A stretch of 64,000 nt of DNA from an uncultured Desulfosporosinus sp. GTDB taxonomy: Bacteria; Bacillota; Desulfitobacteriia; Desulfitobacteriales; Desulfitobacteriaceae. Of the stretch, positions 1 through 64,000 are shown piece after piece. Numbering within the stretch: position 1 is the first letter of the stretch; every line of letters begins with the position of its first letter. Under the pieces are notes generated by a model. It was not told the origin of the DNA. It did no database searches and worked only from the letters and a program-made list of their open reading frames with translations. The stretch lies in contig CAKMJS010000013.1 of the NCBI GenBank assembly GCA_927405585.1, positions 1 to 64,000 on the forward strand, read 5' to 3'. The position numbers and the translations under genes are program-made.

Positions 1-15
1 TATTTATGGGATACA

Positions 16-336
16 CTATTGACTAATCCCTACCCCTTCAAGTTCTAACCACTTAAAAAATAACATTTTTCTGAGTTTGATGATAATCCCAGAATAGCCA
101 TCTTTAACTTTAAGTTTTGAGGAATAATAGATTTTGATTCCATCTTGATCAAAAACGTTAAATCCAAGTTGTTCATTTGTGTTTGGAGGTCTGACGGAGA
201 GTTTCGGTACGTAACGACCTGTTACGTTTATAGTAGGGCATCATCCGCCTGAAGTGGTAATTTGCTTCAGTTCAATAACTAATGATTCTGATCTAGGCTT
301 GATATATTGTAAGGCTTCTTTTTCAATGACAAACAT
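16..336 (-). CDS. Selenocysteine-containing CC/Se-motif (HesB/IscA-like) small protein
   Basis: The minus strand reads as a 106-residue protein from ATG at 336 to TAG at 16, interrupted only by one in-frame TGA (241-243, codon 32). The TGA sits in the context Gly-Gly-TGA-Cys-Pro-Thr, where a Cys-Cys or Sec-Cys pair would be expected. A hairpin matching the bacterial SECIS rules starts 13 nt after the TGA. A strong AGGAGG lies about 7 nt before the ATG, and a sigma-A promoter lies upstream. The N-terminus (MFVIEKEALQYI) and the C-terminal half (GFNVFDQDGIKIYYSS) resemble small HesB/IscA-like proteins, a group that includes annotated CC/Se-motif (seleno)proteins. Function is unknown; metal or thiol redox chemistry is an inference. 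Read as TGA-stop, only a 31-residue peptide would be made, and the 74 open codons downstream would have no explanation. Confidence 0.85.
209..227 (-). promoter_or_regulatory. Bacterial SECIS hairpin
   Basis: On the minus strand a perfect 7-bp stem, ACGTAAC/GTTACGT, closes a 5-nt loop AGGTC. The loop GG begins 21 nt after the UGA codon, inside the 16-37 nt window known for bacterial SECIS elements. The loop has the GGU core that E. coli fdhF uses to bind SelB. It lies inside the coding sequence, as bacterial SECIS elements must. Confidence 0.82.
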
Positions 337-367
337 AGTGCTCTCCTCCTATAATTATCTTTCTATC

Positions 368-396
368 ATTATACTCTTTGAAGTTGGTTGAGACAA
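368..396 (-). promoter_or_regulatory. Sigma-A promoter for the selenoprotein gene
   Basis: On the minus strand, TTGTCT (391-396) and TATAAT (368-373) are separated by exactly 17 nt. Transcription would start about 25 nt upstream of the ATG at 336, leaving a short leader with the AGGAGG. Confidence 0.65.
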
Positions 397-420
397 TTAT
401 GCTGATAACTGGGTAGGATG

Positions 421-429
421 TGATATAAT
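421..429 (+). promoter_or_regulatory. Extended -10 promoter for the GH20 gene
   Basis: TGATATAAT is an extended -10 element (TG at 421-422, TATAAT at 424-429). No good -35 is visible. The start point near 436 would give a leader of about 120 nt before the ATG at 558, and this leader contains a terminator-like hairpin. Confidence 0.5.
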
Positions 430-456
430 CAAAACCAACGAACCAGAACGTACTCC

Positions 457-497
457 AAAATAGCCAAGTCTTGAGTTACCAAGCCCTGGCTATTTTT
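457..497 (+). terminator. Terminator-like hairpin in the GH20 leader (possible attenuator)
   Basis: AAAATAGCC (457-465) pairs with GGCTATTTT (488-496), followed by a T run. No plus-strand gene precedes it, so it lies between the promoter at 421-429 and the hexosaminidase start at 558. That is the position expected of a conditional terminator. No antiterminator partner or T-box feature was recognised. Confidence 0.45.
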
Positions 498-557
498 CAA
501 TTGCGTCGCCTTGTCGCAATATGGTCTACTCGCTCATCAGGAGGAAGGGGAACTAAC

Positions 558-2486
558 ATGTATTTGATACCAATGCCACGCAAATTGACAGCAGAAGACG
601 GATTATTTATTATAGACCACAAAACGGCCATTGTGCTAGATGTGGCGCAGGATGACAATGATTTAGAAACAGCAAAGCTGTTACAACAGGAAATGAAAAA
701 AGTTATTGCAATTACGCTACCGATTAAAAAGAAGCTGCGAAGTTCAGGTGAGAATTCTGAAAACTGCATTTGCTTTCAATATGATGATATGGAGAGCAGA
801 AAGGAAGCCTACCGGCTGACAGTAGGACTAGATGATATTACCATTACCGCTTGTTCCAACCGCGGTTTCCTGTATGGGGTAGCGACACTCATCCAGCTAT
901 GTAAGAATTCCCGAGGGGAAATTGGTTGTGTGGATATTGCAGATGAACCCTCCTATTCAAACCGAGGCCATATGCTCGATGTTAGCCGCGGCAGGGTGCC
1001 TACTATGGCTAGCCTGAAAGAATTGGTGGATCGGTTGGCACTGTATAAGATCAATCAACTTCAGTTGTATATGGAAAACTGTTTGCGCTTAGAGGGCTTT
1101 GAAGAAATTTGGTCGCAAACAGATCCTTTTACTCCAGAAGAGATTTTGGAGTTGGATTGTTACTGTAATATAAGAGGCATTGAGTTGGTACCTTGCGTAG
1201 CCACCTTCGGACATTTATATGATTTACTCCGTTCAGTAGGTTTTGGTAAATACAGAGAAATGGACACAGGGCGAGGGGAGACCTTCACTTGGTATAACCG
1301 CATGAGATACCACATCCTTAATGTGTCCGACCCTGAAAGCTTTACTCTGATTAAGGGCATTCTTGACCAATACATGCCCTTGTTTCGCAGCAATAAGATC
1401 AACATTTGTTGCGATGAAACCTTTGATTTGGGCAAGGGGAAAAGTGCTTGTTTGGCTAAGGACATGGATTACGGAGAAATGTATCTTTTTTATGTCAATC
1501 GGTTAGTTGAATATCTCCAAGACAAGGGAAAAGAGGTCATGATTTGGGGGGATATTGTCAAGAGCCATCCAGAACATCTGGGTAAACTGAATGCACAAGT
1601 TACCTGCCTCAACTGGTATTACGATTATGGCGCTAATGAAGAAACGGTAAAAATTTTCACTGACCAAGGCTTAAAGCAGTATGTTTGTCCGAGCGTATCC
1701 GGTTACAGCCGCTTGGTGAATGCGTATGACATGAGTTTCACCAACATCCGAGAGATGGCGAAGTTAGGTCATCAGTATAATGCTGACGGATTTCTAAATA
1801 CCGACTGGGGGGATTGTGGTCACATAAATATGCCGGCCCTTGCCATTCCCGGCATGATTTACGGAGCGGCACAGGGCTGGAACGTGGAGGACGACCGGGA
1901 TTTTGCTACCATAGACCAAGTTATTTCGTTGGTGGAATATGAAGACCCTGGGAAAAATCTGGTGGAACTGCTGCGTGAACTATCTCATCAAGATCTCATC
2001 ATATTTAATAATCTGGCCTTTTTCAGGGATTATAAGGTATACAACCAAGCTTATGATGATTGTGGAATTAGCCAGTATGATAAAGCTAAAGAGGAAATAA
2101 TGAAGGTGTCAGAGGATCAGATAAAGACTGCAGTTATCCGATGTAAGGAAATCTTCAATTCCCTGAAACAGAATAATATGGGATCCTATGCAGATCGTCA
2201 AGAGGAGATGTTGGAGTATTATCTTGCTGCCCGTGGTGTAGGATTGATGCAGAGATTGGCGTTGGTCCTTAAAGAACACGAGTACGGGCAGAAGGTACAA
2301 CCGCTAGATGCTCCGAATGAACTGGCTGGTAAACTGGAATACTGGCTGATGGATTACTGTAATGCGTGGAGGACTGGTAGCCGCGAGAGCGAATTGTATC
2401 GAATAAAAGAATTCGTAGGGCAAATCTGTTTCATCCTCAGAAAATATGAAGCAAAGCCTCCGATTGATGCTACTTTAAAAGTTTAA
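558..2486 (+). CDS. Family 20 glycoside hydrolase (beta-N-acetylhexosaminidase), intracellular
   Basis: The 642-residue protein should release terminal N-acetylglucosamine from chitin or peptidoglycan fragments by substrate-assisted catalysis. The N-terminal third resembles the GH20 non-catalytic domain. The barrel follows, with the paired catalytic residues Asp286-Glu287 in the context NICCDETFDLGKG. No signal peptide is present, so it probably acts on imported oligosaccharides. The ATG at 558 is chosen because AGGAGGAAGGGG stands directly before it; the open frame upstream (to 471) overlaps the leader hairpin. Its 3' end overlaps the convergent nagB by 17 bp. The neighbouring nagB and nagA would process the released GlcNAc after phosphorylation. 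Confidence 0.85.
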   Translation: MYLIPMPRKLTAEDGLFIIDHKTAIVLDVAQDDNDLETAKLLQQEMKKVIAITLPIKKKLRSSGENSENCICFQYDDMESRKEAYRLTVGLDDITITACSNRGFLYGVATLIQLCKNSRGEIGCVDIADEPSYSNRGHMLDVSRGRVPTMASLKELVDRLALYKINQLQLYMENCLRLEGFEEIWSQTDPFTPEEILELDCYCNIRGIELVPCVATFGHLYDLLRSVGFGKYREMDTGRGETFTWYNRMRYHILNVSDPESFTLIKGILDQYMPLFRSNKINICCDETFDLGKGKSACLAKDMDYGEMYLFYVNRLVEYLQDKGKEVMIWGDIVKSHPEHLGKLNAQVTCLNWYYDYGANEETVKIFTDQGLKQYVCPSVSGYSRLVNAYDMSFTNIREMAKLGHQYNADGFLNTDWGDCGHINMPALAIPGMIYGAAQGWNVEDDRDFATIDQVISLVEYEDPGKNLVELLRELSHQDLIIFNNLAFFRDYKVYNQAYDDCGISQYDKAKEEIMKVSEDQIKTAVIRCKEIFNSLKQNNMGSYADRQEEMLEYYLAARGVGLMQRLALVLKEHEYGQKVQPLDAPNELAGKLEYWLMDYCNAWRTGSRESELYRIKEFVGQICFILRKYEAKPPIDATLKV

Positions 2487-3189
2487 TGTCGGTAAGCACA
2501 GTTAAATCACCGTGCAACTGTAGAATGCTCGAGGGAACCTCAGTGCTCACCGGACCATAGAACGTCTTGGTCAAAATGTCGCGTTTACTCTCGCCGCTGA
2601 CCAGTAAAAGAATTTTTTGCGCTCGCATAATGCTGCCGACACCCATGGTTATCGCTTGGCGAGGAACCGCGCCAGAATCCGGAAAAAATCGTGTGTTAGC
2701 CTGAATAGTTTCCGCCGATAGATCCACAACATGAGTATGAATTTCCATATTATGTGATGGTTCATTAAAACCTATGTGACCATTTGGACCGAGACCGAGG
2801 ATCTGTACTCCAATACCACCGGCCCTTTGAATTGCATCATCGTACCGCAGGCATTCCGCCGCTAAATTGGACACAGCTCCTCGAGGTATATCCATATTCC
2901 TTTTCCGCAAGTCAACTTTACTCCAAAAATGTTCGCGCATAAAAAAAGCATAGCTTTGCGGGTGATCAGCAGTTAAGCCTACATACTCGTCAAGGTTAAA
3001 GGTTCGGGTTTGATTAAAGCTAATAATCCCTTCTTGGGTAAGCCGGGTCAGATAGTGGTACATGCCAATCGGCGTACTTCCCGTCGGGAGACCTAACACT
3101 AGATTTGGGCAAAGTAGGATTTCGCGTGCCACCCAACGCGCGGCCATTTGGCCTAAACTTGAATTATCTGGAGCATAAATTAGTTCCAT
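2470..3189 (-). CDS. nagB: Glucosamine-6-phosphate deaminase
   Basis: NagB converts glucosamine-6-phosphate to fructose-6-phosphate and ammonia, the step feeding amino sugars into glycolysis. Its 239 residues match the short Gram-positive form. The family motifs are intact: LGLPTGSTP near 32-40, NLDEY with Asp67, and GLGPNGHIGFNEP with His138 and Glu143. The start ATG at 3189 has GGAGGTGG 4 nt upstream. It overlaps the end of nagA by 10 bp on the same strand, which implies translational coupling in a nagA-nagB operon. Confidence 0.95.
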   Translation of the reverse strand: MELIYAPDNSSLGQMAARWVAREILLCPNLVLGLPTGSTPIGMYHYLTRLTQEGIISFNQTRTFNLDEYVGLTADHPQSYAFFMREHFWSKVDLRKRNMDIPRGAVSNLAAECLRYDDAIQRAGGIGVQILGLGPNGHIGFNEPSHNMEIHTHVVDLSAETIQANTRFFPDSGAVPRQAITMGVGSIMRAQKILLLVSGESKRDILTKTFYGPVSTEVPSSILQLHGDLTVLTDIKLLK

Positions 3190-4400
3190 TTTACCACCTC
3201 CAGGATTCCTCTTGCGTCATACACTAATCGTCCTTGCAACCAAACCTGCTTTAGGTCAAACTCCGATGACAGGCGGATGAACGTTGCTTCTTTGTATATT
3301 TCCAGACTGCCAACCCGGTGATCAATCCCTAATAGTTTAGCAGGATTTGAAGTTGCATAACGCACAGCCTCGGGCAACGGGTATTGAAGCTTTTGTACTA
3401 ACATCTTTAGACCATGAAGCAAGGGATAGGCACTGCCAGCAATCGTTCCATCGGGCAACTGGGCCATACCTTGGCGTACTATGGTCTTTTGTCCCCCGAG
3501 ATCGTATTCTCCATCTGGCATGCCTACGGCTCTCGTGCCATCAGAAATCAAACAAACCCCCGCTGGTGGTTTAAGCTTTAATACCAGATCAATTACTGCA
3601 GGGTGGATGTGCACTCCATCCGCAATGATCTCCATGGTCACCGTCGCATCAAGTAACGCCTTCGTCAAAAGGCCTGGGTGACGGTGATGTATTCCTGGCA
3701 TAGCATTAAACGCATGGGTAATATGCCGCATACCCCACTGCACGGCTTGCTCCATCTGTTTAAAATCGGCTGAAGTATGTCCGACAGAGGGGATTACGCC
3801 ATGCGCCAAGCAAACCTTAGCAAGTTCTCGACCATCCGGTCGTTCGGGAGCAAATGTAAGTATTTTAATGAGACTCGGAAACTCACGGAGCAGGCTTGCC
3901 AAGAATTGTACACTCCCGTCCTTGAATCCATCCCAAAGCATTTCGGTTGCTTGCGCACCGCGGAACTCCGGAGCTAGAAATGGGCCTTCCATATGTAGTC
4001 CTAAGATTTCCGCACCCCGTTCTTGAAACTGCTGGAAATCTACTACATTTTGTAACACTCTCTTCAGTTGTGAAGGTGCGCAAGACATTGTCGTGGCTAA
4101 AATAGCGGTTGTACCTTCTCTAAGCAAAGCCTCAGTAAGGATCTGTAAACTCTCTGAGTTGCCATCCATGATATCGCAGCCGCCGGCCCCATGTACATGC
4201 GTATCAATCAAACCTGGGATCAATAGATCTCCTTCAATGTTCAACACAGTTGTTCCTGACAAGGTATTGTTCCCTGACATAAGGTCTGGTGTGCCTTCTC
4301 CGAATATTTCCGTTAGAATTCCATCTTGCCAGATTAGTCCGCCATAGCAAATACGATCCGGCAGAACCAATGTAGCGTTCTGTACTGAACCTCGACCCAT
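3180..4400 (-). CDS. nagA: N-acetylglucosamine-6-phosphate deacetylase
   Basis: NagA removes the acetyl group from GlcNAc-6-phosphate to give the NagB substrate. The 406-residue amidohydrolase-fold protein shows the metal site HVHGAGG (His68, His70), Glu138 in HMEGPFL, His208 in GHTSAD, His229 in THAFNAM, and the catalytic Asp287 in LISDGTR. GAGGAGG precedes the ATG at 4400 by about 7 nt. It is the first gene of the nagAB operon. A TATGAT -10-like hexamer lies upstream, without a clear -35. No GntR/DasR-type operator was recognised. Confidence 0.95.
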   Translation of the reverse strand: MGRGSVQNATLVLPDRICYGGLIWQDGILTEIFGEGTPDLMSGNNTLSGTTVLNIEGDLLIPGLIDTHVHGAGGCDIMDGNSESLQILTEALLREGTTAILATTMSCAPSQLKRVLQNVVDFQQFQERGAEILGLHMEGPFLAPEFRGAQATEMLWDGFKDGSVQFLASLLREFPSLIKILTFAPERPDGRELAKVCLAHGVIPSVGHTSADFKQMEQAVQWGMRHITHAFNAMPGIHHRHPGLLTKALLDATVTMEIIADGVHIHPAVIDLVLKLKPPAGVCLISDGTRAVGMPDGEYDLGGQKTIVRQGMAQLPDGTIAGSAYPLLHGLKMLVQKLQYPLPEAVRYATSNPAKLLGIDHRVGSLEIYKEATFIRLSSEFDLKQVWLQGRLVYDARGILEVVKWN

Positions 4401-4481
4401 TAGATTGCCTCCTCAGATGCTGATTATTCATTACACTATCATAACACACAAGATTGTCTAAATAGTTTTATATAAAATCAG

Positions 4482-4513
4482 AAAAACCCCAGCATAGCTT
4501 GGCCGGGGTTTTG
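4482..4513 (-). terminator. Intrinsic terminator after the hemerythrin gene
   Basis: AAAACCCC and GGGGTTTT (4483-4490 and 4505-4512) form a stem with T runs on both strands. It ends the hemerythrin-like gene and insulates it from nagA, whose upstream region begins just beyond. Confidence 0.75.
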
Positions 4514-4538
4514 AGCACTTTACCTGGAGGAGAACAAA

Positions 4539-5093
4539 CTAGTTCAGATAAATGCTTTTCAAAGCATGGAGCATAGCGTGAAATTCCTCATGTTTATTCG
4601 GGCCGACTTCTATTTCTTCAATCCTATTGAACGCCGCTTCCATTTCTGCCATTTTTTCTGCAGACAATACGCGTTCGGCCATGACATACAGTACGTTATT
4701 TTCCTTGTCAATGTGAGAAGTTAACAATTTGCCGTATTTTTGAGCATTTTCAATGATTTCGGTAGCAGAACTGTCCTTGCCAACGCGATAGCCGTCAACC
4801 CCACTTTTTAACCCTTGAACAAAACTGCGCCCTTGCACATGCTCATAGAGCATTGCGGCAATTGGACCGCCCTCCCGAGGGATACCAGTTGCTTCCATGG
4901 CAGGGAAGAGAACCTTTTCCTCCTTGCTATGATGACATTTGTCAACAAAAACAGCAAGGAAATCAAGAATTTGGTCTAAGTGGTCTAATTCTATGGTTTG
5001 ATCTGACTTTAGGCGGGTGGTTATCTGATCTAAAATGCGGATTGTGAGAAGAATCGCCTCATGTTCGTTTTTTAATTCCTTAATAATTGTCAT
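4539..5093 (-). CDS. Hemerythrin HHE domain protein
   Basis: The 184-residue cytoplasmic protein is a four-helix HHE bundle expected to bind a di-iron site and handle oxygen, nitric oxide or iron. Candidate ligands are His11 (NEHEA), His54/His55 with Glu59 (CHHSKEEK), His85 (YEHVQGR), and His127 with Glu131 (SHIDKEN), in the usual spacing. The ATG at 5093 is preceded by AAGGATGG. It is monocistronic, with a terminator downstream and a CRP/FNR-like palindrome about 110 bp upstream, which would suit a gene responding to oxygen or nitrosative stress. Confidence 0.88.
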   Translation of the reverse strand: MTIIKELKNEHEAILLTIRILDQITTRLKSDQTIELDHLDQILDFLAVFVDKCHHSKEEKVLFPAMEATGIPREGGPIAAMLYEHVQGRSFVQGLKSGVDGYRVGKDSSATEIIENAQKYGKLLTSHIDKENNVLYVMAERVLSAEKMAEMEAAFNRIEEIEVGPNKHEEFHAMLHALKSIYLN

Positions 5094-5201
5094 AGTAATT
5101 GCACCATCCTTAATATGTTTAGAAATGAGTGGATTATTTCAATTATGCCTCGGGCAGATGTAGTTCTTGGATATAGGATAACAAATGCCAGAGACTATTT
5201 A

Positions 5202-5217
5202 TGTGACAGGTGTCACG
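5202..5217. promoter_or_regulatory. CRP/FNR-family operator-like palindrome
   Basis: GTGACA-GG-TGTCAC is a perfect 6-bp inverted repeat in the TGTGA-N6-TCAC format bound by CRP/FNR/HcpR-type regulators. It lies about 110 bp before the hemerythrin gene. The regulator is not in the window, so the assignment rests on site shape alone. Confidence 0.45.
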
Positions 5218-5257
5218 ATTTTACAGTGAGGTAAATTATTAATTTCTTACTTGATCA

Positions 5258-5392
5258 TTACCACGGAATCTGCTGATTGCTCAAGACGTCCCTCAATCCG
5301 GCGAGAATCAGTATTGTTACTGAGAAAGCAATGAAGGCGATAGTCGGCCCTAAATAGGACAGCGGAAGCCCATATCCAATGAGTCCTAGCAT
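5258..5392 (-). CDS. 44-residue membrane protein (unknown)
   Basis: The short frame runs from ATG (5390-5392) to TAA (5258-5260). AAGGGGG stands about 6 nt before the ATG. Most of the peptide is one hydrophobic span from LGLIGYG to TILILAG, followed by a short polar tail ending in QIPW. It is the last of four small membrane-protein genes on this strand (6212 down to 5258). No family is recognised. Support comes from the ribosome binding site and the cluster rather than from homology. Confidence 0.55.
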   Translation of the reverse strand: MLGLIGYGLPLSYLGPTIAFIAFSVTILILAGLRDVLSNQQIPW

Positions 5393-5450
5393 GTTGTAGC
5401 CCCCTTGATATATTACTTGAAAATAGGTGGTGTTTCAGAACTTCATGCTC

Positions 5451-5837
5451 TCAATGATTTGCTGGACTTGATTGGCGAATCCCATTCACCGCAGCCCTGA
5501 GCCCGAGAATACTCGAGCGGGCAAAAAATAAGGCTAAGCCAAGATTAAAGAGAGTAAAGCCAATAGCGATAGGTACCTTCAGAGTAATAAGTTTGACCTG
5601 CACAAACACATTCTCCGGTATAATGGCTTGTTGGCAATAAATATGCAAGAGTCCGACTGCATCAAACCAGAGACCGAGCATGGTCACCGTTTCATCATTA
5701 CCTATCGGAACAAATATTTCGATTACTGGTGATAAATAATTAACCGGATCGGGAAGCTTTTGAAGTACCGTGTCGATTCCCTCTGCGCTGTAGGGCATCG
5801 GAGAATCCGGGGCTGAGGTAGATTGGAATTGTTCCAT
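5451..5837 (-). CDS. Hypothetical membrane protein, 128 residues
   Basis: The start is placed at ATG 5837 because GGAAAGGA precedes it. An upstream in-frame ATG at 5882 lacks a good site and would overlap the previous small gene. The N-terminal 45 residues are polar and rich in Ser and Pro. Two hydrophobic segments follow, the second (VPIAIGFTLFNLGLALFFA) being a convincing membrane helix. Family unknown. It belongs to the same tight cluster as its neighbours and is probably cotranscribed with them. Confidence 0.6.
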   Translation of the reverse strand: MEQFQSTSAPDSPMPYSAEGIDTVLQKLPDPVNYLSPVIEIFVPIGNDETVTMLGLWFDAVGLLHIYCQQAIIPENVFVQVKLITLKVPIAIGFTLFNLGLALFFARSSILGLRAAVNGIRQSSPANH

Positions 5838-5866
5838 CAGTGTTCCTTTCCGCAATGTAATAGGGT

Positions 5867-6001
5867 TTAACCCTTGGAGCATTGCCTTTGTGGGGAATAG
5901 AGAACAATCAGAATTCTGAACAAGATAACTAAGAAAATGGCTACAGCGATGTTATATGGGTAAAACAGGCCATAAAAATTCTTATTAGGCAAGGACTGCA
6001 T
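5867..6001 (-). CDS. 44-residue membrane protein (unknown)
   Basis: A frame from ATG (5999-6001) to TAA (5867-5869) is preceded by GGGAGGG. It encodes an N-terminal stretch rich in Asn, Phe and Tyr and a single membrane helix (IAVAIFLVILFRILIVLY), with a basic and Cys-containing tail. It sits between the 69- and 128-residue membrane genes with almost no spacing, which supports it as a real operon member. Confidence 0.55.
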   Translation of the reverse strand: MQSLPNKNFYGLFYPYNIAVAIFLVILFRILIVLYSPQRQCSKG

Positions 6002-6002
6002 A

Positions 6003-6212
6003 TTATAGCCCTCCCAAAAAGAAGCTACTTACGATGAAAGAGACCAGAAAGGAAACGGCTAGCCATAAGAGCCAATAGAACTGTACAAACCATAAAGATC
6101 TTGAGACAGGCGACTTTGGAAGAGGCTGATGGAAGGAGATAGGTTGATAGGACGACGGCGTAAACAAGGACGGCATTTGTGTTTGATACGAACGTGGAGA
6201 ATAAAAACCCAT
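6003..6212 (-). CDS. 69-residue single-span membrane protein (unknown)
   Basis: AAGGAGGG stands 7 nt before ATG 6212. The first 38 residues are rich in Ser, Pro, Tyr and Gln. The C-terminal half is one or two hydrophobic helices ending in FFLGGL. It is the first of four small membrane genes on the minus strand and is divergent from the YccF-like gene. Function is unknown. Confidence 0.6.
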   Translation of the reverse strand: MGFYSPRSYQTQMPSLFTPSSYQPISFHQPLPKSPVSRSLWFVQFYWLLWLAVSFLVSFIVSSFFLGGL

Positions 6213-6342
6213 CGGATTCCCTCCTTTTTACCTATACCATATTATGCCAAGGTAATAGTGGGAGTTCCTATACTGGATAAACTTATGTTCATCAGTGTCA
6301 GAGTTGAAATATACTAGTGTAGTTAAGATATGGAGGAAGACT

Positions 6343-6717
6343 ATGAATCTGATTGGAAATATTATTTGGCTATTATTGGGGGGTATTCTTGCAGCGATTA
6401 TATGGTTTGTGGCAGGGCTCATCTTAAGTTTAACCATCATAGGCATACCCTTTGGTCTTCAATGTTTCAAGATTTCGTCATTCGTACTGTGGCCTTTTGG
6501 AAAAGAAATCGAACTTGGGAATTTTGGAGCAGGAGGCTTACTATTTAACATCATTTGGCTTCTGATTTTTGGATGGGAGTTCGCAATAGCTCATCTAGTG
6601 ATAGGAGCAATTTTTTGCATGACCATAGTTGGGATCCCCTTTGGCCTTCAGCATTTCAAATTTGCGCAACTTGGTCTGATCCCCTTTGGGGCGAAGATAC
6701 GTGTCGTTTCGTCCTGA
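6343..6717 (+). CDS. YccF domain-containing membrane protein
   Basis: The 124-residue inner-membrane protein contains two copies of the YccF motif. The first is TIIGIPFGLQCFKISSFVLWPFGKEI and the second ends IVGIPFGLQHFKFAQLGLIPFG. Each copy is preceded by hydrophobic helices. The ATG at 6343 is chosen for the GGAGGAAG 4 nt upstream; an in-frame start at 6295 has no ribosome binding site. The family is widespread but its function is not established. Confidence 0.85.
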   Translation: MNLIGNIIWLLLGGILAAIIWFVAGLILSLTIIGIPFGLQCFKISSFVLWPFGKEIELGNFGAGGLLFNIIWLLIFGWEFAIAHLVIGAIFCMTIVGIPFGLQHFKFAQLGLIPFGAKIRVVSS

Positions 6718-6797
6718 ACAACTAGAGAGCACAGGAGTTGATTCCACTGGCAGCGGGAACTTCAGGAAGTGAGACTTGAAGTAAGTCGATGGCATAG

Positions 6798-6836
6798 AAA
6801 AAGCAGCCTCTTCCAATATTGGAAGAGGCTGCTTTT
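6798..6836. terminator. Bidirectional intrinsic terminator
   Basis: A near-perfect hairpin (AAAAGCAGCCTCTTCC and its complement around AATATT) has A and T tracts on both sides. It can end both the YccF-like gene (plus) and tlp (minus). Confidence 0.85.
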
Positions 6837-6863
6837 GTTGGTTTAAAGCATATAGAATATGCT

Positions 6864-7079
6864 TTAGTGTTGAGATTCGTCTCGTTTTTCTGCTATGAAA
6901 CTCTTAATACTTTCTTTGCGTCGATCATTTTTAGCTTCAATTTTTTGCTTCTCGTCAGAAGGAATCTCGTCTGCATGGTCATCTAAGTAATCCTCTGCTT
7001 CTCGTAAATTAGCTAAAGTGTGGTCGATATGTTCTTGTAGGTGCACCTCATTATCCGCTCGATTATCTGGTTTAGCCAA
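6864..7079 (-). CDS. tlp: Small acid-soluble spore protein Tlp
   Basis: The 71-residue, highly charged protein matches Tlp, a minor SASP of the spore core. It has the start MAKPDNRADN, the central LREAEDYLDDH, and the C-terminal signature EKQKIEAKNDRRKESIKSF. AGGAGGGATTAC precedes the ATG at 7079. It is monocistronic, with the terminator at 6798-6836 downstream. Expression under a forespore sigma factor is expected from the family, but a clear sigma-G promoter was not identified. Confidence 0.88.
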   Translation of the reverse strand: MAKPDNRADNEVHLQEHIDHTLANLREAEDYLDDHADEIPSDEKQKIEAKNDRRKESIKSFIAEKRDESQH

Positions 7080-7262
7080 TGTAATCCCTCCTATTTCTAG
7101 ACTGCCTTTTTAGGATGACCTGAATCGGTTGAGGGTATGTATGCATGTGTTGATTCTAAAAAGTTTCTGCGCTCTCCATGAATAGTGCTATAATTACATA
7201 GAGTACTAAATGGTTCAAATAGTGTCGAATTTTGTGCTACATTATATAGGAGGTATGGGGTA

Positions 7263-8708
7263 ATGGGAAAACGAAATCAACTAAAGACAATGATTACGGT
7301 TAGTGTTTTAGCGATATTCACTTTAATTGGAAGTGTACAAGCTGCTCCAATCGTCCCTAATATTACACGATTATTCGGTCAAGATCGGATCCAGACATCA
7401 ATTGCGGTAGCAGAGCAAGGATTCCAGGGCGACCAACTACAAAATGTAATCATTGCTTCTGGTTACAGTTTTCCGGATGCTTTAGCTGCCAGTACACTAG
7501 CGACCAAGCTCAAAGCACCGATTATTTTAACAGGATATAGTGTGCTCGATTCACAAGTTTCATTGGATTATATCAAGAGCAGACTGGTAGCAGGCGGAAC
7601 AGTCACGATTGTTGGTGGGCCAGCAGTTGTACCTATAAGAGTCCAAGAATGGTTACTAGATTCAGGTTATAAAGTGGTTCGCTTAGGTGGCGAAGATAGG
7701 TTCGAGACAGATGCTCTGATCGTTAACGAACTGAATGTGGCTAATGGAACACCAGTTGTCATAGTGAGTGGTAATAATTTTCCGGATGCCTTAGGTATTG
7801 CATCAATCGCAGCAAGTAAAGGTTGGCCAATCCTTCTGAGTGGGCCAAATGAACTACCAGAATCAGTAAAATCGTTCATAGCAACTATGCAACCAAGCCA
7901 TGCCTATGTCGTCGGCGGGGAAGCAATCTTATCTAAAGCAGTTTTAGCTGAAGTACAAAAAGCATCCCTTAGGACTAAGATCACTCGGTTTGGAGGGTAT
8001 GACCGTTTTGATACCTTAGCGCAAGTTGTGACGACCTTTTACCCCAATCCAACCGAGATTTACCTAGCAAATGGGTTTGATTTTGCAGATGCCCTTTCGG
8101 GAAGCATAAATGCTGCCCAAAGGAATGCACCGATTCTATTAATTGACCCAAAAGCAAACATGTTACCCCCTTCTATCAGGGAATACCTTGTTAATAACCA
8201 TGACCCAAACTTAGTCATGAAACTTAATGTGTTAGGTGGGATAGCAGCAGTGCCAGAATTGGCCGTTGAGCTTGTCAACGCAAGCACAGGGAATTCCACC
8301 GAACCTTATCCGACCCCAGCCCCAGTCAAGTTTTTTGCCGAGATGCAAATAATGCTTGACCTTATTAACCAAGAACGCTTAAAGGCAGGAGTTGCCCCAC
8401 TCAAATTTGAGGAAAAGCTTCAAATAATGGCTCAAGCCAAATCGGATGATATGGTTGCAAAATCTTACTTTGCGCATAATTCGCCTACCTACGGTTCGCC
8501 CTTTGAGATGATGAAAACATTTGAGGTTGAATACAAATCAGCAGGTGAGAATCTGGCAGGAAATGTTTCGGTTCAAGCTGCACATGTAGCCCTGATGAAT
8601 AGTCCTGGCCACAAAGCAAATATTCTGAGCTCGTCTTATAATCTTATCGGGATCGGAATTACTACGGGTCTCAAGGGGCTCATAATTTCACAGGAATTTA
8701 CTAATTAA
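7263..8708 (+). CDS. Surface protein with CWB2 repeats and a C-terminal CAP (SCP-like) domain
   Basis: The 481-residue exported protein starts with a signal peptide (basic start, hydrophobic core, VQAAP cleavage region near 27). Three cell-wall-binding type 2 repeats follow, roughly 35-335, each with RxxGxDRxxT and FPDALAA-like motifs. A linker rich in Pro and Thr leads to a CAP domain (about 358-481) with the family motifs YFAHNSP, GENLAGN and MNSPGHKANIL. CWB2 modules anchor proteins to secondary wall polymers; the CAP domain's activity is unknown. GGAGGTATGGGGTA precedes the ATG at 7263. Confidence 0.9.
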   Translation: MGKRNQLKTMITVSVLAIFTLIGSVQAAPIVPNITRLFGQDRIQTSIAVAEQGFQGDQLQNVIIASGYSFPDALAASTLATKLKAPIILTGYSVLDSQVSLDYIKSRLVAGGTVTIVGGPAVVPIRVQEWLLDSGYKVVRLGGEDRFETDALIVNELNVANGTPVVIVSGNNFPDALGIASIAASKGWPILLSGPNELPESVKSFIATMQPSHAYVVGGEAILSKAVLAEVQKASLRTKITRFGGYDRFDTLAQVVTTFYPNPTEIYLANGFDFADALSGSINAAQRNAPILLIDPKANMLPPSIREYLVNNHDPNLVMKLNVLGGIAAVPELAVELVNASTGNSTEPYPTPAPVKFFAEMQIMLDLINQERLKAGVAPLKFEEKLQIMAQAKSDDMVAKSYFAHNSPTYGSPFEMMKTFEVEYKSAGENLAGNVSVQAAHVALMNSPGHKANILSSSYNLIGIGITTGLKGLIISQEFTN

Positions 8709-8727
8709 ACATTTGCGATCGCTACTA

Positions 8728-9225
8728 TTATTCACTCTTTGATTTATAGGTACGCATCAATTTATTTCTTTTAATTGGCACCAATTTAGTTTGATCTAAC
8801 ACCTTGGTAAAGAAAGCTAAAGCTAATCCGAATACTGTATGCGCAACGATTGTAACTAGTACGCCAGTAGGGTCTTGAGGTAATTTAGTCTCAACCGTTT
8901 GGCCAAGCAATATACCGAAAAGGCTTACCCAAACCACTAAACCAAAGCCCACCCCTTTTATCCATAAGTTCTTTGAACCAAAAAAGTAAATTACATATAC
9001 AAACAATACTCCCAAAAGTGAGGTAACTGTCATATCAGCGACGGCACCTATTAGATAAGCTGACTTATGCTGAAGGTATTCCTTTTCTAGAAAGCGAGTA
9101 GCTACAATCTGCCAAAAGACTACCTTTGTGAATCCAAAAGTAAAGAAAATATAATTAGTTATTATCTTTACTGCGTCGGCTAATAGGCCAATGATAGCAC
9201 CAATTATTATTTTATCCTTAAACAA
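8728..9225 (-). CDS. Conserved multi-pass membrane protein (unknown)
   Basis: Four membrane helices are predicted by eye: IIIGAIIGLLADAVKII, SAYLIGAVADMTVTSLLGVLF, GVGFGLVVWVSLFGILLG and VLVTIVAHTVFGLALAFF. The last is followed by a basic C-terminal tail. The TTG at 9225 is preferred because AAGGAGGAG lies 6 nt upstream; the frame extends to another TTG at 9270 with no such site. It ends 19 bp from the convergent CWB2/CAP gene. No function can be assigned. Confidence 0.7.
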   Translation of the reverse strand: MFKDKIIIGAIIGLLADAVKIITNYIFFTFGFTKVVFWQIVATRFLEKEYLQHKSAYLIGAVADMTVTSLLGVLFVYVIYFFGSKNLWIKGVGFGLVVWVSLFGILLGQTVETKLPQDPTGVLVTIVAHTVFGLALAFFTKVLDQTKLVPIKRNKLMRTYKSKSE

Positions 9226-9476
9226 ACAATCTCCTCCTTGATTATGAGAATGACAAGACTTACTGTACAAGGATGTTATCCGTATTTTGTGCTTTTCCGA
9301 GAGTATTTATGTTAGCCCCTACTTAAGAGATTAATCATTCGAAGGAGTAACAATAAAACTCTTCACGAGTTACAAAGTTTTGTCTAAACACTATGCTATG
9401 GTTAAAGTAGTAAAAGTTAGTTGTACAGACTTAGGAAGAAGAGATTAGTTTTGTCATGCAAACAAAGGAGGTAAAC

Positions 9477-10631
9477 ATGAAGTTCTTGCACATTGCCGAT
9501 TTGCATATAGGAAAACGAGTCAACGAATTTAGCATGTTAGAGGATCAGAAGTATATATTAAATCAAATCTTACGACTCGTTGATGAGGTTAAGCCTGTAG
9601 GTATTCTTATGGCAGGTGATATCTATGATAAATGTGTTCCTTCGGGAGAAGCTGTAGAGGTGCTCGATGAGTTTTTGACAGAACTTGTTTCTCGCAAGGT
9701 GCAATTGTTTATCGTTAGTGGCAACCATGATTCCCCTGAACGCTTGAATTTTGGCAGTCGCATTATGCAGAAGAATGGGGTGCATATTGCCGGGACCTTT
9801 GATGGTAAGCTAAAACATCTTATAATCAAAGATGAGTTTGGCCCCGTCAATATTTATCTGTTGCCCTTTGTTAAACCTGCTATAGTAAATCCATATTATG
9901 CAGATCATGACATTCTATCGTATGAAGATGCCGTCAGAGTGATCATTGAGGCTTCTCAAATCAACGGGAGGGAACGAAATATTCTGATTGCCCATCAGTT
10001 CCTCACGAGTGGTGGTCAGCAGCCCGAACGATCAGATTCCGAGACCCTTGCAGTCGGTGGTTTAGATAACATTGATTCGTCAGTGTTCGATAGGTTTGAT
10101 TATGTCGCACTCGGGCATTTGCATGGCCCTCAGCCCATAGGGAGGGACATGATACGCTATGCTGGTTCACCTCTTAAATATTCGTTCTCAGAGGCACGTC
10201 AGCATAAATCGGTGACGATCCTGGAATTAGTGCAGAAAGGCACACTGGATATTTGCGTAGTGCCTTTAACAGCCTTGCGCGATATGCGGGAGATTAAGGG
10301 ACCTCTGAAAGAATTGGTGTGCGTTGGGGCATCCTCGCCTAACCCTTCACAGGATTATATACGAGCGATCTTAACCGATGAGGATGAAGTTTATGACGCG
10401 ATCGGGCAACTTCGCCAAGTCTATCCCAACATAATGCGCATTGACTTTGAAAACAGTCGTAGTAAGCAGGATATTAACTCTAAAACAGCTGCGACAGGAG
10501 ATGTTGCGCGTAAAAGTCCCCATGAATTATTTAAAGAGTTTTATACTAAGCAAAACAACTTAGAGATGACTGAGGATCAAAGTCATATTATTCAGGAAGT
10601 CTTAGAGCAAGTAGGAGGGGTTGTGAAATGA
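9477..10631 (+). CDS. sbcD: Exonuclease subunit SbcD (Mre11-like)
   Basis: SbcD is the metallophosphoesterase subunit of the SbcCD nuclease, which cuts hairpins and processes double-strand ends. The 384-residue protein has the phosphoesterase motifs ADLHIGKR (Asp8, His10), GDIYDK, GNHDSPERL and GHLHGPQ in order. AAAGGAGGTAAAC lies directly before the ATG at 9477; the in-frame ATG at 9456 is less likely. It overlaps sbcC by 4 bp (ATGA), so the subunits are translationally coupled. Confidence 0.93.
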   Translation: MKFLHIADLHIGKRVNEFSMLEDQKYILNQILRLVDEVKPVGILMAGDIYDKCVPSGEAVEVLDEFLTELVSRKVQLFIVSGNHDSPERLNFGSRIMQKNGVHIAGTFDGKLKHLIIKDEFGPVNIYLLPFVKPAIVNPYYADHDILSYEDAVRVIIEASQINGRERNILIAHQFLTSGGQQPERSDSETLAVGGLDNIDSSVFDRFDYVALGHLHGPQPIGRDMIRYAGSPLKYSFSEARQHKSVTILELVQKGTLDICVVPLTALRDMREIKGPLKELVCVGASSPNPSQDYIRAILTDEDEVYDAIGQLRQVYPNIMRIDFENSRSKQDINSKTAATGDVARKSPHELFKEFYTKQNNLEMTEDQSHIIQEVLEQVGGVVK

Positions 10632-13600
10632 AACCTCTAAATGTAGTAATGAGTGCCTTCGGTCCCTATGCCGGAAAGGTCGAACTTCCTCTTCATCAGC
10701 TTGGGAATAATGGGTTGTTCTTGATTACAGGGGACACTGGAGCAGGTAAGACGACTATCTTTGATGCCATCGCCTTTGCGCTTTTTGATGGTGCAAGTGG
10801 TTCTGTGCGCACAGTGGATACACTCAGAAGCGACTTCTCAACCCTCCAAACCAAGACCTATGTTGAATTGGAATTCTTACATAAGGGTAGAGAGTACAAA
10901 TTGACTCGTAATCCAAAATACGAGCGCCCCAAAAAAAGTGGAACCGGCGTCACCTATGAAAATGCCGATGCAACGCTTTTATTACCCTCTGGGGAGGTAG
11001 TTTCAGGAAATACTAAAGTTACGGATAAAATTGTAGAGTTACTAGGAATTGATTTCAAGCAATTTAAGCAAATTGCCATGATTGCTCAAGGGGAGTTTCT
11101 AAAGCTACTCTTTGCGGAAAGTAATGAACGTGCTGGGATTTTCCGCAGAGTATTCAATACGGATATTTATTTAAGAATTCAGGATGCTCTAAAGAGACGA
11201 GAGAAAGACTTGAAAGAGCTCTGCGAAGAAAGCAAACGCAGAATTTTCCAATACATCGAGGGTATTTTTTATGATGAAGATTTTGACGACTATTTGCAAC
11301 TTTCCGAGTTGATTTCTAAACGCAGCATACATGGAACGGAACAGATTATTGGGTTATTAAACGCGTTGATTGCAGGGGATAAATTAAGGTACGTTCAGGA
11401 CAAGCAAGTATCTGAGGAATTAGCGAACCTAATTTTGGCCAAGGCATCAGAGCTTAAAGAAGCTGAGTATGACAACAAATCCTTTGCTGCTCTGGAGACT
11501 GCCCAAAAATTACAAAGTGAATTACTTCAAAAAGCAGATGAGATGGAACGAAATGAAGCGACTGCCACGGCGGCTGAAAAAGCACTGCATGGAGTAAAGC
11601 CGCTTGAAGATCGGTATTTACGCGAAAAAAGGGAGTTCCTTAAACTAACTAGCAGTATGCAAGCGCTTAGAGCGACCATTGCCCTACAAACCCCTAAGGT
11701 GGAAGAACTGCATACCGCCTTGATCACGGAACAGAAAAAAGAACCAATCCGAGAGAAGTTGGCAAGTGATATATTAAGGCTGACTGAGGCCTTGCCACAA
11801 TATGATAAAGTAGAGAACCTCAAGCAAGAAAAAGAAAAGCAAGAGGCAATCCTGAGAACACTAGAAAAGTCACTGGTGTCCTTAAAAATTCAAAAGGAAG
11901 CGTTTGCCGACAAGAAAGACAAGCTAAGCCAGGAACGAGATGAGCTCAATGATGTGGAAACCCGTCTCGCAGAATGCAAAAATAGTCTCTTGAATTTAGG
12001 TGCTCAAGAAACCCAGTTAAACAGTATCGCTACGGGCATCAAAACCATGCAATCGATGCAGTCAGAGTATACTAAGCTACAAAGTGCTTACCTGATTGCG
12101 GAGAAACTCTATAACGAAGCCAATGATGAGTACATCACCAAAGAAAGCGCTTTCTTTCGCGAGCAGGCAGGTATTTTAGCAGAAAGCCTACAGGCTGGAC
12201 TTCCTTGCCCTGTTTGCGGTGCCACTGAGCATCCACAGAAGGCTAAGCCAACTGCCGACGCGCCAAGTGAGGCAGATATTCAAACGTTGAAGGGGCTGAG
12301 AGATCGGAGACAGCAGATCATGCATAAGGCTAGTGAGACAACTAGCAGCAAAAAAACTGAAATGAAAACATCCGAAAACCATATATTTCAAACTGCAAAA
12401 AATGTGTTCTCACACGAGGGCGCTATTAATCTTTTAGAGTTAGAATTATTGGTTCAGAGTGAGCGTGTGAAAACCACAATCAATAAGCAGAAACAAATGG
12501 CGGCAAAGCTCGTCCTAGAGGCACAGAGCACCCGCAAAATAGAATGCTTGAAGCAACTCCTCCAGGTCGAAGAGACCCTTCAGAAAAATGAAGATGTTTA
12601 CACGAAGCAATTAGAGCAGAAAGGGAATCTCGAAGTGACAATCAGTGCTAAAAACAGTGAAATTGAGACACTTCAAGCTGCATTAGACTATCCATCGATT
12701 GAAATAGCCCAACGAACGATTGCTGAGACAACCGGCAAATTAGACGAGTCAAAACGTGTTCTTCAAACAAAAGAAAGGGTTTATCAGGAAAACAAGCGTG
12801 CCCTGGACAGTAACAATACGCTTATAAGCGATCAGGGACTTCGTATGGATGCTATTAACGTAGCCTTGAATACTGCATTAGCTGAGTATACTTCAAAGTA
12901 TCAGGAATATGGCTTTAGCGACGAGGAGGAATACCAGGCCGCACTTCTAGCGGAGCAACCGTTGGCAGAACTCAATAGAATGATAACGGATTATCTTGAT
13001 ATTTGTAGAAGTACAAAGACAGATATTGTGAGGCTAAGTGCCGAAACTAAGGATAAAGTACCTAAGGATACGGCAAAGATTTTAGATCAACAAAGTGCTC
13101 TTCGATTAGAAAAAGAACCCTTAGATGAAAAAATTCAAAGAATTGCCTTAAGACTTCTGAGCAATGAGAAAACGGTCCAAGAACTATCGAAAGCTGAAAT
13201 AGAGCGACATAGATTGGAAACTGATTATTTGACGGTTAATAATTTGTCGAAAACGGCTAACGGAGAACTTGTCGGAAAGCAAAAACTTGCCTTTGAGCAA
13301 TTTGTACAGGCGTCGTACTTTAACCAGATTATCGCCGAAGCCAACAAGCGGCTGACGGCCATGTCTAATGGACGCTATGGACTCCTGCGCAAAGAGAACG
13401 CCACAGATCTTCGTTCGCAATCTGGATTAGAGCTGGATGTGTTGGACAATTATTCTGGTAAAATCCGTACAGTAAAATCATTGTCCGGCGGTGAATCGTT
13501 CAAGGCGTCTCTATCCCTGGCGTTAGGGCTTTCGGATGTTATCCAAAGCTACGCAGGTGGTGTAGAAATTGACACCATGTTCATAGATGAAGGCTTTGGA

Positions 13601-13771
13601 GCCTTAGATGCCGAATCATTGGAACAAGCGATTCTGACGCTCAGTAATTTAACGTCTGGGAATCGCCTCGTAGGAATAATCTCGCATGTCAGTGAACTAA
13701 AAGATCGCATCGATAAGAAGGTAATCATCAAGAAAGGTATTGATGGGAGTACGCTTGATATAGTTAGATGA
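10628..13771 (+). CDS. sbcC: Exonuclease subunit SbcC (Rad50-like ATPase)
   Basis: The 1047-residue SMC-like ATPase partners SbcD. The Walker A motif GDTGAGKTT lies near residue 38 and the zinc-hook CPVCG at 527-531, between two long coiled-coil arms. At the C-terminus come the ABC signature SGGESFKASL, the Walker B IDTMFIDEGFGALD and the D-loop. This is the normal domain order and length for SbcC. It follows sbcD with a 4-bp overlap and ends at a strong terminator. Confidence 0.94.
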   Translation: MKPLNVVMSAFGPYAGKVELPLHQLGNNGLFLITGDTGAGKTTIFDAIAFALFDGASGSVRTVDTLRSDFSTLQTKTYVELEFLHKGREYKLTRNPKYERPKKSGTGVTYENADATLLLPSGEVVSGNTKVTDKIVELLGIDFKQFKQIAMIAQGEFLKLLFAESNERAGIFRRVFNTDIYLRIQDALKRREKDLKELCEESKRRIFQYIEGIFYDEDFDDYLQLSELISKRSIHGTEQIIGLLNALIAGDKLRYVQDKQVSEELANLILAKASELKEAEYDNKSFAALETAQKLQSELLQKADEMERNEATATAAEKALHGVKPLEDRYLREKREFLKLTSSMQALRATIALQTPKVEELHTALITEQKKEPIREKLASDILRLTEALPQYDKVENLKQEKEKQEAILRTLEKSLVSLKIQKEAFADKKDKLSQERDELNDVETRLAECKNSLLNLGAQETQLNSIATGIKTMQSMQSEYTKLQSAYLIAEKLYNEANDEYITKESAFFREQAGILAESLQAGLPCPVCGATEHPQKAKPTADAPSEADIQTLKGLRDRRQQIMHKASETTSSKKTEMKTSENHIFQTAKNVFSHEGAINLLELELLVQSERVKTTINKQKQMAAKLVLEAQSTRKIECLKQLLQVEETLQKNEDVYTKQLEQKGNLEVTISAKNSEIETLQAALDYPSIEIAQRTIAETTGKLDESKRVLQTKERVYQENKRALDSNNTLISDQGLRMDAINVALNTALAEYTSKYQEYGFSDEEEYQAALLAEQPLAELNRMITDYLDICRSTKTDIVRLSAETKDKVPKDTAKILDQQSALRLEKEPLDEKIQRIALRLLSNEKTVQELSKAEIERHRLETDYLTVNNLSKTANGELVGKQKLAFEQFVQASYFNQIIAEANKRLTAMSNGRYGLLRKENATDLRSQSGLELDVLDNYSGKIRTVKSLSGGESFKASLSLALGLSDVIQSYAGGVEIDTMFIDEGFGALDAESLEQAILTLSNLTSGNRLVGIISHVSELKDRIDKKVIIKKGIDGSTLDIVR

Positions 13772-13818
13772 TAACGTCAATATTTAGTTAAGATATTTAT
13801 ATAAATTCAAATAGATAC

Positions 13819-13850
13819 AATAGAGGTGACTAATGGTCACCTCTATTCTT
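13819..13850 (+). terminator. Intrinsic terminator after sbcDC
   Basis: AATAGAGGTGAC (13819-13830) and GTCACCTCTATT (13836-13847) form a perfect 12-bp stem with a 5-nt loop, followed by CTTTGTGT. Confidence 0.8.
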
Positions 13851-14018
13851 TGTGTAATGCCAATGAAAGACAGTTGGTAAAGAATATTGATATATTATTT
13901 GATGAAGTGGTAGGTTATTTATCAAGAAAGACAATTCGGAACTGAATTTGTGTGACGATTATGGCAGGACATAAGCTATTTTAATCTGTTTCATTATAGT
14001 TGTTATATTTTAATAGTT

Positions 14019-14213
14019 AACTTTGGAGAAGGGAATGAACTTGTTGAACTTGAGTCTGCCTTTATCAATATTGGTGGTAATGTCGTAACTATGGGCAACA
14101 AGCCCGATGGAAGCCCTTGGTCGGTCGGCATTCGTAATCCTCGGCCTGAAGGGGATCAGAGCGGACAAATCGTTGGCACAGTTAAAGTAACGAGCACTCA
14201 AGGAAGCATTTGA
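14019..14213 (+). pseudogene. ApbE (FAD:protein FMN transferase) fragment
   Basis: The frame ending at TGA 14211-14213 reads a segment like the FMN transferase core, with SAFINIGGNVVTMGNKPDG then SPWSVGIRNPRPE. In intact ApbE of about 330-350 residues this segment sits past the middle. Neither the N-terminal half nor the C-terminal motifs are present nearby, and no start codon with a ribosome binding site precedes it. It lies in an otherwise empty 580-bp gap (13772-14350) and looks like a decayed remnant. Confidence 0.6.
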
Positions 14214-14350
14214 AAATAAAAAGCAATTTAATAATTGACTCAGACAAACTAACTAGAGGGTATCCCACACGGTAATGTTTATTACGCTTTGGGATACCCT
14301 CATTTATATTTGAATGGCTTATTATATATTTTAGGGAAGTTTACATATTC

Positions 14351-15679
14351 TTATCTGAGTCCTGAACGCTGAAGCTGTCTAATTCCTCTTTCTAATCTTC
14401 GAGGGAAGGTTAAATCATCTTTACTACAGACTAAGACCTTCCAGCCATCCTTTTTGTACTTTTTTTGATTACAGGGATGCTCGGGATTATCTAGGCAAAT
14501 CAGGATATCTTCCACTTGAGCCAGAAATGTCTGCCCCATTAAGTCCTTGTTCCACTGGACAGTGCCATTGGGAAAGGCGTTGCTTAGAAAGCTTTTAAGA
14601 AGATTTTCCTGCCTAGCTTTCGCTTGTAGTTCTGCTTGGGTAAGAAACTCATCAATGGCCTGAGCGTCAGCTTGTGCTTGAACCTCAGCAAGCATAAGGG
14701 CTTCGATTTTTGCTTGTTTCTCAGCTTGTGTAAGTGCATCTGCTTCAGCTCGTTTTTCAGCTTGTGCTTGAAGCTCAGCAAGCACCAGAGCGTCTGCTTT
14801 CGCTTGTGCGTCAGCCTGAGCGAGAGAGTGGGTAAGCGTCACAGCATGAGAATTCGCTTGAGTCAAAGCTTTGGTAAGCGTATCAACTTGGGCATAAGCG
14901 TCAGCAAGCGCCTGAGTGTCAGCTTTCGCTTGTGCATCAACTTGAGCAAGAACCTCAGAAAGTGCAAGAGCATCTGCTTTCGCTTGTGCTTCTGTTTGGG
15001 TAAGTGCAGTAATTTGGGCAAGAGTCTCAGAAAGCGCAAGGGCATTGGATTTCGCTTTCATTTCAGCCTGGGCCAGAGCCTCAGCAAGCGGTATGGCGTC
15101 AGCTTTTGCTTGCTTTACTGCTTGAGTTAACCAATTGACTTGGGCATAGGTCTCAGCAAGAGCAATAGCATCGGCTTTGGCTTGCTTGTCGGCCTGAGCA
15201 AGAGCCTCAGCAAGAGCAAGGGCATCAGCCTTGGCTTGCTTGTCGGCTTGGGCAAGAGCCTCTGTAAGTGCAAAAACGTTAGCTTGGGCTTGTAGTTCAG
15301 CAGTGGTAAGAGCTGGAATTCCACTATCAGCGACTAATTCTAAATTAGATTCTTCTACTTTAATAGGCGTAGCGGTAACCTTCAGTAACCCCTCGTGTAA
15401 CATTCTGTCCATTGTAGGTTGAAATGCTGGTAAGCTAGTAATAACTCGTGCGTCAGGAAGCTGTTGTTCAAGGAGCTGCTTTATTCCATCCGCTAGGAAT
15501 TCTGATGGGATTGTTGGGATTTCATGTAATAAAGATGTAAGCTTTATGACGAGTTCACAACCCTTTTGAAACTCAGCCTCTGAATCAACCCCCGTTAAAA
15601 TACAAGAAGTAAAAATATGCTCCATAATCTGATTAATCCATTCTTGAATACGAGGATTATTGAGATAGTAAGCATCCAA
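14351..15679 (-). CDS. Repetitive Ala/Gln-rich helical protein with 18-residue repeats
   Basis: This 442-residue protein has three parts. An N-terminal domain (1-128) has no recognised family. A central block (about 129-360) is built from repeats such as QADKQAKADALALAEALA. A C-terminal domain (about 363-442) contains ICLDNPEHPCNQKKYKKDGW and two Cys residues. Eighteen residues is exactly five helical turns, so the block should form a long amphipathic helix or coil; some units carry a 6-residue insert. The C-terminal domain could be a small nucleic-acid or nuclease-like module, but this is not established. GGAGGTGG lies 10 nt before the ATG at 15679. Monocistronic. Confidence 0.7.
   Translation of the reverse strand: MDAYYLNNPRIQEWINQIMEHIFTSCILTGVDSEAEFQKGCELVIKLTSLLHEIPTIPSEFLADGIKQLLEQQLPDARVITSLPAFQPTMDRMLHEGLLKVTATPIKVEESNLELVADSGIPALTTAELQAQANVFALTEALAQADKQAKADALALAEALAQADKQAKADAIALAETYAQVNWLTQAVKQAKADAIPLAEALAQAEMKAKSNALALSETLAQITALTQTEAQAKADALALSEVLAQVDAQAKADTQALADAYAQVDTLTKALTQANSHAVTLTHSLAQADAQAKADALVLAELQAQAEKRAEADALTQAEKQAKIEALMLAEVQAQADAQAIDEFLTQAELQAKARQENLLKSFLSNAFPNGTVQWNKDLMGQTFLAQVEDILICLDNPEHPCNQKKYKKDGWKVLVCSKDDLTFPRRLERGIRQLQRSGLR
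14596..15295 (-). repeat. Degenerate 54-bp tandem repeat encoding the 18-residue units
   Basis: The central part of the gene repeats a 54-nt unit (CTTGTGC/GCTTTCGCTTG-type motifs on the plus strand) about ten times with drift, some units extended by 18 nt. The frame is kept throughout, so selection acts on the protein. Confidence 0.75.
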
Positions 15680-15936
15680 GATTATCCACCTCCAAATTAG
15701 ATATTTTTAAATAGGTATGCTTGACACTACGGAGGTATGAATAACCTTAGGAGAAAGGCAACGGATGTTTTGCCACTACTCATATTGAAATGGAGACTAT
15801 GAAGTATTTAGGGTAATACATGGAAATAATATTTAAAGGAGATCGTACAGAGGTGTCGAATTTGTAATCAAGTGCATTAGGGAACTTCCGATGCCAAACG
15901 ATATGTAACATATGTTGTTAGTGAGGTCTAAGATAT

Positions 15937-16185
15937 ATGATAATTATGATTCCTTTATTCTTAGGAATATATGGTATTTACTTATTAACTACTGCTGATC
16001 TTGGTAGTCAAACTAGTTATCTTTTTTTCAGTATGCTAATCAGTGTACTAATCATATCCATGTGCTCAATTATAGGATCTTCCAACCATTTTATACTTTC
16101 CTTGGATATCGCTTATTTTTTGAGTCTTATGATAATAATTCTCTATCATACGTTTAAACTATCAAAACCTATCCCTCTGCTTTAA
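15937..16185 (+). CDS. Small hydrophobic protein, 82 residues (unknown)
   Basis: The frame encodes three closely spaced hydrophobic segments (start to LLTTA, LFFSMLISVLIISMC, and FLSLMIIILYH) with a short basic end. Only a weak GTGAGG precedes the ATG. It lies just before a decayed secA-like remnant, so it may itself be a leftover rather than a functional gene. Confidence 0.35.
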   Translation: MIIMIPLFLGIYGIYLLTTADLGSQTSYLFFSMLISVLIISMCSIIGSSNHFILSLDIAYFLSLMIIILYHTFKLSKPIPLL

Positions 16186-16305
16186 GATAATCTTCTTGCA
16201 GATTATCACAATTTATTTGGACACGACACCTTACAATCCACCATTGCAAGAAACCTCGGTGGTGTAGGAGTTATTGGTCTGTTTAAATTAGGGAGGGGTA
16301 TTTCT

Positions 16306-16871
16306 ATGTTCAAAAACCTTTTTAAATTGAATAATCATATTAAAAAGCTTCATGATTTGGTTGAATATGATCTTAAACCATATGAGAAAATTTTAAATGA
16401 AATTAACGAATTACACTTGACACACTCAGTCACAATAGGCTGAAAGAGATGTCGAACGAACTAAAGAACCGGGCCAGCAAGGGTGAACCCTACGAAACAC
16501 TTCTTGTTGAAGCCTATGCCCTTGTCAGAGAAGTATCGAGACGTGTCTTGGGATTATACCCTTTTGATGTCCAGGTGATGGCGGGAATTGCTCTGCACCA
16601 TGGGAAAATCGCGGAACTTCAAACGGGTGAAGGTAAAACTATGGTTGCTGTCATGCCGGCGTATCTCAATGCCTTGACAGGTAAAGGGGTTCATGTGCTT
16701 ACGTTTAATGATTATCTAGTGCAACGAGATACAGAGTGGATGGGACCTATTTAAGAATTTTTGGGACTTACGATTGGTTATGTACAAAGCATGAGTATAG
16801 TCGAACGTCAGGTAGAGCAGTTTCTACAAAATGCCATTGTAGCTTTTGATGAGATGAAACTGCTATTGTGA
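16306..16871 (+). pseudogene. Truncated and frameshifted SecA-like ATPase N-terminus
   Basis: A good ribosome binding site (GGGAGGGG) and ATG at 16306 open a frame like the SecA N-terminus (MFKNLFKLNNHIKKLHDLV). It ends at TGA 16441 after 45 codons. The homologous sequence continues in another frame from about 16425 ([20 protein letters not shown]), with the helicase motif [20 protein letters not shown] and [19 protein letters not shown] at 16752 then replaces the expected Tyr codon. SecA-like residues (EFLGLTIGYVQSMS) continue to about 16800 before similarity fades. One frameshift, one nonsense change and loss of about four fifths of the protein show that it is dead. Confidence 0.8.
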
Positions 16872-16902
16872 GGCAGTCAAGTAAACTCTTCCACAATAGC
16901 AG
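16860..16902. repeat. 11-bp inverted repeat at the end of the secA remnant
   Basis: CTGCTATTGTG (16860-16870) and CACAATAGCAG (16892-16902) are perfect complements separated by 21 nt. No T run follows. It could be a weak terminator or a scar of the event that truncated the secA copy. Confidence 0.4.
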
Positions 16903-17055
16903 ATAAAACATTTATCAAATAAATCCAATGACATAACCGTCCGCGTGTTCGACGAGTGTTTAATAATCTGACAAACGATCATGAATAAGGTCGAAAATCG
17001 AAAGGTAAAAGAGGTCAGATTTCAAGGAGGAGTTTGAGGAAAGGGGATAGGCAAT

Positions 17056-17895
17056 ATGGCCTTAAAAGTTACAATTTTAGTTGAAAACACAGTAGGGGTT
17101 TCTTTAGGACTTTTGTCAGAGTGGGGACTATCAATGCTCTTAGATTTTGGAGATGAGAGTATATTATTCGATACTGGGGAACAGGGAAATCTCATAAGTA
17201 ACGCACAAATCTTAGGGTATGATCTTCGACAAATTGATCGTGTGATCTTAAGCCACGGGCATTACGATCACACGGGAGGACTTTTAAAGTTACTACAATT
17301 TAGGGGCAGTGTTCCAGTGTACGCTCATCCAGACTTATTTACTCTGCACTATCGACGGGGATTAAACGGGCAAGGGGATAAATATCTCGGTGTGCCGTTC
17401 TGTCCGGAACAGCTGGAGAGTGCTGGAGCTGAGTTTCACTGGCTCAGGGAGTCCGTGGAATTACGACCGGGACTATGGCTAAGTGGCGAAATCCCACGTG
17501 CAACAACCTTTGAACGAGTCGATGATAAATTAGTGGAGCATAAGGAAGGCCAAGTCGTACAAGACACAATTCCAGATGATTTTAGTTTATTTTATGTAAC
17601 AGATCAAGGCTTAGTCATACTACTTGGTTGTGCTCACGCCGGGTTGGTAAACATCGTAGAACACGCAAAACGGGTGACCGGTGAGGGCAGAGTGCGAGCG
17701 ATCATCGGCGGGACTCATCTCGGACCAGCCACCCCAGATCAGCAGAATCAAACGATCGACTATCTCAGAGGATTACTTGATTTAAATTGTTTGGCTCCGA
17801 ATCATTGTACTGGACTAGGTATGATGAGTAAATTGGCGGCTGAATTTCCTGGTGTGTTCACATGGGCTGCGGCAGGAAATATGTTGGAGTTCTAA
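17056..17895 (+). CDS. MBL-fold metallo-hydrolase
   Basis: The 279-residue protein belongs to the metallo-beta-lactamase branch annotated as dihydropterin/ribofuranosylaminobenzene phosphate synthase-like. It has the metal motif LSHGHYDHTGGL (about 70-81), GCAHAGLVN near 195, and a C-terminal histidine in PNHCTGLG. The physiological substrate is not known for most members. AGGGGATAGG lies before the ATG at 17056. It stands alone, convergent with the ABC transporter operon. Confidence 0.82.
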   Translation: MALKVTILVENTVGVSLGLLSEWGLSMLLDFGDESILFDTGEQGNLISNAQILGYDLRQIDRVILSHGHYDHTGGLLKLLQFRGSVPVYAHPDLFTLHYRRGLNGQGDKYLGVPFCPEQLESAGAEFHWLRESVELRPGLWLSGEIPRATTFERVDDKLVEHKEGQVVQDTIPDDFSLFYVTDQGLVILLGCAHAGLVNIVEHAKRVTGEGRVRAIIGGTHLGPATPDQQNQTIDYLRGLLDLNCLAPNHCTGLGMMSKLAAEFPGVFTWAAAGNMLEF

Positions 17896-17997
17896 GCCCT
17901 TTCCAAGATAAAAGAACTTTCTTAAACAAATGGGTGGGGGGAACAATCGTGGATGTCAATCAGATCGTAAATCTTAATCGGGTTAACAACAACTTGC

Positions 17998-18771
17998 TTA
18001 ATCCCCTTTGAGATGCTGCCAGCGGCAAAAGATCGTTTCCAAGAAGTCTACTATAATAAATAAACCAACTCCTAATAAGGCCATCATAATGATTCCTGCA
18101 AACATCTCATCAGGAGCAGCACGGCTCCAAGAATCCATAATGAAATAACCTAAACCTTCGGTTGTAGCAAAGGACTCGGCAAAGAACAAAACAGCAATCG
18201 CCGTTCCCATGCTCAGGCGAAGAGACGTCAGAACATCGGGCAAACTCGCCGGCAAGAGTACGTACCTATAAACTTGAGCTCGGTTCCCTCCCAGAGAACG
18301 TAGGGAAGAAACCGTTTCAGCGGGTACTTTTCGAACAGCATCGCGAGTCGTCACTAGAATTTGGAAAAAGACAATAAAAGTGATCAGGAAGATTTTAGAG
18401 CCATCTCCAAGTCCAAAAAATAAGAGGATCAAAGGAAGAAAAACAATCTTCGGAATAGGATATGTAATATAAACTAATGGGGCTAAAAAGCGGTCAATTC
18501 GTCGCTCGTACCCCATAATCAAGCCTAGAGGGAGCCCAAGAAGTAACGAGAGTAAGGTGGAGAGGACGACTCGGTACGTACTGACCCAAAGGTGTTTCCC
18601 GAGGCTCTCATCGAACAACAATCGGGCGGTAGCTCTAAGTGCTGCCAGTGGGTGTGGTAAAAGGGGAGTACTAAGGCTCCAGGCTGCAAACTGCCAGAGT
18701 GCTACTAAAAATATAACAGCTCCCACATACCCCAGAAATTGTCTCTGAAATCCTCTGCTAAGCAGGGTCAT
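17998..18771 (-). CDS. ABC transporter permease, SsuC/TauC family
   Basis: The 257-residue inner-membrane permease has about six helices. The EAA loop (SSLRSLGGNRAQVYRYVLLPASLP) docks on the ATPase. It is the third gene of an operon and overlaps the ATPase gene by 4 bp. Family relatives import sulfonates, taurine, nitrate or thiamine precursors; the sequence does not settle the substrate. Confidence 0.85.
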   Translation of the reverse strand: MTLLSRGFQRQFLGYVGAVIFLVALWQFAAWSLSTPLLPHPLAALRATARLLFDESLGKHLWVSTYRVVLSTLLSLLLGLPLGLIMGYERRIDRFLAPLVYITYPIPKIVFLPLILLFFGLGDGSKIFLITFIVFFQILVTTRDAVRKVPAETVSSLRSLGGNRAQVYRYVLLPASLPDVLTSLRLSMGTAIAVLFFAESFATTEGLGYFIMDSWSRAAPDEMFAGIIMMALLGVGLFIIVDFLETIFCRWQHLKGD

Positions 18772-19523
18772 CCAACCTTTCCCCCTTCCAAAAGAGAACG
18801 GACATAGCTCGTTTTCTGGAAAAATTCTGGTGTGCGTCGATAACTACTCTGACCTACAAGGGGATTGAGAATATCGCCCATAACGTGAGTGGGGCGACCA
18901 TCCGCCAATACTAAGATACGACTCCCTAAGAATACGGCCTCTTCTATACTGTGAGTTACTAAAACAGTTGTTAATTTCTGATCCTGCCAGATTTCTAATA
19001 AAAGTTTTTGCAGACGTTCGCGGGTCAAGGCATCGAGGGCTGACAAAGGCTCATCCATTAGGAGCAGATCGGGGTTTAGGGTTAATGCCCGAGCCAAGGC
19101 CACCCTCTGTCTTTGCCCTCCACTCAACTGACTCGGAAAATGATGCAAGACATCCCATAAACCCATTTTGTGGATTATTTCTGATACTGCCTCCTGATAG
19201 ATCTTCTTAGGCATATGCCGAACTCGTAAGCCCAAACTAACATTTTGTTCCACATTAAGCCAGGGGAAAAGCCCATATTCTTGCAGAATAAAGGCTGTCT
19301 TTTGTCGGGTACCTATCACCCGCTCACCCCTGATGTTGATTTCTCCACCCGTTGGTTGCAACAACCCAGCTAATAGATAGAGAAGTGTACTCTTGCCACA
19401 GCCTGATGGGCCTATCAAAACTAAGCTTTCTCCTTGCTCAACCTTCAAACTGAATTTATCATAGACCTTGACCTGTGAGGCTCCAAGTACATAAGCGAGA
19501 TCACAATGCGAAATTTCAATCAC
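18768..19523 (-). CDS. ABC transporter ATP-binding protein, SsuB/TauB family
   Basis: The 251-residue ATPase powers the permease at 17998-18771. It has Walker A GPSGCGKST (about 38-46), Q-loop ILQEYGLFPW, signature LSGGQRQRVALARAL, Walker B LLLMDEPLSALD and switch His in VTHSIEEA. It begins 3 nt after the binding-protein gene ends and overlaps the permease start, so the three genes are one transcript. Confidence 0.9.
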   Translation of the reverse strand: MIEISHCDLAYVLGASQVKVYDKFSLKVEQGESLVLIGPSGCGKSTLLYLLAGLLQPTGGEINIRGERVIGTRQKTAFILQEYGLFPWLNVEQNVSLGLRVRHMPKKIYQEAVSEIIHKMGLWDVLHHFPSQLSGGQRQRVALARALTLNPDLLLMDEPLSALDALTRERLQKLLLEIWQDQKLTTVLVTHSIEEAVFLGSRILVLADGRPTHVMGDILNPLVGQSSYRRTPEFFQKTSYVRSLLEGGKVG

Positions 19524-19526
19524 GAG

Positions 19527-20513
19527 TTATTCTCCCCTTAAACTGGAATCCACTAAATCTTGATAACCGTAAGCTTGAGGGATGAGTTTTTTCTCCACCA
19601 TCCATTTCATAACACTACTGATTTCTTCCTCTGTTGGAAGTTGAAGCTTCGAGAAGGTAGGTGTCTGATAACTGTCTTTTAAATCAGCGGGAACTTGGGC
19701 CTTTTCTAAAAAAAGACTGCGATATTGATCGGGGTTATTACTTAACGCTTGTCCAGCTAAGCCATAAACTCGTACAGCGGCTTTAATCCCCTCGGGGTTT
19801 TCTTGAATGCTTTCGGTTCGAAATAAGAAAACGGTCTGGGAAATATTTCGGTACGTATCATCGATAATCAGATGAGCTCCTTTAGCTTGTGCCAGGGACG
19901 CTAGAGGATCGGGAAGACAGGCGGCATTGATCTGGTCTGATAGTAACATATCTAAGCGAACTGGCATTTTTGGGATTGACATCTTATTCACTTCGTTTAA
20001 CATAATGCCTTTATCCAAGAGTATTTGATCGCTGACATAATCAATAATTGAGTTCTGAGATATCCCTAGGGTCGCTCCCTTTAAGCCTGCTAGATCTTTA
20101 ATAGTCGACTTAGGTGAAGATAATATCGCAAAACGTCCTTCTTTAGGCGTTGCCCCGAGGCCAATGGAAGCGATCTTCACATCGGTCCCGATTTTCTTTA
20201 ATAAAGCTACGGCGACCAAATCCGCTACTTCTCCATCAATTTGACCTGCTTGTAAAGCGGTATCTCGTTCTAGGGCACTCGCAAAGCTCACCAACTCGAC
20301 TTGAACTCCTTCCTTGGCATAGAGTCCATCTTTTTCTGCAACATAAAACGGCAAATTATCTTCAATGGGTAAAATTCCAATTTTTACTGTTTTCCCAACT
20401 GTCTTAGGCGGTGTATTTGTGTCTGGAGCCTTTGTTGCTGAGCAACCGGTTATAGCAAGGGATAAACAAAGAGTAATACTTAAGCTACTATACTTTAAAG
20501 ATAATTTTTTCAT
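19527..20513 (-). CDS. ABC transporter substrate-binding lipoprotein, SsuA/NMT1-like
   Basis: The 328-residue protein starts MKKLSLKYSS and has a lipobox LAITGC, so it is a membrane-anchored binding lipoprotein. The mature part has the NMT1/THI5-like fold opening (VKIGILPIEDNLPFYVAEKDGLYAKEG). ATG 20513 is chosen over an in-frame start at 20531 because it gives a normal signal peptide and has GGAGTTACGG upstream. It is the first gene of the transporter operon. A palindrome two bases upstream of the -35 suggests control by an activator. Confidence 0.87.
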   Translation of the reverse strand: MKKLSLKYSSLSITLCLSLAITGCSATKAPDTNTPPKTVGKTVKIGILPIEDNLPFYVAEKDGLYAKEGVQVELVSFASALERDTALQAGQIDGEVADLVAVALLKKIGTDVKIASIGLGATPKEGRFAILSSPKSTIKDLAGLKGATLGISQNSIIDYVSDQILLDKGIMLNEVNKMSIPKMPVRLDMLLSDQINAACLPDPLASLAQAKGAHLIIDDTYRNISQTVFLFRTESIQENPEGIKAAVRVYGLAGQALSNNPDQYRSLFLEKAQVPADLKDSYQTPTFSKLQLPTEEEISSVMKWMVEKKLIPQAYGYQDLVDSSLRGE

Positions 20514-20556
20514 ATAATTCCGTAACTCCAATCATTATGATTATTTTCTTAGCACA

Positions 20557-20602
20557 ATTATATTAGTTTCGACAAAGAATTTGTAATTCCTCTACGTAGA
20601 GG
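20557..20602 (-). promoter_or_regulatory. Promoter of the ABC operon with adjacent palindrome
   Basis: On the minus strand TTACAA (20581-20586) and TATAAT (20557-20562) are 18 nt apart. A perfect 14-bp palindrome CCTCTACGTAGAGG (20589-20602) ends two bases upstream of the -35, the usual place for an activator. A second palindrome (CTCGTTTAACGAG, 20610-20622) lies just beyond. Confidence 0.5.
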
Positions 20603-20638
20603 TACCAGTCTCGTTTAACGAGCGAGAAGATGATTAAT

Positions 20639-20667
20639 TACCCCCGCTGGCGTTGCCAACGGGGGTA
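20639..20667 (-). terminator. Hairpin terminator after the DMT transporter gene
   Basis: TACCCCC and GGGGGTA flank an inner GTTGGC/GCCAGC-type stem. The hairpin is strong but the T run is poor, so termination may be inefficient. Confidence 0.55.
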
Positions 20668-20682
20668 AAATGAAATAATTGA

Positions 20683-21588
20683 TCAACAGTGTTTAGAAAA
20701 TAAGCCCGCAAATTTATGATTCAGCATTCCTGTTGTTAGATAAACCCCCATGAAGACGAGCATGCCGCCAAGGGCTTGTGTTCCAGTAATTATTTCCCCT
20801 AAAATCCAGCTAATCATGGCGGTAAAAACGGGGATTAAATTAAGAAAGATTCCTGCTTGGCTGATCCCAACGGCCCGAACAGACATATTCCAAAAAACGA
20901 ACGAACATATAGACGGGAAAATTGCTATGTAAAGAATCCCGGACAAAGCTAAAGGGCCAATTTTTGTCACATCAATCCCCTGAGCAATCGCAAAGGGGGC
21001 TAGGATTAATGAAGCAAACAAGGCAGATACTGCCGTAGCTGTGATAGGGGGAACCGTTGTAAGTCGCCTTCCGATGATGGAGTATAAGGTCCAGATTACA
21101 ACTGCCGCTAACATAAGGATATCTCCTTTGTTATACTCATGTTGAAGTATCTGACCTAAATTTCCTTGTGTTATAACCACCATAGTCCCTATCAGAGAAA
21201 GAACAATCCCGGATGTTTGAAGCCATGTAATTCGTTCGCGAAGTAAAAAGACAGAAAACATGACGATTACAGCAGGGTTTAGGGCGCTTACTAACGCAGC
21301 ATTCGTTGAAGAAGTATATTCAAGGGCGGAATAAAGGACCATGTTGTATCCGATGCTCCCTAATACTCCCATACTGATTAACGGAAGCCACGCCTTTTTT
21401 ATTACATGCCATTTCGGCTTTTCCAGAAAGTAAGCAATCGGAAATAAAAAGAGTAAGGCTAATACCCATCGAGAAAAGGTAATCCAAAGCGGTGTTATCT
21501 CAATAATTACATACTTTCCAAACACATAGTTCCCGGCCCAAAATAAATTGGTAGCCACAAGTAATAGCCAAGCTCGATATTTGCTCAT
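20683..21588 (-). CDS. EamA/DMT-family transporter
   Basis: The 301-residue protein has about ten hydrophobic helices and the two EamA repeats typical of drug/metabolite transporters. The first has NLFWAGNYVFGKYV and the second begins near GDILMLAAVVIWTLYSIIGRR. These proteins export or import small metabolites, and the substrate cannot be read from sequence. The ATG at 21588 follows GGGGG; a TTG 12 nt upstream is in frame but less likely. Confidence 0.85.
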   Translation of the reverse strand: MSKYRAWLLLVATNLFWAGNYVFGKYVIIEITPLWITFSRWVLALLFLFPIAYFLEKPKWHVIKKAWLPLISMGVLGSIGYNMVLYSALEYTSSTNAALVSALNPAVIVMFSVFLLRERITWLQTSGIVLSLIGTMVVITQGNLGQILQHEYNKGDILMLAAVVIWTLYSIIGRRLTTVPPITATAVSALFASLILAPFAIAQGIDVTKIGPLALSGILYIAIFPSICSFVFWNMSVRAVGISQAGIFLNLIPVFTAMISWILGEIITGTQALGGMLVFMGVYLTTGMLNHKFAGLFSKHC

Positions 21589-21642
21589 CTTTTCCCCCAA
21601 CTTATTTAATTATGTCTTGTTTTCCAGTTTAAAAGTAACTTG

Positions 21643-21858
21643 TCATTGTTTAGCGGGATGTCTCCCTTTGTCAATCTGTTTGCGAATATTTAGACATAGA
21701 CCAACAAAAGTACCCTTATCGAGTTCTACAGATTGATCCGGTAATGAATAAGTTGGTAACGCTTTATCATTCTTCACATCGAAAATAAAAATTTTATTCT
21801 GCTCTGAAATATATTGAAACTCTATTTTATTGTTCACAAAAACGAATGTTACCGACAT
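21643..21858 (-). CDS. Small hypothetical protein, 71 residues
   Basis: GAAGGTAG lies 6 nt before the ATG at 21858. The protein is soluble, with a beta-rich N-terminal half (VTFVFVNNKIEFQYIS, KIFIFDVKN) and a basic C-terminus. No family is recognised. It ends 54 bp before the DMT transporter start on the same strand. Confidence 0.45.
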   Translation of the reverse strand: MSVTFVFVNNKIEFQYISEQNKIFIFDVKNDKALPTYSLPDQSVELDKGTFVGLCLNIRKQIDKGRHPAKQ

Positions 21859-22193
21859 AGTGCTACCTTCTTTCGCGATTTTTGATTTCTCATTATATCA
21901 TAAGTTCAGATCATAATTGTCGAAACGTTTATCATAATCATTTTGCGCCAAATTGTCTCAAAATGGCGTCAAAATGAAAGGAATTCTAAATTGAACTGTG
22001 TGTAGCAGGTCTATTTGAAAAAGTGTAGAAATAGCTAAGAACCTAAAAAATCTAGGTGAGGATTATTCAAAACCGAAATGGCTAGTATAATCCCAATAAG
22101 AGAAATAATAAGAGAATAAGACTTCCCAAAGGGCTTAGGAATTTTTTCATTACTATTTGTGCCGCCAGCGATAGCGGCAGAATGGAGGTTAAT
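21859..22193. other. Gene-free interval
   Basis: No coding frame with a ribosome binding site is seen. An inverted repeat (ATTTTG-CGCCA at 21940-21950 and TGGCG-T-CAAAAT at 21964-21975) and a small GCCGC/GCGGC hairpin near 22161-22175 are present. The latter sits just before the DUF1801 gene leader. Confidence 0.4.
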
Positions 22194-22583
22194 ATGGAAG
22201 AAAATAAAAACACTTTTATGTCAATTAATGAATATATTCTTGGATTTCCTCCTGAGATTCAAGAAATACTTAATATGATGCGAAAAGTTATCAAAGAGTC
22301 TGCACCTGACGCCAATGAAAAAATTAGTTATCAAATGCCCACATTTGCTTTGCATGGAAATTTAGTCCATTTTACAGCTTTTAAAAACCATATTGGATTT
22401 TATCCAAGTCCTAGTGGAATTGATGCATTCAAACATGAATTATCGGAATTTAAAGGTGCGAAAGGATCAGTACAGTTTCCTATTGGAAAGCCACTACCTT
22501 ATGAATTGATCAGCAAGATAGTAAAATTTAGAGTTGCAGAGAATTTAAAAAAAGCAGAAGAAAAATTAAAAAAGAAAAAATAG
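22194..22583 (+). CDS. DUF1801/YdhG-like protein
   Basis: The 129-residue protein carries the family signature: ISYQMPTFALHGNLVHFTAFKNHIGFYP, then a conserved Gly-Ser (KGSVQFP) and PLPYELISKIVKFR. The fold resembles frataxin/YdhG and the role is unclear. An ATG at 22182 exists, but GGAGG between the two ATGs makes the second (22194) the start. The C-terminus is a poly-Lys helix. Confidence 0.85.
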   Translation: MEENKNTFMSINEYILGFPPEIQEILNMMRKVIKESAPDANEKISYQMPTFALHGNLVHFTAFKNHIGFYPSPSGIDAFKHELSEFKGAKGSVQFPIGKPLPYELISKIVKFRVAENLKKAEEKLKKKK

Positions 22584-22621
22584 TAAAAACGCCTACAGGT
22601 TTTGAAACTGACGGGCGCTTT

Positions 22622-22646
22622 TAAACCCCAGCGATGCTGGGGTTTA
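22622..22646 (+). terminator. Intrinsic terminator
   Basis: TAAACCCCAGC-GAT-GCTGGGGTTTA is a perfect 11-bp stem with a 3-nt loop, 40 bp after the DUF1801 gene. About 215 bp from here to radC show no convincing gene. Confidence 0.75.
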
Positions 22647-22863
22647 TGCAATTAAAAACATTACAAATCTTTAGGTGAAGATTGTAGTATTATCATAGTA
22701 AAAGAATTAAGTCGATTAGGATGGTTAGAGAAAAGATGCTTATGCATCCCTAAGCCACAAGAAGTTGTATTAAATACTAAAGTATGAAGGTTAATTTGGA
22801 ATAGTGAAGAAATACCGTAAGAGCAGAAGTTTGGCGATAACCCGAAAGGAAGGGCGATGGTTC

Positions 22864-23529
22864 ATGCATGAAGGACACAGAAGTAGATTAAAAAATAGAT
22901 TTATTGAAGAAGGACTAGACGGTTTTGAAGATCATCAAACCCTAGAACTTCTGTTGTTCTATGCCATACCAAGAAGAGATACCAACGAACTCGCTCACTT
23001 CTTGATCAACAAATATGGTTCTCTGTCAGGGGTCTTGGAAGCAGACCCAAAAGACTTAGCTATGACTCCAGGTTTGGGAGAAAACTCTGCCATTTTGTTA
23101 GCGCTTATCCCTTCTTTGGCGCGTATTTATCTCAAAGATCGTTGGGGAATCAGACCGTCTTTGAACAGCACCGTCAGTGCTGGTGAGTATGTCTTATCAC
23201 TCTTTGCAGGAAGGACCTATGAAGTCTTTTATGTGATTTGTCTGGATGCCCAGCATAATGTTATTTATCCGGCGCTCGTTCATGAAGGAACCATTGACCA
23301 GGCACCAGTTTACCCTAGGGTCATAGTAGAAACGGCTTTGCGCCATAAAGCCCATAGTGTAATCCTGGCTCACAATCATCCTGGAGGAAGCCCTACTCCT
23401 TCGCCACAAGATATTGAAGTGACAAAAAGGATTCAGATCGCTTTGGAACCTATTTCAATATCTGTGCTTGACCATATTATTGCTGCGGGTGAAAAATACA
23501 GCAGTTGTGCGGAAAAAGGATTACTTTAA
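22864..23529 (+). CDS. radC: RadC family JAMM-domain protein
   Basis: The 221-residue protein has an N-terminal helix-hairpin-helix region (LSGVLEADPKDLAMTPGLGENSA) and a C-terminal MPN/JAMM domain. The zinc motif is AHNHPGGSPTPSPQD (His170, His172, Asp183). Despite the name its role in DNA repair is doubtful. The ATG at 22864 with GGAAGG upstream fits the usual family length; an in-frame GTG at 22804 would add 20 poorly conserved residues. Confidence 0.9.
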   Translation: MHEGHRSRLKNRFIEEGLDGFEDHQTLELLLFYAIPRRDTNELAHFLINKYGSLSGVLEADPKDLAMTPGLGENSAILLALIPSLARIYLKDRWGIRPSLNSTVSAGEYVLSLFAGRTYEVFYVICLDAQHNVIYPALVHEGTIDQAPVYPRVIVETALRHKAHSVILAHNHPGGSPTPSPQDIEVTKRIQIALEPISISVLDHIIAAGEKYSSCAEKGLL

Positions 23530-23717
23530 GTACTTCGGATTAGATGGTCAGGTTCGATTGATATTTCACTTTCAAATCCTTTAATTTGACAAAGATTGAA
23601 ATTGCTCGTTATGTCGAAGATAATAGATTGCTTTCACAAGATAATTATTTGCACATATGGTAAGATAATATGAGGGCATGATATGTGTACTTAGAATAAG
23701 TGGGAGTGAGTTATATT

Positions 23718-24269
23718 ATGAAAAAATGGTTGATTCCGGTAGGTATTATCGTCCTACTGGGAGTGATGCTGATCTCAGGTTACAATAACCTTGTCAAGAC
23801 CTCAGAAGGCGTCAATGGCAGCTGGAGTCAGGTGCAAAATCAGTTGCAGCGTAGAGCAGATTTGATTCCTAATTTGGTAGAGACTGTGAAGGGGTATGCC
23901 TCACAGGAAAAAGAAATCTTTACTGAAGTTGCAGAAGCAAGAGGTAAATTAGCGGGTGCTACATCCGTAGCTGCTGCTGGTGAGGCAGATCAAGCTTTAA
24001 CAGGCGCTTTGGGAAGATTATTAGCCATCGTCGAAAACTATCCGTTGTTAAAATCGGATGCCAATTTCCGTGCCTTGCAGGATGAGTTAGCTGGTACAGA
24101 AAATCGCATAGCAACAGCTCGAATGGACTATAACAATACTGTTCAGTCCTATAATACCAAAACAAAGACGTTCCCCACATCACTTTATGCGGGAGTGTTT
24201 GGCTTTGGGCCAAGAGATTACTTCAAACCTACGGCTAATGTAGAGACTCCCCCCGCAGTTAAATTTTAG
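23718..24269 (+). CDS. LemA family protein
   Basis: The 183-residue protein has an N-terminal membrane anchor (WLIPVGIIVLLGVMLISGY) and the LemA helical core: WSQVQNQLQRRADLIPNLVETVKGYA, LSR-like LGRLLAIVENYPLLK, and LAGTENRIATARMDYN. GGGAGTGAG stands before the ATG at 23718. It is followed 31 bp later by a TPM-domain gene, the usual LemA partner. Confidence 0.92.
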   Translation: MKKWLIPVGIIVLLGVMLISGYNNLVKTSEGVNGSWSQVQNQLQRRADLIPNLVETVKGYASQEKEIFTEVAEARGKLAGATSVAAAGEADQALTGALGRLLAIVENYPLLKSDANFRALQDELAGTENRIATARMDYNNTVQSYNTKTKTFPTSLYAGVFGFGPRDYFKPTANVETPPAVKF

Positions 24270-24300
24270 AATTAAGGGAAACCGAAGGGAATGAAATCAC

Positions 24301-25074
24301 TTGAAGAGGATACCCCTTCTTGCAGTGTTATTGTTGTTATTTATATTAGTAGCCTCTCCATTAAGTGGAGCCACTCAAGGTATCCCTCAACCAAGTCGTG
24401 ATTTTTTTGTTCTAGATCAGGCTAATGTTCTTGATCAAAATACAGAACAACTAATTATTCGAACGTCTGCTTCGCTAGCACAAACAACGAAAGCTCAAAT
24501 TGTCGTTGTCACGGTCAATAGCCTAGACGGCACTGCAGTTGAGGAATATGGTTTATCAATTCTACGAGAGTGGGGGATCGGTGATAAAACGTTAAACAAT
24601 GGTCTGCTTATCCTTGTATCGCCAACAGACCGGGTCGCTCGGATAGAGGTGGGGTATGGGCTGGAAGGAGCCTTACCTGATGCTAAGACGGGGCAGATTC
24701 AGGATGAGTATATGATTCCATATTTCAAAAATAATGATTACAACTTGGGAATACTAAATGGTTACAGTGCCTTAGCTCAGGAAGTGGCTAAGGAGTATCA
24801 AGTAACCTTGGAGATTAATTCTCCACAGGCTTTACCTGTACCATCTTCATCGGCAGAGGAGAATCCACTGCCAATCTGGGCTAAAGCATTGTTCGTTATC
24901 CTGTTCATCCTCTTGTTTTTCGTCGATCGGCGCTTCTTCAATGGATTCTTTTTCGGAATAATTTTGGGCATGTTACTCCGAGGCAGAGGAGGCGGCGGAG
25001 GTAGTGGTAGTGGCGGAGGATTCGGTGGTGGCGGTGGTTCAGGTGGCGGTGGGGGCAGCTCTAGAGGTTGGTAA
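24301..25074 (+). CDS. TPM-domain (YgcG-like) membrane protein
   Basis: The 257-residue protein has a signal peptide, an extracytoplasmic TPM domain (about 35-165, with DQANVLDQNTEQLI, ALPDAKTGQI and YNLGILNGY), a membrane helix (AKALFVILFILLFF), and a Gly/Ser-rich tail. The start is TTG 24301 with GAAGGGA upstream; the nearby ATG is in another frame. TPM proteins pair with LemA proteins, in some systems in membrane protein quality control, but the function is unsettled. Confidence 0.85.
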   Translation: MKRIPLLAVLLLLFILVASPLSGATQGIPQPSRDFFVLDQANVLDQNTEQLIIRTSASLAQTTKAQIVVVTVNSLDGTAVEEYGLSILREWGIGDKTLNNGLLILVSPTDRVARIEVGYGLEGALPDAKTGQIQDEYMIPYFKNNDYNLGILNGYSALAQEVAKEYQVTLEINSPQALPVPSSSAEENPLPIWAKALFVILFILLFFVDRRFFNGFFFGIILGMLLRGRGGGGGSGSGGGFGGGGGSGGGGGSSRGW

Positions 25075-25084
25075 ATTAATACTT

Positions 25085-25110
25085 GATGCTTTGGTTGAAA
25101 CCAAGGCATC
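25085..25110 (+). terminator. Hairpin after the LemA-TPM pair
   Basis: GATGCTTTGGTT and ACCAAGGCATC pair almost perfectly around a 3-nt loop and are followed by ATTCTATTT, 11 bp after the TPM stop codon. Confidence 0.65.
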
Positions 25111-25461
25111 ATTCTATTTATTAGTTCTCATCAGAAAACCATGCTATTTTGGTGCAGCCCTGCTTCAAACCACGCCCATCCATAGATATTTTGAAGCGGT
25201 AAAAGATCAATTACAGGATTGGAAAGTGGCCCTTCTGGTATTATTGTTCTTATGAACATGTCACTGAATCTATTGCTATGCAAGAACCATGCCGACTCAA
25301 AAATGGTAAAGATGGGCCTTTTCAGTACTCAAGTGTTAACTAGTCAAGCTAGTTAATACCGCGCGATAACTCTGTTAACGTAGATGGTAATCTACATGTA
25401 TTATTTAAGATCGCTGTGGGATTATAGAAAGACAAATGAAGTGAATGGTGTGGAGGTAATA
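25111..25461. other. Gene-free interval
   Basis: No convincing coding frame was found on either strand. A perfect 8-bp inverted repeat (TTAACTAG-TCAAG-CTAGTTAA, 25336-25356) lies about 105 bp before the glycosylase start. It may be an operator or a chance hairpin. Confidence 0.35.
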
Positions 25462-26355
25462 ATGCCTGAAGTTCCCGAAATGGAGATATACAAGGACTAT
25501 TTGAACAGGTGGGTTAAGAATAAACGTATTAGCGATGTAAATGTCTTACGTCTAAAAAGTGTAAATTTGGAAAGTACGGACTTTTGCCGAAGGGTGATCG
25601 GCAGATTAATTAAAGACATTACCCGTAGGGGCAAATACCTTATTTTCCATCTCGATGACGGTCATTTTCTCCTGACTCACATGATGTTGGATGGTAGGTT
25701 ATTTTTGTTGCCTATGGAAAACACGGAAATAGGTCACTCGGTCAACGAATTATTTTCTGAACTTGTAAAAAGTAATGTTGAAGATTTACGAGAACGGATT
25801 AAGGAGCTTCCAGGAAAACCAAGTATCGTTTTTGGATTATCAGAAGACTCGGTGCTCTTTTTTTGCAGTCTTACCCTGGGCTATTTACATTACCTCAGGC
25901 AGGATGAACTTGAAGTTAAATTGAAGCAATTAGGAATCGATCCGTTAGCTCCTACCATTAATGCCAAAGCATTGACACAATTACTGAACGGAAAAAAGGG
26001 AATGATAAAGCCTTGGTTAATGAATCCTAAAAATATTGCTGGGGTAGGTAACGCCTATTCTAATGAAGCATTGTTTGGTGCGGGTATTTTGCCTACACGC
26101 TTGATATCGACAATAAGTAGTGCTGAAAGGGTAAGATTATTCGAATGTTTGATAGTCATTCTTCGGGATTCAATTCGACTCGGCGGGGATATGGAGGAAC
26201 CGTTTGCACACTGGGACGATTTCACTGGGGGATATAATTCGTACTTTAAGGTGTATGACCGGGCGGGTAAACCATGTTTAGTTTGTCAGAAGGTTATCCA
26301 GAAGTCGGAGGTGGCAGGGCGGAATGCATTTTTCTGCACGCACTGTCAAACTTAA
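25462..26355 (+). CDS. DNA-formamidopyrimidine glycosylase family protein (Fpg/MutM-like)
   Basis: The 297-residue protein should excise oxidised purines and nick the abasic site. It begins MPEVPEME, giving the catalytic N-terminal Pro after Met removal and Glu3, with Lys58 in RRGKYL. The helix-two-turn-helix segment is KPWLMNPKNIAGVGNAYSNEALF. A C-terminal zinc finger (CLVCQ...CTHC) is complete. GGAGGTAATA before ATG 25462 fixes the start. It is slightly longer than standard MutM and diverges from the usual PELPEVE start, so it may be a specialised paralogue. Confidence 0.87.
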   Translation: MPEVPEMEIYKDYLNRWVKNKRISDVNVLRLKSVNLESTDFCRRVIGRLIKDITRRGKYLIFHLDDGHFLLTHMMLDGRLFLLPMENTEIGHSVNELFSELVKSNVEDLRERIKELPGKPSIVFGLSEDSVLFFCSLTLGYLHYLRQDELEVKLKQLGIDPLAPTINAKALTQLLNGKKGMIKPWLMNPKNIAGVGNAYSNEALFGAGILPTRLISTISSAERVRLFECLIVILRDSIRLGGDMEEPFAHWDDFTGGYNSYFKVYDRAGKPCLVCQKVIQKSEVAGRNAFFCTHCQT

Positions 26356-26380
26356 CTATCGAGGGGGTGAACCAACAATT

Positions 26381-26962
26381 ATGTCTAAGTTCAATATCCG
26401 TTGCATGCAACTGGACGAACTAAAGGCTTTTTATGAACGAATTGTACGGGATTTTTCTCAGGGAGAATATGCCCCGTATTCTATAGCATATCAACTTCTT
26501 CAAGAGAACCTGCAAAAGGCAATGATCTTCTGTAAAGGAGATCAGGATCTTGCCTATGCTGTCTGTACTGACAGCCATGACAATAACTATGTCCTGATTA
26601 GTCTTTTCGCAGTCTTTAAGGAATATAGGGGACAGGGTATTGGATCTGAGTTTATGAAAAGACTGCAGCTAATATATAAAGATAAGCAAGCCCTTCTTGT
26701 AGAAGTGGAACGACCAGACCACGCTAAAACTCAGGAAGAAAGGGATTTCCGAAGGCGAAGAATTGAATTTTATGAAAAATCAGGGTTTTATCTTATTGAG
26801 GACGTGGATTATACCATATGGGATATTCCAATGCATTTGATGTCACTACCACTCGTTGCAACCAAGGATACAATTAATCAAGAGATCAAAGGGTCTATGC
26901 ATGAACTATATCTCAGTCTGATGGGAGAAGCGTTAATTCATAAGATGAAATTTTCAAGTTGA
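26381..26962 (+). CDS. GNAT family acetyltransferase
   Basis: The 193-residue protein has the GNAT core: a beta strand (VLISLFAVFKEYRG) leading into the acetyl-CoA loop QGIGSEFMKR, then LLVEVERP and FYEKSGFYLIED. The substrate is unknown. The ATG at 26381 follows GAGGGGGTGAA. It starts 25 bp after the glycosylase gene, so the two are likely cotranscribed. Confidence 0.85.
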   Translation: MSKFNIRCMQLDELKAFYERIVRDFSQGEYAPYSIAYQLLQENLQKAMIFCKGDQDLAYAVCTDSHDNNYVLISLFAVFKEYRGQGIGSEFMKRLQLIYKDKQALLVEVERPDHAKTQEERDFRRRRIEFYEKSGFYLIEDVDYTIWDIPMHLMSLPLVATKDTINQEIKGSMHELYLSLMGEALIHKMKFSS

Positions 26963-27058
26963 TCTAAATTCTCATATCCTTGATAGACCCCAAAGGTTTT
27001 GTTATACTCTGTATACAGCGTTGGTGCTGAATTTAGCGTAAATGAGGAAGAAAACTAT

Positions 27059-27334
27059 ATGGCATTACTCCTGATTATTTCAAGAATCGTGTTTTTTATA
27101 TCAGTAGGACTTTATATTTATTTCTTCTCTCGACGTAAGAGTCATGATGTAGCAATTCAAATGTGGCTTACCATTACAGTTGGGATGCTTGCCGGCTTAC
27201 TGAGCGCAATCATCGACGTAAATCTCGGAAATTATACTTTAAGCGCCGTACAAATCAGTTTAGCTCTTTATTCCGCTGCAATTATTTATTCTTTGTGGAA
27301 ATTATCTTTAGAATTAAAAAAACGACGTCATTAG
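27059..27334 (+). CDS. Small membrane protein, copy 1 of a duplicated pair
   Basis: The 91-residue protein has three hydrophobic segments and ends KKRRH. It is about half identical to the 90-residue protein at 28284-28556, with shared blocks such as QMWL, VGM-AG and DVNLGN. Even the leader AAATGAGGAAGAAAA is shared. GAGGAAGA precedes the ATG at 27059. Function unknown. Confidence 0.65.
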   Translation: MALLLIISRIVFFISVGLYIYFFSRRKSHDVAIQMWLTITVGMLAGLLSAIIDVNLGNYTLSAVQISLALYSAAIIYSLWKLSLELKKRRH

Positions 27335-27381
27335 AGGTAATAGCAGCATTCCACGAACAGTTTACTTACTTTGGTTTATGA

Positions 27382-27420
27382 GCTAGAAAAGGAACACCTC
27401 ATTGGCGTTCCTTTTCTAGC
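27382..27420 (+). terminator. Intrinsic terminator (copy 1)
   Basis: GCTAGAAAAGGAAC (27382-27395) pairs with GTTCCTTTTCTAGC (27407-27420). It serves the upstream small membrane gene and possibly the convergent DUF2680 gene. A very similar hairpin follows the paralogue. Confidence 0.75.
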
Positions 27421-27466
27421 TTATAAACATATAGTAACTTGGCTGGTTTTTTCAAAATAGATCGTT

Positions 27467-27937
27467 TTAGTTATTCTGAGCAGATCCTCTGCCCATTCCG
27501 CCACCGAGGCCGCCTCCACCATTACGTTGACCAGCTCCATTGCCCATCCCTTGGCCTAGCCCAAATCCTGCTCCCGTGTTTTTACATATTTTAGCAGTAC
27601 CGGTTCCGTCGCAGGTCGCTTGATTAGTAGTTATTGATTTGAAAATTTCATTTGCTTTTTCCTTAGTAAGGGTACCATCAGCGACTCTTTGGTCAAGGAG
27701 TGCTTTCTTCTGTTCAAGAATCTGAGCTTTGAACTCGTCTAATTTGCCAGCTTCGCCTGCAATCGCCCCAAAGGTTTTCCCTGCTACTCGTTCAGCGTTA
27801 ACTTTGTCGACTGTTGTCTCAGTTAGGCCTGCTGTGATTTCTGCCGGAGTACTATTTGCGGCAGCGAAGGCAGTTCCCGTTACTCCTAAGAGACCGACCA
27901 TGGTGGCGGCTACGATGTAAGTTTTGATGTTTTTCAT
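27467..27937 (-). CDS. DUF2680-like exported protein
   Basis: The 156-residue protein has a signal peptide (MKNIKTYIVAATMVGLLGV, cleavage near AFA-AA) and a helical region VNAERVAGKTFGAIAGEAGK...LLDQRVADGTLTKEKANEIF like DUF2680. The tail is rich in Gly, Asn and Arg. It is probably secreted, function unknown. AAAAAGGAGTG precedes the ATG. It lies between the two duplicated membrane genes on the opposite strand. Confidence 0.75.
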   Translation of the reverse strand: MKNIKTYIVAATMVGLLGVTGTAFAAANSTPAEITAGLTETTVDKVNAERVAGKTFGAIAGEAGKLDEFKAQILEQKKALLDQRVADGTLTKEKANEIFKSITTNQATCDGTGTAKICKNTGAGFGLGQGMGNGAGQRNGGGGLGGGMGRGSAQNN

Positions 27938-28283
27938 GGTTTATACACTCCTTTTTGATTAGGTTCTGTTTTTAACCTATGAGTGAATTATAGCCGGAAT
28001 ATTTGTCAAAAGTATGGCAAAAGTTTGAATTAACTATGTCATAAAGCTTGTACTACCCAAAACTGGAAACAGTCTGATGGGTTTCTTATTTCGAAGGAAA
28101 CAAGGAACCTGTCAGACATATTGGAACAGCTGTGAAGTATTGTCAGTACAAGATTCTGCTGCAATAGGGCTATATTAAACTAAGAAAATAATGGCGTGAA
28201 GGTTGTCCTTGATAGATTATATTTGATTTGATATACTTACTGCGTTGCAGATGAATAATATAGCAAATGAGGAAGAAAATGAA
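27938..28283. other. Gene-free interval
   Basis: This holds the upstream region of the DUF2680-like gene (minus) and the leader of the second small membrane gene (plus). No coding frame with a ribosome binding site was found. Confidence 0.4.
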
Positions 28284-28556
28284 ATGACAATACTTTTACT
28301 GATTTCTAGAGGCATAGTTCTTATTGCTGTAGGGCTTTATGCTTATTTCTTCTTTAAACGTAAAGATAATGTTGCACTACAAATGTGGCTTATCATTGTT
28401 GTGGGGATGTTTGCTGGCGTAGCGGGTCAACTCATTGACGTAAATCTTGGAAATATTAGGTGGGGAAAAGCTCAGTATAGTGTTTATTTTTATATAATTC
28501 TGATTAGCTATTCTTCATGGAAGTTATTGGGTGAATATAATAAACGACGTCATTAA
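28284..28556 (+). CDS. Small membrane protein, copy 2 of a duplicated pair
   Basis: The 90-residue paralogue of the protein at 27059-27334 has the same three-helix layout and the NKRRH end. The ATG at 28284 follows GAGGAAGAAAATGAA. Its own terminator lies 50 bp downstream. The pair arose by duplication of gene plus terminator, followed by considerable divergence. Confidence 0.65.
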   Translation: MTILLLISRGIVLIAVGLYAYFFFKRKDNVALQMWLIIVVGMFAGVAGQLIDVNLGNIRWGKAQYSVYFYIILISYSSWKLLGEYNKRRH

Positions 28557-28605
28557 GGTTGTTTCCGTAACTAACGACCATATTTTAAATTGAATTATTG
28601 AGTTA

Positions 28606-28646
28606 TTTTAGAAAAGGAACGCCTCTAGGGCGTTCCTTTTCTAAAA
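28606..28646 (+). terminator. Intrinsic terminator (copy 2)
   Basis: TTTTAGAAAAGGAACGCC (28606-28623) is a perfect complement of 28629-28646, an 18-bp stem. The core GAAAAGGAAC is shared with the terminator at 27382-27420. Confidence 0.82.
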
Positions 28647-28755
28647 CGTACTGGTTCATGCGCATGTTATCACTCGATAAAACATTTTACTAATATCTGA
28701 AGTTTAGCAGAGAGTGTGTATTCATTGAAACCTAATTTAAGGGGGAAACCGCAGG

Positions 28756-30366
28756 ATGCTCAAGTTTGATACGCTTCACAATCCTTATGCCGCACGTCGC
28801 ATGACCGCATACGCCAAAAATGGTATGGTGGCCACTTCTCAACCCCTTGCTGCAGAAGCGGGTTTATCGGTCTTAAAAAAAGGAGGAAATGCGATTGATG
28901 CGGCGATTGCCACAGCGGTCTGCCTGACGGTGGTGGAGCCGACCTCAAACGGAATCGGAGGGGATGCCTTCGCTTTAGTCTGGACTAAGGGGCAACTTTT
29001 TGGTCTGAATTCAAGTGGTCCTGCACCCCAACTACTCACTTTACAAGCCCTAAAAAAAGCCGGACACCAAGCAATGCCAACTTATGGATGGTTTCCAGTA
29101 ACTGTTCCAGGGGCACCCGCCGCCTGGGCTGAGTTATCTGCCCGTTTTGGTAAGCTTCCTCTCACAGAGGTGATGGCACCAGCAATTGCGTATGCTGAAC
29201 AAGGTTATCCCGTTTCACCGATCGTCGGAAGGAACTGGGAGCTCGCTTACGAGCAATACATTCAGGATCTAAAAGACGAGCAATTCAGCCATTGGTTTAA
29301 GACATTTGCTCCGAAAGGACGCGCTCCTAAAATTGGTGAGATTTGGAGTTCTCAAGATCACGCCGGTACGTTGCAAGCGATTGCAGAATCCAATGCACGA
29401 TCATTTTATCAGGGAGACATCGCGGATAAGATCGTTCAATTCTCGAAGAGGCACGGTGGGCTTCTGAGAAAAGACGACTTAGCGTGCTACACTCCGGAAT
29501 GGGTAACCCCGATCTCCGTTAACTATCGTGGTTATGAAGTTTGGGAAATTCCACCCAATGGACATGGACTCGTGGCCTTAATGGCCTTAAATAATTTAAA
29601 AGGGTATAAATTCGAGCTGAAAGAGAGTCCGGAGTCCTATCATCGGCAAATCGAAGCACTCAAGCTGGCTTTTGCCGACGGGAAGAAGTATATTGGCGAT
29701 CCCTCTCAGATGAACGTAAGGATTGAAGATCTACTCTCGGATGGGTATGCCTTGGAACGTCGAAAATTGATAGGAGAAAGAGCGCTTCAGCCTGAACCGG
29801 GCCATCCACCGAAAGGGGGGACAGTCTATTTGGCCACTGCAGATGGTGAGGGAAACATGGTCTCCTATATCCAAAGTAACTATATGGGTTTTGGTTCTGG
29901 CCTTGTTGTCCCTGAAACGGGTATTAGTCTACATAATCGAGGCAACAACTTTTCCTTGGTTCCAAACCATCCGAATTGTATACAATCGGGTAAAAGGCCT
30001 TATCACACCATCATTCCCGGCTTTTTAACCAAAGGTAACCTTCCAGTAGGTCCATTTGGAGTCATGGGAGGGTTTATGCAACCTCAAGGGCATGTCCAAG
30101 TTATCATGAATACGGTTGATTATCATTTGAATCCTCAGGCGGCACTTGATGCACCTCGTTGGCAATGGATGAATGGGAAAACCATTGAAATTGAACACTC
30201 CTTCTCTGAGTCTATAGCGCAAGAACTTGCTCGCAGAGGACATGACATCCGTTGGTCCATGGATACGTCGAGTTTTGGACGAGGTCAAATTATCTGGAGA
30301 ATGGCTGGTGGGATCTTGGCCGGTGGTACTGAGTCGAGGGCGGATGGACATATTGCTTTGTGGTAA
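28756..30366 (+). CDS. Gamma-glutamyltransferase family Ntn-hydrolase
   Basis: The 536-residue enzyme has the large-subunit features AGLSVLKKGGNAIDAAIATAVCLTVVEPTSNGIGGDAF. It also has a self-cleavage nucleophile Thr356 in KGGTVYLATADGEGNMVSYIQSN. No signal peptide is present, so it is cytoplasmic. The TVY-type site and the following SGLVVPETGI resemble oxamate amidohydrolase/HpxW-like and YwrD-like members more than classical periplasmic GGT. The substrate is therefore open. AAGGGGG stands upstream of the ATG. Confidence 0.85.
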   Translation: MLKFDTLHNPYAARRMTAYAKNGMVATSQPLAAEAGLSVLKKGGNAIDAAIATAVCLTVVEPTSNGIGGDAFALVWTKGQLFGLNSSGPAPQLLTLQALKKAGHQAMPTYGWFPVTVPGAPAAWAELSARFGKLPLTEVMAPAIAYAEQGYPVSPIVGRNWELAYEQYIQDLKDEQFSHWFKTFAPKGRAPKIGEIWSSQDHAGTLQAIAESNARSFYQGDIADKIVQFSKRHGGLLRKDDLACYTPEWVTPISVNYRGYEVWEIPPNGHGLVALMALNNLKGYKFELKESPESYHRQIEALKLAFADGKKYIGDPSQMNVRIEDLLSDGYALERRKLIGERALQPEPGHPPKGGTVYLATADGEGNMVSYIQSNYMGFGSGLVVPETGISLHNRGNNFSLVPNHPNCIQSGKRPYHTIIPGFLTKGNLPVGPFGVMGGFMQPQGHVQVIMNTVDYHLNPQAALDAPRWQWMNGKTIEIEHSFSESIAQELARRGHDIRWSMDTSSFGRGQIIWRMAGGILAGGTESRADGHIALW

Positions 30367-30407
30367 AAAAAGATTTATATATGACTACTAGATAAGGAGG
30401 GTTTAAA

Positions 30408-31271
30408 ATGCTGAAAGAACAATTATTTGCTAAGCCAATCACTGAAATAATTAAAAAGAGATTATCCGTCCGGTCATATTTATCTCAACCCCTATCGCCT
30501 GAGATGAAAGAAGCGTTGAGTAGATTCTTTTCGATTCTCAGAGGCCCTTTTGGAGGTACAGTAAGAGTAGAACTCATCGAACGAGATTTAGCGCTGAAAG
30601 AATTGAATGCAAAGCTTGGAACTTATGGAGTAATTAGTGGAGCCTCAACCTATGCCGTTGCTGTGGTAGAAAAGGCGGACAGAGATTTAGAGGATTTTGG
30701 ATATTGCTTAGAGAAGGTTATTTTATATGCCGCGTCTATAGGGTTGGGCACTTGTTGGCTGGGGGGTACTTTCAAAAAAAGTGAATTTGCAAAAGCTATT
30801 GGACAAGAAGATCATGAGATCCTACCTTGTATAACGCCAATTGGCTATCCAAGCAGTAGAAAGAGTCTGATAGACTTTGCAATGAGATATGCTGCTGGTT
30901 CAAAAAACAGAAAAAGCTGGAATGAACTTTTCTTTAACGGTGACTTTAGTCATGGCTTATCTGAGCCAGAGGCTGGAATCTACAAGACCCCTTTAGAAAT
31001 GCTGCGACTTGCACCCTCTGCATCTAATAAGCAACCGTGGAGAATTGTCAAGGGCACAAATCAGACGCATTTTTACCTCCAGCATACTAAAGGGTATGCG
31101 AAGATGCTTGCTTATGATTTACAAAGAGTAGATATGGGGATTGCTATGTGTCATTTTGAACTGACAGCTAAAGAACTAGGTATTATAGGAAAATGGCATA
31201 TCAGTGCTCCAGGGAACATAAGTACACCTCAAGACACTGAATATATCGTGAGTTGGGTCGAAGGCATTTAG
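30408..31271 (+). CDS. Nitroreductase-fold protein (TM-nitroreductase type)
   Basis: The 287-residue protein contains two nitroreductase-like halves: KKRLSVRSYLSQPLSPEMKEAL with ASIGLGTCWLGGTF, and EMLRLAPSASNKQPWRIV with DMGIAMCHFELTA. This tandem layout matches the clostridial putative TM nitroreductases, which would bind FMN. AAGGAGGG lies before the ATG at 30408, 42 bp after the GGT-like gene, so the two may be cotranscribed. Confidence 0.85.
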   Translation: MLKEQLFAKPITEIIKKRLSVRSYLSQPLSPEMKEALSRFFSILRGPFGGTVRVELIERDLALKELNAKLGTYGVISGASTYAVAVVEKADRDLEDFGYCLEKVILYAASIGLGTCWLGGTFKKSEFAKAIGQEDHEILPCITPIGYPSSRKSLIDFAMRYAAGSKNRKSWNELFFNGDFSHGLSEPEAGIYKTPLEMLRLAPSASNKQPWRIVKGTNQTHFYLQHTKGYAKMLAYDLQRVDMGIAMCHFELTAKELGIIGKWHISAPGNISTPQDTEYIVSWVEGI

Positions 31272-31300
31272 ACAATACTATGAATGAAGGATGAGCGCTA

Positions 31301-31615
31301 TTGAACCCAGGATCTTGGATTGCAATCTATATGCCATTAATTATTATATTTTTTATCATTATTCCGCAGCAACGTGCAGCTCTGAAGGCTGTACTCTTTA
31401 GAATTAGGAAAAGGAAAGGTGTTGGAAAGATGTTAAACGAGCTAATCAAGAAATATATTGGTAAGAAATGCCTAATAACTACAGGGTCTTTTGGCACTAG
31501 TGTCAAAGGGATAATTATTGATGTCAATGAAAACTGGGTCGAATTAGAAACGAAAAAAGGTAAAGAGCTAATTAATGCTGAATTTGTACAGAGTATTAAG
31601 ATTCTAGATATATAA
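31301..31615 (+). CDS. Membrane-anchored small protein with a DUF6897-like domain
   Basis: The 104-residue protein has an N-terminal helix (WIAIYMPLIIIFFIIIP) and, after a basic stretch, a compact beta domain (LIKKYIGKKCLITTGSFGTSVKGIIIDVNENWVELET). That domain resembles small Sm/KOW-like domains annotated as DUF6897. The start is TTG 31301 with GAAGGA upstream. An internal ATG at 31430 (MLNELIKK) would make the soluble domain alone. GAAAGG is near it, so this shorter product is a real alternative. Confidence 0.6.
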   Translation: MNPGSWIAIYMPLIIIFFIIIPQQRAALKAVLFRIRKRKGVGKMLNELIKKYIGKKCLITTGSFGTSVKGIIIDVNENWVELETKKGKELINAEFVQSIKILDI

Positions 31616-31668
31616 TATTTCAGGTGTAATTGTGTAATTGTGAGACGATTAAATCATAGAATTAATTA

Positions 31669-31697
31669 TTGACAACGTATATTGGAAATGGTATTAT
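31669..31697 (+). promoter_or_regulatory. Sigma-A promoter P1, left arm
   Basis: TTGACA (31669-31674), a 17-nt spacer, then TATTAT (31692-31697). It is the outer of two tandem promoters, 116 bp upstream of P2. Confidence 0.8.
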
Positions 31698-31784
31698 AAC
31701 TGAGTGCCACAAAGACGCACACTGATTGAAACAAGTGAGGGGTAAAATCTTCAAACTGCTCAATCCAGCCGAGTAAAATAGTTA

Positions 31785-31813
31785 TTGACAACGAGAGTTG
31801 GAAATGCTATGAT
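31785..31813 (+). promoter_or_regulatory. Sigma-A promoter P2, left arm
   Basis: TTGACA (31785-31790), a 17-nt spacer, then TATGAT (31808-31813). Transcripts would run through the loop into the opposite arm and fold into a very long hairpin. Confidence 0.82.
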
Positions 31814-31880
31814 GCGATTCCGGCCCAAACGGGTGCAGGAAACACAAACTCCGTTAAGAGTTTCTCTCATTGGCTGTCCT

Positions 31881-31906
31881 TGTTGTTTAGTTTTCAAAGA
31901 CCATTG
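31881..31906 (-). promoter_or_regulatory. boxA-like rRNA antitermination sequence
   Basis: The minus strand of the loop reads TGGTCTTTGAAAACTAAACA, close to the conserved boxA region found in leaders and 16S-23S spacers of Firmicute rRNA operons. It lies downstream of the right-arm promoters, as in a real rRNA leader. Confidence 0.65.
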
Positions 31907-31959
31907 TAGTCCATGTTTTATGAGTTTGTGTTTCCTGCACCCGTTTGGGCCGGAATCGT

Positions 31960-31988
31960 ATCATAGCATTTTCAACCTGCGTTGTCAA
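31960..31988 (-). promoter_or_regulatory. Sigma-A promoter P2, right arm
   Basis: On the minus strand TTGACA (31983-31988), a 17-nt spacer, then TATGAT (31960-31965). It is the counterpart of the left-arm P2, with a few spacer differences. Confidence 0.82.
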
Positions 31989-32075
31989 TAACTATTTTAC
32001 TCGGCTGGATTGAGCAGTTTGAAGATTTTACCCCTCACTTGTTTCAACCAGTGTGCGGCTTTGTGGCGCTCAGTC

Positions 32076-32104
32076 ATAGTACCATTTTCAACGGGGACTG
32101 TCAA
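32076..32104 (-). promoter_or_regulatory. Sigma-A promoter P1, right arm
   Basis: On the minus strand TTGACA (32099-32104), a 17-nt spacer, then TACTAT (32076-32081). The spacer differs at about eight positions from the left-arm P1, as between different rRNA operons of one genome. Confidence 0.78.
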
Positions 32105-32160
32105 TATATTATTTTCTAGTTTAATAATTTTTATTCATTACCTTTTTATTCCTTTTACTT

Positions 32161-32592
32161 CTATAATAAGTCTGTAGACATTACCAGAGCTGAATCGTTT
32201 AGCGGGATATGAGTATTATCCATCGACTCCGAGCTATATCCCGAATTAGACAACCACTCACGCGCATAGTCTTCTGCCAACTTCGATGCCATATTACTCC
32301 AATATATTGTCCGGAAAAGTATGCGCCGACCAATATAGGGAATGTTGTCCACCCCCATCCAAGATCCAACCAAACGCGAAGAATTATAATTATGGGTACC
32401 GGAATATGAATGGATAAAAACCATTGCCATGAGAACCTATAAACATTTCCCTCTCCAATAACCAAACGGGATATTTAAGATAATCACAAAAATTGAAAAA
32501 GTAACCCAAAGCATATCGCCCCAACCTTCGCCATTAAAATATCTTAATTTTTCTAACTTTATGTTTACTAAGCAACTTCTCACAATAGACAT
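32161..32592 (-). pseudogene. Frameshifted membrane protein gene
   Basis: From an ATG at 32592 the minus strand encodes a polar start and a helix (MLWVTFSIFVIILNIPFGYW), then stops at TAG. The continuation (VYRFSWQWFLSIHIPVPIIIIL, then WTTFPILVGAYFSGQYIG) is in the next frame. Removing one A from the GGGAAATG run near 32446 restores it. A second shift near 32300 would be needed to join a plausible soluble tail (SNMASKLAEDYAREWL). The family is not recognised. Two shifts favour decay over a single sequencing error. Confidence 0.55.
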
Positions 32593-32626
32593 AATTGATT
32601 AACTCTAATAAGGGAGTGTGCACAAA

Positions 32627-33808
32627 GTGCTTCAGCGGCCGATCATTGTACTCATTCGTAGAATTTGGGTTTTGGGGATAATAATTGTCTTCATTATTAC
32701 GTTAATTGGAGCAGGATCTATCAAATTAACGTCTGTAATATCTTCTAGTCTCATAAACAAGGTGATAGTTATTGACCCAGGCCATGGAGGAGCTGACCCG
32801 GGCGCTAAAAACTCTGGGCTTCAAGAAAAAGATATAAATCTTGATATTTCCTTACGATTACGAGACAGTTTGAAGTCTAAAGGATGTATTGTCATACTGA
32901 CACGTGAGGTAGATAAAGATTTCTATCTCCCCGGCTATGTACTTGGGCGGATGGCTAAACGAGCGGAACTAGACCAGAGAATTAATATTGCTACAGATAA
33001 GAATGCTGATTTATTCATTAGTGTGCATACTAACAGCTTTCCTCGGCCCAATACCTATGGCATGGAAACTTATTATCATCTTAAATCTTACCCCGGAAAA
33101 GTCCTTGCAGAACTAATCCAAAAACAACTCACACAGCTTCAATCTGACAATAAGCGAAAATCCAAAGCTGGAGATTATTATTTAATTAATCAATCTAAAA
33201 TGCCCGCTGTAATTGTAGAAGTCGGGTTCATCTCAAATCCACGAGAAAGGAATCTTCTGATGTCGAACAATTATCGAGACTCTATCGCCGAGGCAATTGG
33301 CACAGGAATTGAGCATTACTTTGACAACTTCCCCCAAGGCCTCCGGGAAAGCATCCAGACAGTGTCACAAGAAGGTCCTCCTTCGAATAGTGAAGATACC
33401 TATAAGGTCTACTTTCCGAGCTCTGATTTAGATAATCTTGTACCAGAAGATCGATATATTAACCGATCAGTATGGTCTAAACTAACTCTCTATCAAAAGT
33501 CAAACCTAGTCTTAAACGAACTCATCCAAGGTCCTCTGACGGTCACCAGCACAAGAACGATTGCTCCCAAAACTAAGATACTCTCTCTAACTATACAAAA
33601 TGGGGTTGCTATTATCGACTTTAGCAAGGATATTCGGGATGATTTTCCCGGGGGGGCTCTAGTAGAGGATATTACCATAAAATCTATTGTTTGGACAATG
33701 ACACAACTCCCTGGAATTAACGGGGTATCGATTCTAATCAATGGTGAATATGGTGACTCCATTGGTGGTCATATTCTCTTAGACCATACATTTCCCATTC
33801 AGTCTTAG
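32627..33808 (+). CDS. N-acetylmuramoyl-L-alanine amidase (CwlD-like) fused to a GerMN domain
   Basis: The 393-residue protein has an N-terminal signal-anchor helix (about 10-32). An Amidase_3 domain follows (about 46-245) with zinc motifs DPGHGGADPG (His53), Glu67 in LQEKD, SVHTNSF and VEVGFISN. The C-terminal domain (about 265-393), with FPSSDLDNLVPEDRYIN and NGVAIIDFSKDIRDDFPGG, resembles the GerMN domain of spore and germination proteins. It would trim peptides from muramic acid during cortex or wall remodelling. GTG 32627 is favoured (GGGAG 10 nt upstream) over GTG 32618, which sits too close to that site. Confidence 0.87.
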   Translation: MLQRPIIVLIRRIWVLGIIIVFIITLIGAGSIKLTSVISSSLINKVIVIDPGHGGADPGAKNSGLQEKDINLDISLRLRDSLKSKGCIVILTREVDKDFYLPGYVLGRMAKRAELDQRINIATDKNADLFISVHTNSFPRPNTYGMETYYHLKSYPGKVLAELIQKQLTQLQSDNKRKSKAGDYYLINQSKMPAVIVEVGFISNPRERNLLMSNNYRDSIAEAIGTGIEHYFDNFPQGLRESIQTVSQEGPPSNSEDTYKVYFPSSDLDNLVPEDRYINRSVWSKLTLYQKSNLVLNELIQGPLTVTSTRTIAPKTKILSLTIQNGVAIIDFSKDIRDDFPGGALVEDITIKSIVWTMTQLPGINGVSILINGEYGDSIGGHILLDHTFPIQS

Positions 33809-33911
33809 AGTAAAGTCAACATTCAGAAGAATGTTAGCCGCTTTTCTACAAAGGGTAGTTAATTCCTGTTCTATAACTGAAAAATAATATCAATATTTCT
33901 CAAAACAGTTG

Positions 33912-33939
33912 TTGCCTTTTCTCTCAACTGTAGTATAAT
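33912..33939 (+). promoter_or_regulatory. Promoter of the CxxC micropeptide gene
   Basis: TTGCCT (33912-33917), a 16-nt spacer, then TATAAT (33934-33939). The ATG of the 37-codon frame lies 41 nt downstream, with AGAGGAGG between. Confidence 0.65.
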
Positions 33940-33979
33940 AGTATTATCAATATCAAACTGTATAAGAGGAGGTAGTGTC

Positions 33980-34093
33980 ATGAACAATGTCACCCTAAAA
34001 GATAATACTCCATCAAGCTCATCTGTTTTGTATCCACCGACATGTTCTCAGTGCCCTGATCGCACTAATTGCGCCCAGTGCATTTCATTTTAG
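33980..34093 (+). CDS. 37-residue Cys-rich peptide with two CxxC motifs
   Basis: AGAGGAGG lies 7 nt before the ATG, a near-consensus promoter lies upstream, and an intrinsic terminator follows, so this is a complete tiny transcription unit. The peptide has a Ser/Pro-rich first half and CSQC-x5-CAQC (Cys22, 25, 31, 34), suited to bind a zinc or iron ion or form disulfides. No maturase or transporter gene is adjacent, so a modified-peptide precursor is not supported. Family unknown. Confidence 0.65.
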   Translation: MNNVTLKDNTPSSSSVLYPPTCSQCPDRTNCAQCISF

Positions 34094-34161
34094 ACCTAAC
34101 TACTCCACTTAAACTCTCCGCTCTCTTCATTCCTGAGTTTGCACAATGAAAATATCATAGC

Positions 34162-34201
34162 AAAAGAGCCTGAAATAATAATATTTTAGGCTCTTTTTTT
34201 G
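34162..34201 (+). terminator. Intrinsic terminator
   Basis: AAAAGAGCCT (34162-34171) pairs with AGGCTCTTTT, followed by a run of seven or more T on the plus strand. It terminates the micropeptide transcript. Confidence 0.82.
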
Positions 34202-34239
34202 CTCTTCAAGAGGAAAGCAATTATTTTGTAGTGTCTCTA

Positions 34240-35841
34240 TTACTTAATTGTTATGATCTGCGGCTGAATATTAAATTGAATTTCATAACGATCGCTTAAC
34301 CATTTTGCCTTCCATTCATCCAATAGCAAAACAGCATAGTTTTCATCTTTATCCAATACTACCGTACTCATGCTTGATTCAGTCAGTAGCTTAATCGTCT
34401 TTTCATCTTTTTCAACCCATCGTACTATTTCAAAGGGAAGGTGTTGAATATTTACTTGGACCCCGTATTCTTCACGCAATCGGTATTCTAACACCTCAAA
34501 CTGCAATTGTCCGACAACTCCAATAATCGGAGCCTCTACACCGACATGGAGATCACGAAAAACATGAATCGCTCCCTCTTCTTGGAGTTCCTGGATCCCC
34601 TTGATGAATTGTTTTCGTTTTAAAGCATTCGCAATATTGATCCGCGCGAAGTTTTCCGGGTTAAAGAAAGGCATTGCTTCGAACTGAAGCCCATCTTTTT
34701 CAGTGAGAACATCCCCGATCCTTAAGAGCCCACTATCATGAACCCCAATAATGTCACCTGCAAATGCCTCGTCAAGAATTGTTCGTTCCTGAGCAAACAA
34801 CTGTTGCGGTTGAGCGAGCCGAAGACGTCTATGAGAACGTGTATGAATCACGTTCATACCTCGTTCATAGCGACCGGAACAAATCCGGATAAACGCTATT
34901 CGGTCACGGTGTTGGGCGTTCATGTTTGCTTGAATTTTAAAAATATACCCAGAAAAACTAGGTGTTTCCGGATCCAGTTCGCCTTGATTCGTGCTTCTTG
35001 GCTGAGGGGATGGTGCTAAATCAAGGAAGCTCCGTAAAAAATTTGGCACTCCGAAGTTATTGAGTGCGCTACCAAAAAAAACTGGCGTCACTTCTCCTCG
35101 GTCGACTCGTTCTCGTGAGAAGGTATTTCCGGCCATATCCAAAAGTTCAATTTCCTCATTTAACTGGTTGATAAGGAGCTCCCCAATGCCTTCTCGTACG
35201 TTAGGATCGCTGAGGGCTCCGGATACAGGTGGCTTGGAACTGGATTTACTGCTTCCTGCAATGAAGCGTTCAACCTGCTCCGTATGGCGATCATAAATCC
35301 CTTTAAAATCGGGGCCCATACCAATTGGCCAATTCATGGCATACGATTCAACCCCCAGCACCTTTTCCACTTCATCCATTAAATCAAGGGGATCTTTGGC
35401 ATTACGATCAAATTTATTAATGAAAGTAAATATTGGAATCCCCCGTTTTCGACAAACCTCAAACAATTTCTTCGTCTGGGTTTCCACCCCTTTAGCCGCG
35501 TCAATCAGCATAACTGCACTATCTGCTGCCGTTAGGGTACGATAGGTGTCTTCACTGAAATCTTGGTGACCTGGTGTATCCAAGATATTGATAACATATC
35601 CTTGATACTTAAATTGGAGAGCACTGGACGTAATCGAGATACCCCGTTGCTGCTCAAGGTCCATCCAATCCGACGTAGCATGGCGTTCTGCTTTTTTGGC
35701 TTTGACTGAACCCGCTTCTCGAATTGCCCCTCCAAAAAGAAGTAGTTTTTCAGTTAAGGTTGTTTTCCCTGCATCAGGATGAGAAATAATTGCAAAGGTT
35801 TTTCGAGACTTAATTTCTGATTTTAGATCTATTTGGTTCAA
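34240..35841 (-). CDS. prfC: Peptide chain release factor 3
   Basis: RF3 is the GTPase that recycles RF1/RF2 from terminating ribosomes. The GTPase motifs are HPDAGKTTLTE, the RF3 segment SDWMDLEQQRGISITSSA, DTPGHQDFSEDTYRTL and NKFDR. The RF3-specific C-terminal half (QFEVLEYRLREEYGVQV) follows. TTG 35841 is favoured because AAAGGAG lies 9 nt upstream and it gives the usual start (MNQIDLKSEIKSRKTFAII). A GTG at 35877 would add 12 residues. It is monocistronic, on the strand opposite its neighbours. Confidence 0.93.
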   Translation of the reverse strand: MNQIDLKSEIKSRKTFAIISHPDAGKTTLTEKLLLFGGAIREAGSVKAKKAERHATSDWMDLEQQRGISITSSALQFKYQGYVINILDTPGHQDFSEDTYRTLTAADSAVMLIDAAKGVETQTKKLFEVCRKRGIPIFTFINKFDRNAKDPLDLMDEVEKVLGVESYAMNWPIGMGPDFKGIYDRHTEQVERFIAGSSKSSSKPPVSGALSDPNVREGIGELLINQLNEEIELLDMAGNTFSRERVDRGEVTPVFFGSALNNFGVPNFLRSFLDLAPSPQPRSTNQGELDPETPSFSGYIFKIQANMNAQHRDRIAFIRICSGRYERGMNVIHTRSHRRLRLAQPQQLFAQERTILDEAFAGDIIGVHDSGLLRIGDVLTEKDGLQFEAMPFFNPENFARINIANALKRKQFIKGIQELQEEGAIHVFRDLHVGVEAPIIGVVGQLQFEVLEYRLREEYGVQVNIQHLPFEIVRWVEKDEKTIKLLTESSMSTVVLDKDENYAVLLLDEWKAKWLSDRYEIQFNIQPQIITIK

Positions 35842-36189
35842 TGTCTTTAGCTCCTTAAATGACTTTTTTAAATTCACTTGGCCTCTATTTATACACGAGC
35901 TTGTAGATATTAGAAATTAACTCAAGTGATATATTCAACTCCTTTGGTTGTAAAATATAATTATAACATGTCAAAGCGAATATTCTCAAATGATTTTATT
36001 CAAAATTCTTTAAAACGCCAGAAGCCAGTGACCCCATTGGTTACCTTATATCATTTTGAAATAGTTTTCTATATATTACCCCACCTACTCCGAGATATTT
36101 TTGTTAGTCTCATGCTATTATGGGAAGGAATTAACTGCCTCTACGTTGAATCTGTAAGCTAGATGCTCAGATATAGGAGGATGGTAGCT
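35842..36189. other. Gene-free interval
   Basis: This is the divergent upstream region of prfC and the YbjN-like gene. A 78-codon plus frame inside it has no ribosome binding site and unlikely composition, so it was not called. Confidence 0.4.
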
Positions 36190-36648
36190 ATGTCCTTATT
36201 TCGGGTGCTTTATGAAATACTAAGCCAAAACGGATGGGAATTCGATTTTGACAACAAAAATGAAATTATCAAGCTCGAGATTCGAGGCATTAATACAGAT
36301 TTTTATGCTTTCCTTCTAGTTGATGAAGAGCAAGAATCTTTACTATGTAACACGCATATAAAGCAAAAAATCCCTCTCTCCAAACGTCTTGAAGTTTGTG
36401 ATTTCATGAGCCGCGTAAACTATGAACTTGCCAATGGTAATTTTGAAATGGATATGGATAACGGCCAAATTAGGTATCGTACATACCTTGATCTTGCCGA
36501 TGCAGAACCTTCTAAAGATCAGGTACTCAACATCGTTTGGAACGGTGTCCTTGGATTTGACACATATTACCCTGGATTAATGAAACTCGTATACGGTGAT
36601 TACAGTGCAGAAGAGGCCGTTGCTTTTTGTACTGATGAAAATAATTAA
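36190..36648 (+). CDS. YbjN-like domain protein
   Basis: The 152-residue acidic protein has the fold pattern of YbjN/type III chaperone-like domains: LYEILSQNGWEFDFDNKNEII, then VDEEQESLLCNTHIKQKIP and CDFMSRVNYELANGNFEMDMDNGQIRYRTYLDL. Such proteins probably bind partner proteins, and none can be named. TAGGAGG 9 nt before ATG 36190 makes this start better than the upstream in-frame ATGs. Confidence 0.72.
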   Translation: MSLFRVLYEILSQNGWEFDFDNKNEIIKLEIRGINTDFYAFLLVDEEQESLLCNTHIKQKIPLSKRLEVCDFMSRVNYELANGNFEMDMDNGQIRYRTYLDLADAEPSKDQVLNIVWNGVLGFDTYYPGLMKLVYGDYSAEEAVAFCTDENN

Positions 36649-36668
36649 TACATACAATAAATTAAAAC

Positions 36669-36702
36669 TAGCCTCCTTCGCTTATAAAAGCCTTGGAGGC
36701 TA
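36669..36702. terminator. Hairpin terminator between convergent genes
   Basis: TAGCCTCC (36669-36676) and GGAGGCTA (36695-36702) pair 20 bp after the YbjN-like gene and 38 bp before the end of the convergent hemolysin III gene. Confidence 0.6.
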
Positions 36703-36739
36703 ATTCGATTTTTATATAAAAATAAGTTGACTAGAACTA

Positions 36740-37387
36740 TCAATTCATCGGGACAATATATATAAGTACCATGATAAAATGCACTATGCTCCCTGCAGCA
36801 ATAAACAAATGGAATATTTCATGAAAGCCAAAGCGTTTTGGGAAGAAATCAAAGATTTTTGTAGCATACACGACAGCACCCATCGTATATATTACTCCAC
36901 CAACGCCCATGAGTATTATGGCTCCCAAAGGTAAATTTTTAATAAGTTGTAAAAAAGGAATTAAGGCGATCCAGCCAAGCGAGACATAAAATGCAGCTGA
37001 AACATATCTAGGTGCATGTATAAACCAAATTTTCAGGGTCATTCCTATTACGGCTAAAGACCAAACAGAAATAAGCATTGCCCAGCGCCATGCGCCTTCC
37101 AGTCCATAATAAAATACTGGTGTATAGGAGCCCGCAATTAAAAAATAAATGGCGATGTGATCTATTTTTTTTAAGATAAGTTCTTTCTGAGGCGTGGTCT
37201 GAACCCAGTGATAAAGGGAGCTAGCCCCATAAAGCAATATCATGCTCACTCCATATATCGACATAGTTATAAGTTTTGAAAGGTTATTTTTGCATATAAT
37301 AATGAGAAACACAAGTCCCACGATCGAAGCCACAAATGCAATAAAATGTGTCCACGTGTTTACTGGTTCCTTCATCTTTAAGCGCAT
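36740..37387 (-). CDS. Hemolysin III family (PAQR-like) membrane protein
   Basis: The 215-residue protein has seven hydrophobic helices. It has the family residues EPVNTWTHFIAFV near the start, SSLYHW and DHIAIYFLIAGSYTPV in the middle, and GFHEIFHLFIAAGSIVHFI at the end, which supply the conserved His/Asp metal site. Despite the name, the cellular function is unknown. The ATG at 37387 follows TTGGAGGC. An upstream extension to 37462 exists but has no ribosome binding site. Confidence 0.88.
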   Translation of the reverse strand: MRLKMKEPVNTWTHFIAFVASIVGLVFLIIICKNNLSKLITMSIYGVSMILLYGASSLYHWVQTTPQKELILKKIDHIAIYFLIAGSYTPVFYYGLEGAWRWAMLISVWSLAVIGMTLKIWFIHAPRYVSAAFYVSLGWIALIPFLQLIKNLPLGAIILMGVGGVIYTMGAVVYATKIFDFFPKRFGFHEIFHLFIAAGSIVHFIMVLIYIVPMN

Positions 37388-37644
37388 TTTTAAAGCCTCC
37401 AATACTTCTTTTGTTAACTTTAACCATTGCTTAATTTTAAACCTTACTTTAGGTAAAATCAACCTCTATTTGAGTTGAAAACGCTAAGGAATGCTATAAA
37501 TATCTATTCTTAATCTAAATATTAAAATATCCAGAAAAGGAAAGCTCTCTATTTTGTAGCAATAATTACCTGAGTAATTTATTTTCTCTAACACATAATA
37601 AGAATGTTCCAGTACACAAACATTATAAAAGGAGGGTACCTATC

Positions 37645-37851
37645 ATGGCAGGAGAAAGAAACACTAATACCCCAGCAGCTAAAGGTGCTTCGCAACAATT
37701 GGATCAATTTAAGTATGAAGTAGCAAATGAAATGGGCCTTCAACTCGGTGGCGATCGCACAAGTCGTGAAAACGGTTCAGTCGGTGGTCAAATGACCAAA
37801 CGTATGATTCAATTTGCTGAAGAACATCTAAAAGGTGGAAGTCGCATTTAA
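37645..37851 (+). CDS. Alpha/beta-type small acid-soluble spore protein
   Basis: The 68-residue protein coats spore DNA. It shows the germination protease site in FKYEVANEMGL and the DNA-binding half with GGDRTSRENGSVGGQMTKRMI. AAAGGAGGG lies before the ATG. A CATTATA box just upstream could be a sigma-G -10, but its -35 partner is poor. It is monocistronic with a hairpin terminator. Confidence 0.93.
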   Translation: MAGERNTNTPAAKGASQQLDQFKYEVANEMGLQLGGDRTSRENGSVGGQMTKRMIQFAEEHLKGGSRI

Positions 37852-37891
37852 TGTGAATTTCTAAGCTCAAATTGAAACCAAATCAACAAAT

Positions 37892-37918
37892 AAGAGGGAT
37901 ATCGAAAGATATCTCTCT
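37892..37918 (+). terminator. Terminator after the SASP gene
   Basis: AAGAG-GATATC and GATATC-CTCTT pair around GAAA, 40 bp after the SASP stop codon. Confidence 0.65.
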
Positions 37919-37981
37919 TGTAATGTCCATTGTCTTCATCTGTGATACTTCATATTGGCAGGTGGATTTCATCCCGATAAA

Positions 37982-38005
37982 AAATAGGAGCAAATGCTCC
38001 TATTT
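37982..38005 (-). terminator. Terminator overlapping a stop codon
   Basis: AAATAGGAGC-AAAT-GCTCCTATTT is a perfect 10-bp stem. Its distal arm includes the TAG stop codon of the 65-residue gene, an economical arrangement. Confidence 0.72.
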
Positions 38006-38197
38006 AATTGTCCCATCAGTTTCTTCAAGATGCTTTATCTTTGAAGACAAATGTGCTTTGACATCTTTAAGTTGATGAGGAGTAAGCTCCCCCGCATTTT
38101 CTGCTAAGAACTGCTCATTTTTATGAATGTTTCGAAGTGTTAATTCTAATTTCTTTAAATCTTCATTCTTATCTTTATTCCCACCATGTCTGGGCAT
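38000..38197 (-). CDS. Small charged helical protein, 65 residues
   Basis: GAGGTGA precedes the ATG at 38197. The protein is almost entirely helical and charged (DLKKLELTLRNIHKNEQFLAENAGELTPHQLKDVKAHLSSKIKHLEE). Its position next to an SASP gene suggests a spore-related role, but no family is recognised with confidence. Confidence 0.55.
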   Translation of the reverse strand: MPRHGGNKDKNEDLKKLELTLRNIHKNEQFLAENAGELTPHQLKDVKAHLSSKIKHLEETDGTIK

Positions 38198-38280
38198 GAC
38201 TATCACCTCAGAGATAGTTTAACCAAAGATAACGTATTCATTCTGCCCCTGAAAGACAGTTTGTAGAAATATAATAGACT

Positions 38281-38490
38281 TTAATCTATAACGGAATACC
38301 CAGCCTTTTCTATAGCACTGACTAGCTTAGAACGCTCAACATCCCCTGTTACAATAGCTTCTTTGGACACGAGATCGACTATAACCTTCTCAACCCCATT
38401 TACCCCAAGGAGCGCTTTTTCAGCTCTCATTTTGCAATGGTTACAAGTCATCCCTTCCACCTTAAGAATGGTTTGATTCATTTTTTTCAC
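38281..38490 (-). CDS. copZ: Copper chaperone (HMA domain), CopZ-like
   Basis: The 69-residue protein is a single heavy-metal-associated domain with GMTCNHC for Cu(I) binding and the C-terminal KAGYSV. It would pass copper to CopA or CsoR. It is the last gene of the csoR-copA-copZ operon, separated from copA by about 150 bp containing a 13-bp-stem hairpin. Confidence 0.9.
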   Translation of the reverse strand: MKKMNQTILKVEGMTCNHCKMRAEKALLGVNGVEKVIVDLVSKEAIVTGDVERSKLVSAIEKAGYSVID

Positions 38491-38502
38491 CTCGCTTAAC
38501 AG

Positions 38503-38544
38503 AAGTCAGAAGTCAGAGGCCGGAAGCCAAATGACTTCTGACTT
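38503..38544. repeat. Inverted repeat between copA and copZ
   Basis: AAGTCAGAAGTCA (38503-38515) is perfectly complementary to TGACTTCTGACTT (38532-38544) across a 16-nt loop. It lacks a minus-strand T run. It could be an RNA processing or stability element, a partial terminator, or a copy of a genomic repeat, given its internal GAAGTCA duplication. Confidence 0.6.
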
Positions 38545-38639
38545 GAGTACTTTTTTATTTCTCTCCTCTAACGTAAACCACCCTTTGATTTTTAGAGGGA
38601 AATTTGCTACTCTCCTAAAAATTTAAAGACTATAAAAAA

Positions 38640-41369
38640 CTAACCCTCTAATCTTTTGTCATACCTTCTTAACAGCAGAGAACTAGTCACTACCGATACG
38701 GATGAGAACGCCATTGCTAGTCCTGCCCACTCGGGTGGTAAAAGTTCCCCTGTTAAGGGATACAGGACACCTGCGGCGATCGGAATACCAATTACGTTAT
38801 ATATCAAGGCCCAGAAAAGGTTTTGCTTAATTTTTATCAGTGTTTTTCGTCCTAAACGAATAGCCCGTTCTACATCAAGAAGGTCATTGCGGACTAACAC
38901 GACATCCCCTGTTTCCTTAGCTACATCCGTTCCTGAACCGATAGCTATTCCTATATCGGATTGGGCTAAGGCTGGTGCGTCATTAATCCCATCCCCCACC
39001 ATCGCCACCTTAAACCCTTGGTCCTGATACTTCTTTATGATATTTATTTTATCTTGAGGCAATATTTCGGCAATCACTTCATCAATCCCGACCTGAGCTC
39101 CGACCATATGGGCGACTTTCTGATTGTCCCCCGTAATCATAAAGGTTTTTAAGCCTAGGTCATGCAGCCGGTTAATGGCTTCTTTCGTGCTCTCTTTAAC
39201 CACATCCGCTAGGGCGATGAGCCCAATCACCTTATTACCTAGAGCAATAAAGCTGGTCGTTTTACCCGATTCCGCCAGGCGCTGAAAATCCTGGGCCGCT
39301 TCCTTGACATCTACACTGTGCAAGTTCATCAGCTTAATGTTTCCAATCAGTAGCGCCTGACCTTCAAAGTCGCAGGTAACTCCATAGCCTCCCTCTTCCT
39401 TATAATTCGTCACTTCTTGGATGACAAGCTGTTCTTTCTTCGCCTCCGCGACGACCGCCTGTGCCAATGGATGAATGGAGGGATTTTCACCTGCTCCCGC
39501 AATTTTGAGGACATCTTGTTTTGAATAAACGGCATAAGGGATTATATCCGTGACCTCAGGAGTTCCTTTGGTCAACGTACCCGTTTTATCAAACCCGATC
39601 ACCTGTAAGTGAGCAATCCCCTCAAGTACTGCTGCTGATTTGAATAAGATACCGCGGTTTAAACCAATCCCACTACCTACCATAATAGCTGTAGGCGTAG
39701 CAAGTCCCAAAGCACAAGGACAGGCGATTACCAAAACTGCAATAGACGCAGTAAAGGCGAAAACGAACGTACTCTGCAACGCAAAATACCAAACTAAAAA
39801 AGTAATGAGTGATATAGCGACTACTGTCGGTACAAAGTAATTGGAAATCTTATCGGCGAGCCGTTGAATCGGTGGTTTTATTCCTTGGGCATCTTCCACC
39901 ATTTTAATGATCCCGGCTAGAATCGTATCTTTACCTGTTTTGGTCGTTCTAACTTTAATGCTTCCAGAACGATTAATCGTTGCACCGATCACAGGATCTC
40001 CCACACCCTTGTCGACAGGAATGGATTCCCCGGTCAGCATGGCCTCGTCGATGCTGGCTTGTCCTTCAGTAATCTCGCCGTCTAAAGGGATTCTTTCCCC
40101 GGATTTGACGATGACAATATCACCAATTTTCAGCTCTGACGCGGTCACTTCCCTCTCTTGGCCGTTAACAAACAACCGAGCTTTATCGGCCTGCAACTCT
40201 AACAGTCGCTTTAAGGCCTGACCTGCACGCCCTTTCGCCTTTGCCTCCAGAAATTTCCCAAACCGAACAAATGTAATCAACAAGGCTGATGTTTCAAAAA
40301 AATTGGGGCCTGCAAAGAAAAACGCTGAGTAGAACATATTCAACGTTGTCATCAAACTATACCCATAAGCAGCGGTAATCCCCATCGCGACTAAGACATC
40401 CATATTGGCTGAGCGGTTTTTCAGAGCGTGGTAAGCACCGCGATAAAATGTCCAACCCGCCGTAAACTGGACAATGGTTGCCAAAGCAAGCATCGTAAAC
40501 ATCACTGTCCTCCCCATGGGGAGGTACATGAGGGGCATAATAGGCAACGAAAGAACCGCACTGAAAATGAGCCAATTACGCTGCTTGATTGCCGCACGAT
40601 CATCTTGATTGTCGGCCTTGCTCTCTAGGGGAGTATACCCCGCATCGCGTACTTGCTCGAAGATTTCTTTCATATTCACAACACTGGAATCAAACTCTAC
40701 CGAAACGGTTTCATTCGCAAAGTTAACTGTAGCGTTTCGTACTCCCTCTGTGCCTTTGAGCTTTTTCTCTATCGCGAGAGCACAATTCGCGCAGGTCATA
40801 CCGCCTACTTTAAATTGCTGCTTTCCGCTGTCTTGACTTTGAGCAGCATACCCAAGATCCTTGATTTTGGCAAGCAGGTCTTCCTCTTTAACCACCTTAG
40901 AATCCATAATTACCGTTAGTTTTTCTGAAGCGAAGTTGACAGCAGCTGTTTTAACTCCTGGCATCTTATGGAGTCCCTTTTCAATCGTCAGGGCACAATT
41001 CGCACAAGTCATGCCATTGATTTTAAACTGCTTTATCTGTTCTCCTTCGACAGGATCTAAGACGACTAGGGGACTCGAAATATCCTCAGTCTCATTTGAA
41101 TCTTCTGGAACTTTAGGAACTTCAGGAACTTCTGACTCGATCATTTTTTCCAACGAATAGCCAGCTTCCTCAATCTCACGATAAATATCAGCCATATTGA
41201 CCTGTAGCGGATCCCAAACGAAGGTTGCTTTAGAATCAGCTAGCGATACCTCGACCTGCTCTATACTCGGAAGTTTTTCTAAAATCTTAGTGACATGACT
41301 GACACAGTGTTGGCAAGTCATACCATAGACATCAATTTCACTTTTGTCTCGTAATGCTTGATCTGTCAT
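38640..41369 (-). CDS. copA: Copper-exporting P1B-type ATPase CopA with three HMA domains
   Basis: The 909-residue pump exports Cu(I). Three N-terminal metal-binding domains carry GMTCQHC (Cys19, Cys22), GMTCANC and GMTCANC, one more than the common two. The membrane core has the ion site ACPCALGLATP, the phosphorylated Asp594 in DKTGTLTKG, the SIHPLAQA His-Pro motif, and GDGINDAPAL. A ribosome binding site (GGGGAGGG) precedes the ATG. It follows csoR by 35 bp in the same operon. Confidence 0.95.
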   Translation of the reverse strand: MTDQALRDKSEIDVYGMTCQHCVSHVTKILEKLPSIEQVEVSLADSKATFVWDPLQVNMADIYREIEEAGYSLEKMIESEVPEVPKVPEDSNETEDISSPLVVLDPVEGEQIKQFKINGMTCANCALTIEKGLHKMPGVKTAAVNFASEKLTVIMDSKVVKEEDLLAKIKDLGYAAQSQDSGKQQFKVGGMTCANCALAIEKKLKGTEGVRNATVNFANETVSVEFDSSVVNMKEIFEQVRDAGYTPLESKADNQDDRAAIKQRNWLIFSAVLSLPIMPLMYLPMGRTVMFTMLALATIVQFTAGWTFYRGAYHALKNRSANMDVLVAMGITAAYGYSLMTTLNMFYSAFFFAGPNFFETSALLITFVRFGKFLEAKAKGRAGQALKRLLELQADKARLFVNGQEREVTASELKIGDIVIVKSGERIPLDGEITEGQASIDEAMLTGESIPVDKGVGDPVIGATINRSGSIKVRTTKTGKDTILAGIIKMVEDAQGIKPPIQRLADKISNYFVPTVVAISLITFLVWYFALQSTFVFAFTASIAVLVIACPCALGLATPTAIMVGSGIGLNRGILFKSAAVLEGIAHLQVIGFDKTGTLTKGTPEVTDIIPYAVYSKQDVLKIAGAGENPSIHPLAQAVVAEAKKEQLVIQEVTNYKEEGGYGVTCDFEGQALLIGNIKLMNLHSVDVKEAAQDFQRLAESGKTTSFIALGNKVIGLIALADVVKESTKEAINRLHDLGLKTFMITGDNQKVAHMVGAQVGIDEVIAEILPQDKINIIKKYQDQGFKVAMVGDGINDAPALAQSDIGIAIGSGTDVAKETGDVVLVRNDLLDVERAIRLGRKTLIKIKQNLFWALIYNVIGIPIAAGVLYPLTGELLPPEWAGLAMAFSSVSVVTSSLLLRRYDKRLEG

Positions 41370-41404
41370 TGTTTATCCCTCCCCTAAACGAAGGCTTTTT
41401 CTAA

Positions 41405-41749
41405 TTACCGAATCATGCGAAAGATTGTTTTAAGCACCTCATCAATAACCTGATCATTCCCGGCCTGTAGTTGGTCTTTAACGCATGATTTCATATGTTT
41501 TTCCAGAAGTAAGCGGGAAGCTCCATCCAGCGCAGATTGAGCTGATGAGATCTGGTTTAATACATCATCACAATAAACATGGCGTTCAATCATTCCTTTG
41601 ATTCCTCGAATTTGTCCTTCAATACGATTCATACGGTTTATTAACTCTTTAATCGTTTTGTCGTCATGGGTGCTGCTTCGTTCTCCATGAATCTCCCCTT
41701 CACTCTGACAACCCGAGCATGAATAAACCTGCTTTTCTTCTAAATCCAT
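41405..41749 (-). CDS. csoR: Copper-sensing repressor CsoR
   Basis: The 114-residue all-helical repressor has the C-H-C copper site: Cys60 in HVYCDD, and His85 and Cys89 in LEKHMKSCVKD. The N-terminal extension has a CSGC motif. ATG 41749 follows GAGGTGATTAAT. Copper binding would release it from the operator that fills its own promoter spacer (41770-41798), derepressing csoR, copA and copZ together. Confidence 0.92.
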   Translation of the reverse strand: MDLEEKQVYSCSGCQSEGEIHGERSSTHDDKTIKELINRMNRIEGQIRGIKGMIERHVYCDDVLNQISSAQSALDGASRLLLEKHMKSCVKDQLQAGNDQVIDEVLKTIFRMIR

Positions 41750-41769
41750 ATTAATCACCTCTAACAAAT

Positions 41770-41798
41770 ATAGTATACCCCCCTATGCTATAAGTCAA
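41770..41798 (-). promoter_or_regulatory. csoR-copA-copZ promoter with embedded CsoR operator
   Basis: On the minus strand TTGACT (41793-41798), a 17-nt spacer and TACTAT (41770-41775). The spacer reads TATAGCATAGGGGGGTA, a G-tract flanked by inverted ATAG/CTAT, the CsoR operator style. Bound repressor would block polymerase directly. Confidence 0.8.
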
Positions 41799-41870
41799 TA
41801 TTTATTTATGACTTGCTGCAAAAATAATGCTAGTCATCCACCTTGTTTATCCTAAAAATTAATCTTTTTT

Positions 41871-41925
41871 AACTAACGCTGAAAGACTCATGTTAGTAAG
41901 TAACATGAGTCTTTCAGCGTTAGTT
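41871..41925. other. Perfect 25-bp stem-loop
   Basis: AACTAACGCTGAAAGACTCATGTTA (41871-41895) is exactly complementary to 41901-41925 with a GTAAG loop. T runs flank it on the plus strand only (TTTTTT before, TTCTT after). No plus gene lies upstream. It is much longer than normal terminators. The rest of the 360-bp gap (41750-42109) holds the cop promoter and no gene. Confidence 0.6.
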
Positions 41926-42109
41926 TTCTTATTATATCCATCTAAAAACCCTTTACCCTGGGTCTACTTAGATTTCGCCTTCTTCTGGCACAATACAAAT
42001 CATAGAAAAGAGCTCCTGACCACGGTTTAAAAATTAATGGATTTTGACTCCTGCCCAATTAGGTAATCAATAGAAAATTTCCCTTCTTCCGTCCATGAAA
42101 ACAAACTTG

Positions 42110-43657
42110 TTAAGCCCTCAGTTTTTGCCGCACCGACTTAACTAGCTTTCCGGAAGATACCAGCTCTTTGGCAACTTGTATATCAGGATACATAACGCGA
42201 TCTTCTCCGAGCATACTTACCTTCGTCCTAACTAACCGGTAAGCGCCTTCGCTACCCTTTCCAAGCTGGTGTTCACCGTGCCCAGTCCGTAAATCAACAC
42301 CCTGACAAGCCGCTAATAGTTCCATCGCCACGACATGAGCGGCGTTTTCTATGATACTGCGTGCCTTTCGGGCTGCAATCGTTCCCATACTCACATGGTC
42401 TTCCTGATTTCCGGAGGAAGGAATCGAATCGACACTGGCCGGATGCGCCAATATTTTGTTTTCTGAAACAAGCGAAGCAGCAGAGTACTGCACGATCATA
42501 AACCCTGAATGTAGCCCACCATTAGGCGTTAGGAACGCAGGCAACCCACTTAAGTTTGGATTGACTAATCGCTCTAAGCGACGCTCGGCAATATTGGCGA
42601 GTTCCGCCACCGCTATCCCTAGAAAGTCCATCGCTAAAGCAATCGGTTGTCCATGGAAATTCCCACCTGAGAGTACTTGTCCCTGATCAGGAAAGATTAA
42701 GGGGTTATCAGTCACCGAATTCATTTCAATTTCCACAACTTTTTTCACATAGGCCACAGCATCTCCTGAAGGTCCATGTACTTGAGCAACGCAGCGCAGT
42801 GCGTAAGCATCTTGAACTCTAGGATGTTGTTTAGGCGCTACAAATGAGCTCCCCTCCGTGAGTAAACGGATTTGTTTTGCCACTTCAATCTGTCCTTGAT
42901 GAGGGCGCACGGCATGAATTTTTGGATCAAAAGCATCCAGGATTCCTTCGAGGGCTTCGAGGGACAACGCTGCAGTAATATTTGCGGACTCCCATAAATT
43001 TTCGGCATCCCAGACTGCCAAGGCAGCTACCGCAGTCATCACCTGAGTCCCGTTAATCAGAGCCAATCCCTCTTTGCCTTCAAGAATAACGGGCTCGATC
43101 CCCGCTAGCGTTAAAGCCTTCCGTCCACTCATCCTTCGCCCTTTGTAAAACGCTTCCCCCTCGCCAAGTAGGACCAAAACCATATGTGACAAGGGAGCCA
43201 AATCTCCGCTCGCTCCCAGTGAGCCTTTCTCAGGTACAACTGGAACAATCCCCGAATTAAGCACCTCAAGTAGTGTTTCAAGAGTAGAGAGCCGAATACC
43301 AGAATATCCTTTCGCTAAGGCGTTTGCCCTAAGCAGCAAAATCGCCCTTACTACTTCTAAGGGTAGAGGCTCACCCACCCCCGTCGCATGACTCATGATC
43401 AAATTTCGTTGAAGTTTTTTAGCATCATTTTTCGAAATTAGAACATTACTAAACATCCCAAAACCTGTCGTTATACCATAGACAGTTTGATTTCCCGCAA
43501 TCAGCTGATCCACGTACTCACGCGATCTTTGGACTTTTTCCTTGGCGTCCGGATGCAAATCCGCCTTAGCTCCAAACCGAGCCACAGCAACCACCTGCTC
43601 TAATGAGAGTGTTTCCCCATCTAAAGTAACCATTTGCTTTTTTGCTACATCGTTCAT
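42110..43657 (-). CDS. hutH: Histidine ammonia-lyase
   Basis: HutH deaminates histidine to urocanate. The 515-residue enzyme has the MIO-forming triad Ala149-Ser150-Gly151 in GSLGASGDLAPLSH, Tyr60 in YGITTGFG, and the conserved NGTQ and QDHVSMG-type segments. GAGGAGGAGACAC precedes ATG 43657. The rest of the hut pathway (urocanase and imidazolonepropionase) is not in the window. A HutP gene and an intrinsic terminator directly upstream indicate histidine-dependent antitermination. Confidence 0.93.
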   Translation of the reverse strand: MNDVAKKQMVTLDGETLSLEQVVAVARFGAKADLHPDAKEKVQRSREYVDQLIAGNQTVYGITTGFGMFSNVLISKNDAKKLQRNLIMSHATGVGEPLPLEVVRAILLLRANALAKGYSGIRLSTLETLLEVLNSGIVPVVPEKGSLGASGDLAPLSHMVLVLLGEGEAFYKGRRMSGRKALTLAGIEPVILEGKEGLALINGTQVMTAVAALAVWDAENLWESANITAALSLEALEGILDAFDPKIHAVRPHQGQIEVAKQIRLLTEGSSFVAPKQHPRVQDAYALRCVAQVHGPSGDAVAYVKKVVEIEMNSVTDNPLIFPDQGQVLSGGNFHGQPIALAMDFLGIAVAELANIAERRLERLVNPNLSGLPAFLTPNGGLHSGFMIVQYSAASLVSENKILAHPASVDSIPSSGNQEDHVSMGTIAARKARSIIENAAHVVAMELLAACQGVDLRTGHGEHQLGKGSEGAYRLVRTKVSMLGEDRVMYPDIQVAKELVSSGKLVKSVRQKLRA

Positions 43658-43684
43658 GTCGTGTCTCCTCCTCTTAGAGCAATG

Positions 43685-43731
43685 AAAAAAGAGGATTAAG
43701 CCATACACTTTCGTCTACAGCTTAGCCCTCT
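43685..43731 (-). terminator. hutP-hutH intergenic terminator (HutP target)
   Basis: On the minus strand AGAGG-GC-TAAGC and GCTTA-AT-CCTCT form a stem followed by TTTTTT, ending 28 nt before the hutH ATG. UAG-type triplets (GTTAGAGG, GCTGTAGACG) occur in and before the stem, as HutP needs. Its position between hutP and hutH matches the Bacillus arrangement. Confidence 0.75.
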
Positions 43732-43806
43732 AACATCAAATATCTCTGAGCATACCCTATTTTATTGCAATTTCCTGTTATTAATACCCTCTTTTAAGGA
43801 TAACCT

Positions 43807-44247
43807 TTATAAATGATTAATGCCTAGTCCACAAACTTCATGTTCATGACCCTTAATCGGAGCTCCAATCATCCCATACATGCTCACTGCAATCCAGAGA
43901 TCCTGTATGTCCTCTAGTGTTCGGGGTCCTTTGACAACAGCAAAGCGGAGTCCAACCGTACGCAAAACATTTCCAAGTTGAAGCGGTCCCCGTCCTAAAC
44001 CCTGCAGTGCATCCAGTATTGCGTGATAAAGCGCATGTTGAGAACGATAGGTATCGTCGATGAGTCCCTCGCGTTTAGCAGCAGTTTCAACTGCAGCAAT
44101 AATTTTTTGAACATCCATTGAGCCCACCTTACCCGTCACGACATCAAAACCCTTTTTCCGAGCACCTGACACATAGTCTCCAGTTTCATTTGCTTCGGCC
44201 ATGGCAATCAGCAAGGCTGTTTTACCTAGAGATGAACAATGCTCCAT
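43807..44247 (-). CDS. hutP: Hut operon antiterminator HutP
   Basis: The 146-residue RNA-binding regulator matches HutP, with SLGKTALLIAMAE, LGRGPLQLGNVLRTVGLRFAVVKGPR, and the C-terminal ligand segment GHEHEVCGLGINHL that binds Mg and histidine. With histidine present, it opens the downstream terminator (43685-43731) so hutH is transcribed. AGGAATG precedes the ATG. About 200 bp upstream (44248-44449) hold no gene. Confidence 0.9.
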   Translation of the reverse strand: MEHCSSLGKTALLIAMAEANETGDYVSGARKKGFDVVTGKVGSMDVQKIIAAVETAAKREGLIDDTYRSQHALYHAILDALQGLGRGPLQLGNVLRTVGLRFAVVKGPRTLEDIQDLWIAVSMYGMIGAPIKGHEHEVCGLGINHL

Positions 44248-44449
44248 AATATCCGTTCATTCCTTTCGCCTGTGCTCAAAGCCCTACATACTTTAAAGTT
44301 TCTACCTCTGTCAGCCTCTAATCACTTCATTCTCTACAAATGCAGCTGACCCTACTCCTATCATAGTCGAGAAACACTCAGTCTTCAATATAAATATTTT
44401 CAACCACTACATTGTGTGAGTAACTTTTGATGTTAAGCCCATTGCAACT

Positions 44450-46708
44450 TTAGTTGAACGAGCTCGCTGACGTGCTTGAGTATCTCCGAACACGGGTTGC
44501 ATTTAGAACCGCTAGAAGCGCTACACCAACATCGGCAAAAACCGCTTCCCACATGGTTGCCATACCCATCATTCCAAACAATATGAAGCCAAGTTTAACT
44601 CCTAACGCAAAAATAATATTCTGCCAAATAATCTTCTTAGTAAAGCGGGCAATCTCAATCGCCGTTAAGAGTTTGCTAGGTTGATCATCCATGAACACGA
44701 CATCTGCAGCTTCAATTGCTGCATCAGACCCTAACCCTCCCATCGCAATCCCAACGTCCGCCCGTGTTAGAACAGGGGCATCATTAATTCCGTCACCAAC
44801 AAAGACAACCTTCCCTTTGCGATTCTTTTCAGTCAAAAGCTCATCTAGCCAGGCGACCTTATCTTGGGGCAGTAGATCTGCTTGGAATTCTGCAACCCCC
44901 AATTCTTCCGCAACGCTATGTGCGACTGATTGAAGATCCCCCGTCAGCATGACAGTTTTTATCCCTGCCTTACCTAATGCCTCAATCGTTTCCTTCGCAC
45001 CGGCCTTAATTCGATCAGCGATCAGAATATACCCAGCATATTCCCCAGAAACCGCTACATGAACTAGCGTTCCTCCTTGCTCTTGATCAATATCGAAAGT
45101 AATTCCGGCATTCTCTAAAAGGGCTGCCTTTCCAACCAGCACATCTTGCCCCTGAATCTTCGCTTGAATGCCATGACCACTTATTTCCTTATAATCCTCA
45201 AGGGTTCCGACTTCGAGGGGAATTATGTTGTAATTACGAATGGATTTCGCAATCGGATGGCTAGAGTGAATTTCGGCAGTCGCAGCAATTTTCATGAGGA
45301 ACTCAGCGTTGAATCCTTTTGCGGGGCGTAGTTTTACCACTTCGAAGACCCCTTCAGTTAATGTTCCTGTCTTATCGAAGACGACGGTTTCCACTTGGGT
45401 CAAGGCCTCAAGATAGTTAGCCCCTTTGACCAAAATACCGTGTCGCGCTGCCCCCCCGATTCCACCGAAATATCCCAAAGGAATCGAAATCACAAGGGCA
45501 CAGGGGCATGAAATTACAAGAATTGTTAACGCTCGGTAAAGCCAATCACTGAATACCCCTCCTCCAAGCAAAGGCGGCAATATTGCAATTCCCAAAGCGA
45601 TAACTACCACTCCAGGCGTGTAATAACGAGAGAAAGTCGTAATAAACTTTTCTGTCCGTGCTTTACGCGCACTCGCATTTTCTACAAGGTCCAATATTTT
45701 TTGAATAGATGACTCTGCATATGGACGAGTCACGCGTACCGTCAACACTCCACTAGAGTTCACCATGCCTGCCAATACGGCATCTCCTTCCCCGACATTT
45801 CGAGGAACTGACTCTCCAGTAAGGGCAGACGTATCCACGAATGAAGACCCTTTCAGCACTTCTCCATCTAGTGGAACCCTCTCCCCAGGTCTTACCAAGA
45901 TTAGCTGTCCGACTTGAACATCTTCTGGTTCAACCTTCAATACATCTAACTGGTCAATCAGATTAGCATAATCAGGTCGAATGTTCATTAAGGCCTGAAT
46001 CGAGTTACGCGAACGATTTACTGCCAAGTCTTGGATATATTCGCCAACGGTATAAAACAGCATCACTCCGACTGCCTCAGGCAATTGATTAATAGCAATC
46101 GCTCCAATCGTCGCCAAGGACATCAGAAAATTTTCATCGAACAATGCCCCTCTGAACATATTTCTCATCGCCCGATAAAGAACTTCGTATCCGACGAGAA
46201 TATAAGCCGTTAAATAGAGCGCATATTCCAAGATCCAGGAGGGATTTTGACCGAGCAGGTTCAATAGCAATCCTAACGAAAGCAAGCTACCAGCCACCAG
46301 CATACGAATCTTTTTCCATCGCGTATCCTCGGAATGTTCCTGCTGCTTAATATCCTTAGCGCCCCTAGGGTGCAGAGCTTTTAAAATGACACCTGGCTCA
46401 ATTCTGTCAATGATCCGTTGCGCAAGCTCTTGGGTTGATCTAGGTAAATAAACCGTTTGAGTGGCAAAGCTCAGGCTTGTTTGTCCGATTGTCTCTTCAG
46501 CACAAAAGGCCTTCTCAATTTTCATCGCACAAGCCGCACAAGTTAAACCCTCCAGGCGATATTTAACCCGTTCTTCTCCTTTATCTAGATCCAGTCGCGA
46601 GACTCCCACCTCTACATCGAGTTCGCTCTGCTGTTTTTGTTCAGCTATTTTATCAGTGGTATGCTTCAATTCTCTTTGTTTTTTATCTAAGCTGCTAGTT
46701 GTATGCAT
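44450..46708 (-). CDS. Zn/Cd/Pb-transporting P1B-type ATPase (ZntA/CadA-like)
   Basis: The 752-residue pump should export divalent soft metals. A charged N-terminal extension leads to one HMA domain with GLTCAAC (Cys57, Cys60). The core has ISCPCALVISIPL, DKTGTLTEG, SSHPIAKSI and GDGINDAPVL, and a final helix DVGVALLAVLNATR, which is typical of Zn/Cd/Pb rather than Cu pumps. GGAGGAG precedes the ATG. It follows a CadC-like repressor gene by 44 bp, forming a metal-inducible operon. Confidence 0.92.
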   Translation of the reverse strand: MHTTSSLDKKQRELKHTTDKIAEQKQQSELDVEVGVSRLDLDKGEERVKYRLEGLTCAACAMKIEKAFCAEETIGQTSLSFATQTVYLPRSTQELAQRIIDRIEPGVILKALHPRGAKDIKQQEHSEDTRWKKIRMLVAGSLLSLGLLLNLLGQNPSWILEYALYLTAYILVGYEVLYRAMRNMFRGALFDENFLMSLATIGAIAINQLPEAVGVMLFYTVGEYIQDLAVNRSRNSIQALMNIRPDYANLIDQLDVLKVEPEDVQVGQLILVRPGERVPLDGEVLKGSSFVDTSALTGESVPRNVGEGDAVLAGMVNSSGVLTVRVTRPYAESSIQKILDLVENASARKARTEKFITTFSRYYTPGVVVIALGIAILPPLLGGGVFSDWLYRALTILVISCPCALVISIPLGYFGGIGGAARHGILVKGANYLEALTQVETVVFDKTGTLTEGVFEVVKLRPAKGFNAEFLMKIAATAEIHSSHPIAKSIRNYNIIPLEVGTLEDYKEISGHGIQAKIQGQDVLVGKAALLENAGITFDIDQEQGGTLVHVAVSGEYAGYILIADRIKAGAKETIEALGKAGIKTVMLTGDLQSVAHSVAEELGVAEFQADLLPQDKVAWLDELLTEKNRKGKVVFVGDGINDAPVLTRADVGIAMGGLGSDAAIEAADVVFMDDQPSKLLTAIEIARFTKKIIWQNIIFALGVKLGFILFGMMGMATMWEAVFADVGVALLAVLNATRVRRYSSTSASSFN

Positions 46709-46752
46709 GATTTCGCTCCTCCGCTAAACCCAAGAATAAGTTTTTGTTCTAT

Positions 46753-47169
46753 TTAAGTTCGTTTCTCAGTAATATGCTCGATTCCCTCTTTATAAAGCGT
46801 CAAAACATGACTATCATCTAAGGAGTAATAAATCATTTTCCCTTCTCTGCGGTATTTGACAAGACGATTATTTCGTAGAATGCGCAATTGGTGTGACGTG
46901 GCAGACTGGCTTAGCTTCAATAGTTCAACCAGATCACAGACGCAGAACTCACTTTTCGCTAAAGCATCCATAATACGAATTCTGGTAGGATCTCCGAGAG
47001 CCTTAAATAACTCTGCTAAGTGATTAACCTGCCCCCCTGGAATAAGAACTTTCCTGACAGACTCGATCCGATCAACATGGATACAATTAATCTCACAAAC
47101 AGGGCTATCGGATGTTTCGTCGGGAGATTCCAAGGGTCTACTTATGATTTCCTTATATTTATCAGCCAT
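46753..47169 (-). CDS. ArsR/SmtB-family metal-responsive repressor (CadC-like)
   Basis: The 138-residue winged-helix repressor has both metal sites of CadC. The thiolate site is Cys25 and Cys29 in the N-terminal CEINC with Cys76 and Cys78 in EFCVCDL. A C-terminal DDSHVLTLYKEGIEH segment corresponds to the alpha-5 site. The DNA-recognition helix is LSQSATSHQLRILR. It would repress itself and the downstream ATPase until Cd, Pb or Zn binds. A matching palindromic operator overlaps the transcription start region. Confidence 0.9.
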   Translation of the reverse strand: MADKYKEIISRPLESPDETSDSPVCEINCIHVDRIESVRKVLIPGGQVNHLAELFKALGDPTRIRIMDALAKSEFCVCDLVELLKLSQSATSHQLRILRNNRLVKYRREGKMIYYSLDDSHVLTLYKEGIEHITEKRT

Positions 47170-47186
47170 AACTAGAAACCCACCTT

Positions 47187-47241
47187 ACATATGATAATGT
47201 ATTCATATGTTTATAATAACTAAAACTGACGTTTTAATCAA
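47187..47241 (-). promoter_or_regulatory. cadC-like promoter and operator
   Basis: On the minus strand TTGATT (47236-47241), a 17-nt spacer, then TATTAT (47213-47218). Directly downstream, ACATATGA-N8-TCATATGT (47187-47210) is a perfect inverted repeat of the ArsR/SmtB operator type. It covers the start site, as expected for repression. Confidence 0.75.
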
Positions 47242-47430
47242 CCTTAGTAGAAAAAAAAATTCTAAACAAAAAGAAAGATGTGATCAAACAGTACGTTCGA
47301 ATACATCTCTCTAGTGGATAACAGTTTTAACTTTTGACAGTTGTTGGGTCAGAATAAAGAATCTATATTTTTATCAAAAGTTGGCCGCTTGAATATGAGT
47401 TATAGGAGGTATGAGGTTTAGGAGCTAGCG

Positions 47431-47916
47431 CTACTGTATCTGATACATACCTTGACTTTGCATGTAATTAAAGATTCCTTCACCGTGTTGCTGTTCTTCC
47501 TTTTGAATATGATTCAAGACTTGGCGGATATTAGTATCCCTAAATTCAAAAATCGCAGTGTTATATGCTCCTGATACGAACTTTTCTGTCATTAACAAAT
47601 CTTTACACAGTTTAGCATCCTCTTGATTATAATTCCCAGGGATCGAGGAGGAGGCTTGAGTTTTACCAGCCATTTGTTGTTGGCCTTGCTGCTGTCCCTG
47701 TTGTTGTCCACCAACGCTTGGAACCTGACCACTTAAAATCTGATTTATTGTATTTAAGTGTTCTTGCTCCTGGGCTGCAAACGATTGAAAGAGCTGTTTT
47801 AATTGGGGATCTTGGGCCTGATTTGCATACTTGGTATATTTGTCAATACAGGTTTCCTCATGTGTTTTTTGATCCATCAAGAGCATTTTTTCCTTTTGAG
47901 ATAATTGTACATGCAA
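47431..47916 (-). CDS. CotF-like spore coat protein
   Basis: The 161-residue protein has two ferritin-like helical halves (MDQKTHEETCIDKYTKYANQA to EQEHLNTINQIL, and LCKDLLMTEKFVSGAYNTAIFEF to QKEEQQHGEGIFNYMQ). A Gln/Gly-rich linker (GGQQQGQQQGQQQ) joins them. This is the CotF family of spore coat or inner-coat proteins. GGGAGGTG lies 11 nt before the ATG. Monocistronic. Confidence 0.85.
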   Translation of the reverse strand: MHVQLSQKEKMLLMDQKTHEETCIDKYTKYANQAQDPQLKQLFQSFAAQEQEHLNTINQILSGQVPSVGGQQQGQQQGQQQMAGKTQASSSIPGNYNQEDAKLCKDLLMTEKFVSGAYNTAIFEFRDTNIRQVLNHIQKEEQQHGEGIFNYMQSQGMYQIQ

Positions 47917-47987
47917 AATAAAGCACCTCCCTTATTTGCTGTATATTGTTTACAAAAACTCCAATTCTATTCGTGAGTATTATTTTG

Positions 47988-49289
47988 TTATTTCACTGAC
48001 CAGTCGGCGAGATTAAAGCCTTCACTTTCCTTATACCGACCGAACAAATAGTGGCGAAAGCGTACATACTCGTGATAATCACATTCAATTCCCTCTTTAG
48101 CCAACACCTCAACGAATTTTTCCAAATCAGGCGGACATCCCCAAAGCGGTATAGCTTTTTTGATATTGGAGTTATTCTTATTAAGGTGGCAGGCGCACTT
48201 CCCGAAGAGCACAGTATTATCAAAACCGTTCTCAGCCATTTGTTGCTTACCGCTAACGACCTCAACCTTCGGGAAAGGTTCTCCTTTAAATGCCGATGAG
48301 AAAAGAATTAACATGGGATTATATTGGACCGAACAACCCGTGCACAGACTACTATCATACTTACGGATTGCGAGTCCCGTAATGCCTCGCTTTTCGAACC
48401 CTGCTGGCCCAGTATCTTCTTCCGACCACTCCCAATCATACGTTACATATTCCTGGTGATCCGCCACACGCTCTCCTGTCACTTCATAATCTGCCAATTC
48501 CAAACTGCGCCCATGGCTTTGAGCGTAATTGTTCAGATGGGCCACCTCTTTGCCGGGGTATCCTAGGATGGCCGCGCCCACTAGATCACAGGCAAACGGA
48601 TCACGAGAAGCTATCAATAGATCCTTTCTAAAAGCTTTTCCAGTCGGGCTAGGACCTTTTTCTAGGGTATAAAGTCCATCAATAATGGTTAAGGCCACAG
48701 GAAGTTTATCAATAATGCGTGGGAACATGCGACTAAGTTCCTCGTCGCCTACGCCGTGGCAAGACTGTTTCGACTTCTTATTGAGACAGCCTTTAAGGTT
48801 TTTAATCCCTAAAGAGACTTTGGCTTGGTTGTGCGTTTTTAACACAGGGACATTAATAATCTTATCCGCTTCCAAAGCCTGCTTAGCGATATCAAGCATA
48901 AACCCGTCACCATAATCTGTTGCAACAAATTCTTCTTTGTTAAAGTCCACTAATTCGACTCCGAAGCGCTCTTGCAATTTTTTGTATCCTAAAGTTTCGT
49001 AAACGACATCGCCATCAGGACTTAACCCTGGAAGAGCACCTTCGCCAATCGTTAAGTTTCTAAAACCATGTTCCGTCAGGATACGAACAAGAGCACTAAT
49101 CACGACACTTGTGGTCACCACACCATAGGGAGGAAACGGTAGGTCAAAATCCCAACTAACAATGTTGGGTTTAATCAAGACCCTGTCATTGGTGTTTAAT
49201 CCCGCTAGTCCATCGCATAATCTTAGACTCTCCTTAAGAGACTCGTAGACATCTGTCACTTTTACAATTGAAACGGCTGCTTTCACCAT
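47988..49289 (-). CDS. DUF362 domain-containing protein
   Basis: The 433-residue protein has the DUF362 core: VLIKPNIV, EGALPG, DFNKEEF, KIINVPVLKTHNQAKVSLGIKNLKGCL, and DGLYTLEKGPSP. Cys-containing motifs follow in the C-terminal part (SLCTGCSVQYNPM, FGKCACHLNK, WGCPP), which could hold an iron-sulfur cluster. Function unknown. It is the last gene of the CoA-thioester region on the minus strand, 44 bp after an acyl-CoA ligase gene, suggesting a redox role there. Confidence 0.82.
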   Translation of the reverse strand: MVKAAVSIVKVTDVYESLKESLRLCDGLAGLNTNDRVLIKPNIVSWDFDLPFPPYGVVTTSVVISALVRILTEHGFRNLTIGEGALPGLSPDGDVVYETLGYKKLQERFGVELVDFNKEEFVATDYGDGFMLDIAKQALEADKIINVPVLKTHNQAKVSLGIKNLKGCLNKKSKQSCHGVGDEELSRMFPRIIDKLPVALTIIDGLYTLEKGPSPTGKAFRKDLLIASRDPFACDLVGAAILGYPGKEVAHLNNYAQSHGRSLELADYEVTGERVADHQEYVTYDWEWSEEDTGPAGFEKRGITGLAIRKYDSSLCTGCSVQYNPMLILFSSAFKGEPFPKVEVVSGKQQMAENGFDNTVLFGKCACHLNKNNSNIKKAIPLWGCPPDLEKFVEVLAKEGIECDYHEYVRFRHYLFGRYKESEGFNLADWSVK

Positions 49290-49333
49290 TGAAACTCCCT
49301 CTATTCTTTGTTGTTAGCCACATTCTCCCAATC

Positions 49334-50989
49334 TCAAGACTTCTGTTCACTTAAAAGCCGCCGCAACACTTTGCCCGCGCCGGTGGCCGGCAAGGACTCC
49401 CGAAACTCAACATAACGCGGGGACTTGTAGGAAGTCATTTTTTGTTTAGCCCAATCAATTATGTCTTGAGAAGTGACATGGGTTCCCTGCGCCGAGTTTA
49501 GCACAACGTAGGCTTTGACTACTTCGCCCTTTTGAGCATCGGGTATACCGGTTACCGCCACCTGAGCAATCGCTTCATGCCGAATGAGCATGGCCTCCAC
49601 TTCCTCTGGAAAAACACTGTATCCCGATACTTTGATCATTTCTTTGAACCGTCCGCTGAAGGTTAAATAGCCATCTTCGTCCAACCAACCCATATCTCCA
49701 GTAAATACCCAGCCGTCGCGAAGCGTCTGGCTTGTGGCCGTCGGTTTGTTCCAATAACCCTGGAAAACACCTGGATTGGTGAGAACTATTTCGCCCATCT
49801 CGCCTACCTGCAATTCTTGACCAGTTTGAGGGTCAAGAATACGAATAATCGTCTCGTAGTTGGGGATACCTTGGGTTCCCCACTTTACAGCATTCGAAGG
49901 CATAAATGTATCTGCGGTGTGAGTTTCGCTGAGACCATAAGCTGCCTCGAAGATCTCACACCCTCCGGTAAACTTGGCCCATGCCTCCGCAATCTCTTGC
50001 GTTAGGATAATTCCAAAGCTTGTAGCTCTACTCTTTTTTAAAGAGGAAATATCATACTGACTAGCATCGGGTACCTGCATGACAGCTAAATTCATAGGCA
50101 CTACACTATACCACCACGTACATTTGTAGCGTTCGATGGCCTGTAGAACCGCGACTGGATCGAACCGATACAAAAGCACCATGCTAGCGTTAGCATAGAT
50201 TGGGCAATTAAGCCCCAACAACATCCCTGCGATATGATAAAGTGGCACCACGGTCAGTAATACATCCTCTGCCCCTATTTTGCTACTTTGGGCTACTGCT
50301 GCGGTTTTAAAGAGAGCGTTTTCATAACTAAGCATCGCTCCCTTCGGTTGACCAGTCGTACCCGAAGTATAGATCATTAGACCAACGTCCTTCATGTTGA
50401 GGTTCGTGGGAGGAACAGAACTTTCTAGATAATTGATCACTGCGAGCATATCGTGAACACCCGGAATAAAGGGCTTTGAAATACAAATCTCTGCTGGAAC
50501 ATTGAGGGTAGGCTCATTCGGCAGAAAATCCCCATAATTCGTGAGTATAATCTGCTCAATTTTTGTCTTTGACTGTACCTTCGTTACGATTTCGTAGAGG
50601 CAGTCCGCTGCTACGATTACTTTAGCTTCCATGTCATTGAGTTGGTACTCCAATTCCCATTCCTTAAACAAAGGACTACACGGTCCGACGACTGCTCCGA
50701 TCTTCTGAATTCCATAATGCGCAATGAAATATTGAGGACTGTTAGTGAGAAAAAGCGCTACGTGATCCCCTTTCTTAACCCCGGAAACTGCCAAAAACGT
50801 TGCAAACCGCTCGCTAAGATCGTTTAATTCCCGATAGGTAATCTCTCTCCCATACCAGATGATCGCGATCTTCTCTGGATTCATGTTAGCATTGTCCCGC
50901 AAGTAATCGTGCAATGGCTTTTGCCCTTGACGATAGTAAAGCTCCGGGACCAGCTCCTGTGGCCAACTTATACGTTTCTGATCGTCCAT
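49334..50989 (-). CDS. AMP-forming acyl-CoA ligase (1)
   Basis: The 551-residue enzyme activates a carboxylic acid to its CoA thioester using ATP. Motifs are the P-loop YTSGTTGQPKGAML, YGLSETH, FTGDMGWLDEDGYLTFSGR, and the C-terminal catalytic Lys in ATGAGKVLRR. GAGGAGG precedes the ATG. The substrate is not determined by sequence. With the 4-hydroxybutyryl-CoA dehydratase in the same region, a short hydroxy or fatty acid is reasonable. Confidence 0.85.
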   Translation of the reverse strand: MDDQKRISWPQELVPELYYRQGQKPLHDYLRDNANMNPEKIAIIWYGREITYRELNDLSERFATFLAVSGVKKGDHVALFLTNSPQYFIAHYGIQKIGAVVGPCSPLFKEWELEYQLNDMEAKVIVAADCLYEIVTKVQSKTKIEQIILTNYGDFLPNEPTLNVPAEICISKPFIPGVHDMLAVINYLESSVPPTNLNMKDVGLMIYTSGTTGQPKGAMLSYENALFKTAAVAQSSKIGAEDVLLTVVPLYHIAGMLLGLNCPIYANASMVLLYRFDPVAVLQAIERYKCTWWYSVVPMNLAVMQVPDASQYDISSLKKSRATSFGIILTQEIAEAWAKFTGGCEIFEAAYGLSETHTADTFMPSNAVKWGTQGIPNYETIIRILDPQTGQELQVGEMGEIVLTNPGVFQGYWNKPTATSQTLRDGWVFTGDMGWLDEDGYLTFSGRFKEMIKVSGYSVFPEEVEAMLIRHEAIAQVAVTGIPDAQKGEVVKAYVVLNSAQGTHVTSQDIIDWAKQKMTSYKSPRYVEFRESLPATGAGKVLRRLLSEQKS

Positions 50990-51116
50990 CTTACTACCTC
51001 CTCAACATTTTACTGTACCGAACCATGCCCTAAAATTTGTAGCCCCACAGATACCAAAAATCTTTTATTACTTAATTATGAATTTTCTGATTTTGAATAT
51101 CAGGCTTATTCGTCGC

Positions 51117-52769
51117 TTAAACGGATTCTGTACTGGCAGCCGTTTGGAGTTTGGCTCTTTCCTCTTCTACCAGCTTGCGGCGCAATACTTTCCCGACAAT
51201 AGTCCTCGGCAATTCAGTCCTGAATTCCACATAACGTGGAACTTTATAAGCCGCCATCCTGGTCTTGCAAAAAGCGATGAATTCCTTCTCGATTGCCTCG
51301 GTATCGGGTTTCAAGACAATATAGGCCTTGACCGTTTCTCCACGGTAGTGATCTGGTACCCCGGCTACGACAACCTCTTTAACCTTGGGATGTTCATACA
51401 AAACTTCCTCAATATCACGTGGATAAATATTAAACCCACCTGCAATGATGATATCTTTCTTGCGGTCGATAACAAAGCAGAAACCATCGTCATCCATTCT
51501 ACCTATGTCACCCGTATGCAGCCAGCCGTTACGCAGTGTTTCAGCAGTCTCTAGATGCTTCTGCCAATACCCTTTCATCACTTGAGGACCTCGAACGCAT
51601 ATTTCCCCTATTTCGCCAACTGGAATTTCCCGGTCTCCCGTCTCCAAATCCATGATCACGTAATCAGTGTCAGGGAGCGGTAAACCGATGGAACCTGCAA
51701 GCGTCGGTCGATCGAGAGGGTTGCAATGCGTTATTGGAGAGGCCTCAGACAAACCATAGCCTTCGACTAAATTCCCTTTACCCTGCGTCACTTCAGCAAA
51801 TTTTTGTGCCACCTCTAACGGCAAAGGTGCCGAGCCGCTCGTGCAAACTTTAATTGCAGCTAAGCTATCACGATACTCGTCAATCCGGGGATGACTGTTA
51901 AGTGCCATAAACATCGTTGGTGCGCCCGGGAAAAGCGTTGGTTTATAGGCTCGAATGGTTTCCAGCACTTGATCTGGGTCGAAGCGGGGCAAAATAATCT
52001 GAGTAGCTGCAATCGCCACGGCATAATTCATGCAGTCGGTCATGCCATAGACGTGAAATACCGGTAGGATGGTCAGAACTCGTTCCTTTCCATACTCCAT
52101 GTTAATTGACCATTCTAGAACTTGGAGGGTATTCGCGATCAGATTATGGTGCGTGAGCATAACCCCTTTGGATACACCGGTTGTGCCACCCGTGTATTGC
52201 AAGACGGCAAGGTCTTCGATCGGATTAATGGCGACGTCGGGATAAACAGGTTCATGCTTGATGAGTTCATCGTAGGAATACAGGCCTTCTGCCGGCTCAA
52301 CCGGGGCCAAAAAGTTGAAGACAACCACCCGTTGTAAGGACGTTTCCTCTATAATTCTCCTTACCCTAGGATACAACATTTCAAGGACAATGATCGTCGT
52401 AGCACCTGAATCGTTCATTTGGTACGCTATTTCTCGTTCAATATACATGGGGTTTGTTTGCACAACAATTGCGCCTAATTTGAGCAAAGCGTAAAAAGCA
52501 ATTTCCCATTGGGGACAGTTCGGGCCCATCAGTCCCACACGTTCCCCTCTTTCAATCCCGATATCCGCTAAAGCACCCGCAAAGCGGTTGACTCGGTTCC
52601 CAAACTGCCGATAGGTAATCGTCTGGGTCCCAAAAGTCATTGCAAGTGTGTCCGGCATTTTGGCAACTGTCTCATCAAGCAATTGACCAAGCGTCTTATA
52701 GGGATAATCAAGATGGTACCTTACATTGGAGGGGTAACTTTTAAGCCACAGTTTTCTTTTAACCGTCAT
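51117..52769 (-). CDS. AMP-forming acyl-CoA ligase (2)
   Basis: The 550-residue enzyme is a second ligase, clearly divergent from its neighbour. It has YTGGTTGVSKGVMLTHHN, YGLSEASPITHCNP, HTGDIGRMDDDGFCFVIDRKKDIIIAGGFNIYP, and IVGKVLRRKL. This is the long- or medium-chain fatty-acid CoA ligase (FadD-like) pattern. GAAGGAGG precedes the ATG. It lies about 100 bp after the hydroxyacyl-CoA dehydrogenase gene. Confidence 0.86.
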   Translation of the reverse strand: MTVKRKLWLKSYPSNVRYHLDYPYKTLGQLLDETVAKMPDTLAMTFGTQTITYRQFGNRVNRFAGALADIGIERGERVGLMGPNCPQWEIAFYALLKLGAIVVQTNPMYIEREIAYQMNDSGATTIIVLEMLYPRVRRIIEETSLQRVVVFNFLAPVEPAEGLYSYDELIKHEPVYPDVAINPIEDLAVLQYTGGTTGVSKGVMLTHHNLIANTLQVLEWSINMEYGKERVLTILPVFHVYGMTDCMNYAVAIAATQIILPRFDPDQVLETIRAYKPTLFPGAPTMFMALNSHPRIDEYRDSLAAIKVCTSGSAPLPLEVAQKFAEVTQGKGNLVEGYGLSEASPITHCNPLDRPTLAGSIGLPLPDTDYVIMDLETGDREIPVGEIGEICVRGPQVMKGYWQKHLETAETLRNGWLHTGDIGRMDDDGFCFVIDRKKDIIIAGGFNIYPRDIEEVLYEHPKVKEVVVAGVPDHYRGETVKAYIVLKPDTEAIEKEFIAFCKTRMAAYKVPRYVEFRTELPRTIVGKVLRRKLVEEERAKLQTAASTESV

Positions 52770-52871
52770 CTTCTTTGTCCTCCTTCATACTTTCCCAGCA
52801 CTAGTCCTTTCAAGAGAATACGCACCTAATGATCTAATAAGTCATTTTTATACCGTAATCGCGCAAATTTC

Positions 52872-53738
52872 TTATTCGTAAGAGTAGAAGCCCTTCTTAG
52901 TTTTCCTACCCCATTCCCCTTTGGCAAATTTCTCAACAACTAGTGGTGAGGGCTTGTCTTTAGGGTCTCGGGTTTCCTGATAACGCTCCATGCCAATGTA
53001 GTATGATAGATCAATTCCAGTGAAATCCATCAAACGGAACGGTCCCATCGGGTGACCCAAGGCATTCGTTACCGCAAGGTCGATCTCTTCCGGCGTTGCA
53101 ATCCCAATGTCGGCAAGAAACAGGGCTTCATTATGAAGGGCTGCCAAGATTCGGTTGACTAAGAAACCATAGATTTCTTTCTTAAGCCAAGCAGCCGTTT
53201 TGCCCATTTTCGCACATAAATCCATGGTTACTTGGGCAGTCTCTGTGGAAGTATGTGGACCTTGCACCACTTCAACCAGTTTCATCATCAGCGCAGGATT
53301 AAAAAAGTGCATGTTACACACTTTATCCGGTCGCTTCGTGGCATCGGCAATCTTCGAACTGACAATAAAGGAACTGTTAGTAGCCAAAATCGCATGAGCA
53401 GGAGCAATTCTGTCTAGATCCGCAAAGAGCTTCCGTTTAATGTTGATTTTTTCAATTGCAGCCTCAATCACAAAATCAGCGTCTCCCGCTGCCTCCTCCA
53501 AACTCAGAGTAAACGTAATATTAGCCATGCCCAAATCCGCTTGTTCCTGTGTCATTTTTCCTTTGGCAACTCGTTCTGGCAAATATGTCCGCGCAAAGTT
53601 TTCCGCTTTACTTAGCATCTCTTGACTAATGTCCGTACAGCTAACCTTATAACCAGTTAAAGCAGCACTCAAGGCGATTTGATGCCCCATGTTACCGGCC
53701 CCAACCACACAAATTTTCTTAATGTCCTCAATATTCAT
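52872..53738 (-). CDS. 3-hydroxyacyl-CoA (3-hydroxybutyryl-CoA) dehydrogenase
   Basis: The 288-residue enzyme oxidises 3-hydroxyacyl-CoA with NAD(P), here most simply to acetoacetyl-CoA. It has the Rossmann motif VVGAGNMGHQIA, the catalytic His in MHFFNPALMMKLVEVV, GFLVNRIL, and ALGHPMGPFRLMDFTGID. The ATG at 53738 has GGGAGG upstream; the in-frame start at 53762 lies in its leader. A tetranucleotide repeat stands 33-56 bp before the start. Confidence 0.92.
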   Translation of the reverse strand: MNIEDIKKICVVGAGNMGHQIALSAALTGYKVSCTDISQEMLSKAENFARTYLPERVAKGKMTQEQADLGMANITFTLSLEEAAGDADFVIEAAIEKINIKRKLFADLDRIAPAHAILATNSSFIVSSKIADATKRPDKVCNMHFFNPALMMKLVEVVQGPHTSTETAQVTMDLCAKMGKTAAWLKKEIYGFLVNRILAALHNEALFLADIGIATPEEIDLAVTNALGHPMGPFRLMDFTGIDLSYYIGMERYQETRDPKDKPSPLVVEKFAKGEWGRKTKKGFYSYE

Positions 53739-53770
53739 TATGAGCGCCTCCCAACCATTCAATCAATCAA

Positions 53771-53794
53771 TTACTTACTTACTTACTTACTTAC
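53771..53794. repeat. TTAC tetranucleotide repeat, six copies
   Basis: Six exact TTAC units are preceded by AATC/TCAA repeats (53759-53770). The tract lies between the nitroreductase and the hydroxyacyl-CoA dehydrogenase, in the leader or promoter of the latter. Confidence 0.9.
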
Positions 53795-53838
53795 CCAATG
53801 CCCATTCCATCCCCCAATAGCTAAGAAACTTCCTCCCC

Positions 53839-54453
53839 TCACTCAATTACCTTATAAACAATGTCTTGTACACTTACCCGAGGGCGGGGCGCCGGGTTCT
53901 GATCAGGAAAGCCTACAGGCATCAATCCCGTGATCACCAGATGTTCAGGCAACTCTAAAATCTGGGCAATCTGTTTAGCCTTCATTAATTGCACCCAACA
54001 GGTACCCAGACCCAAAGAAACTGCTCGCAAGGCGATATGTTCCATAGCAAGGCCCACATTTAACATGGCATGTGGGACAAAGGCCTTCAAGGTATTGGCG
54101 TCTTTAACCACATCAATGCCAGGATAACTATCGAACGCTTCTGGTCCGAAAACCCCAGCATCAATCAGTTCCTGCAATCGTTTCCTCGTATCTTTGGCAT
54201 AGGTCGTAAGGTCAGCACAGCAGACCAAAAGTATGGGGGCTTGGCTAAGGAACTTTTGATTAAACGCTGCAGCTTGAATTTGTTCTTTCACACCCTGATT
54301 CTTGACAATAATAAACCGCCAAGGTTGATGATTAGTACCTGAAGGAGCCAAACGGGCTGCCTCCATTAATTCCTGCACCATGTCGTCTGGAACTGGATCC
54401 GACTTATATTTGCGGATACTCCGCCGCTCCATCATAGCCATCTTTATATCCAA
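53839..54453 (-). CDS. Nitroreductase family protein
   Basis: The 204-residue flavoprotein has the FMN motifs ERRSIRKYKSDPVP, EAARLAPSGTNHQPWRFI, and LRAVSLGLGTCWVQL, ending in NPAPRPRVSVQDIV. It would use NAD(P)H and FMN to reduce an unknown compound. TTG 54453 with GAAAGGTGG 9 nt upstream is the likely start; the frame extends further without a site. Its place in the CoA region suggests a redox accessory role. Confidence 0.85.
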   Translation of the reverse strand: MDIKMAMMERRSIRKYKSDPVPDDMVQELMEAARLAPSGTNHQPWRFIIVKNQGVKEQIQAAAFNQKFLSQAPILLVCCADLTTYAKDTRKRLQELIDAGVFGPEAFDSYPGIDVVKDANTLKAFVPHAMLNVGLAMEHIALRAVSLGLGTCWVQLMKAKQIAQILELPEHLVITGLMPVGFPDQNPAPRPRVSVQDIVYKVIE

Positions 54454-54864
54454 GACTTCTAACCACCTTTCATGCATAAGGCATAATCCATATTCTATGA
54501 TTCTGTTTGTATGAAGTCCCAAACCGCCCCACTCTTACAAAGCCAGACTGTCACTTCACACATAAAACACCCCCAGCGACTTTGCGTCATAACGCAAACA
54601 GTGTCATACCCCCGTCGTCCCAAATGCCGTCCTTCCCCGTCAACCCAAGCCAGAGGAAGTGTCCTAGCTTAGTGAGCATGGAGAGAGGAATTGCGTCAAT
54701 GAGTGCAGACGTTAAGGCGTAAAGAAACTCAACGGTTCACATGCAGAAAGCCCGGAGGTTTTTTAGCCTTAGCGACAAATGAATAGCAATGGAACGTATG
54801 CGAGCGTGCTATGACACTTCCTCCCAATGGAACGTGTGCGAACGGGCTAACAAACTGACTCTCC
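54454..54864. other. Gene-free interval with a short direct repeat
   Basis: No credible gene is seen. A roughly 25-bp imperfect direct repeat (CAATGGAACGTATGCGAGCG at 54787 and CAATGGAACGTGTGCGAACG at 54825, period 38) lies near the end of the acyl-CoA dehydrogenase gene. It could be part of its 3' region or a regulatory site for the nitroreductase. Confidence 0.5.
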
Positions 54865-56679
54865 CTAAAAGGCCTCCTCAGGAATATCAATCGCTGAAGT
54901 GTCACCTTCTTTAATAATCCGCACAGTCGCCGCCACATCTGGAACAATATTGAGCACATAAAATTTAGCACTAAATACTTTACCCGCATAAAAAGCCTTA
55001 TCAACGTTTCCTTCATCGAGTTTTTCTTGCGCTACTAAAGCCTGTTGCATAAGCAAATACCCGCCATAGAGTTCGGCTGTAATCCGCAAAATTCTCGTAC
55101 TATACAACGGAACCAGTCTGATGTTTTCCTTAAAGTAGCCTAAGACGGTAGCTAAGAGTTCCTGATAGGCCAATAATGCTTTACCCAGCACCTCAAACTC
55201 ACGAGCAAAGACTTTATTATTCTGGTTAGCTTGGACAAATGAGGCCATCTCCATCATCCACTCTTTGAATACACTGCCTTTATCTAGATTCCACTTACGA
55301 CCCACTAAATCCATCGACTGAATGAAATTGGTACCCTCCCAGATGGAGTAAATCTTGACATCCCTCGCTTGACGCGCCACGGGGTATTCCTCAGTAAACC
55401 CGTAGCCTGCAAAGACTTGAATAGCTTCTGTAATCATCAACCACCCTTGATCCGAGCAATACGCCTTGATTAAAGGAGTAATGACTTCGATAGAGCGTTT
55501 GGCTGCCTTGACCTCCTCAGGATCATCCCCGAATTCGATTAAATCCAAATAGTAGTAGCCTTTAAAAATCATAGCTCGCATTGCTTCCAGCGTGGCCTTC
55601 TGGGTGAGTAGCATACGACGGACGTCTTCATGTTGAATGATAGGTACCCTACTCCCTTTGGGATTGTGAATCGGCCTACCTTGAATCCGCTCCTTGGCAT
55701 AATGAACTGCATTGTTATAAGCGACAGTCGCAACAGCTAGGGCACTATGCCCTGTATCCAAGCGTGATCCATTGATCATCCTAAACATTTGAGCTATTCC
55801 CTGCCCAATCCCTTTTTCATCTGGCGGGTTACCTAACAAAACACCACGACATTGACTCTCTTCCCCAAAGCTAAGCACAGCTGTGGATGACCCCTTAAGG
55901 CCCATCTTATGTTCTATGCCAACGGTCGAAACATCGTTGGATTCTCCTAATTTGCCGTCTTCTTTGACCCAAATCTTTGGTACGATGAATAACGACAGCC
56001 CTTTGGTACCAAGGGCCGCTCCATCCACTCGGGCTAGTACCAGATGAATAATATTTTCGGTGAGATCATGATCTCCTCCAGTAATGAAGCATTTTGTCCC
56101 CTTAACCTTATAAATTAATGGGTTATCTGTGAGGTAGGCCTTGGTCGTCATATCCCCCACATCGGAACCACCACCCGGTTCTGTCAGACACATAGTGCCT
56201 TCCCAAACGCCTTCAAACATTTTCGGAGTGTAGAGAGCAATCTGTTCGGGTGAGCCGAACGCCTTGATCACGGACGCTATGCCGCCACTCAACCCAATAT
56301 ACGGGGACATAGCCGGGTTGGCGCCAATAATATACTCACGGACAGCTTCGTTGAGAATCTCTGGAAGGGCGCTCTCTCCTTCGACGTCACTGTTGCTGGC
56401 ACCCCAGCCATTTTCCTGAATGAACTTGAAGGCCTTATGAAAAGAAGGGGGAACTGTTACTTTGCCATCCATGAAGACTGCTCCGATGGTATCACCGTCA
56501 TCATTCGTAGGAGCAACGATTTCTCGACTCATCTTTAGGGCTTGATCCAGTATTCCATCGACATCGTCAATATTGAGATAATCCCGAAAGCGCTTTAACC
56601 CGAGAATTTTCTTTCCATCTAACCATTCTTTAAGGATAAATTTGTGATCACGATTACTGTACATAAACTTGCTGGCCAA
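54865..56679 (-). CDS. Acyl-CoA dehydrogenase
   Basis: The 604-residue flavoprotein has the acyl-CoA dehydrogenase signatures CLTEPGGGSDVGDM and QVFAGYGFTEEYPVARQARDVKIYSIWEGTNFIQ, and an extended C-terminal domain, so it belongs to the long (about 600 aa) class. It would interconvert saturated and 2,3-enoyl-CoA, for example butyryl- and crotonyl-CoA. TTG 56679 (start MASKFMYSNRDHKF) has AAAGGA 9 nt upstream and is favoured over GTG 56685. It lies about 90 bp after the dehydratase gene. Confidence 0.9.
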   Translation of the reverse strand: MASKFMYSNRDHKFILKEWLDGKKILGLKRFRDYLNIDDVDGILDQALKMSREIVAPTNDDGDTIGAVFMDGKVTVPPSFHKAFKFIQENGWGASNSDVEGESALPEILNEAVREYIIGANPAMSPYIGLSGGIASVIKAFGSPEQIALYTPKMFEGVWEGTMCLTEPGGGSDVGDMTTKAYLTDNPLIYKVKGTKCFITGGDHDLTENIIHLVLARVDGAALGTKGLSLFIVPKIWVKEDGKLGESNDVSTVGIEHKMGLKGSSTAVLSFGEESQCRGVLLGNPPDEKGIGQGIAQMFRMINGSRLDTGHSALAVATVAYNNAVHYAKERIQGRPIHNPKGSRVPIIQHEDVRRMLLTQKATLEAMRAMIFKGYYYLDLIEFGDDPEEVKAAKRSIEVITPLIKAYCSDQGWLMITEAIQVFAGYGFTEEYPVARQARDVKIYSIWEGTNFIQSMDLVGRKWNLDKGSVFKEWMMEMASFVQANQNNKVFAREFEVLGKALLAYQELLATVLGYFKENIRLVPLYSTRILRITAELYGGYLLMQQALVAQEKLDEGNVDKAFYAGKVFSAKFYVLNIVPDVAATVRIIKEGDTSAIDIPEEAF

Positions 56680-56770
56680 GAACACTCATCCTTTCAGTCG
56701 CAACTATTTTGCGTATCCACCACATAGATTCCACACCGAAGTCCCGATGTTCAGCCTTACAGGAACGAGT

Positions 56771-58246
56771 TTACTTTTTAGATCTGGGTTTCATTCCTGC
56801 AATAGCTCTAACAATATCCTTCTTGGACTCCATATCGTACTGGGAGGTGATGGCGATCTGTTCCATAATTGGAGATCCACCGCCATGATAAGCACCATAC
56901 AGTGTCGCACCTGCTGAACCAGAAAGTCCAAAATCGATGAAGTTCATCCAAAACTTAATCTGTTCTTCGATAGGGATTTTCGGATTGCGATTTAGGTACT
57001 TTTCCAACAAATTCTTGATTTCAGGGTTAGTCAAGTCATTTTCATAGGGGAAAGTAGCGGGCATCCCCCCTGCTATGTCACACAGTATCTCTTGTTCATG
57101 GAACACTGCCTCACCAGTCAGGCACCTGCCCACGTTGGCATAGATGGAGTTGGGAATATAACAACCAGGGCCGTAGGGCACAACCCCCAAACCAGGCATA
57201 TAAACTTCAGGCTTAGCGAGTGCGGAGGACGTGTAGCCAGCTGCATAGCCAAGTTCACCCGTCATGATCAGCTTGGAGAGCAGTTCGCGTACATGCGGGG
57301 TCTTTTCAATGCCATTGATTTCCGCTGCCAGAGCACCCATACCGATAACATAGTCGAGCATAGCAGGCTTACAGCCAGAATAGGAATGACGATGGAACAG
57401 CGCAAATAACAGGGCTGTCATGCCACCGTGCTGAGTTTCTCCACACAGAAACACGCGTTCCCAAGGAATGAAGCAATCATCAAAGATGACATAAGAGTCC
57501 GTGTAGCCGTATTCAATCCCCCTCTGATAAGTGTCGCGCTTGCGATAATTGTGAAAGTGGACAATTTGCTTAACCCCTTCATAATCTGAAGGAACTGCAA
57601 AGGCCAAGGCATAGGCTTCCTCACCCTTTTGCAGAGCTCGGTTCGGGACCACTAGAATCTCGTCAGAAATTGAGGCCTCAGAGATATGGACTTTGCAACC
57701 GCGCACAACGATTCCATCGCTACGTTCCTCCACCACGTGCACATACATATCAGGGTCACTCTGCTCTGCTGGCCTCTTCATACGCTCGCCCTTCACGTCG
57801 GTCTGCGCGCAGCTTGCAACGAGATCTTCTCGCTGGAAACGCTCTAACCACTTAAGCCAGTTGTCATGGTACGCTGTCTTAGCTTTAGGGGACTTTTGAG
57901 CTTCGAAAGACACTGCGTGGATGGCATTGGAGGCGTCAATCCCCATACACCTCTGAATGCACTGTCCGACTTTGTTCACTAAAAACCGAGTCATGTCTTG
58001 CTTCTTGTGCAAGTCATCTACGTTTTGGTGAACGTGGTTAAAGCGGTTGATGGTTTCCCCTGTGATGTGAGATGTTGCCGTGCAAAGATCCTTACTGTCG
58101 GGGTCCCATACTGCATCAAACGTTAAGCCCATGACGTTTAGGGCACCTTCTTGAAGAGGATCTAACCGATCGATCATTCCACCATTAAAGTAGAGATTTC
58201 TATTCATCTTACTTAGCCCTTCGATATACTGAGCCCTAGTTCTCAT
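56771..58246 (-). CDS. abfD: 4-hydroxybutyryl-CoA dehydratase / vinylacetyl-CoA isomerase
   Basis: This [4Fe-4S] and FAD enzyme dehydrates 4-hydroxybutyryl-CoA to crotonyl-CoA by a radical route. All four cluster ligands of the clostridial enzyme are present at the right spacing: Cys96 and Cys100 in QCIQRC, and His285 and Cys292 in FHRHSYSGC. Related 4-hydroxyphenylacetate hydroxylases lack them. The length (491 aa) is normal. ATG 58246 follows AAAGGAGAATGATT. It sits between the crotonase and acyl-CoA dehydrogenase genes, which act on its product. Confidence 0.92.
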   Translation of the reverse strand: MRTRAQYIEGLSKMNRNLYFNGGMIDRLDPLQEGALNVMGLTFDAVWDPDSKDLCTATSHITGETINRFNHVHQNVDDLHKKQDMTRFLVNKVGQCIQRCMGIDASNAIHAVSFEAQKSPKAKTAYHDNWLKWLERFQREDLVASCAQTDVKGERMKRPAEQSDPDMYVHVVEERSDGIVVRGCKVHISEASISDEILVVPNRALQKGEEAYALAFAVPSDYEGVKQIVHFHNYRKRDTYQRGIEYGYTDSYVIFDDCFIPWERVFLCGETQHGGMTALLFALFHRHSYSGCKPAMLDYVIGMGALAAEINGIEKTPHVRELLSKLIMTGELGYAAGYTSSALAKPEVYMPGLGVVPYGPGCYIPNSIYANVGRCLTGEAVFHEQEILCDIAGGMPATFPYENDLTNPEIKNLLEKYLNRNPKIPIEEQIKFWMNFIDFGLSGSAGATLYGAYHGGGSPIMEQIAITSQYDMESKKDIVRAIAGMKPRSKK

Positions 58247-58302
58247 AATCATTCTCCTTTTCTTACCATCACCGTTATCTAATAATGTGCGTTTTCAGAA
58301 CT

Positions 58303-59082
58303 CTAACGTCCCTGGAATTTCGCTGGCCGTTTTTCAAGAAAAGCTCTCATGCCTTCTTTTTGATCTTCAGTAGCAAACAACAGGTTAAAGCATTGATGTT
58401 CATATTGCAGACCCGCTTCTAAATCCATCCTTAGCCCCTCATTCACAGCTGATTTAGCCAAACGCAAGGCTACTGCACCTCGGGCAACAAATCGTTTCGC
58501 CATCTTCTGAGCTTCTTCGGCTAACTGCTCAGTCGGTACTACTTTATTTACAAGACCAATTCTCAAGGCTTCATCAGCTTTAATAAAATCTCCGCTAAAA
58601 ATTAATTCCTTCGCCCTACCCTGACCGATCAGGCGTGGCAGACGCTGTGTTCCCCCAGCACCAGGCAAGATGCCCAGTTTAATTTCCGGTAAGCCAATAA
58701 GGGCATTCTCCGCTGCAATACGGATATCTGCTACTAAAGTCAGTTCACACCCACCGCCTAGAGCGTAGCCAGCGATCGCGGCGATGACTGGCTTAGGCAT
58801 GGTTTCGATTAGTTGGAAGGCCCGGTGCGAGGGATTATCACTGATCGTCACGTCCACAGCGGAAGCATTAGCCATTTGAGCGATGTCCGCCCCTGCAGCG
58901 AATACTTTCTCACCACCTGTGATGATGACTACCCGCACGGAAGGATCAGCAGCCAGTTTTGAGGCCGCTTCCGCTAACTCATTAAAGACCTGGTCATTCA
59001 AAGCGTTTAGCACCTCAGGCCGATTTAGCGTGAGCGTAGCGATACCTTCCTCAATTTTAACAATGATCGTTTCGTATACCAT
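58303..59082 (-). CDS. Enoyl-CoA hydratase/isomerase (crotonase family)
   Basis: The 259-residue enzyme should hydrate crotonyl-CoA to 3-hydroxybutyryl-CoA. It has the oxyanion-hole segment [11 protein letters not shown] and the catalytic glutamates in [19 protein letters not shown] and [36 protein letters not shown]-type spacing lies before the ATG. It is the first gene downstream of a near-consensus sigma-54 promoter (59205-59221) and leads the abfD-acd operon. Confidence 0.92.
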
Positions 59083-59204
59083 TCATTACTACCTCCTCGT
59101 TCGCGATAATTAATTAATTTTCCTCAACACATTGCCCAAATTACTTATTGGAATATTATAAAAACTATAACAATTTTAAATAATCTGACATTATAGTTAC
59201 ACAT

Positions 59205-59221
59205 TGCAAATAGCATGCCAA
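59205..59221 (-). promoter_or_regulatory. Sigma-54 (-24/-12) promoter before the crotonase gene
   Basis: The minus strand reads TTGGCATGCTATTTGCA, matching the consensus YTGGCACGRNNNTTGCW except at positions 7 and 9. The GG and GC elements have exact spacing. The gene start is about 110 nt downstream. The sigma-54 activator gene ends 180 bp upstream. Confidence 0.85.
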
Positions 59222-59238
59222 CTCTTCGCAACATAAAT

Positions 59239-59278
59239 AAACCCTCCTGTCTGGAAAACCAGACCACAGAGGGTTTTT
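59239..59278. terminator. Intrinsic terminator after the sigma-54 activator gene
   Basis: AAACCCTC and GAGGGTTT enclose an inner TCTGG-AAAA-CCAGA stem, with T runs on both strands. It separates the activator transcript from the sigma-54 promoter just downstream. Confidence 0.78.
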
Positions 59279-59326
59279 CCTATGTATGGAATTAGGTACA
59301 AAACAACGTTTTCTTTCTTAATTTTA

Positions 59327-59341
59327 GTGCGTAATGCGCAC
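59327..59341. promoter_or_regulatory. Possible upstream activator site
   Basis: GTGCG-TAATG-CGCAC is a perfect inverted repeat about 105-120 bp upstream of the -24 element, where enhancer-binding proteins usually bind. A related GTGTGCGT half-site occurs near 63963 upstream of the second sigma-54 promoter. Confidence 0.45.
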
Positions 59342-59401
59342 ACGCTTTCACAGGGGTTCTATGCTCGCTAATTAATGACCAAGTCACTCATCAATTATCA
59401 A

Positions 59402-60802
59402 CTAGTTAATACCATAGCGGAGTAATTTATCGTAAAATACCCGCCGTGAGAACCCCAAGGCCTTCATGGCATTGGTACGGTTGTTGTTATAAGTGTCCAA
59501 GGCGGATAATATTAAGTCCTTTTCCATTCTGGCCAGTATCTCCTTTACCGCGTAGGGCTTATCTTCAGAATTAAAGTTATCAACACAAGTCGGAATTATG
59601 CGGGCGGGCAAATGCTGAATTTCTATGGTCCTACTACTACACACAATACTTGCATGCTCTAAGACGTTCTGCAATTCCCGAATGTTACCTGGCCAGTCAT
59701 ACTCCTGAAAAAACCTCACCACTTTAGGAGAGAGAGTCAGCTCATGACCAACTTCTCGCGAAAACTGATCAAGGAATGTCTTAGCAAGGGCCATTAAATC
59801 ATCTTTACGCTCGCGAAGCGGGGTCAGTGTAAGTGGCACGATATTTAGCCGATAATACAGATCAAGCCGAAAAGTCCCTTGTTCGATCATACTTTCTAAA
59901 TCTCGGTTAGTGGCAGCGATCACTCGAATATCGACCTTGACTGCCTTAGATCCCCCTACCCGTTCAAACTCCCTTTCTTGCAATACACGTAACAACTTCG
60001 ACTGCATGGTGAGACTCATATCGCCTATTTCGTCCAGAAAAATGGTACCGCTATGGGCCAGTTCAAACTTACCAAGTTTGCCTCCCTTTTTAGCGCCTGT
60101 AAATGCTCCATCTTCATATCCGAACAGTTCACTCTCTACTAAATCTTCAGGCATTGCAGCACAATTCACCTTGATCATGGGCATATCCTTACGGCGGCTA
60201 CTCTTATGAACAGCCCTCGCTAATACCTCTTTGCCAACCCCACTCTCACCGAGGATTAACACCGTACTATCAGTACGTGCTACCTTAGCTGCTAAAACTA
60301 AGGTTTCCTTCACTCGACTATTTTGTCCCACATACTCCTTAAAGGACAGGGGTAGATATTCCCATTGTTCTAACTGCTCCTTCAAATAATCCGCGACACC
60401 CTTAGTCTGCTGTAACTCACGGTTAAGTTCAACAACATCAGTTATATTTTTAAAGATCGAAACACAGCCAATGATGTCATTATTATCGTATAAAAGAAAT
60501 GCACTTCCTACAACATTTATACCCAGTGAATCCAAATAATCCCCGCCAATTTGGTAGGGCACACCCGTGCGTAGTACGTTAATTGCCGCAGCCTTGGGTT
60601 CAATTTTATCTAACCTGCGCCCTAAAACTTTGGCCACGGGCACCCCTAATATCCTCGCATAGGCCTCGTTAGCATAAACAATCGTCGTATCTAAATCTAT
60701 AACCATGACCACATCATGAATCTTATTGAGGATTTCAAATAACTGTTTTCGATCCCAGCTCGGAAAAGCATTCGTTGTTACAGCGTGGGCTGCGTCACTC
60801 AT
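59402..60802 (-). CDS. Sigma-54-dependent transcriptional activator (PAS-AAA+-Fis)
   Basis: The 466-residue enhancer-binding protein has an N-terminal PAS domain (about 20-125, [24 protein letters not shown]). The AAA+ domain has Walker A GESGVGKE, the sigma-54 contact loop [10 protein letters not shown], and the arginine-finger region. The C-terminal Fis-type helix-turn-helix is [20 protein letters not shown]. No receiver domain is present, so it probably senses a small ligand such as a pathway acid or CoA ester. ATG 60802 has GGGGG upstream and lies after a TATAAT box; the longer frame does not. Confidence 0.92.
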
Positions 60803-60918
60803 GTTTACCCCCAATTTTGATCTATTGCCATATTTTACAGGTTTATTTTCATTATAATGGTTCAACCTTATGGAAGTAAATACAAACTTCTATCTGTATT
60901 CTAATTTTATTATTAAAT

Positions 60919-60971
60919 CCCATAAGCCGAGAGAAATAACTTATGATAAGTCATCTCTCTCGGCTTATGGG
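60919..60971. terminator. Terminator between the MaoC gene and the activator gene
   Basis: A perfect 16-bp stem (CCCATAAGCCGAGAGA and its complement) with a 21-nt loop ends the iron-sulfur/MaoC operon. The activator gene is therefore transcribed from its own promoter. Confidence 0.75.
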
Positions 60972-60990
60972 GAAGTTCACCATACTCTAC

Positions 60991-61392
60991 CTATTGTTGC
61001 AGGATATGAGCCAAACCAGCTAAAACTCTCTCCTCTTTATCATTAAAGGCCTTTATATCGCACATAATAATATTTCCCGAACGTGCGCTAATAGAACCGC
61101 CGAACGTTATCTTGTCTTCTGGCCGAACTATCTGTTCAAAGCGCACATCAAGTTTACTGATTCTCCCCTCCTTGCCGATCCATTCCGATAGCATAGCTGC
61201 CATTTGAGCCATAGTGAGCATTCCATGCGCGATCATTCCCCCTAGACCAACTTGGCGCGCGTAGTTGTCATCAAGGTGAATCGGGTTAAAATCTCCAGAA
61301 GCTTCAGCGTATTGACGAATTTGCACGTGGGTAGGTACCCATTCTCGGCTAGGAAGGTGATCAGAGACCTGATAATTAGACAGACTCTTCAT
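60991..61392 (-). CDS. MaoC-like dehydratase (hydratase 2 type)
   Basis: The 133-residue hotdog-fold protein has the (R)-hydratase motif YAEASGDFNPIHLDDNYA with the catalytic Asp and His, followed by GMIAHGMLTMAQMA. It would hydrate or dehydrate an acyl-CoA. ATG 61392 has AAAGGGGG upstream and overlaps the preceding hotdog gene by 17 bp, so the two probably form a heteromer. Confidence 0.88.
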   Translation of the reverse strand: MKSLSNYQVSDHLPSREWVPTHVQIRQYAEASGDFNPIHLDDNYARQVGLGGMIAHGMLTMAQMAAMLSEWIGKEGRISKLDVRFEQIVRPEDKITFGGSISARSGNIIMCDIKAFNDKEERVLAGLAHILQQ

Positions 61393-61789
61393 CAGCATCC
61401 CCCTTTACTGGAGTGATTAACGTTGAACTGCTGGAAAACACTAATTCGCCTGCCAGATCATAACCGGTCGTCTCGATCACCACAAATACCATCTTTCCCA
61501 ACTTACTGGTGCGTTCATAGATATCCTTGATACTCCGCTTATAACTAAGGCTATCACCCACTGAGAGCGGACGGTAATGCGTTATTTTCTGTTCGCCGTG
61601 GATCATTCCTGGATTGGTCAGTTCAAAGCCCGGAATGTTAGCTTGGAGCAATGTTCCTACGTACGTTACTGGTACCGCATCACCATCAAACGAAATTCCG
61701 ATGGCCTCGGCAAACCTACGCACTTCCTCCAGCCTAATTTTCAAGACGACAGACTCACTTTCCCGACCTATAAATTCTTTCTCTATCAT
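61376..61789 (-). CDS. MaoC/FAS1-type dehydratase N-terminal domain protein
   Basis: The 137-residue hotdog protein (IEKEFIGRESESVVLKIRLEEVRRFAEAIG, VPVTYVGTLLQ, GEQKITHYRPLSVGDSLSYKRSI) matches the MaoC_dehydratas_N type, which usually lacks the full catalytic pair. It works with the overlapping catalytic subunit at 60991-61392. GGAAGGCGGAG precedes the ATG. Confidence 0.85.
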   Translation of the reverse strand: MIEKEFIGRESESVVLKIRLEEVRRFAEAIGISFDGDAVPVTYVGTLLQANIPGFELTNPGMIHGEQKITHYRPLSVGDSLSYKRSIKDIYERTSKLGKMVFVVIETTGYDLAGELVFSSSSTLITPVKGDADEESV

Positions 61790-61827
61790 AGAGACTCCGC
61801 CTTCCTCTTGCGCAGATGATCCTACGT

Positions 61828-62025
61828 TCAGAGACCAAGCTTCAGTTTAAGGTCACTCAGTCTAATCTGAGCCACTTCTAAACTGGGATCAAGAACATTC
61901 GCCATCATGTACTCATTCAAAGCTTCCTGTAGGTTCCCAGTTCCTTCCTTGGCAATCCCCTCTCCTAAATGTCTCATCGCTAAGCTTTCATGATCTATAT
62001 CATCTTGGTTATGTCCAATGTGCAA
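61828..62025 (-). CDS. Small TPR-like protein, 65 residues
   Basis: AAGGAGG lies 7 nt before a TTG start at 62025. The protein has one tetratricopeptide-like helix pair (GNLQEALNEYMMANVLDPSLEVAQIRLSDLKLKL) after an acidic, His-rich start. It lies only 3 bp after the gene at 62029-62631. It is possibly an assembly or scaffold subunit of the operon's enzymes, but this is inferred only from position. Confidence 0.6.
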   Translation of the reverse strand: MHIGHNQDDIDHESLAMRHLGEGIAKEGTGNLQEALNEYMMANVLDPSLEVAQIRLSDLKLKLGL

Positions 62026-62028
62026 GAC

Positions 62029-62631
62029 TTACCCTCCTTGTTGCAGGCGGAAGGCGATTTCACATAGCCCACTGCCCGAAGCATCTTTGCTGTGGGTCAT
62101 ATCCACCTTGGTTCCCGCTTTTGCGGCAGCAACTTCATTGGCCGCCCTACAAAAAACCTGACAATCGCTGATCCCTTGATCAGCAAATACCTTACCAAGG
62201 CTACAGTTAAAGCTTCGAACTTTTAAGACCTTTGTAGTGGCTTCCGTGACCGTCCATGCATCTCTTGGACGTAGGGATAGTATGCCAAGTTCGATGTACC
62301 TTTCTAAGACGTGAGGAAACCGAATCCCGGTTTGCTGGGCCACATGCTCTATCATTTCACCCGTTCTATCCAGAAACTCCTTGGAATCGGCTTCCCTAAT
62401 CAAAAGGTTCATAAACGTTCTTCCCTGATTAGCTAAATACTCCTCATTGGTTTCTCCATCTGGGTTAAACAAACTCTCCAGCGGAAATTCCTGTTGGACT
62501 TTATAGATTAGTTCCTTAGGTAGATCATAGGCATAATTTTGGTCGGGGACTACTTTCAACCGCCGACCAGGTGCAACCTCCGCGCTGGGGTTGCCTTTGA
62601 CTTTTTGCAAGACCTTAAAATCCAACGTCAT
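62029..62631 (-). CDS. Conserved hypothetical protein (DUF6125/ATC-hydrolase-like)
   Basis: The 200-residue protein has a mostly helical N-terminal part (TNEEYLANQGRTFMNLLIREADSKEFLDRTGEMIEHVAQQTG). A Cys-containing C-terminal part follows (FNCSLGKVF, SDCQVFCRAANEVAAAKAG, MTHSKDASGSGLCEIAFRL), recalling DUF6125 or aminothiazoline-carboxylate hydrolase-like domains. The assignment is tentative. GGGGAG precedes ATG 62631. Its Cys residues and iron-sulfur neighbours suggest a cofactor- or redox-related role. Confidence 0.6.
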   Translation of the reverse strand: MTLDFKVLQKVKGNPSAEVAPGRRLKVVPDQNYAYDLPKELIYKVQQEFPLESLFNPDGETNEEYLANQGRTFMNLLIREADSKEFLDRTGEMIEHVAQQTGIRFPHVLERYIELGILSLRPRDAWTVTEATTKVLKVRSFNCSLGKVFADQGISDCQVFCRAANEVAAAKAGTKVDMTHSKDASGSGLCEIAFRLQQGG

Positions 62632-62670
62632 ACATAACTCCCCTTTTCCTTCGTGTACAATCAGCACCTA

Positions 62671-62973
62671 TTAGACATTACGCTCTCTTAGTTGGGTTGC
62701 CCGTTCCTCTCTAAACTTCTGGGCTAACTGCTCGCGCAGTAAGAATTCCAAGTTTATTGCATCCGTCGGACAACTCTTAACACAGTCTCCACAACCAGAA
62801 CACTTGTCGAAATAGCGTCCTACAATTTTGTATTCACTGAGATCAGTTTCTCTCCCTTTCCACACCTTTGTGGGACCGCATACGAAAACTACCGATGGAC
62901 ACACGCTTAAGCACTTGCGACAACTCAGTGGATCTTTACATAAGGTATAGTCAATATTAATTTGAGCAATCAT
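62671..62973 (-). CDS. Ferredoxin-like 4Fe-4S protein
   Basis: The 100-residue protein has a canonical cluster motif in FDKCSGCGDCVKSCPTDAINL and a second, looser Cys set in LCKDPLSCRKCLSVCPS, giving one or two [4Fe-4S] clusters. A charged helix ends the protein. AAGGGGGG precedes the ATG. It starts 13 bp after the larger iron-sulfur gene and probably shuttles electrons with it. Confidence 0.85.
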   Translation of the reverse strand: MIAQINIDYTLCKDPLSCRKCLSVCPSVVFVCGPTKVWKGRETDLSEYKIVGRYFDKCSGCGDCVKSCPTDAINLEFLLREQLAQKFREERATQLRERNV

Positions 62974-62985
62974 TTAAGTCCCCCC

Positions 62986-63819
62986 TTACCAGTTCTCGGC
63001 TAAACCAGGCATACTTTCCCTGTCTAATAATTCGATAGCGTTAATAGGACAAGCCGTCACACATAATCCGCAACCAAAGCACTGATCCATATCAACATAG
63101 GCCTTGTTAGTATACACCTCTAGGTTGAGGGCCTTAAACTGGCAGCGACCTAAGCAGCTTTTGCAGCCAGTACATTTTTCCCGATCAACTTTGGCGACCG
63201 TATGTCCTTTGAGCAAAAATTTAAAGTCATAGTCAATTCGGTTACGAACTGCCACGCACCCAGGATACTCGCACTGGCATAATCCTCCGATGTAAGGCGT
63301 TCCGAACACGTCAACAGTCTGAACTCGCCCCTCTTTGTGGTTCATTAAGGCCCATTGCTTAGCCTCCTCTGGGGTGATGAATTCTACCCCGCCACGATAG
63401 GTCTCTGGCCAACGTTCCCACTTGTACATACCGGGACCAATACCCATACACGTAAAATTCTCCTCATCTGGCATACCCCTCTGCACCCGTCGGCAACCAC
63501 ACGTCATTTTAGCGAGAGGATAAGCAATATCAAGGATTTGCAAATACTCATCAAGGGTGACAACCTGTCCGAAGTGAGTTTTATAGGCTTGTTCCAAGGC
63601 CTCTCGTTTGATTTCCTCTTCCCAAACAAGGTCTCCGCTGATTCGAGCTTTAACTAACTCAGCTACCACGCCCGCTCCCATACCTGCAGCCTGTGGGTCA
63701 GCATCCGAGCCCGTCGATTCTTTGCCTTCTTTGCGCACTTTATAAAGGCGTCGAGCGTAGTTTTCTGGGTTGAGATACCATTTCTCACCATTACCATATT
63801 GTTCACATACCCAACACAT
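62986..63819 (-). CDS. Iron-sulfur protein with two ferredoxin motifs and extra Cys motifs
   Basis: The 277-residue protein begins with MCWVCEQYG. A middle domain has CGCRRVQRGMPDEENFTCMGIG and GGLCQCEYPGC, which could bind another cluster or metal. It ends with two [4Fe-4S] motifs (CTGCKSCLGRCQFKAL and CFGCGLCVTACPINAI). It is the first gene of the operon behind a sigma-54 promoter, with AAAGGAGG before the ATG. An electron-transfer role for the dehydrogenases or radical dehydratase is inferred. Confidence 0.8.
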   Translation of the reverse strand: MCWVCEQYGNGEKWYLNPENYARRLYKVRKEGKESTGSDADPQAAGMGAGVVAELVKARISGDLVWEEEIKREALEQAYKTHFGQVVTLDEYLQILDIAYPLAKMTCGCRRVQRGMPDEENFTCMGIGPGMYKWERWPETYRGGVEFITPEEAKQWALMNHKEGRVQTVDVFGTPYIGGLCQCEYPGCVAVRNRIDYDFKFLLKGHTVAKVDREKCTGCKSCLGRCQFKALNLEVYTNKAYVDMDQCFGCGLCVTACPINAIELLDRESMPGLAENW

Positions 63820-63860
63820 ATCGCGATTCCTCCTTTAGCACTTGATTAACTTTATTGGCA

Positions 63861-63877
63861 TGCAAACTATATGCCAA
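63861..63877 (-). promoter_or_regulatory. Sigma-54 (-24/-12) promoter before the iron-sulfur operon
   Basis: The minus strand reads TTGGCATATAGTTTGCA, with correctly spaced GG and GC elements, 42 bp before the ATG at 63819. The region beyond (to 64000) holds no called gene and contains GTGTGCGT and CACACTG repeats that could be activator sites. Confidence 0.82.
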
Positions 63878-64000
63878 CCTCGGAAAGCATAGCACTTCCA
63901 TATTAATTGCCGTGTATAACTTACTTAAGTGATCATAGTCAGTGTGTCTGTCATCTTCCAGTGTGCGTTTCTCATACAGCAAAAGACTGCTTCCCTAATC

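Follow-up and report, generated by a model that had tools for sequence, protein, structure and literature searches.

A probable selenoprotein gene of the CC/Se motif family, with a predicted IscA-like fold, in an uncultured Desulfosporosinus sp.

The gene and its signals

The window, i.e. the whole stretch of 64,000 nucleotides analysed here, carries close to its first base a putative selenoprotein gene on the minus strand, with the following features.

16 to 336, minus strand: selenoprotein gene, CC/Se motif family, 106 amino acids with Sec32 (assigned from the sequence and its homologues)
368 to 396, minus strand: promoter-like site, TTGTCT (396-391), 17 nt, TATAAT (-10 box, 373-368), a consensus match only
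345 to 350, minus strand: Shine-Dalgarno sequence AGGAGG, with an 8-nt spacer to the ATG (from the sequence)
336 to 334, minus strand: ATG start codon
241 to 243, minus strand: in-frame TGA, taken as the codon for Sec32 within Ser-Gly-Gly-Sec-Cys-Pro (from the sequence and homologues)
209 to 227, minus strand: bSECIS stem-loop, ACGTAAC (227-221), loop AGGTC (220-216), GTTACGT (215-209) (from folding and conservation)
16 to 18, minus strand: true stop codon TAG (from the sequence)

An earlier note on this DNA had described a 106-codon gene interrupted at codon 32 by a single in-frame TGA within Gly-Gly-TGA-Cys-Pro, and preceded by AGGAGG and ATG; all of this was confirmed, with AGGAGG at 350-345, on the minus strand, which the note had left unstated. 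The sigma-A promoter of the same note corresponds to a site with 10 of the 12 consensus bases and a 17-nt spacer, and it stands as a match to the consensus only. The TGA at 243-241 is the only in-frame TGA of the gene, and the residue that it encodes adjoins Cys33, the sole cysteine of the protein. No ordinary ORF of at least 60 amino acids covers the gene in the ORF list, in agreement with the statement that ordinary gene calling yields nothing here, and the open stretch of 74 codons that follows the TGA has a probability of about 0.003 at the local composition. On the evidence of the sequence, this is a real, previously unannotated gene, which normal gene finders miss because of an in-frame stop codon read as selenocysteine.

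Conservation of the TGA codon and the hairpin

A survey of 46 genomes from the organism's own bacterial family yielded homologues in 14, counting the genome under study. Outside this genome their identity is 42-68%, and each of the full-length homologues in that range has exactly one TGA, at codon 32. The only named homologue from a search of genome contigs, in a Negativicutes MAG (JAOACF010000049.1), likewise has TGA at codon 32. When Sec is written as Cys, an alignment of 26 relatives has just two invariant columns, of which the Sec column is one; it always holds Sec or Cys and never Trp. The in-frame TGA thus aligns with Cys or Sec, as in selenoprotein genes. The earlier note had proposed to look for Cys at position 32 of homologues: close homologues have Sec there and distant ones Sec or Cys, and the sequence is conserved after the TGA. 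In comparison with the two nearest homologues, that downstream part has dN/dS ratios of 0.18 and 0.12, which indicates that it is translated and under selection.

Two paralogues occur in the same genome, one with Cys-Cys (contig C5) and one with a TGA (contig C51). The latter (G000:C51:32600-32836, locus L022, minus strand) has the motif CHTUSGI and a hairpin with a GGTC loop, GCCTCT[GGTC]AGGGGT, and scores 31.6 bits against the NCBIfam model NF041239 discussed below.

The hairpin downstream of the TGA has a perfect 7-bp stem, a loop AGGUC and a minimum free energy (MFE) of -7.5 kcal/mol. The stem begins 13 nt after the TGA, and exactly 21 nt separate the TGA from the GG of the loop (219-218). 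Stem, loop and spacing are exactly those given in the earlier note, but its comparison with E. coli fdhF was off by one codon, as the distance to the GG is 18 nt in the fdhF genome record. In both elements a small apical loop with GGUC follows the UGA closely, whereas the fdhF stem is longer and bulged. Published bSECIS criteria are a loop of 3-9 nt with a G in its first two positions, a stem of 4-16 bp, a spacing of 16-37 nt and an MFE of at most -7.5 (PMC13188914). The hairpin lies within them, with a loop of 5, a stem of 7, a spacing of 20 and an MFE exactly at the limit, and the distances of 18 and 21 nt are both within the published range. Taken alone, the hairpin is weak evidence, because the 45-nt stretch that contains it is only a little more stable than its shuffled versions (z -0.89) and some 2% of TGA trinucleotides in the window have an equally good hairpin in the right place; it is the homologues that decide.

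In an alignment of 13 sequences, all 91 base-pair cells of the stem are paired, compared with 12-56% in controls in which the partner strand was slid by 1-3 columns. Two of the seven pairs are changed on both sides, each in one sequence, and a third is changed on one side; for compensatory pairs, 20 of 500 shuffles scored as high. The covariation is limited, as the stem shares its bases with conserved coding sequence (NVTGRYVP), and the conservation of the hairpin is partly that of the protein. The loop reads AGGTC, AGGTA, TGGTA or AGGCA, i.e. [A/T]GG[T/C][A/C] throughout. An Rfam scan around the gene gave no match. Since both the TGA and the hairpin are conserved in homologues, a chance origin is untenable.

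The machinery required for selenocysteine insertion, whose absence the earlier note had named as grounds for rejecting its reading, was found in the genome as a full set, as in selenoprotein-encoding genomes: SelA (540 bits), SelB (347 bits, or 375 with a neighbouring match), SelD (411 bits, with an in-frame TGA of its own) and a tRNA-Sec with anticodon UCA (66 bits against a cut-off of 47 bits). A formate dehydrogenase alpha gene has one in-frame TGA, as does a HesB-like gene (G000:C29:14282-14548, locus L100, minus strand) with the motif GVGUGGPNFG (UxGP), so that the organism is predicted to have several selenoproteins. A Cys version of the HesB-like gene lies separately on contig C125 (L099).

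Two other explanations of the TGA were considered. In a pseudogene, a Cys codon (TGC or TGT) or another codon would have mutated to TGA and the rest would be decaying; a single TGA would look like such a nonsense mutation too, and the gene is located at the end of a contig. However, the family has the same TGA in 13 further genomes, and the separate MAG has it as well, a cross-species conservation that refutes this explanation, the part after the TGA is under strong purifying selection, the hairpin is conserved and the genome has the complete Sec machinery, so that decay is virtually ruled out. Some leaky UGA codons undergo readthrough, and the TGA might accordingly be read as Trp or another residue, or else the short product of 31 amino acids might itself be functional. 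Both variants are highly improbable, given the absence of Trp from the column in relatives, the bSECIS downstream of the TGA and, for the short product, a conserved domain that according to the predicted fold needs the part after the TGA. On these sequence grounds we regard the assignment as a selenoprotein gene as nearly certain.

Family assignment and the series of motifs

The only curated model matched by the protein is NCBIfam NF041239, "CC/Se motif family (seleno)protein" (Moor_selen_rel). The match is full-length (residues 3-102 to profile positions 4-91, E 1.1e-9), but its score of 38.3 bits is 1.7 bits under the cut-off of 40 bits. Ten homologues were scanned: five exceed the cut-off, at 45-50 bits, among them the one with 68% identity (47 bits), and five fail it, at 28-40 bits. 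The protein thus appears, from sequence comparison, to be a divergent homologue of the NF041239 family, which it reaches via orthologues that pass. It shares with the family the homologous region of residues 3-102, Sec or Cys at the motif and a small single-domain architecture, whereas its own subgroup is distinguished by GGU-C or GGU-x-C and by residues inserted behind the motif (VTGxYVP). A Pfam scan of the protein gave no match, PF01521 included. The family is listed among selenoprotein families in a 2026 review (PMC13188914); the main-text passages available from the 2008 and 2016 source papers do not discuss it. Although uncharacterised, the family is thus already catalogued as one of selenoproteins, and the gene described here is an added member.

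Across the loci the motif is found as Cys-Cys (the C5 paralogue and others), Sec-Cys (among others, the window gene and the two relatives nearest to it), Sec-x-Cys (the remaining close homologues) and Sec-Sec. The Sec-Sec variant defines a sister subfamily with two adjacent in-frame TGA codons, found at 12 loci in 11 genomes of five bacterial families, as follows.

L101-L111 and L118 (e.g. L104:282-572, plus strand; L105:206-493, minus strand): Sec-Sec loci, motif HGUUNAFYAPSGL

Its own hairpin, CCCATCA[GGTC]TGATGGG, has the start of the loop 21 nt downstream of the second TGA. Every cell of the stem is paired, and none of 500 shuffles equalled its covariation score. SelA is present in all 11 genomes. 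Genes for an aldehyde:ferredoxin oxidoreductase and a [FeFe]-hydrogenase-like protein were found at seven of the ten loci examined, and a ferredoxin-like gene at five of them. One member scored 35.5 bits against NF041239, which is also below the cut-off. A search of viral contigs for this subfamily found none. The open literature searched yielded a single case of adjacent Sec residues, an algal PDI_e selenoprotein with the motif GUGUU (PMC7539508). Its consecutive Sec-Sec resembles that of the sister subfamily only, but it is a eukaryotic PDI-type protein, whereas the sister subfamily is bacterial and has its bSECIS within the gene.

We consider it probable that these proteins form one family in which the same site holds Cys-Cys, Sec-Cys, as in the window, or Sec-Sec, the last being a bacterial protein with tandem selenocysteines, encoded with two adjacent TGA codons and one bSECIS and located at most loci beside genes for an aldehyde:ferredoxin oxidoreductase and a [FeFe]-hydrogenase-like protein. 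These Sec-Sec relatives are a more surprising lead than the window gene itself.

Gene neighbourhood, predicted fold and proposed activity

Comparison with 15 other loci revealed no neighbour that the window gene has in common with them and no conserved neighbourhood that would indicate a substrate; its own neighbours, coding for a GH20-type hydrolase and a GNAT acetyltransferase, do not recur there. In four relatives (L075, L082, L084 and L072) the selenoprotein gene is immediately preceded by a gene of a family of about 200 amino acids, for which Pfam gave no match at cut-off, and three of these four loci also have a CoA-transferase gene and an HpaB-type gene. Positions 1-141 of the window are identical to the final 141 bases of another contig of the same genome, C18 (G000:C18; L068, L087). 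This contig, on which a GNAT acetyltransferase gene lies in convergent orientation, is therefore probably adjacent to the window.

An AlphaFold2 model of the protein was built from the 26 relatives and has a pLDDT of 87, with a low value of 53 in the motif loop (residues 31-40). Structure comparison of the model gave IscA (1r94, Z 8.5), SufA (Z 8.2) and DsrR (Z 7.5), the next, unrelated entry being at 2.1. The fold of A-type carriers is thus found, in the predicted model only, and a PDB sequence search with the alignment gave nothing meaningful. Residue 32 is paired by hhalign with Cys35 of IscA, in a comparison with a single IscA sequence and with weak statistics (probability 13%). The protein is predicted to have an IscA/SufA-like fold with Sec32 at the position of IscA Cys35. 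The description in the earlier note as a HesB/IscA-like CC/Se-motif protein therefore holds, by NF041239 for the sequence and by the predicted IscA/SufA fold for the structure. With scarcely less confidence than for the selenoprotein assignment itself, we propose that the gene encodes a small CC/Se-family selenoprotein of the IscA/HesB fold, into which Sec would be inserted via SelB and the hairpin. SelB-GTP-Sec-tRNA(Sec) would bind the AGGUC hairpin that closely follows UGA codon 32, and the conserved hairpin and the machinery suggest that Sec is indeed inserted there.

Sec32 would take the place of the first cluster-ligand cysteine (Cys35) of IscA, beside Cys33. The predicted fold and this position are shared with HesB-like/IscA A-type carriers (TIGR01911, PF01521; IscA 1s98, SufA 2d2a, DsrR 2k4z), and an A-type Fe-S carrier like IscA or SufA, with Sec as a cluster ligand, was considered on these grounds. 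This is unlikely, as A-type carriers have three cysteines, including a C-terminal Cys-x-Cys, which is lacking here, where Sec32 and the single Cys33 are the only such residues; the genome also has separate HesB-like genes. The motif of known HesB-like selenoproteins is UxGP and not GGUCP. Adjacent Sec-Cys, Cys-Cys or Sec-Sec pairs are good ligands of soft metals, and a selenol/thiol protein for metal binding or detoxification, which would not be a redox carrier, was considered as well; it is similarly improbable, since no metal-resistance neighbours were seen at the loci examined and the Sec-Sec relatives sit with redox enzymes. The activity that we tentatively favour is that of a selenol/thiol Sec-Cys pair on an IscA-like scaffold, which may act in redox chemistry, e.g. 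through a selenylsulfide, or in soft-metal binding, and not as a classical three-Cys Fe-S carrier, because Sec32 lies beside the only cysteine and Cys-x-Cys is absent.

The gene adds to the CC/Se family a member that is skipped by the ordinary ORF list and that, like half of the ten homologues scanned, falls below the cut-off of NCBI's curated model. The predicted IscA fold, in which Sec occupies a cluster-ligand position, gives this uncharacterised family a testable biochemistry. With the series of Cys-Cys, Sec-Cys and Sec-Sec at one site of one family, it could be tested directly what Sec contributes and how two consecutive UGA codons are served by one bSECIS.

Follow-up and report, generated by a model that had tools for sequence, protein, structure and literature searches.

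Inverted repeat and promoters in the window

We analyzed a 64-kb stretch of DNA (the window), which corresponds to positions 1 to 64000 of contig C13 in a Desulfosporosinus draft genome (G000; 4.48 Mb; 181 contigs). The left-hand gene block considered here encodes a gamma-glutamyltranspeptidase, a nitroreductase, and a DUF6897 protein (28756 to 31615, plus strand), and the right-hand block encodes an Amidase_3/GerM protein, prfC (peptide chain release factor 3), YbjN, and hemolysin III (32618 to 37462). Between them lies the inverted repeat that had been reported in the initial annotation. Its two arms (31682 to 31851 and 31922 to 32091) measured 170 nt each, were 94% complementary (159 of 170 positions, i.e., 11 mismatches), and were separated by a spacer of 70 nt. 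No other inverted repeat of at least 40 nt was detected in the window.

All four of the promoters described in the initial annotation (TTGACA -35 boxes, 17-nt spacers, tandem and inward facing) were located. They follow the pattern TTGACA-17 nt-TAnnAT, with two per arm, and all point inward (plus strand, -35 boxes at 31669 and 31785; minus strand, 32104 and 31988). The exact pattern had only one further match elsewhere in the window. The mismatches between the arms were clustered, as had been noted, with six in the P1 region (31685 to 31725), four in the P2 spacer (31794 to 31801), and one at 31814; the arm alignment contained none between 31815 and 31851. The arms are likewise not a simple mirror copy, given that they differ at 11 sites and that their flanks belong to different loci (see below).

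The region was also said to contain no open reading frame (ORF) or rRNA, and our searches agreed. The Rfam search of the window returned no family match and no rRNA family match, and the sole ORF of at least 60 amino acids at the repeat (31785 to 31991; 68 amino acids) had no gene-like signs. Thus, neither an RNA family nor a gene was found within the repeat.

Origin of the arms

The arm sequence recurs in the same genome at three places, i.e., after gyrA (end of contig C153), beside lysS (end of contig C55), and before a 16S rRNA gene (contig C70). We take the first two neighbors to be gyrA and lysS on the basis of their sequences and known gene order and not of a search. Because of these recurrences, both arms are confirmed at the sequence level as rRNA operon leaders, in agreement with the proposal that they come from two different operons. 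Each arm matches leaders located immediately before 16S, whether in this genome or in others of the genus, and each carries tandem sigma-A promoters with near-consensus -35 and -10 boxes at 17-nt spacing. Compared with the leaders of the genome's other rRNA operons, neither arm was left without a counterpart.

The leader of rRNA operon B (31666 to 31851, plus strand; P1 -35 at 31669 and P2 -35 at 31785) belongs with the left-hand locus and is a 96% match to the gyrA-linked leader on C153. The leader of rRNA operon A (31846 to 32112, minus strand; P1 -35 at 32104 and P2 -35 at 31988) belongs with the right-hand locus and includes a boxA stretch that runs to GGAGTTT. In the intact leader on C70, the order is P2, GGAAACACAAACTCATAAA..., TCTTTGAAAACTAAAC (boxA), ...AACGGAGTTTC..., and 16S. 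Read on the minus strand, the right arm and the 70-nt spacer align contiguously with this C70 leader down to GGAGTTT. The initial annotation had placed a boxA-like sequence in a loop between the arms; the boxA stands, but the spacer is no neutral loop, since together with 31846 to 31851 it forms the boxA leader of the right-hand operon on the minus strand.

The promoters of each arm and the boxA of the right-hand leader resemble the usual Firmicutes/Desulfosporosinus arrangement (tandem sigma-A P1 and P2, boxA, 16S). In contrast to that arrangement, the window has two leaders fused head to head, without 16S, 23S, or 5S. The leaders, their promoters, and the boxA are normal components of functioning rRNA operons.

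The point at which the two leaders meet

The spacer is asymmetrical; it consists of the continuous leader of the right-hand operon only, which flips at AAACTC. After GGAGTTT, leader A gives way to the left arm in reverse complement, placing the crossover of the very probably chimeric junction at the AAACTC at 31846 to 31851. Both leaders contain this 6-nt microhomology (AAACTC/GAGTTT), leader B in GGAAACACAAACTC and leader A, on its reverse strand, in GGAGTTT. The continuation expected after leader B (CAAACTC-ATAAA..., boxA, and 16S) is missing on C13, as is the 16S expected after leader A. The initial annotation had suggested looking for the structure in related strains; a 19-mer spanning the junction, with up to one mismatch allowed, was found in 0 of the 28 other genomes of the genus.

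Flanking loci in related genomes

The ORFs to the left of the repeat match one locus in relatives (locus B), where these genes precede rRNA operon B, and those to the right match another (locus A), where the amidase gene is divergent from rRNA operon A. The two loci are far apart in G015 (B at 3.411 Mb and A at 1.628 Mb), G006 (2.904 and 1.629 Mb), and G008 (3.384 and 2.326 Mb). Both operons are present in G006 and G008, at distances of 1.28 and 1.06 Mb, respectively. In G008, a complete 16S-23S-5S operon lies at each locus; its neighbor is the gene that also borders the repeat in the window, and the operon is oriented away from that gene. G006 has an rRNA operon at both loci; the rrnA leader and 16S region are masked (runs of N), and 23S and 5S are seen. 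G015 has an rRNA operon at locus A, with masked sequence (runs of N) and 23S and 5S present, and no rRNA was found at its locus B. The repeat is thus flanked by two distinct loci, and in relatives each of these adjoins an rRNA operon of its own.

Many draft genomes of Desulfosporosinus relatives break at exactly the same two places, and in the close relative D. fructosivorans 63.6F the contig carrying the amidase gene terminates in the leader. As a separate observation, the spore amidase/GerM gene (32618 to 33808 in the window; L052 to L068 in relatives) lies divergently beside an rRNA leader across most of the genus, which makes this a conserved neighborhood.

Far ends of the two operons in the same genome

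The genes that lie downstream of the two operons in relatives were found on two other contigs of the same draft genome, in each case behind a 5S gene; the names NlpC, butyrate kinase, tepA, and ftsK were assigned from the sequences themselves and not by family search. On C81, a 5S gene (29883 to 29999) stops one base short of the contig end (30000) and is followed by NlpC and butyrate kinase genes, which are downstream of rrnA. The ortholog of the NlpC protein encoded after rrnA in G008 lies at 28006 to 29184 of C81, with butyrate kinase adjoining. On C29, a 5S gene (108250 to 108366) lies near the contig end at 108614; this contig also holds the tepA-ftsK block, which in G006 and G008 is located downstream of rrnB. 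The distance from this 5S to tepA is about 7.6 kb, a larger gap than in G006.

Interpretation of the junction

We conclude that the repeat is almost certainly a chimeric assembly misjoin of two rRNA leaders placed head to head and that it represents no new genetic element. The join at 31846 to 31851 is strongly supported as false by the sequence comparisons described above. The initial annotation had itself named a misjoin at collapsed rRNA repeats as something to exclude, and this doubt was the right one. Two contig ends would have been joined head to head via a fold-back junction with 6 nt of shared sequence; one had broken off within the rrnB leader (left) and the other within the rrnA leader (right), and these leaders are nearly identical. 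The true order would then be locus B, leader, 16S-23S-5S, and the C29 end carrying 5S and, elsewhere, locus A, leader, 16S-23S-5S, and the C81 end carrying 5S.

As assemblers usually work with words longer than the 6-nt overlap, the join may have come physically from a read that was chimeric or had snapped back and not from the assembly graph alone. Of the 11 mismatches between the arms, the one closest to the crossover stretch lies about 32 nt away; the arms are therefore no identical snap-back copy, and two operons must be involved. A simple snap-back copy of one leader as the sole cause was rejected on the basis of these differences and of the flanks from different loci. In multiple displacement amplification, 85% of chimeras were inverted, and more than 70% of the junctions had 2 to 21 nt of complementarity (PMC1855051). 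The window resembles these chimeras in its inverted joining, with loss of intervening sequence, at a short complementary sequence. It differs from them in that two different operons supplied the joined copies, and self-priming hairpins were excluded as a major route in that study. By analogy, an amplification-type chimera may have been the source of the join. The riboSeed report (PMC6009695) deals with the misassembly of collapsed rRNA operons in drafts built from short reads. This genome shares with such drafts the contig breaks at rRNA operons and the lack of rRNA genes in the assembly, whereas the error in the window is a head-to-head join and not just a break.

The initial annotation had read the structure as the remnant of two convergent rRNA operons from which all sequence between the leaders had disappeared. 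A real relic of this kind, left by microhomology-mediated deletion with four promoters remaining face to face, would fit the 6-nt microhomology and the orientation of the operons in relatives, where they point toward each other from about 1 Mb apart (G008). Such a deletion would have cost about 1.06 to 1.28 Mb (coordinates of G008 and G006), which is difficult to reconcile with a genome completeness score of 98.59%. It would also have taken both the NlpC block of C81 and the tepA-ftsK block of C29, yet these genes, which lie just inside the two ends of the interval, are still there behind their 5S genes. Because the 3' ends of both operons survive on these contigs, nothing was deleted. The simple deletion between convergent operons was therefore rejected, and we regard a real relic as very improbable. 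The orphan promoters and the giant hairpin transcript that had been proposed fall with it, since the operons are separate in relatives and their 3' ends are retained.

Another reading is a rearrangement with retention, in which the whole interval was cut out or relocated in one piece and the leaders came into contact on the chromosome. It would require a megabase segment that is maintained as a separate replicon or reinserted, as well as two promoterless rRNA operons, and its junction occurs in no relative; we consider it extremely improbable. More generally, it is highly unlikely that a megabase-scale rearrangement truly set two rRNA leaders head to head as a convergently transcribed promoter palindrome with the operon bodies elsewhere. 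The strong consensus promoters and the long inverted repeat could also be taken as signs of a functional element (i.e., a double-stranded-RNA-producing inverted repeat, a mobile element, or a regulatory hairpin). However, the rRNA leaders at other operons account for every part of the structure, and it has no Rfam match and no gene. The restriction of the junction to the G000 assembly led us to reject a conserved element, and it likewise leaves a functional element with a negligible probability.

Under the misjoin interpretation, the inverted repeat is present in the sequence and yet very probably not a real feature of the genome. The gene order of C13 to the left of approximately 31850 relative to that on the right should consequently not be trusted. 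The case also carries a caution, namely, that a long and convincing palindrome of strong promoters in a draft contig can arise merely from the joining of two rRNA leaders.

rRNA sequences elsewhere in the draft genome

A search of the draft genome for 23S found none, and the only 16S is a chimeric fragment on C70 (L011, 2657 to 3815). This fragment consists of about 590 nt of Desulfosporosinus 16S, followed by reverse-complement 16S starting with GGACTACCAGGGTATCTAATCC and then by a third, different 16S-like segment, a composition that suggests contamination or misassembly. The GGACTACCAGGGTATCTAATCC sequence presumably resembles a common 16S amplicon primer site (806R-like). The 5S gene of C29 is not preceded by 23S sequence. 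The fragmentation into 181 contigs, the lack of 23S, and these irregular rRNA ends on C70 and C29 all speak for the misjoin reading of the window, since they show that the assembly is unreliable at rRNA. The region immediately upstream of this contig-end 5S (L120, 18368 to 18615) is instead protein-coding-like (signal peptide-like MKSMQKLVIALVLTATSPFLIAANKGD...) and is probably another foreign or chimeric join.

Short palindromic-looking repeats (ATCCACACTGCAGGAGT...CGCAGTGTGGCG) that alternate with incomplete 5S copies were observed 3' of 5S genes (L121 [C174], 10120 to 11275; L119, 9330 to 10000; L120, 17900 to 18367). The pattern appears as if a REP-like repeat had been inserted into 5S fragments, and sequence similar to these repeats also follows 5S in the relative G006.
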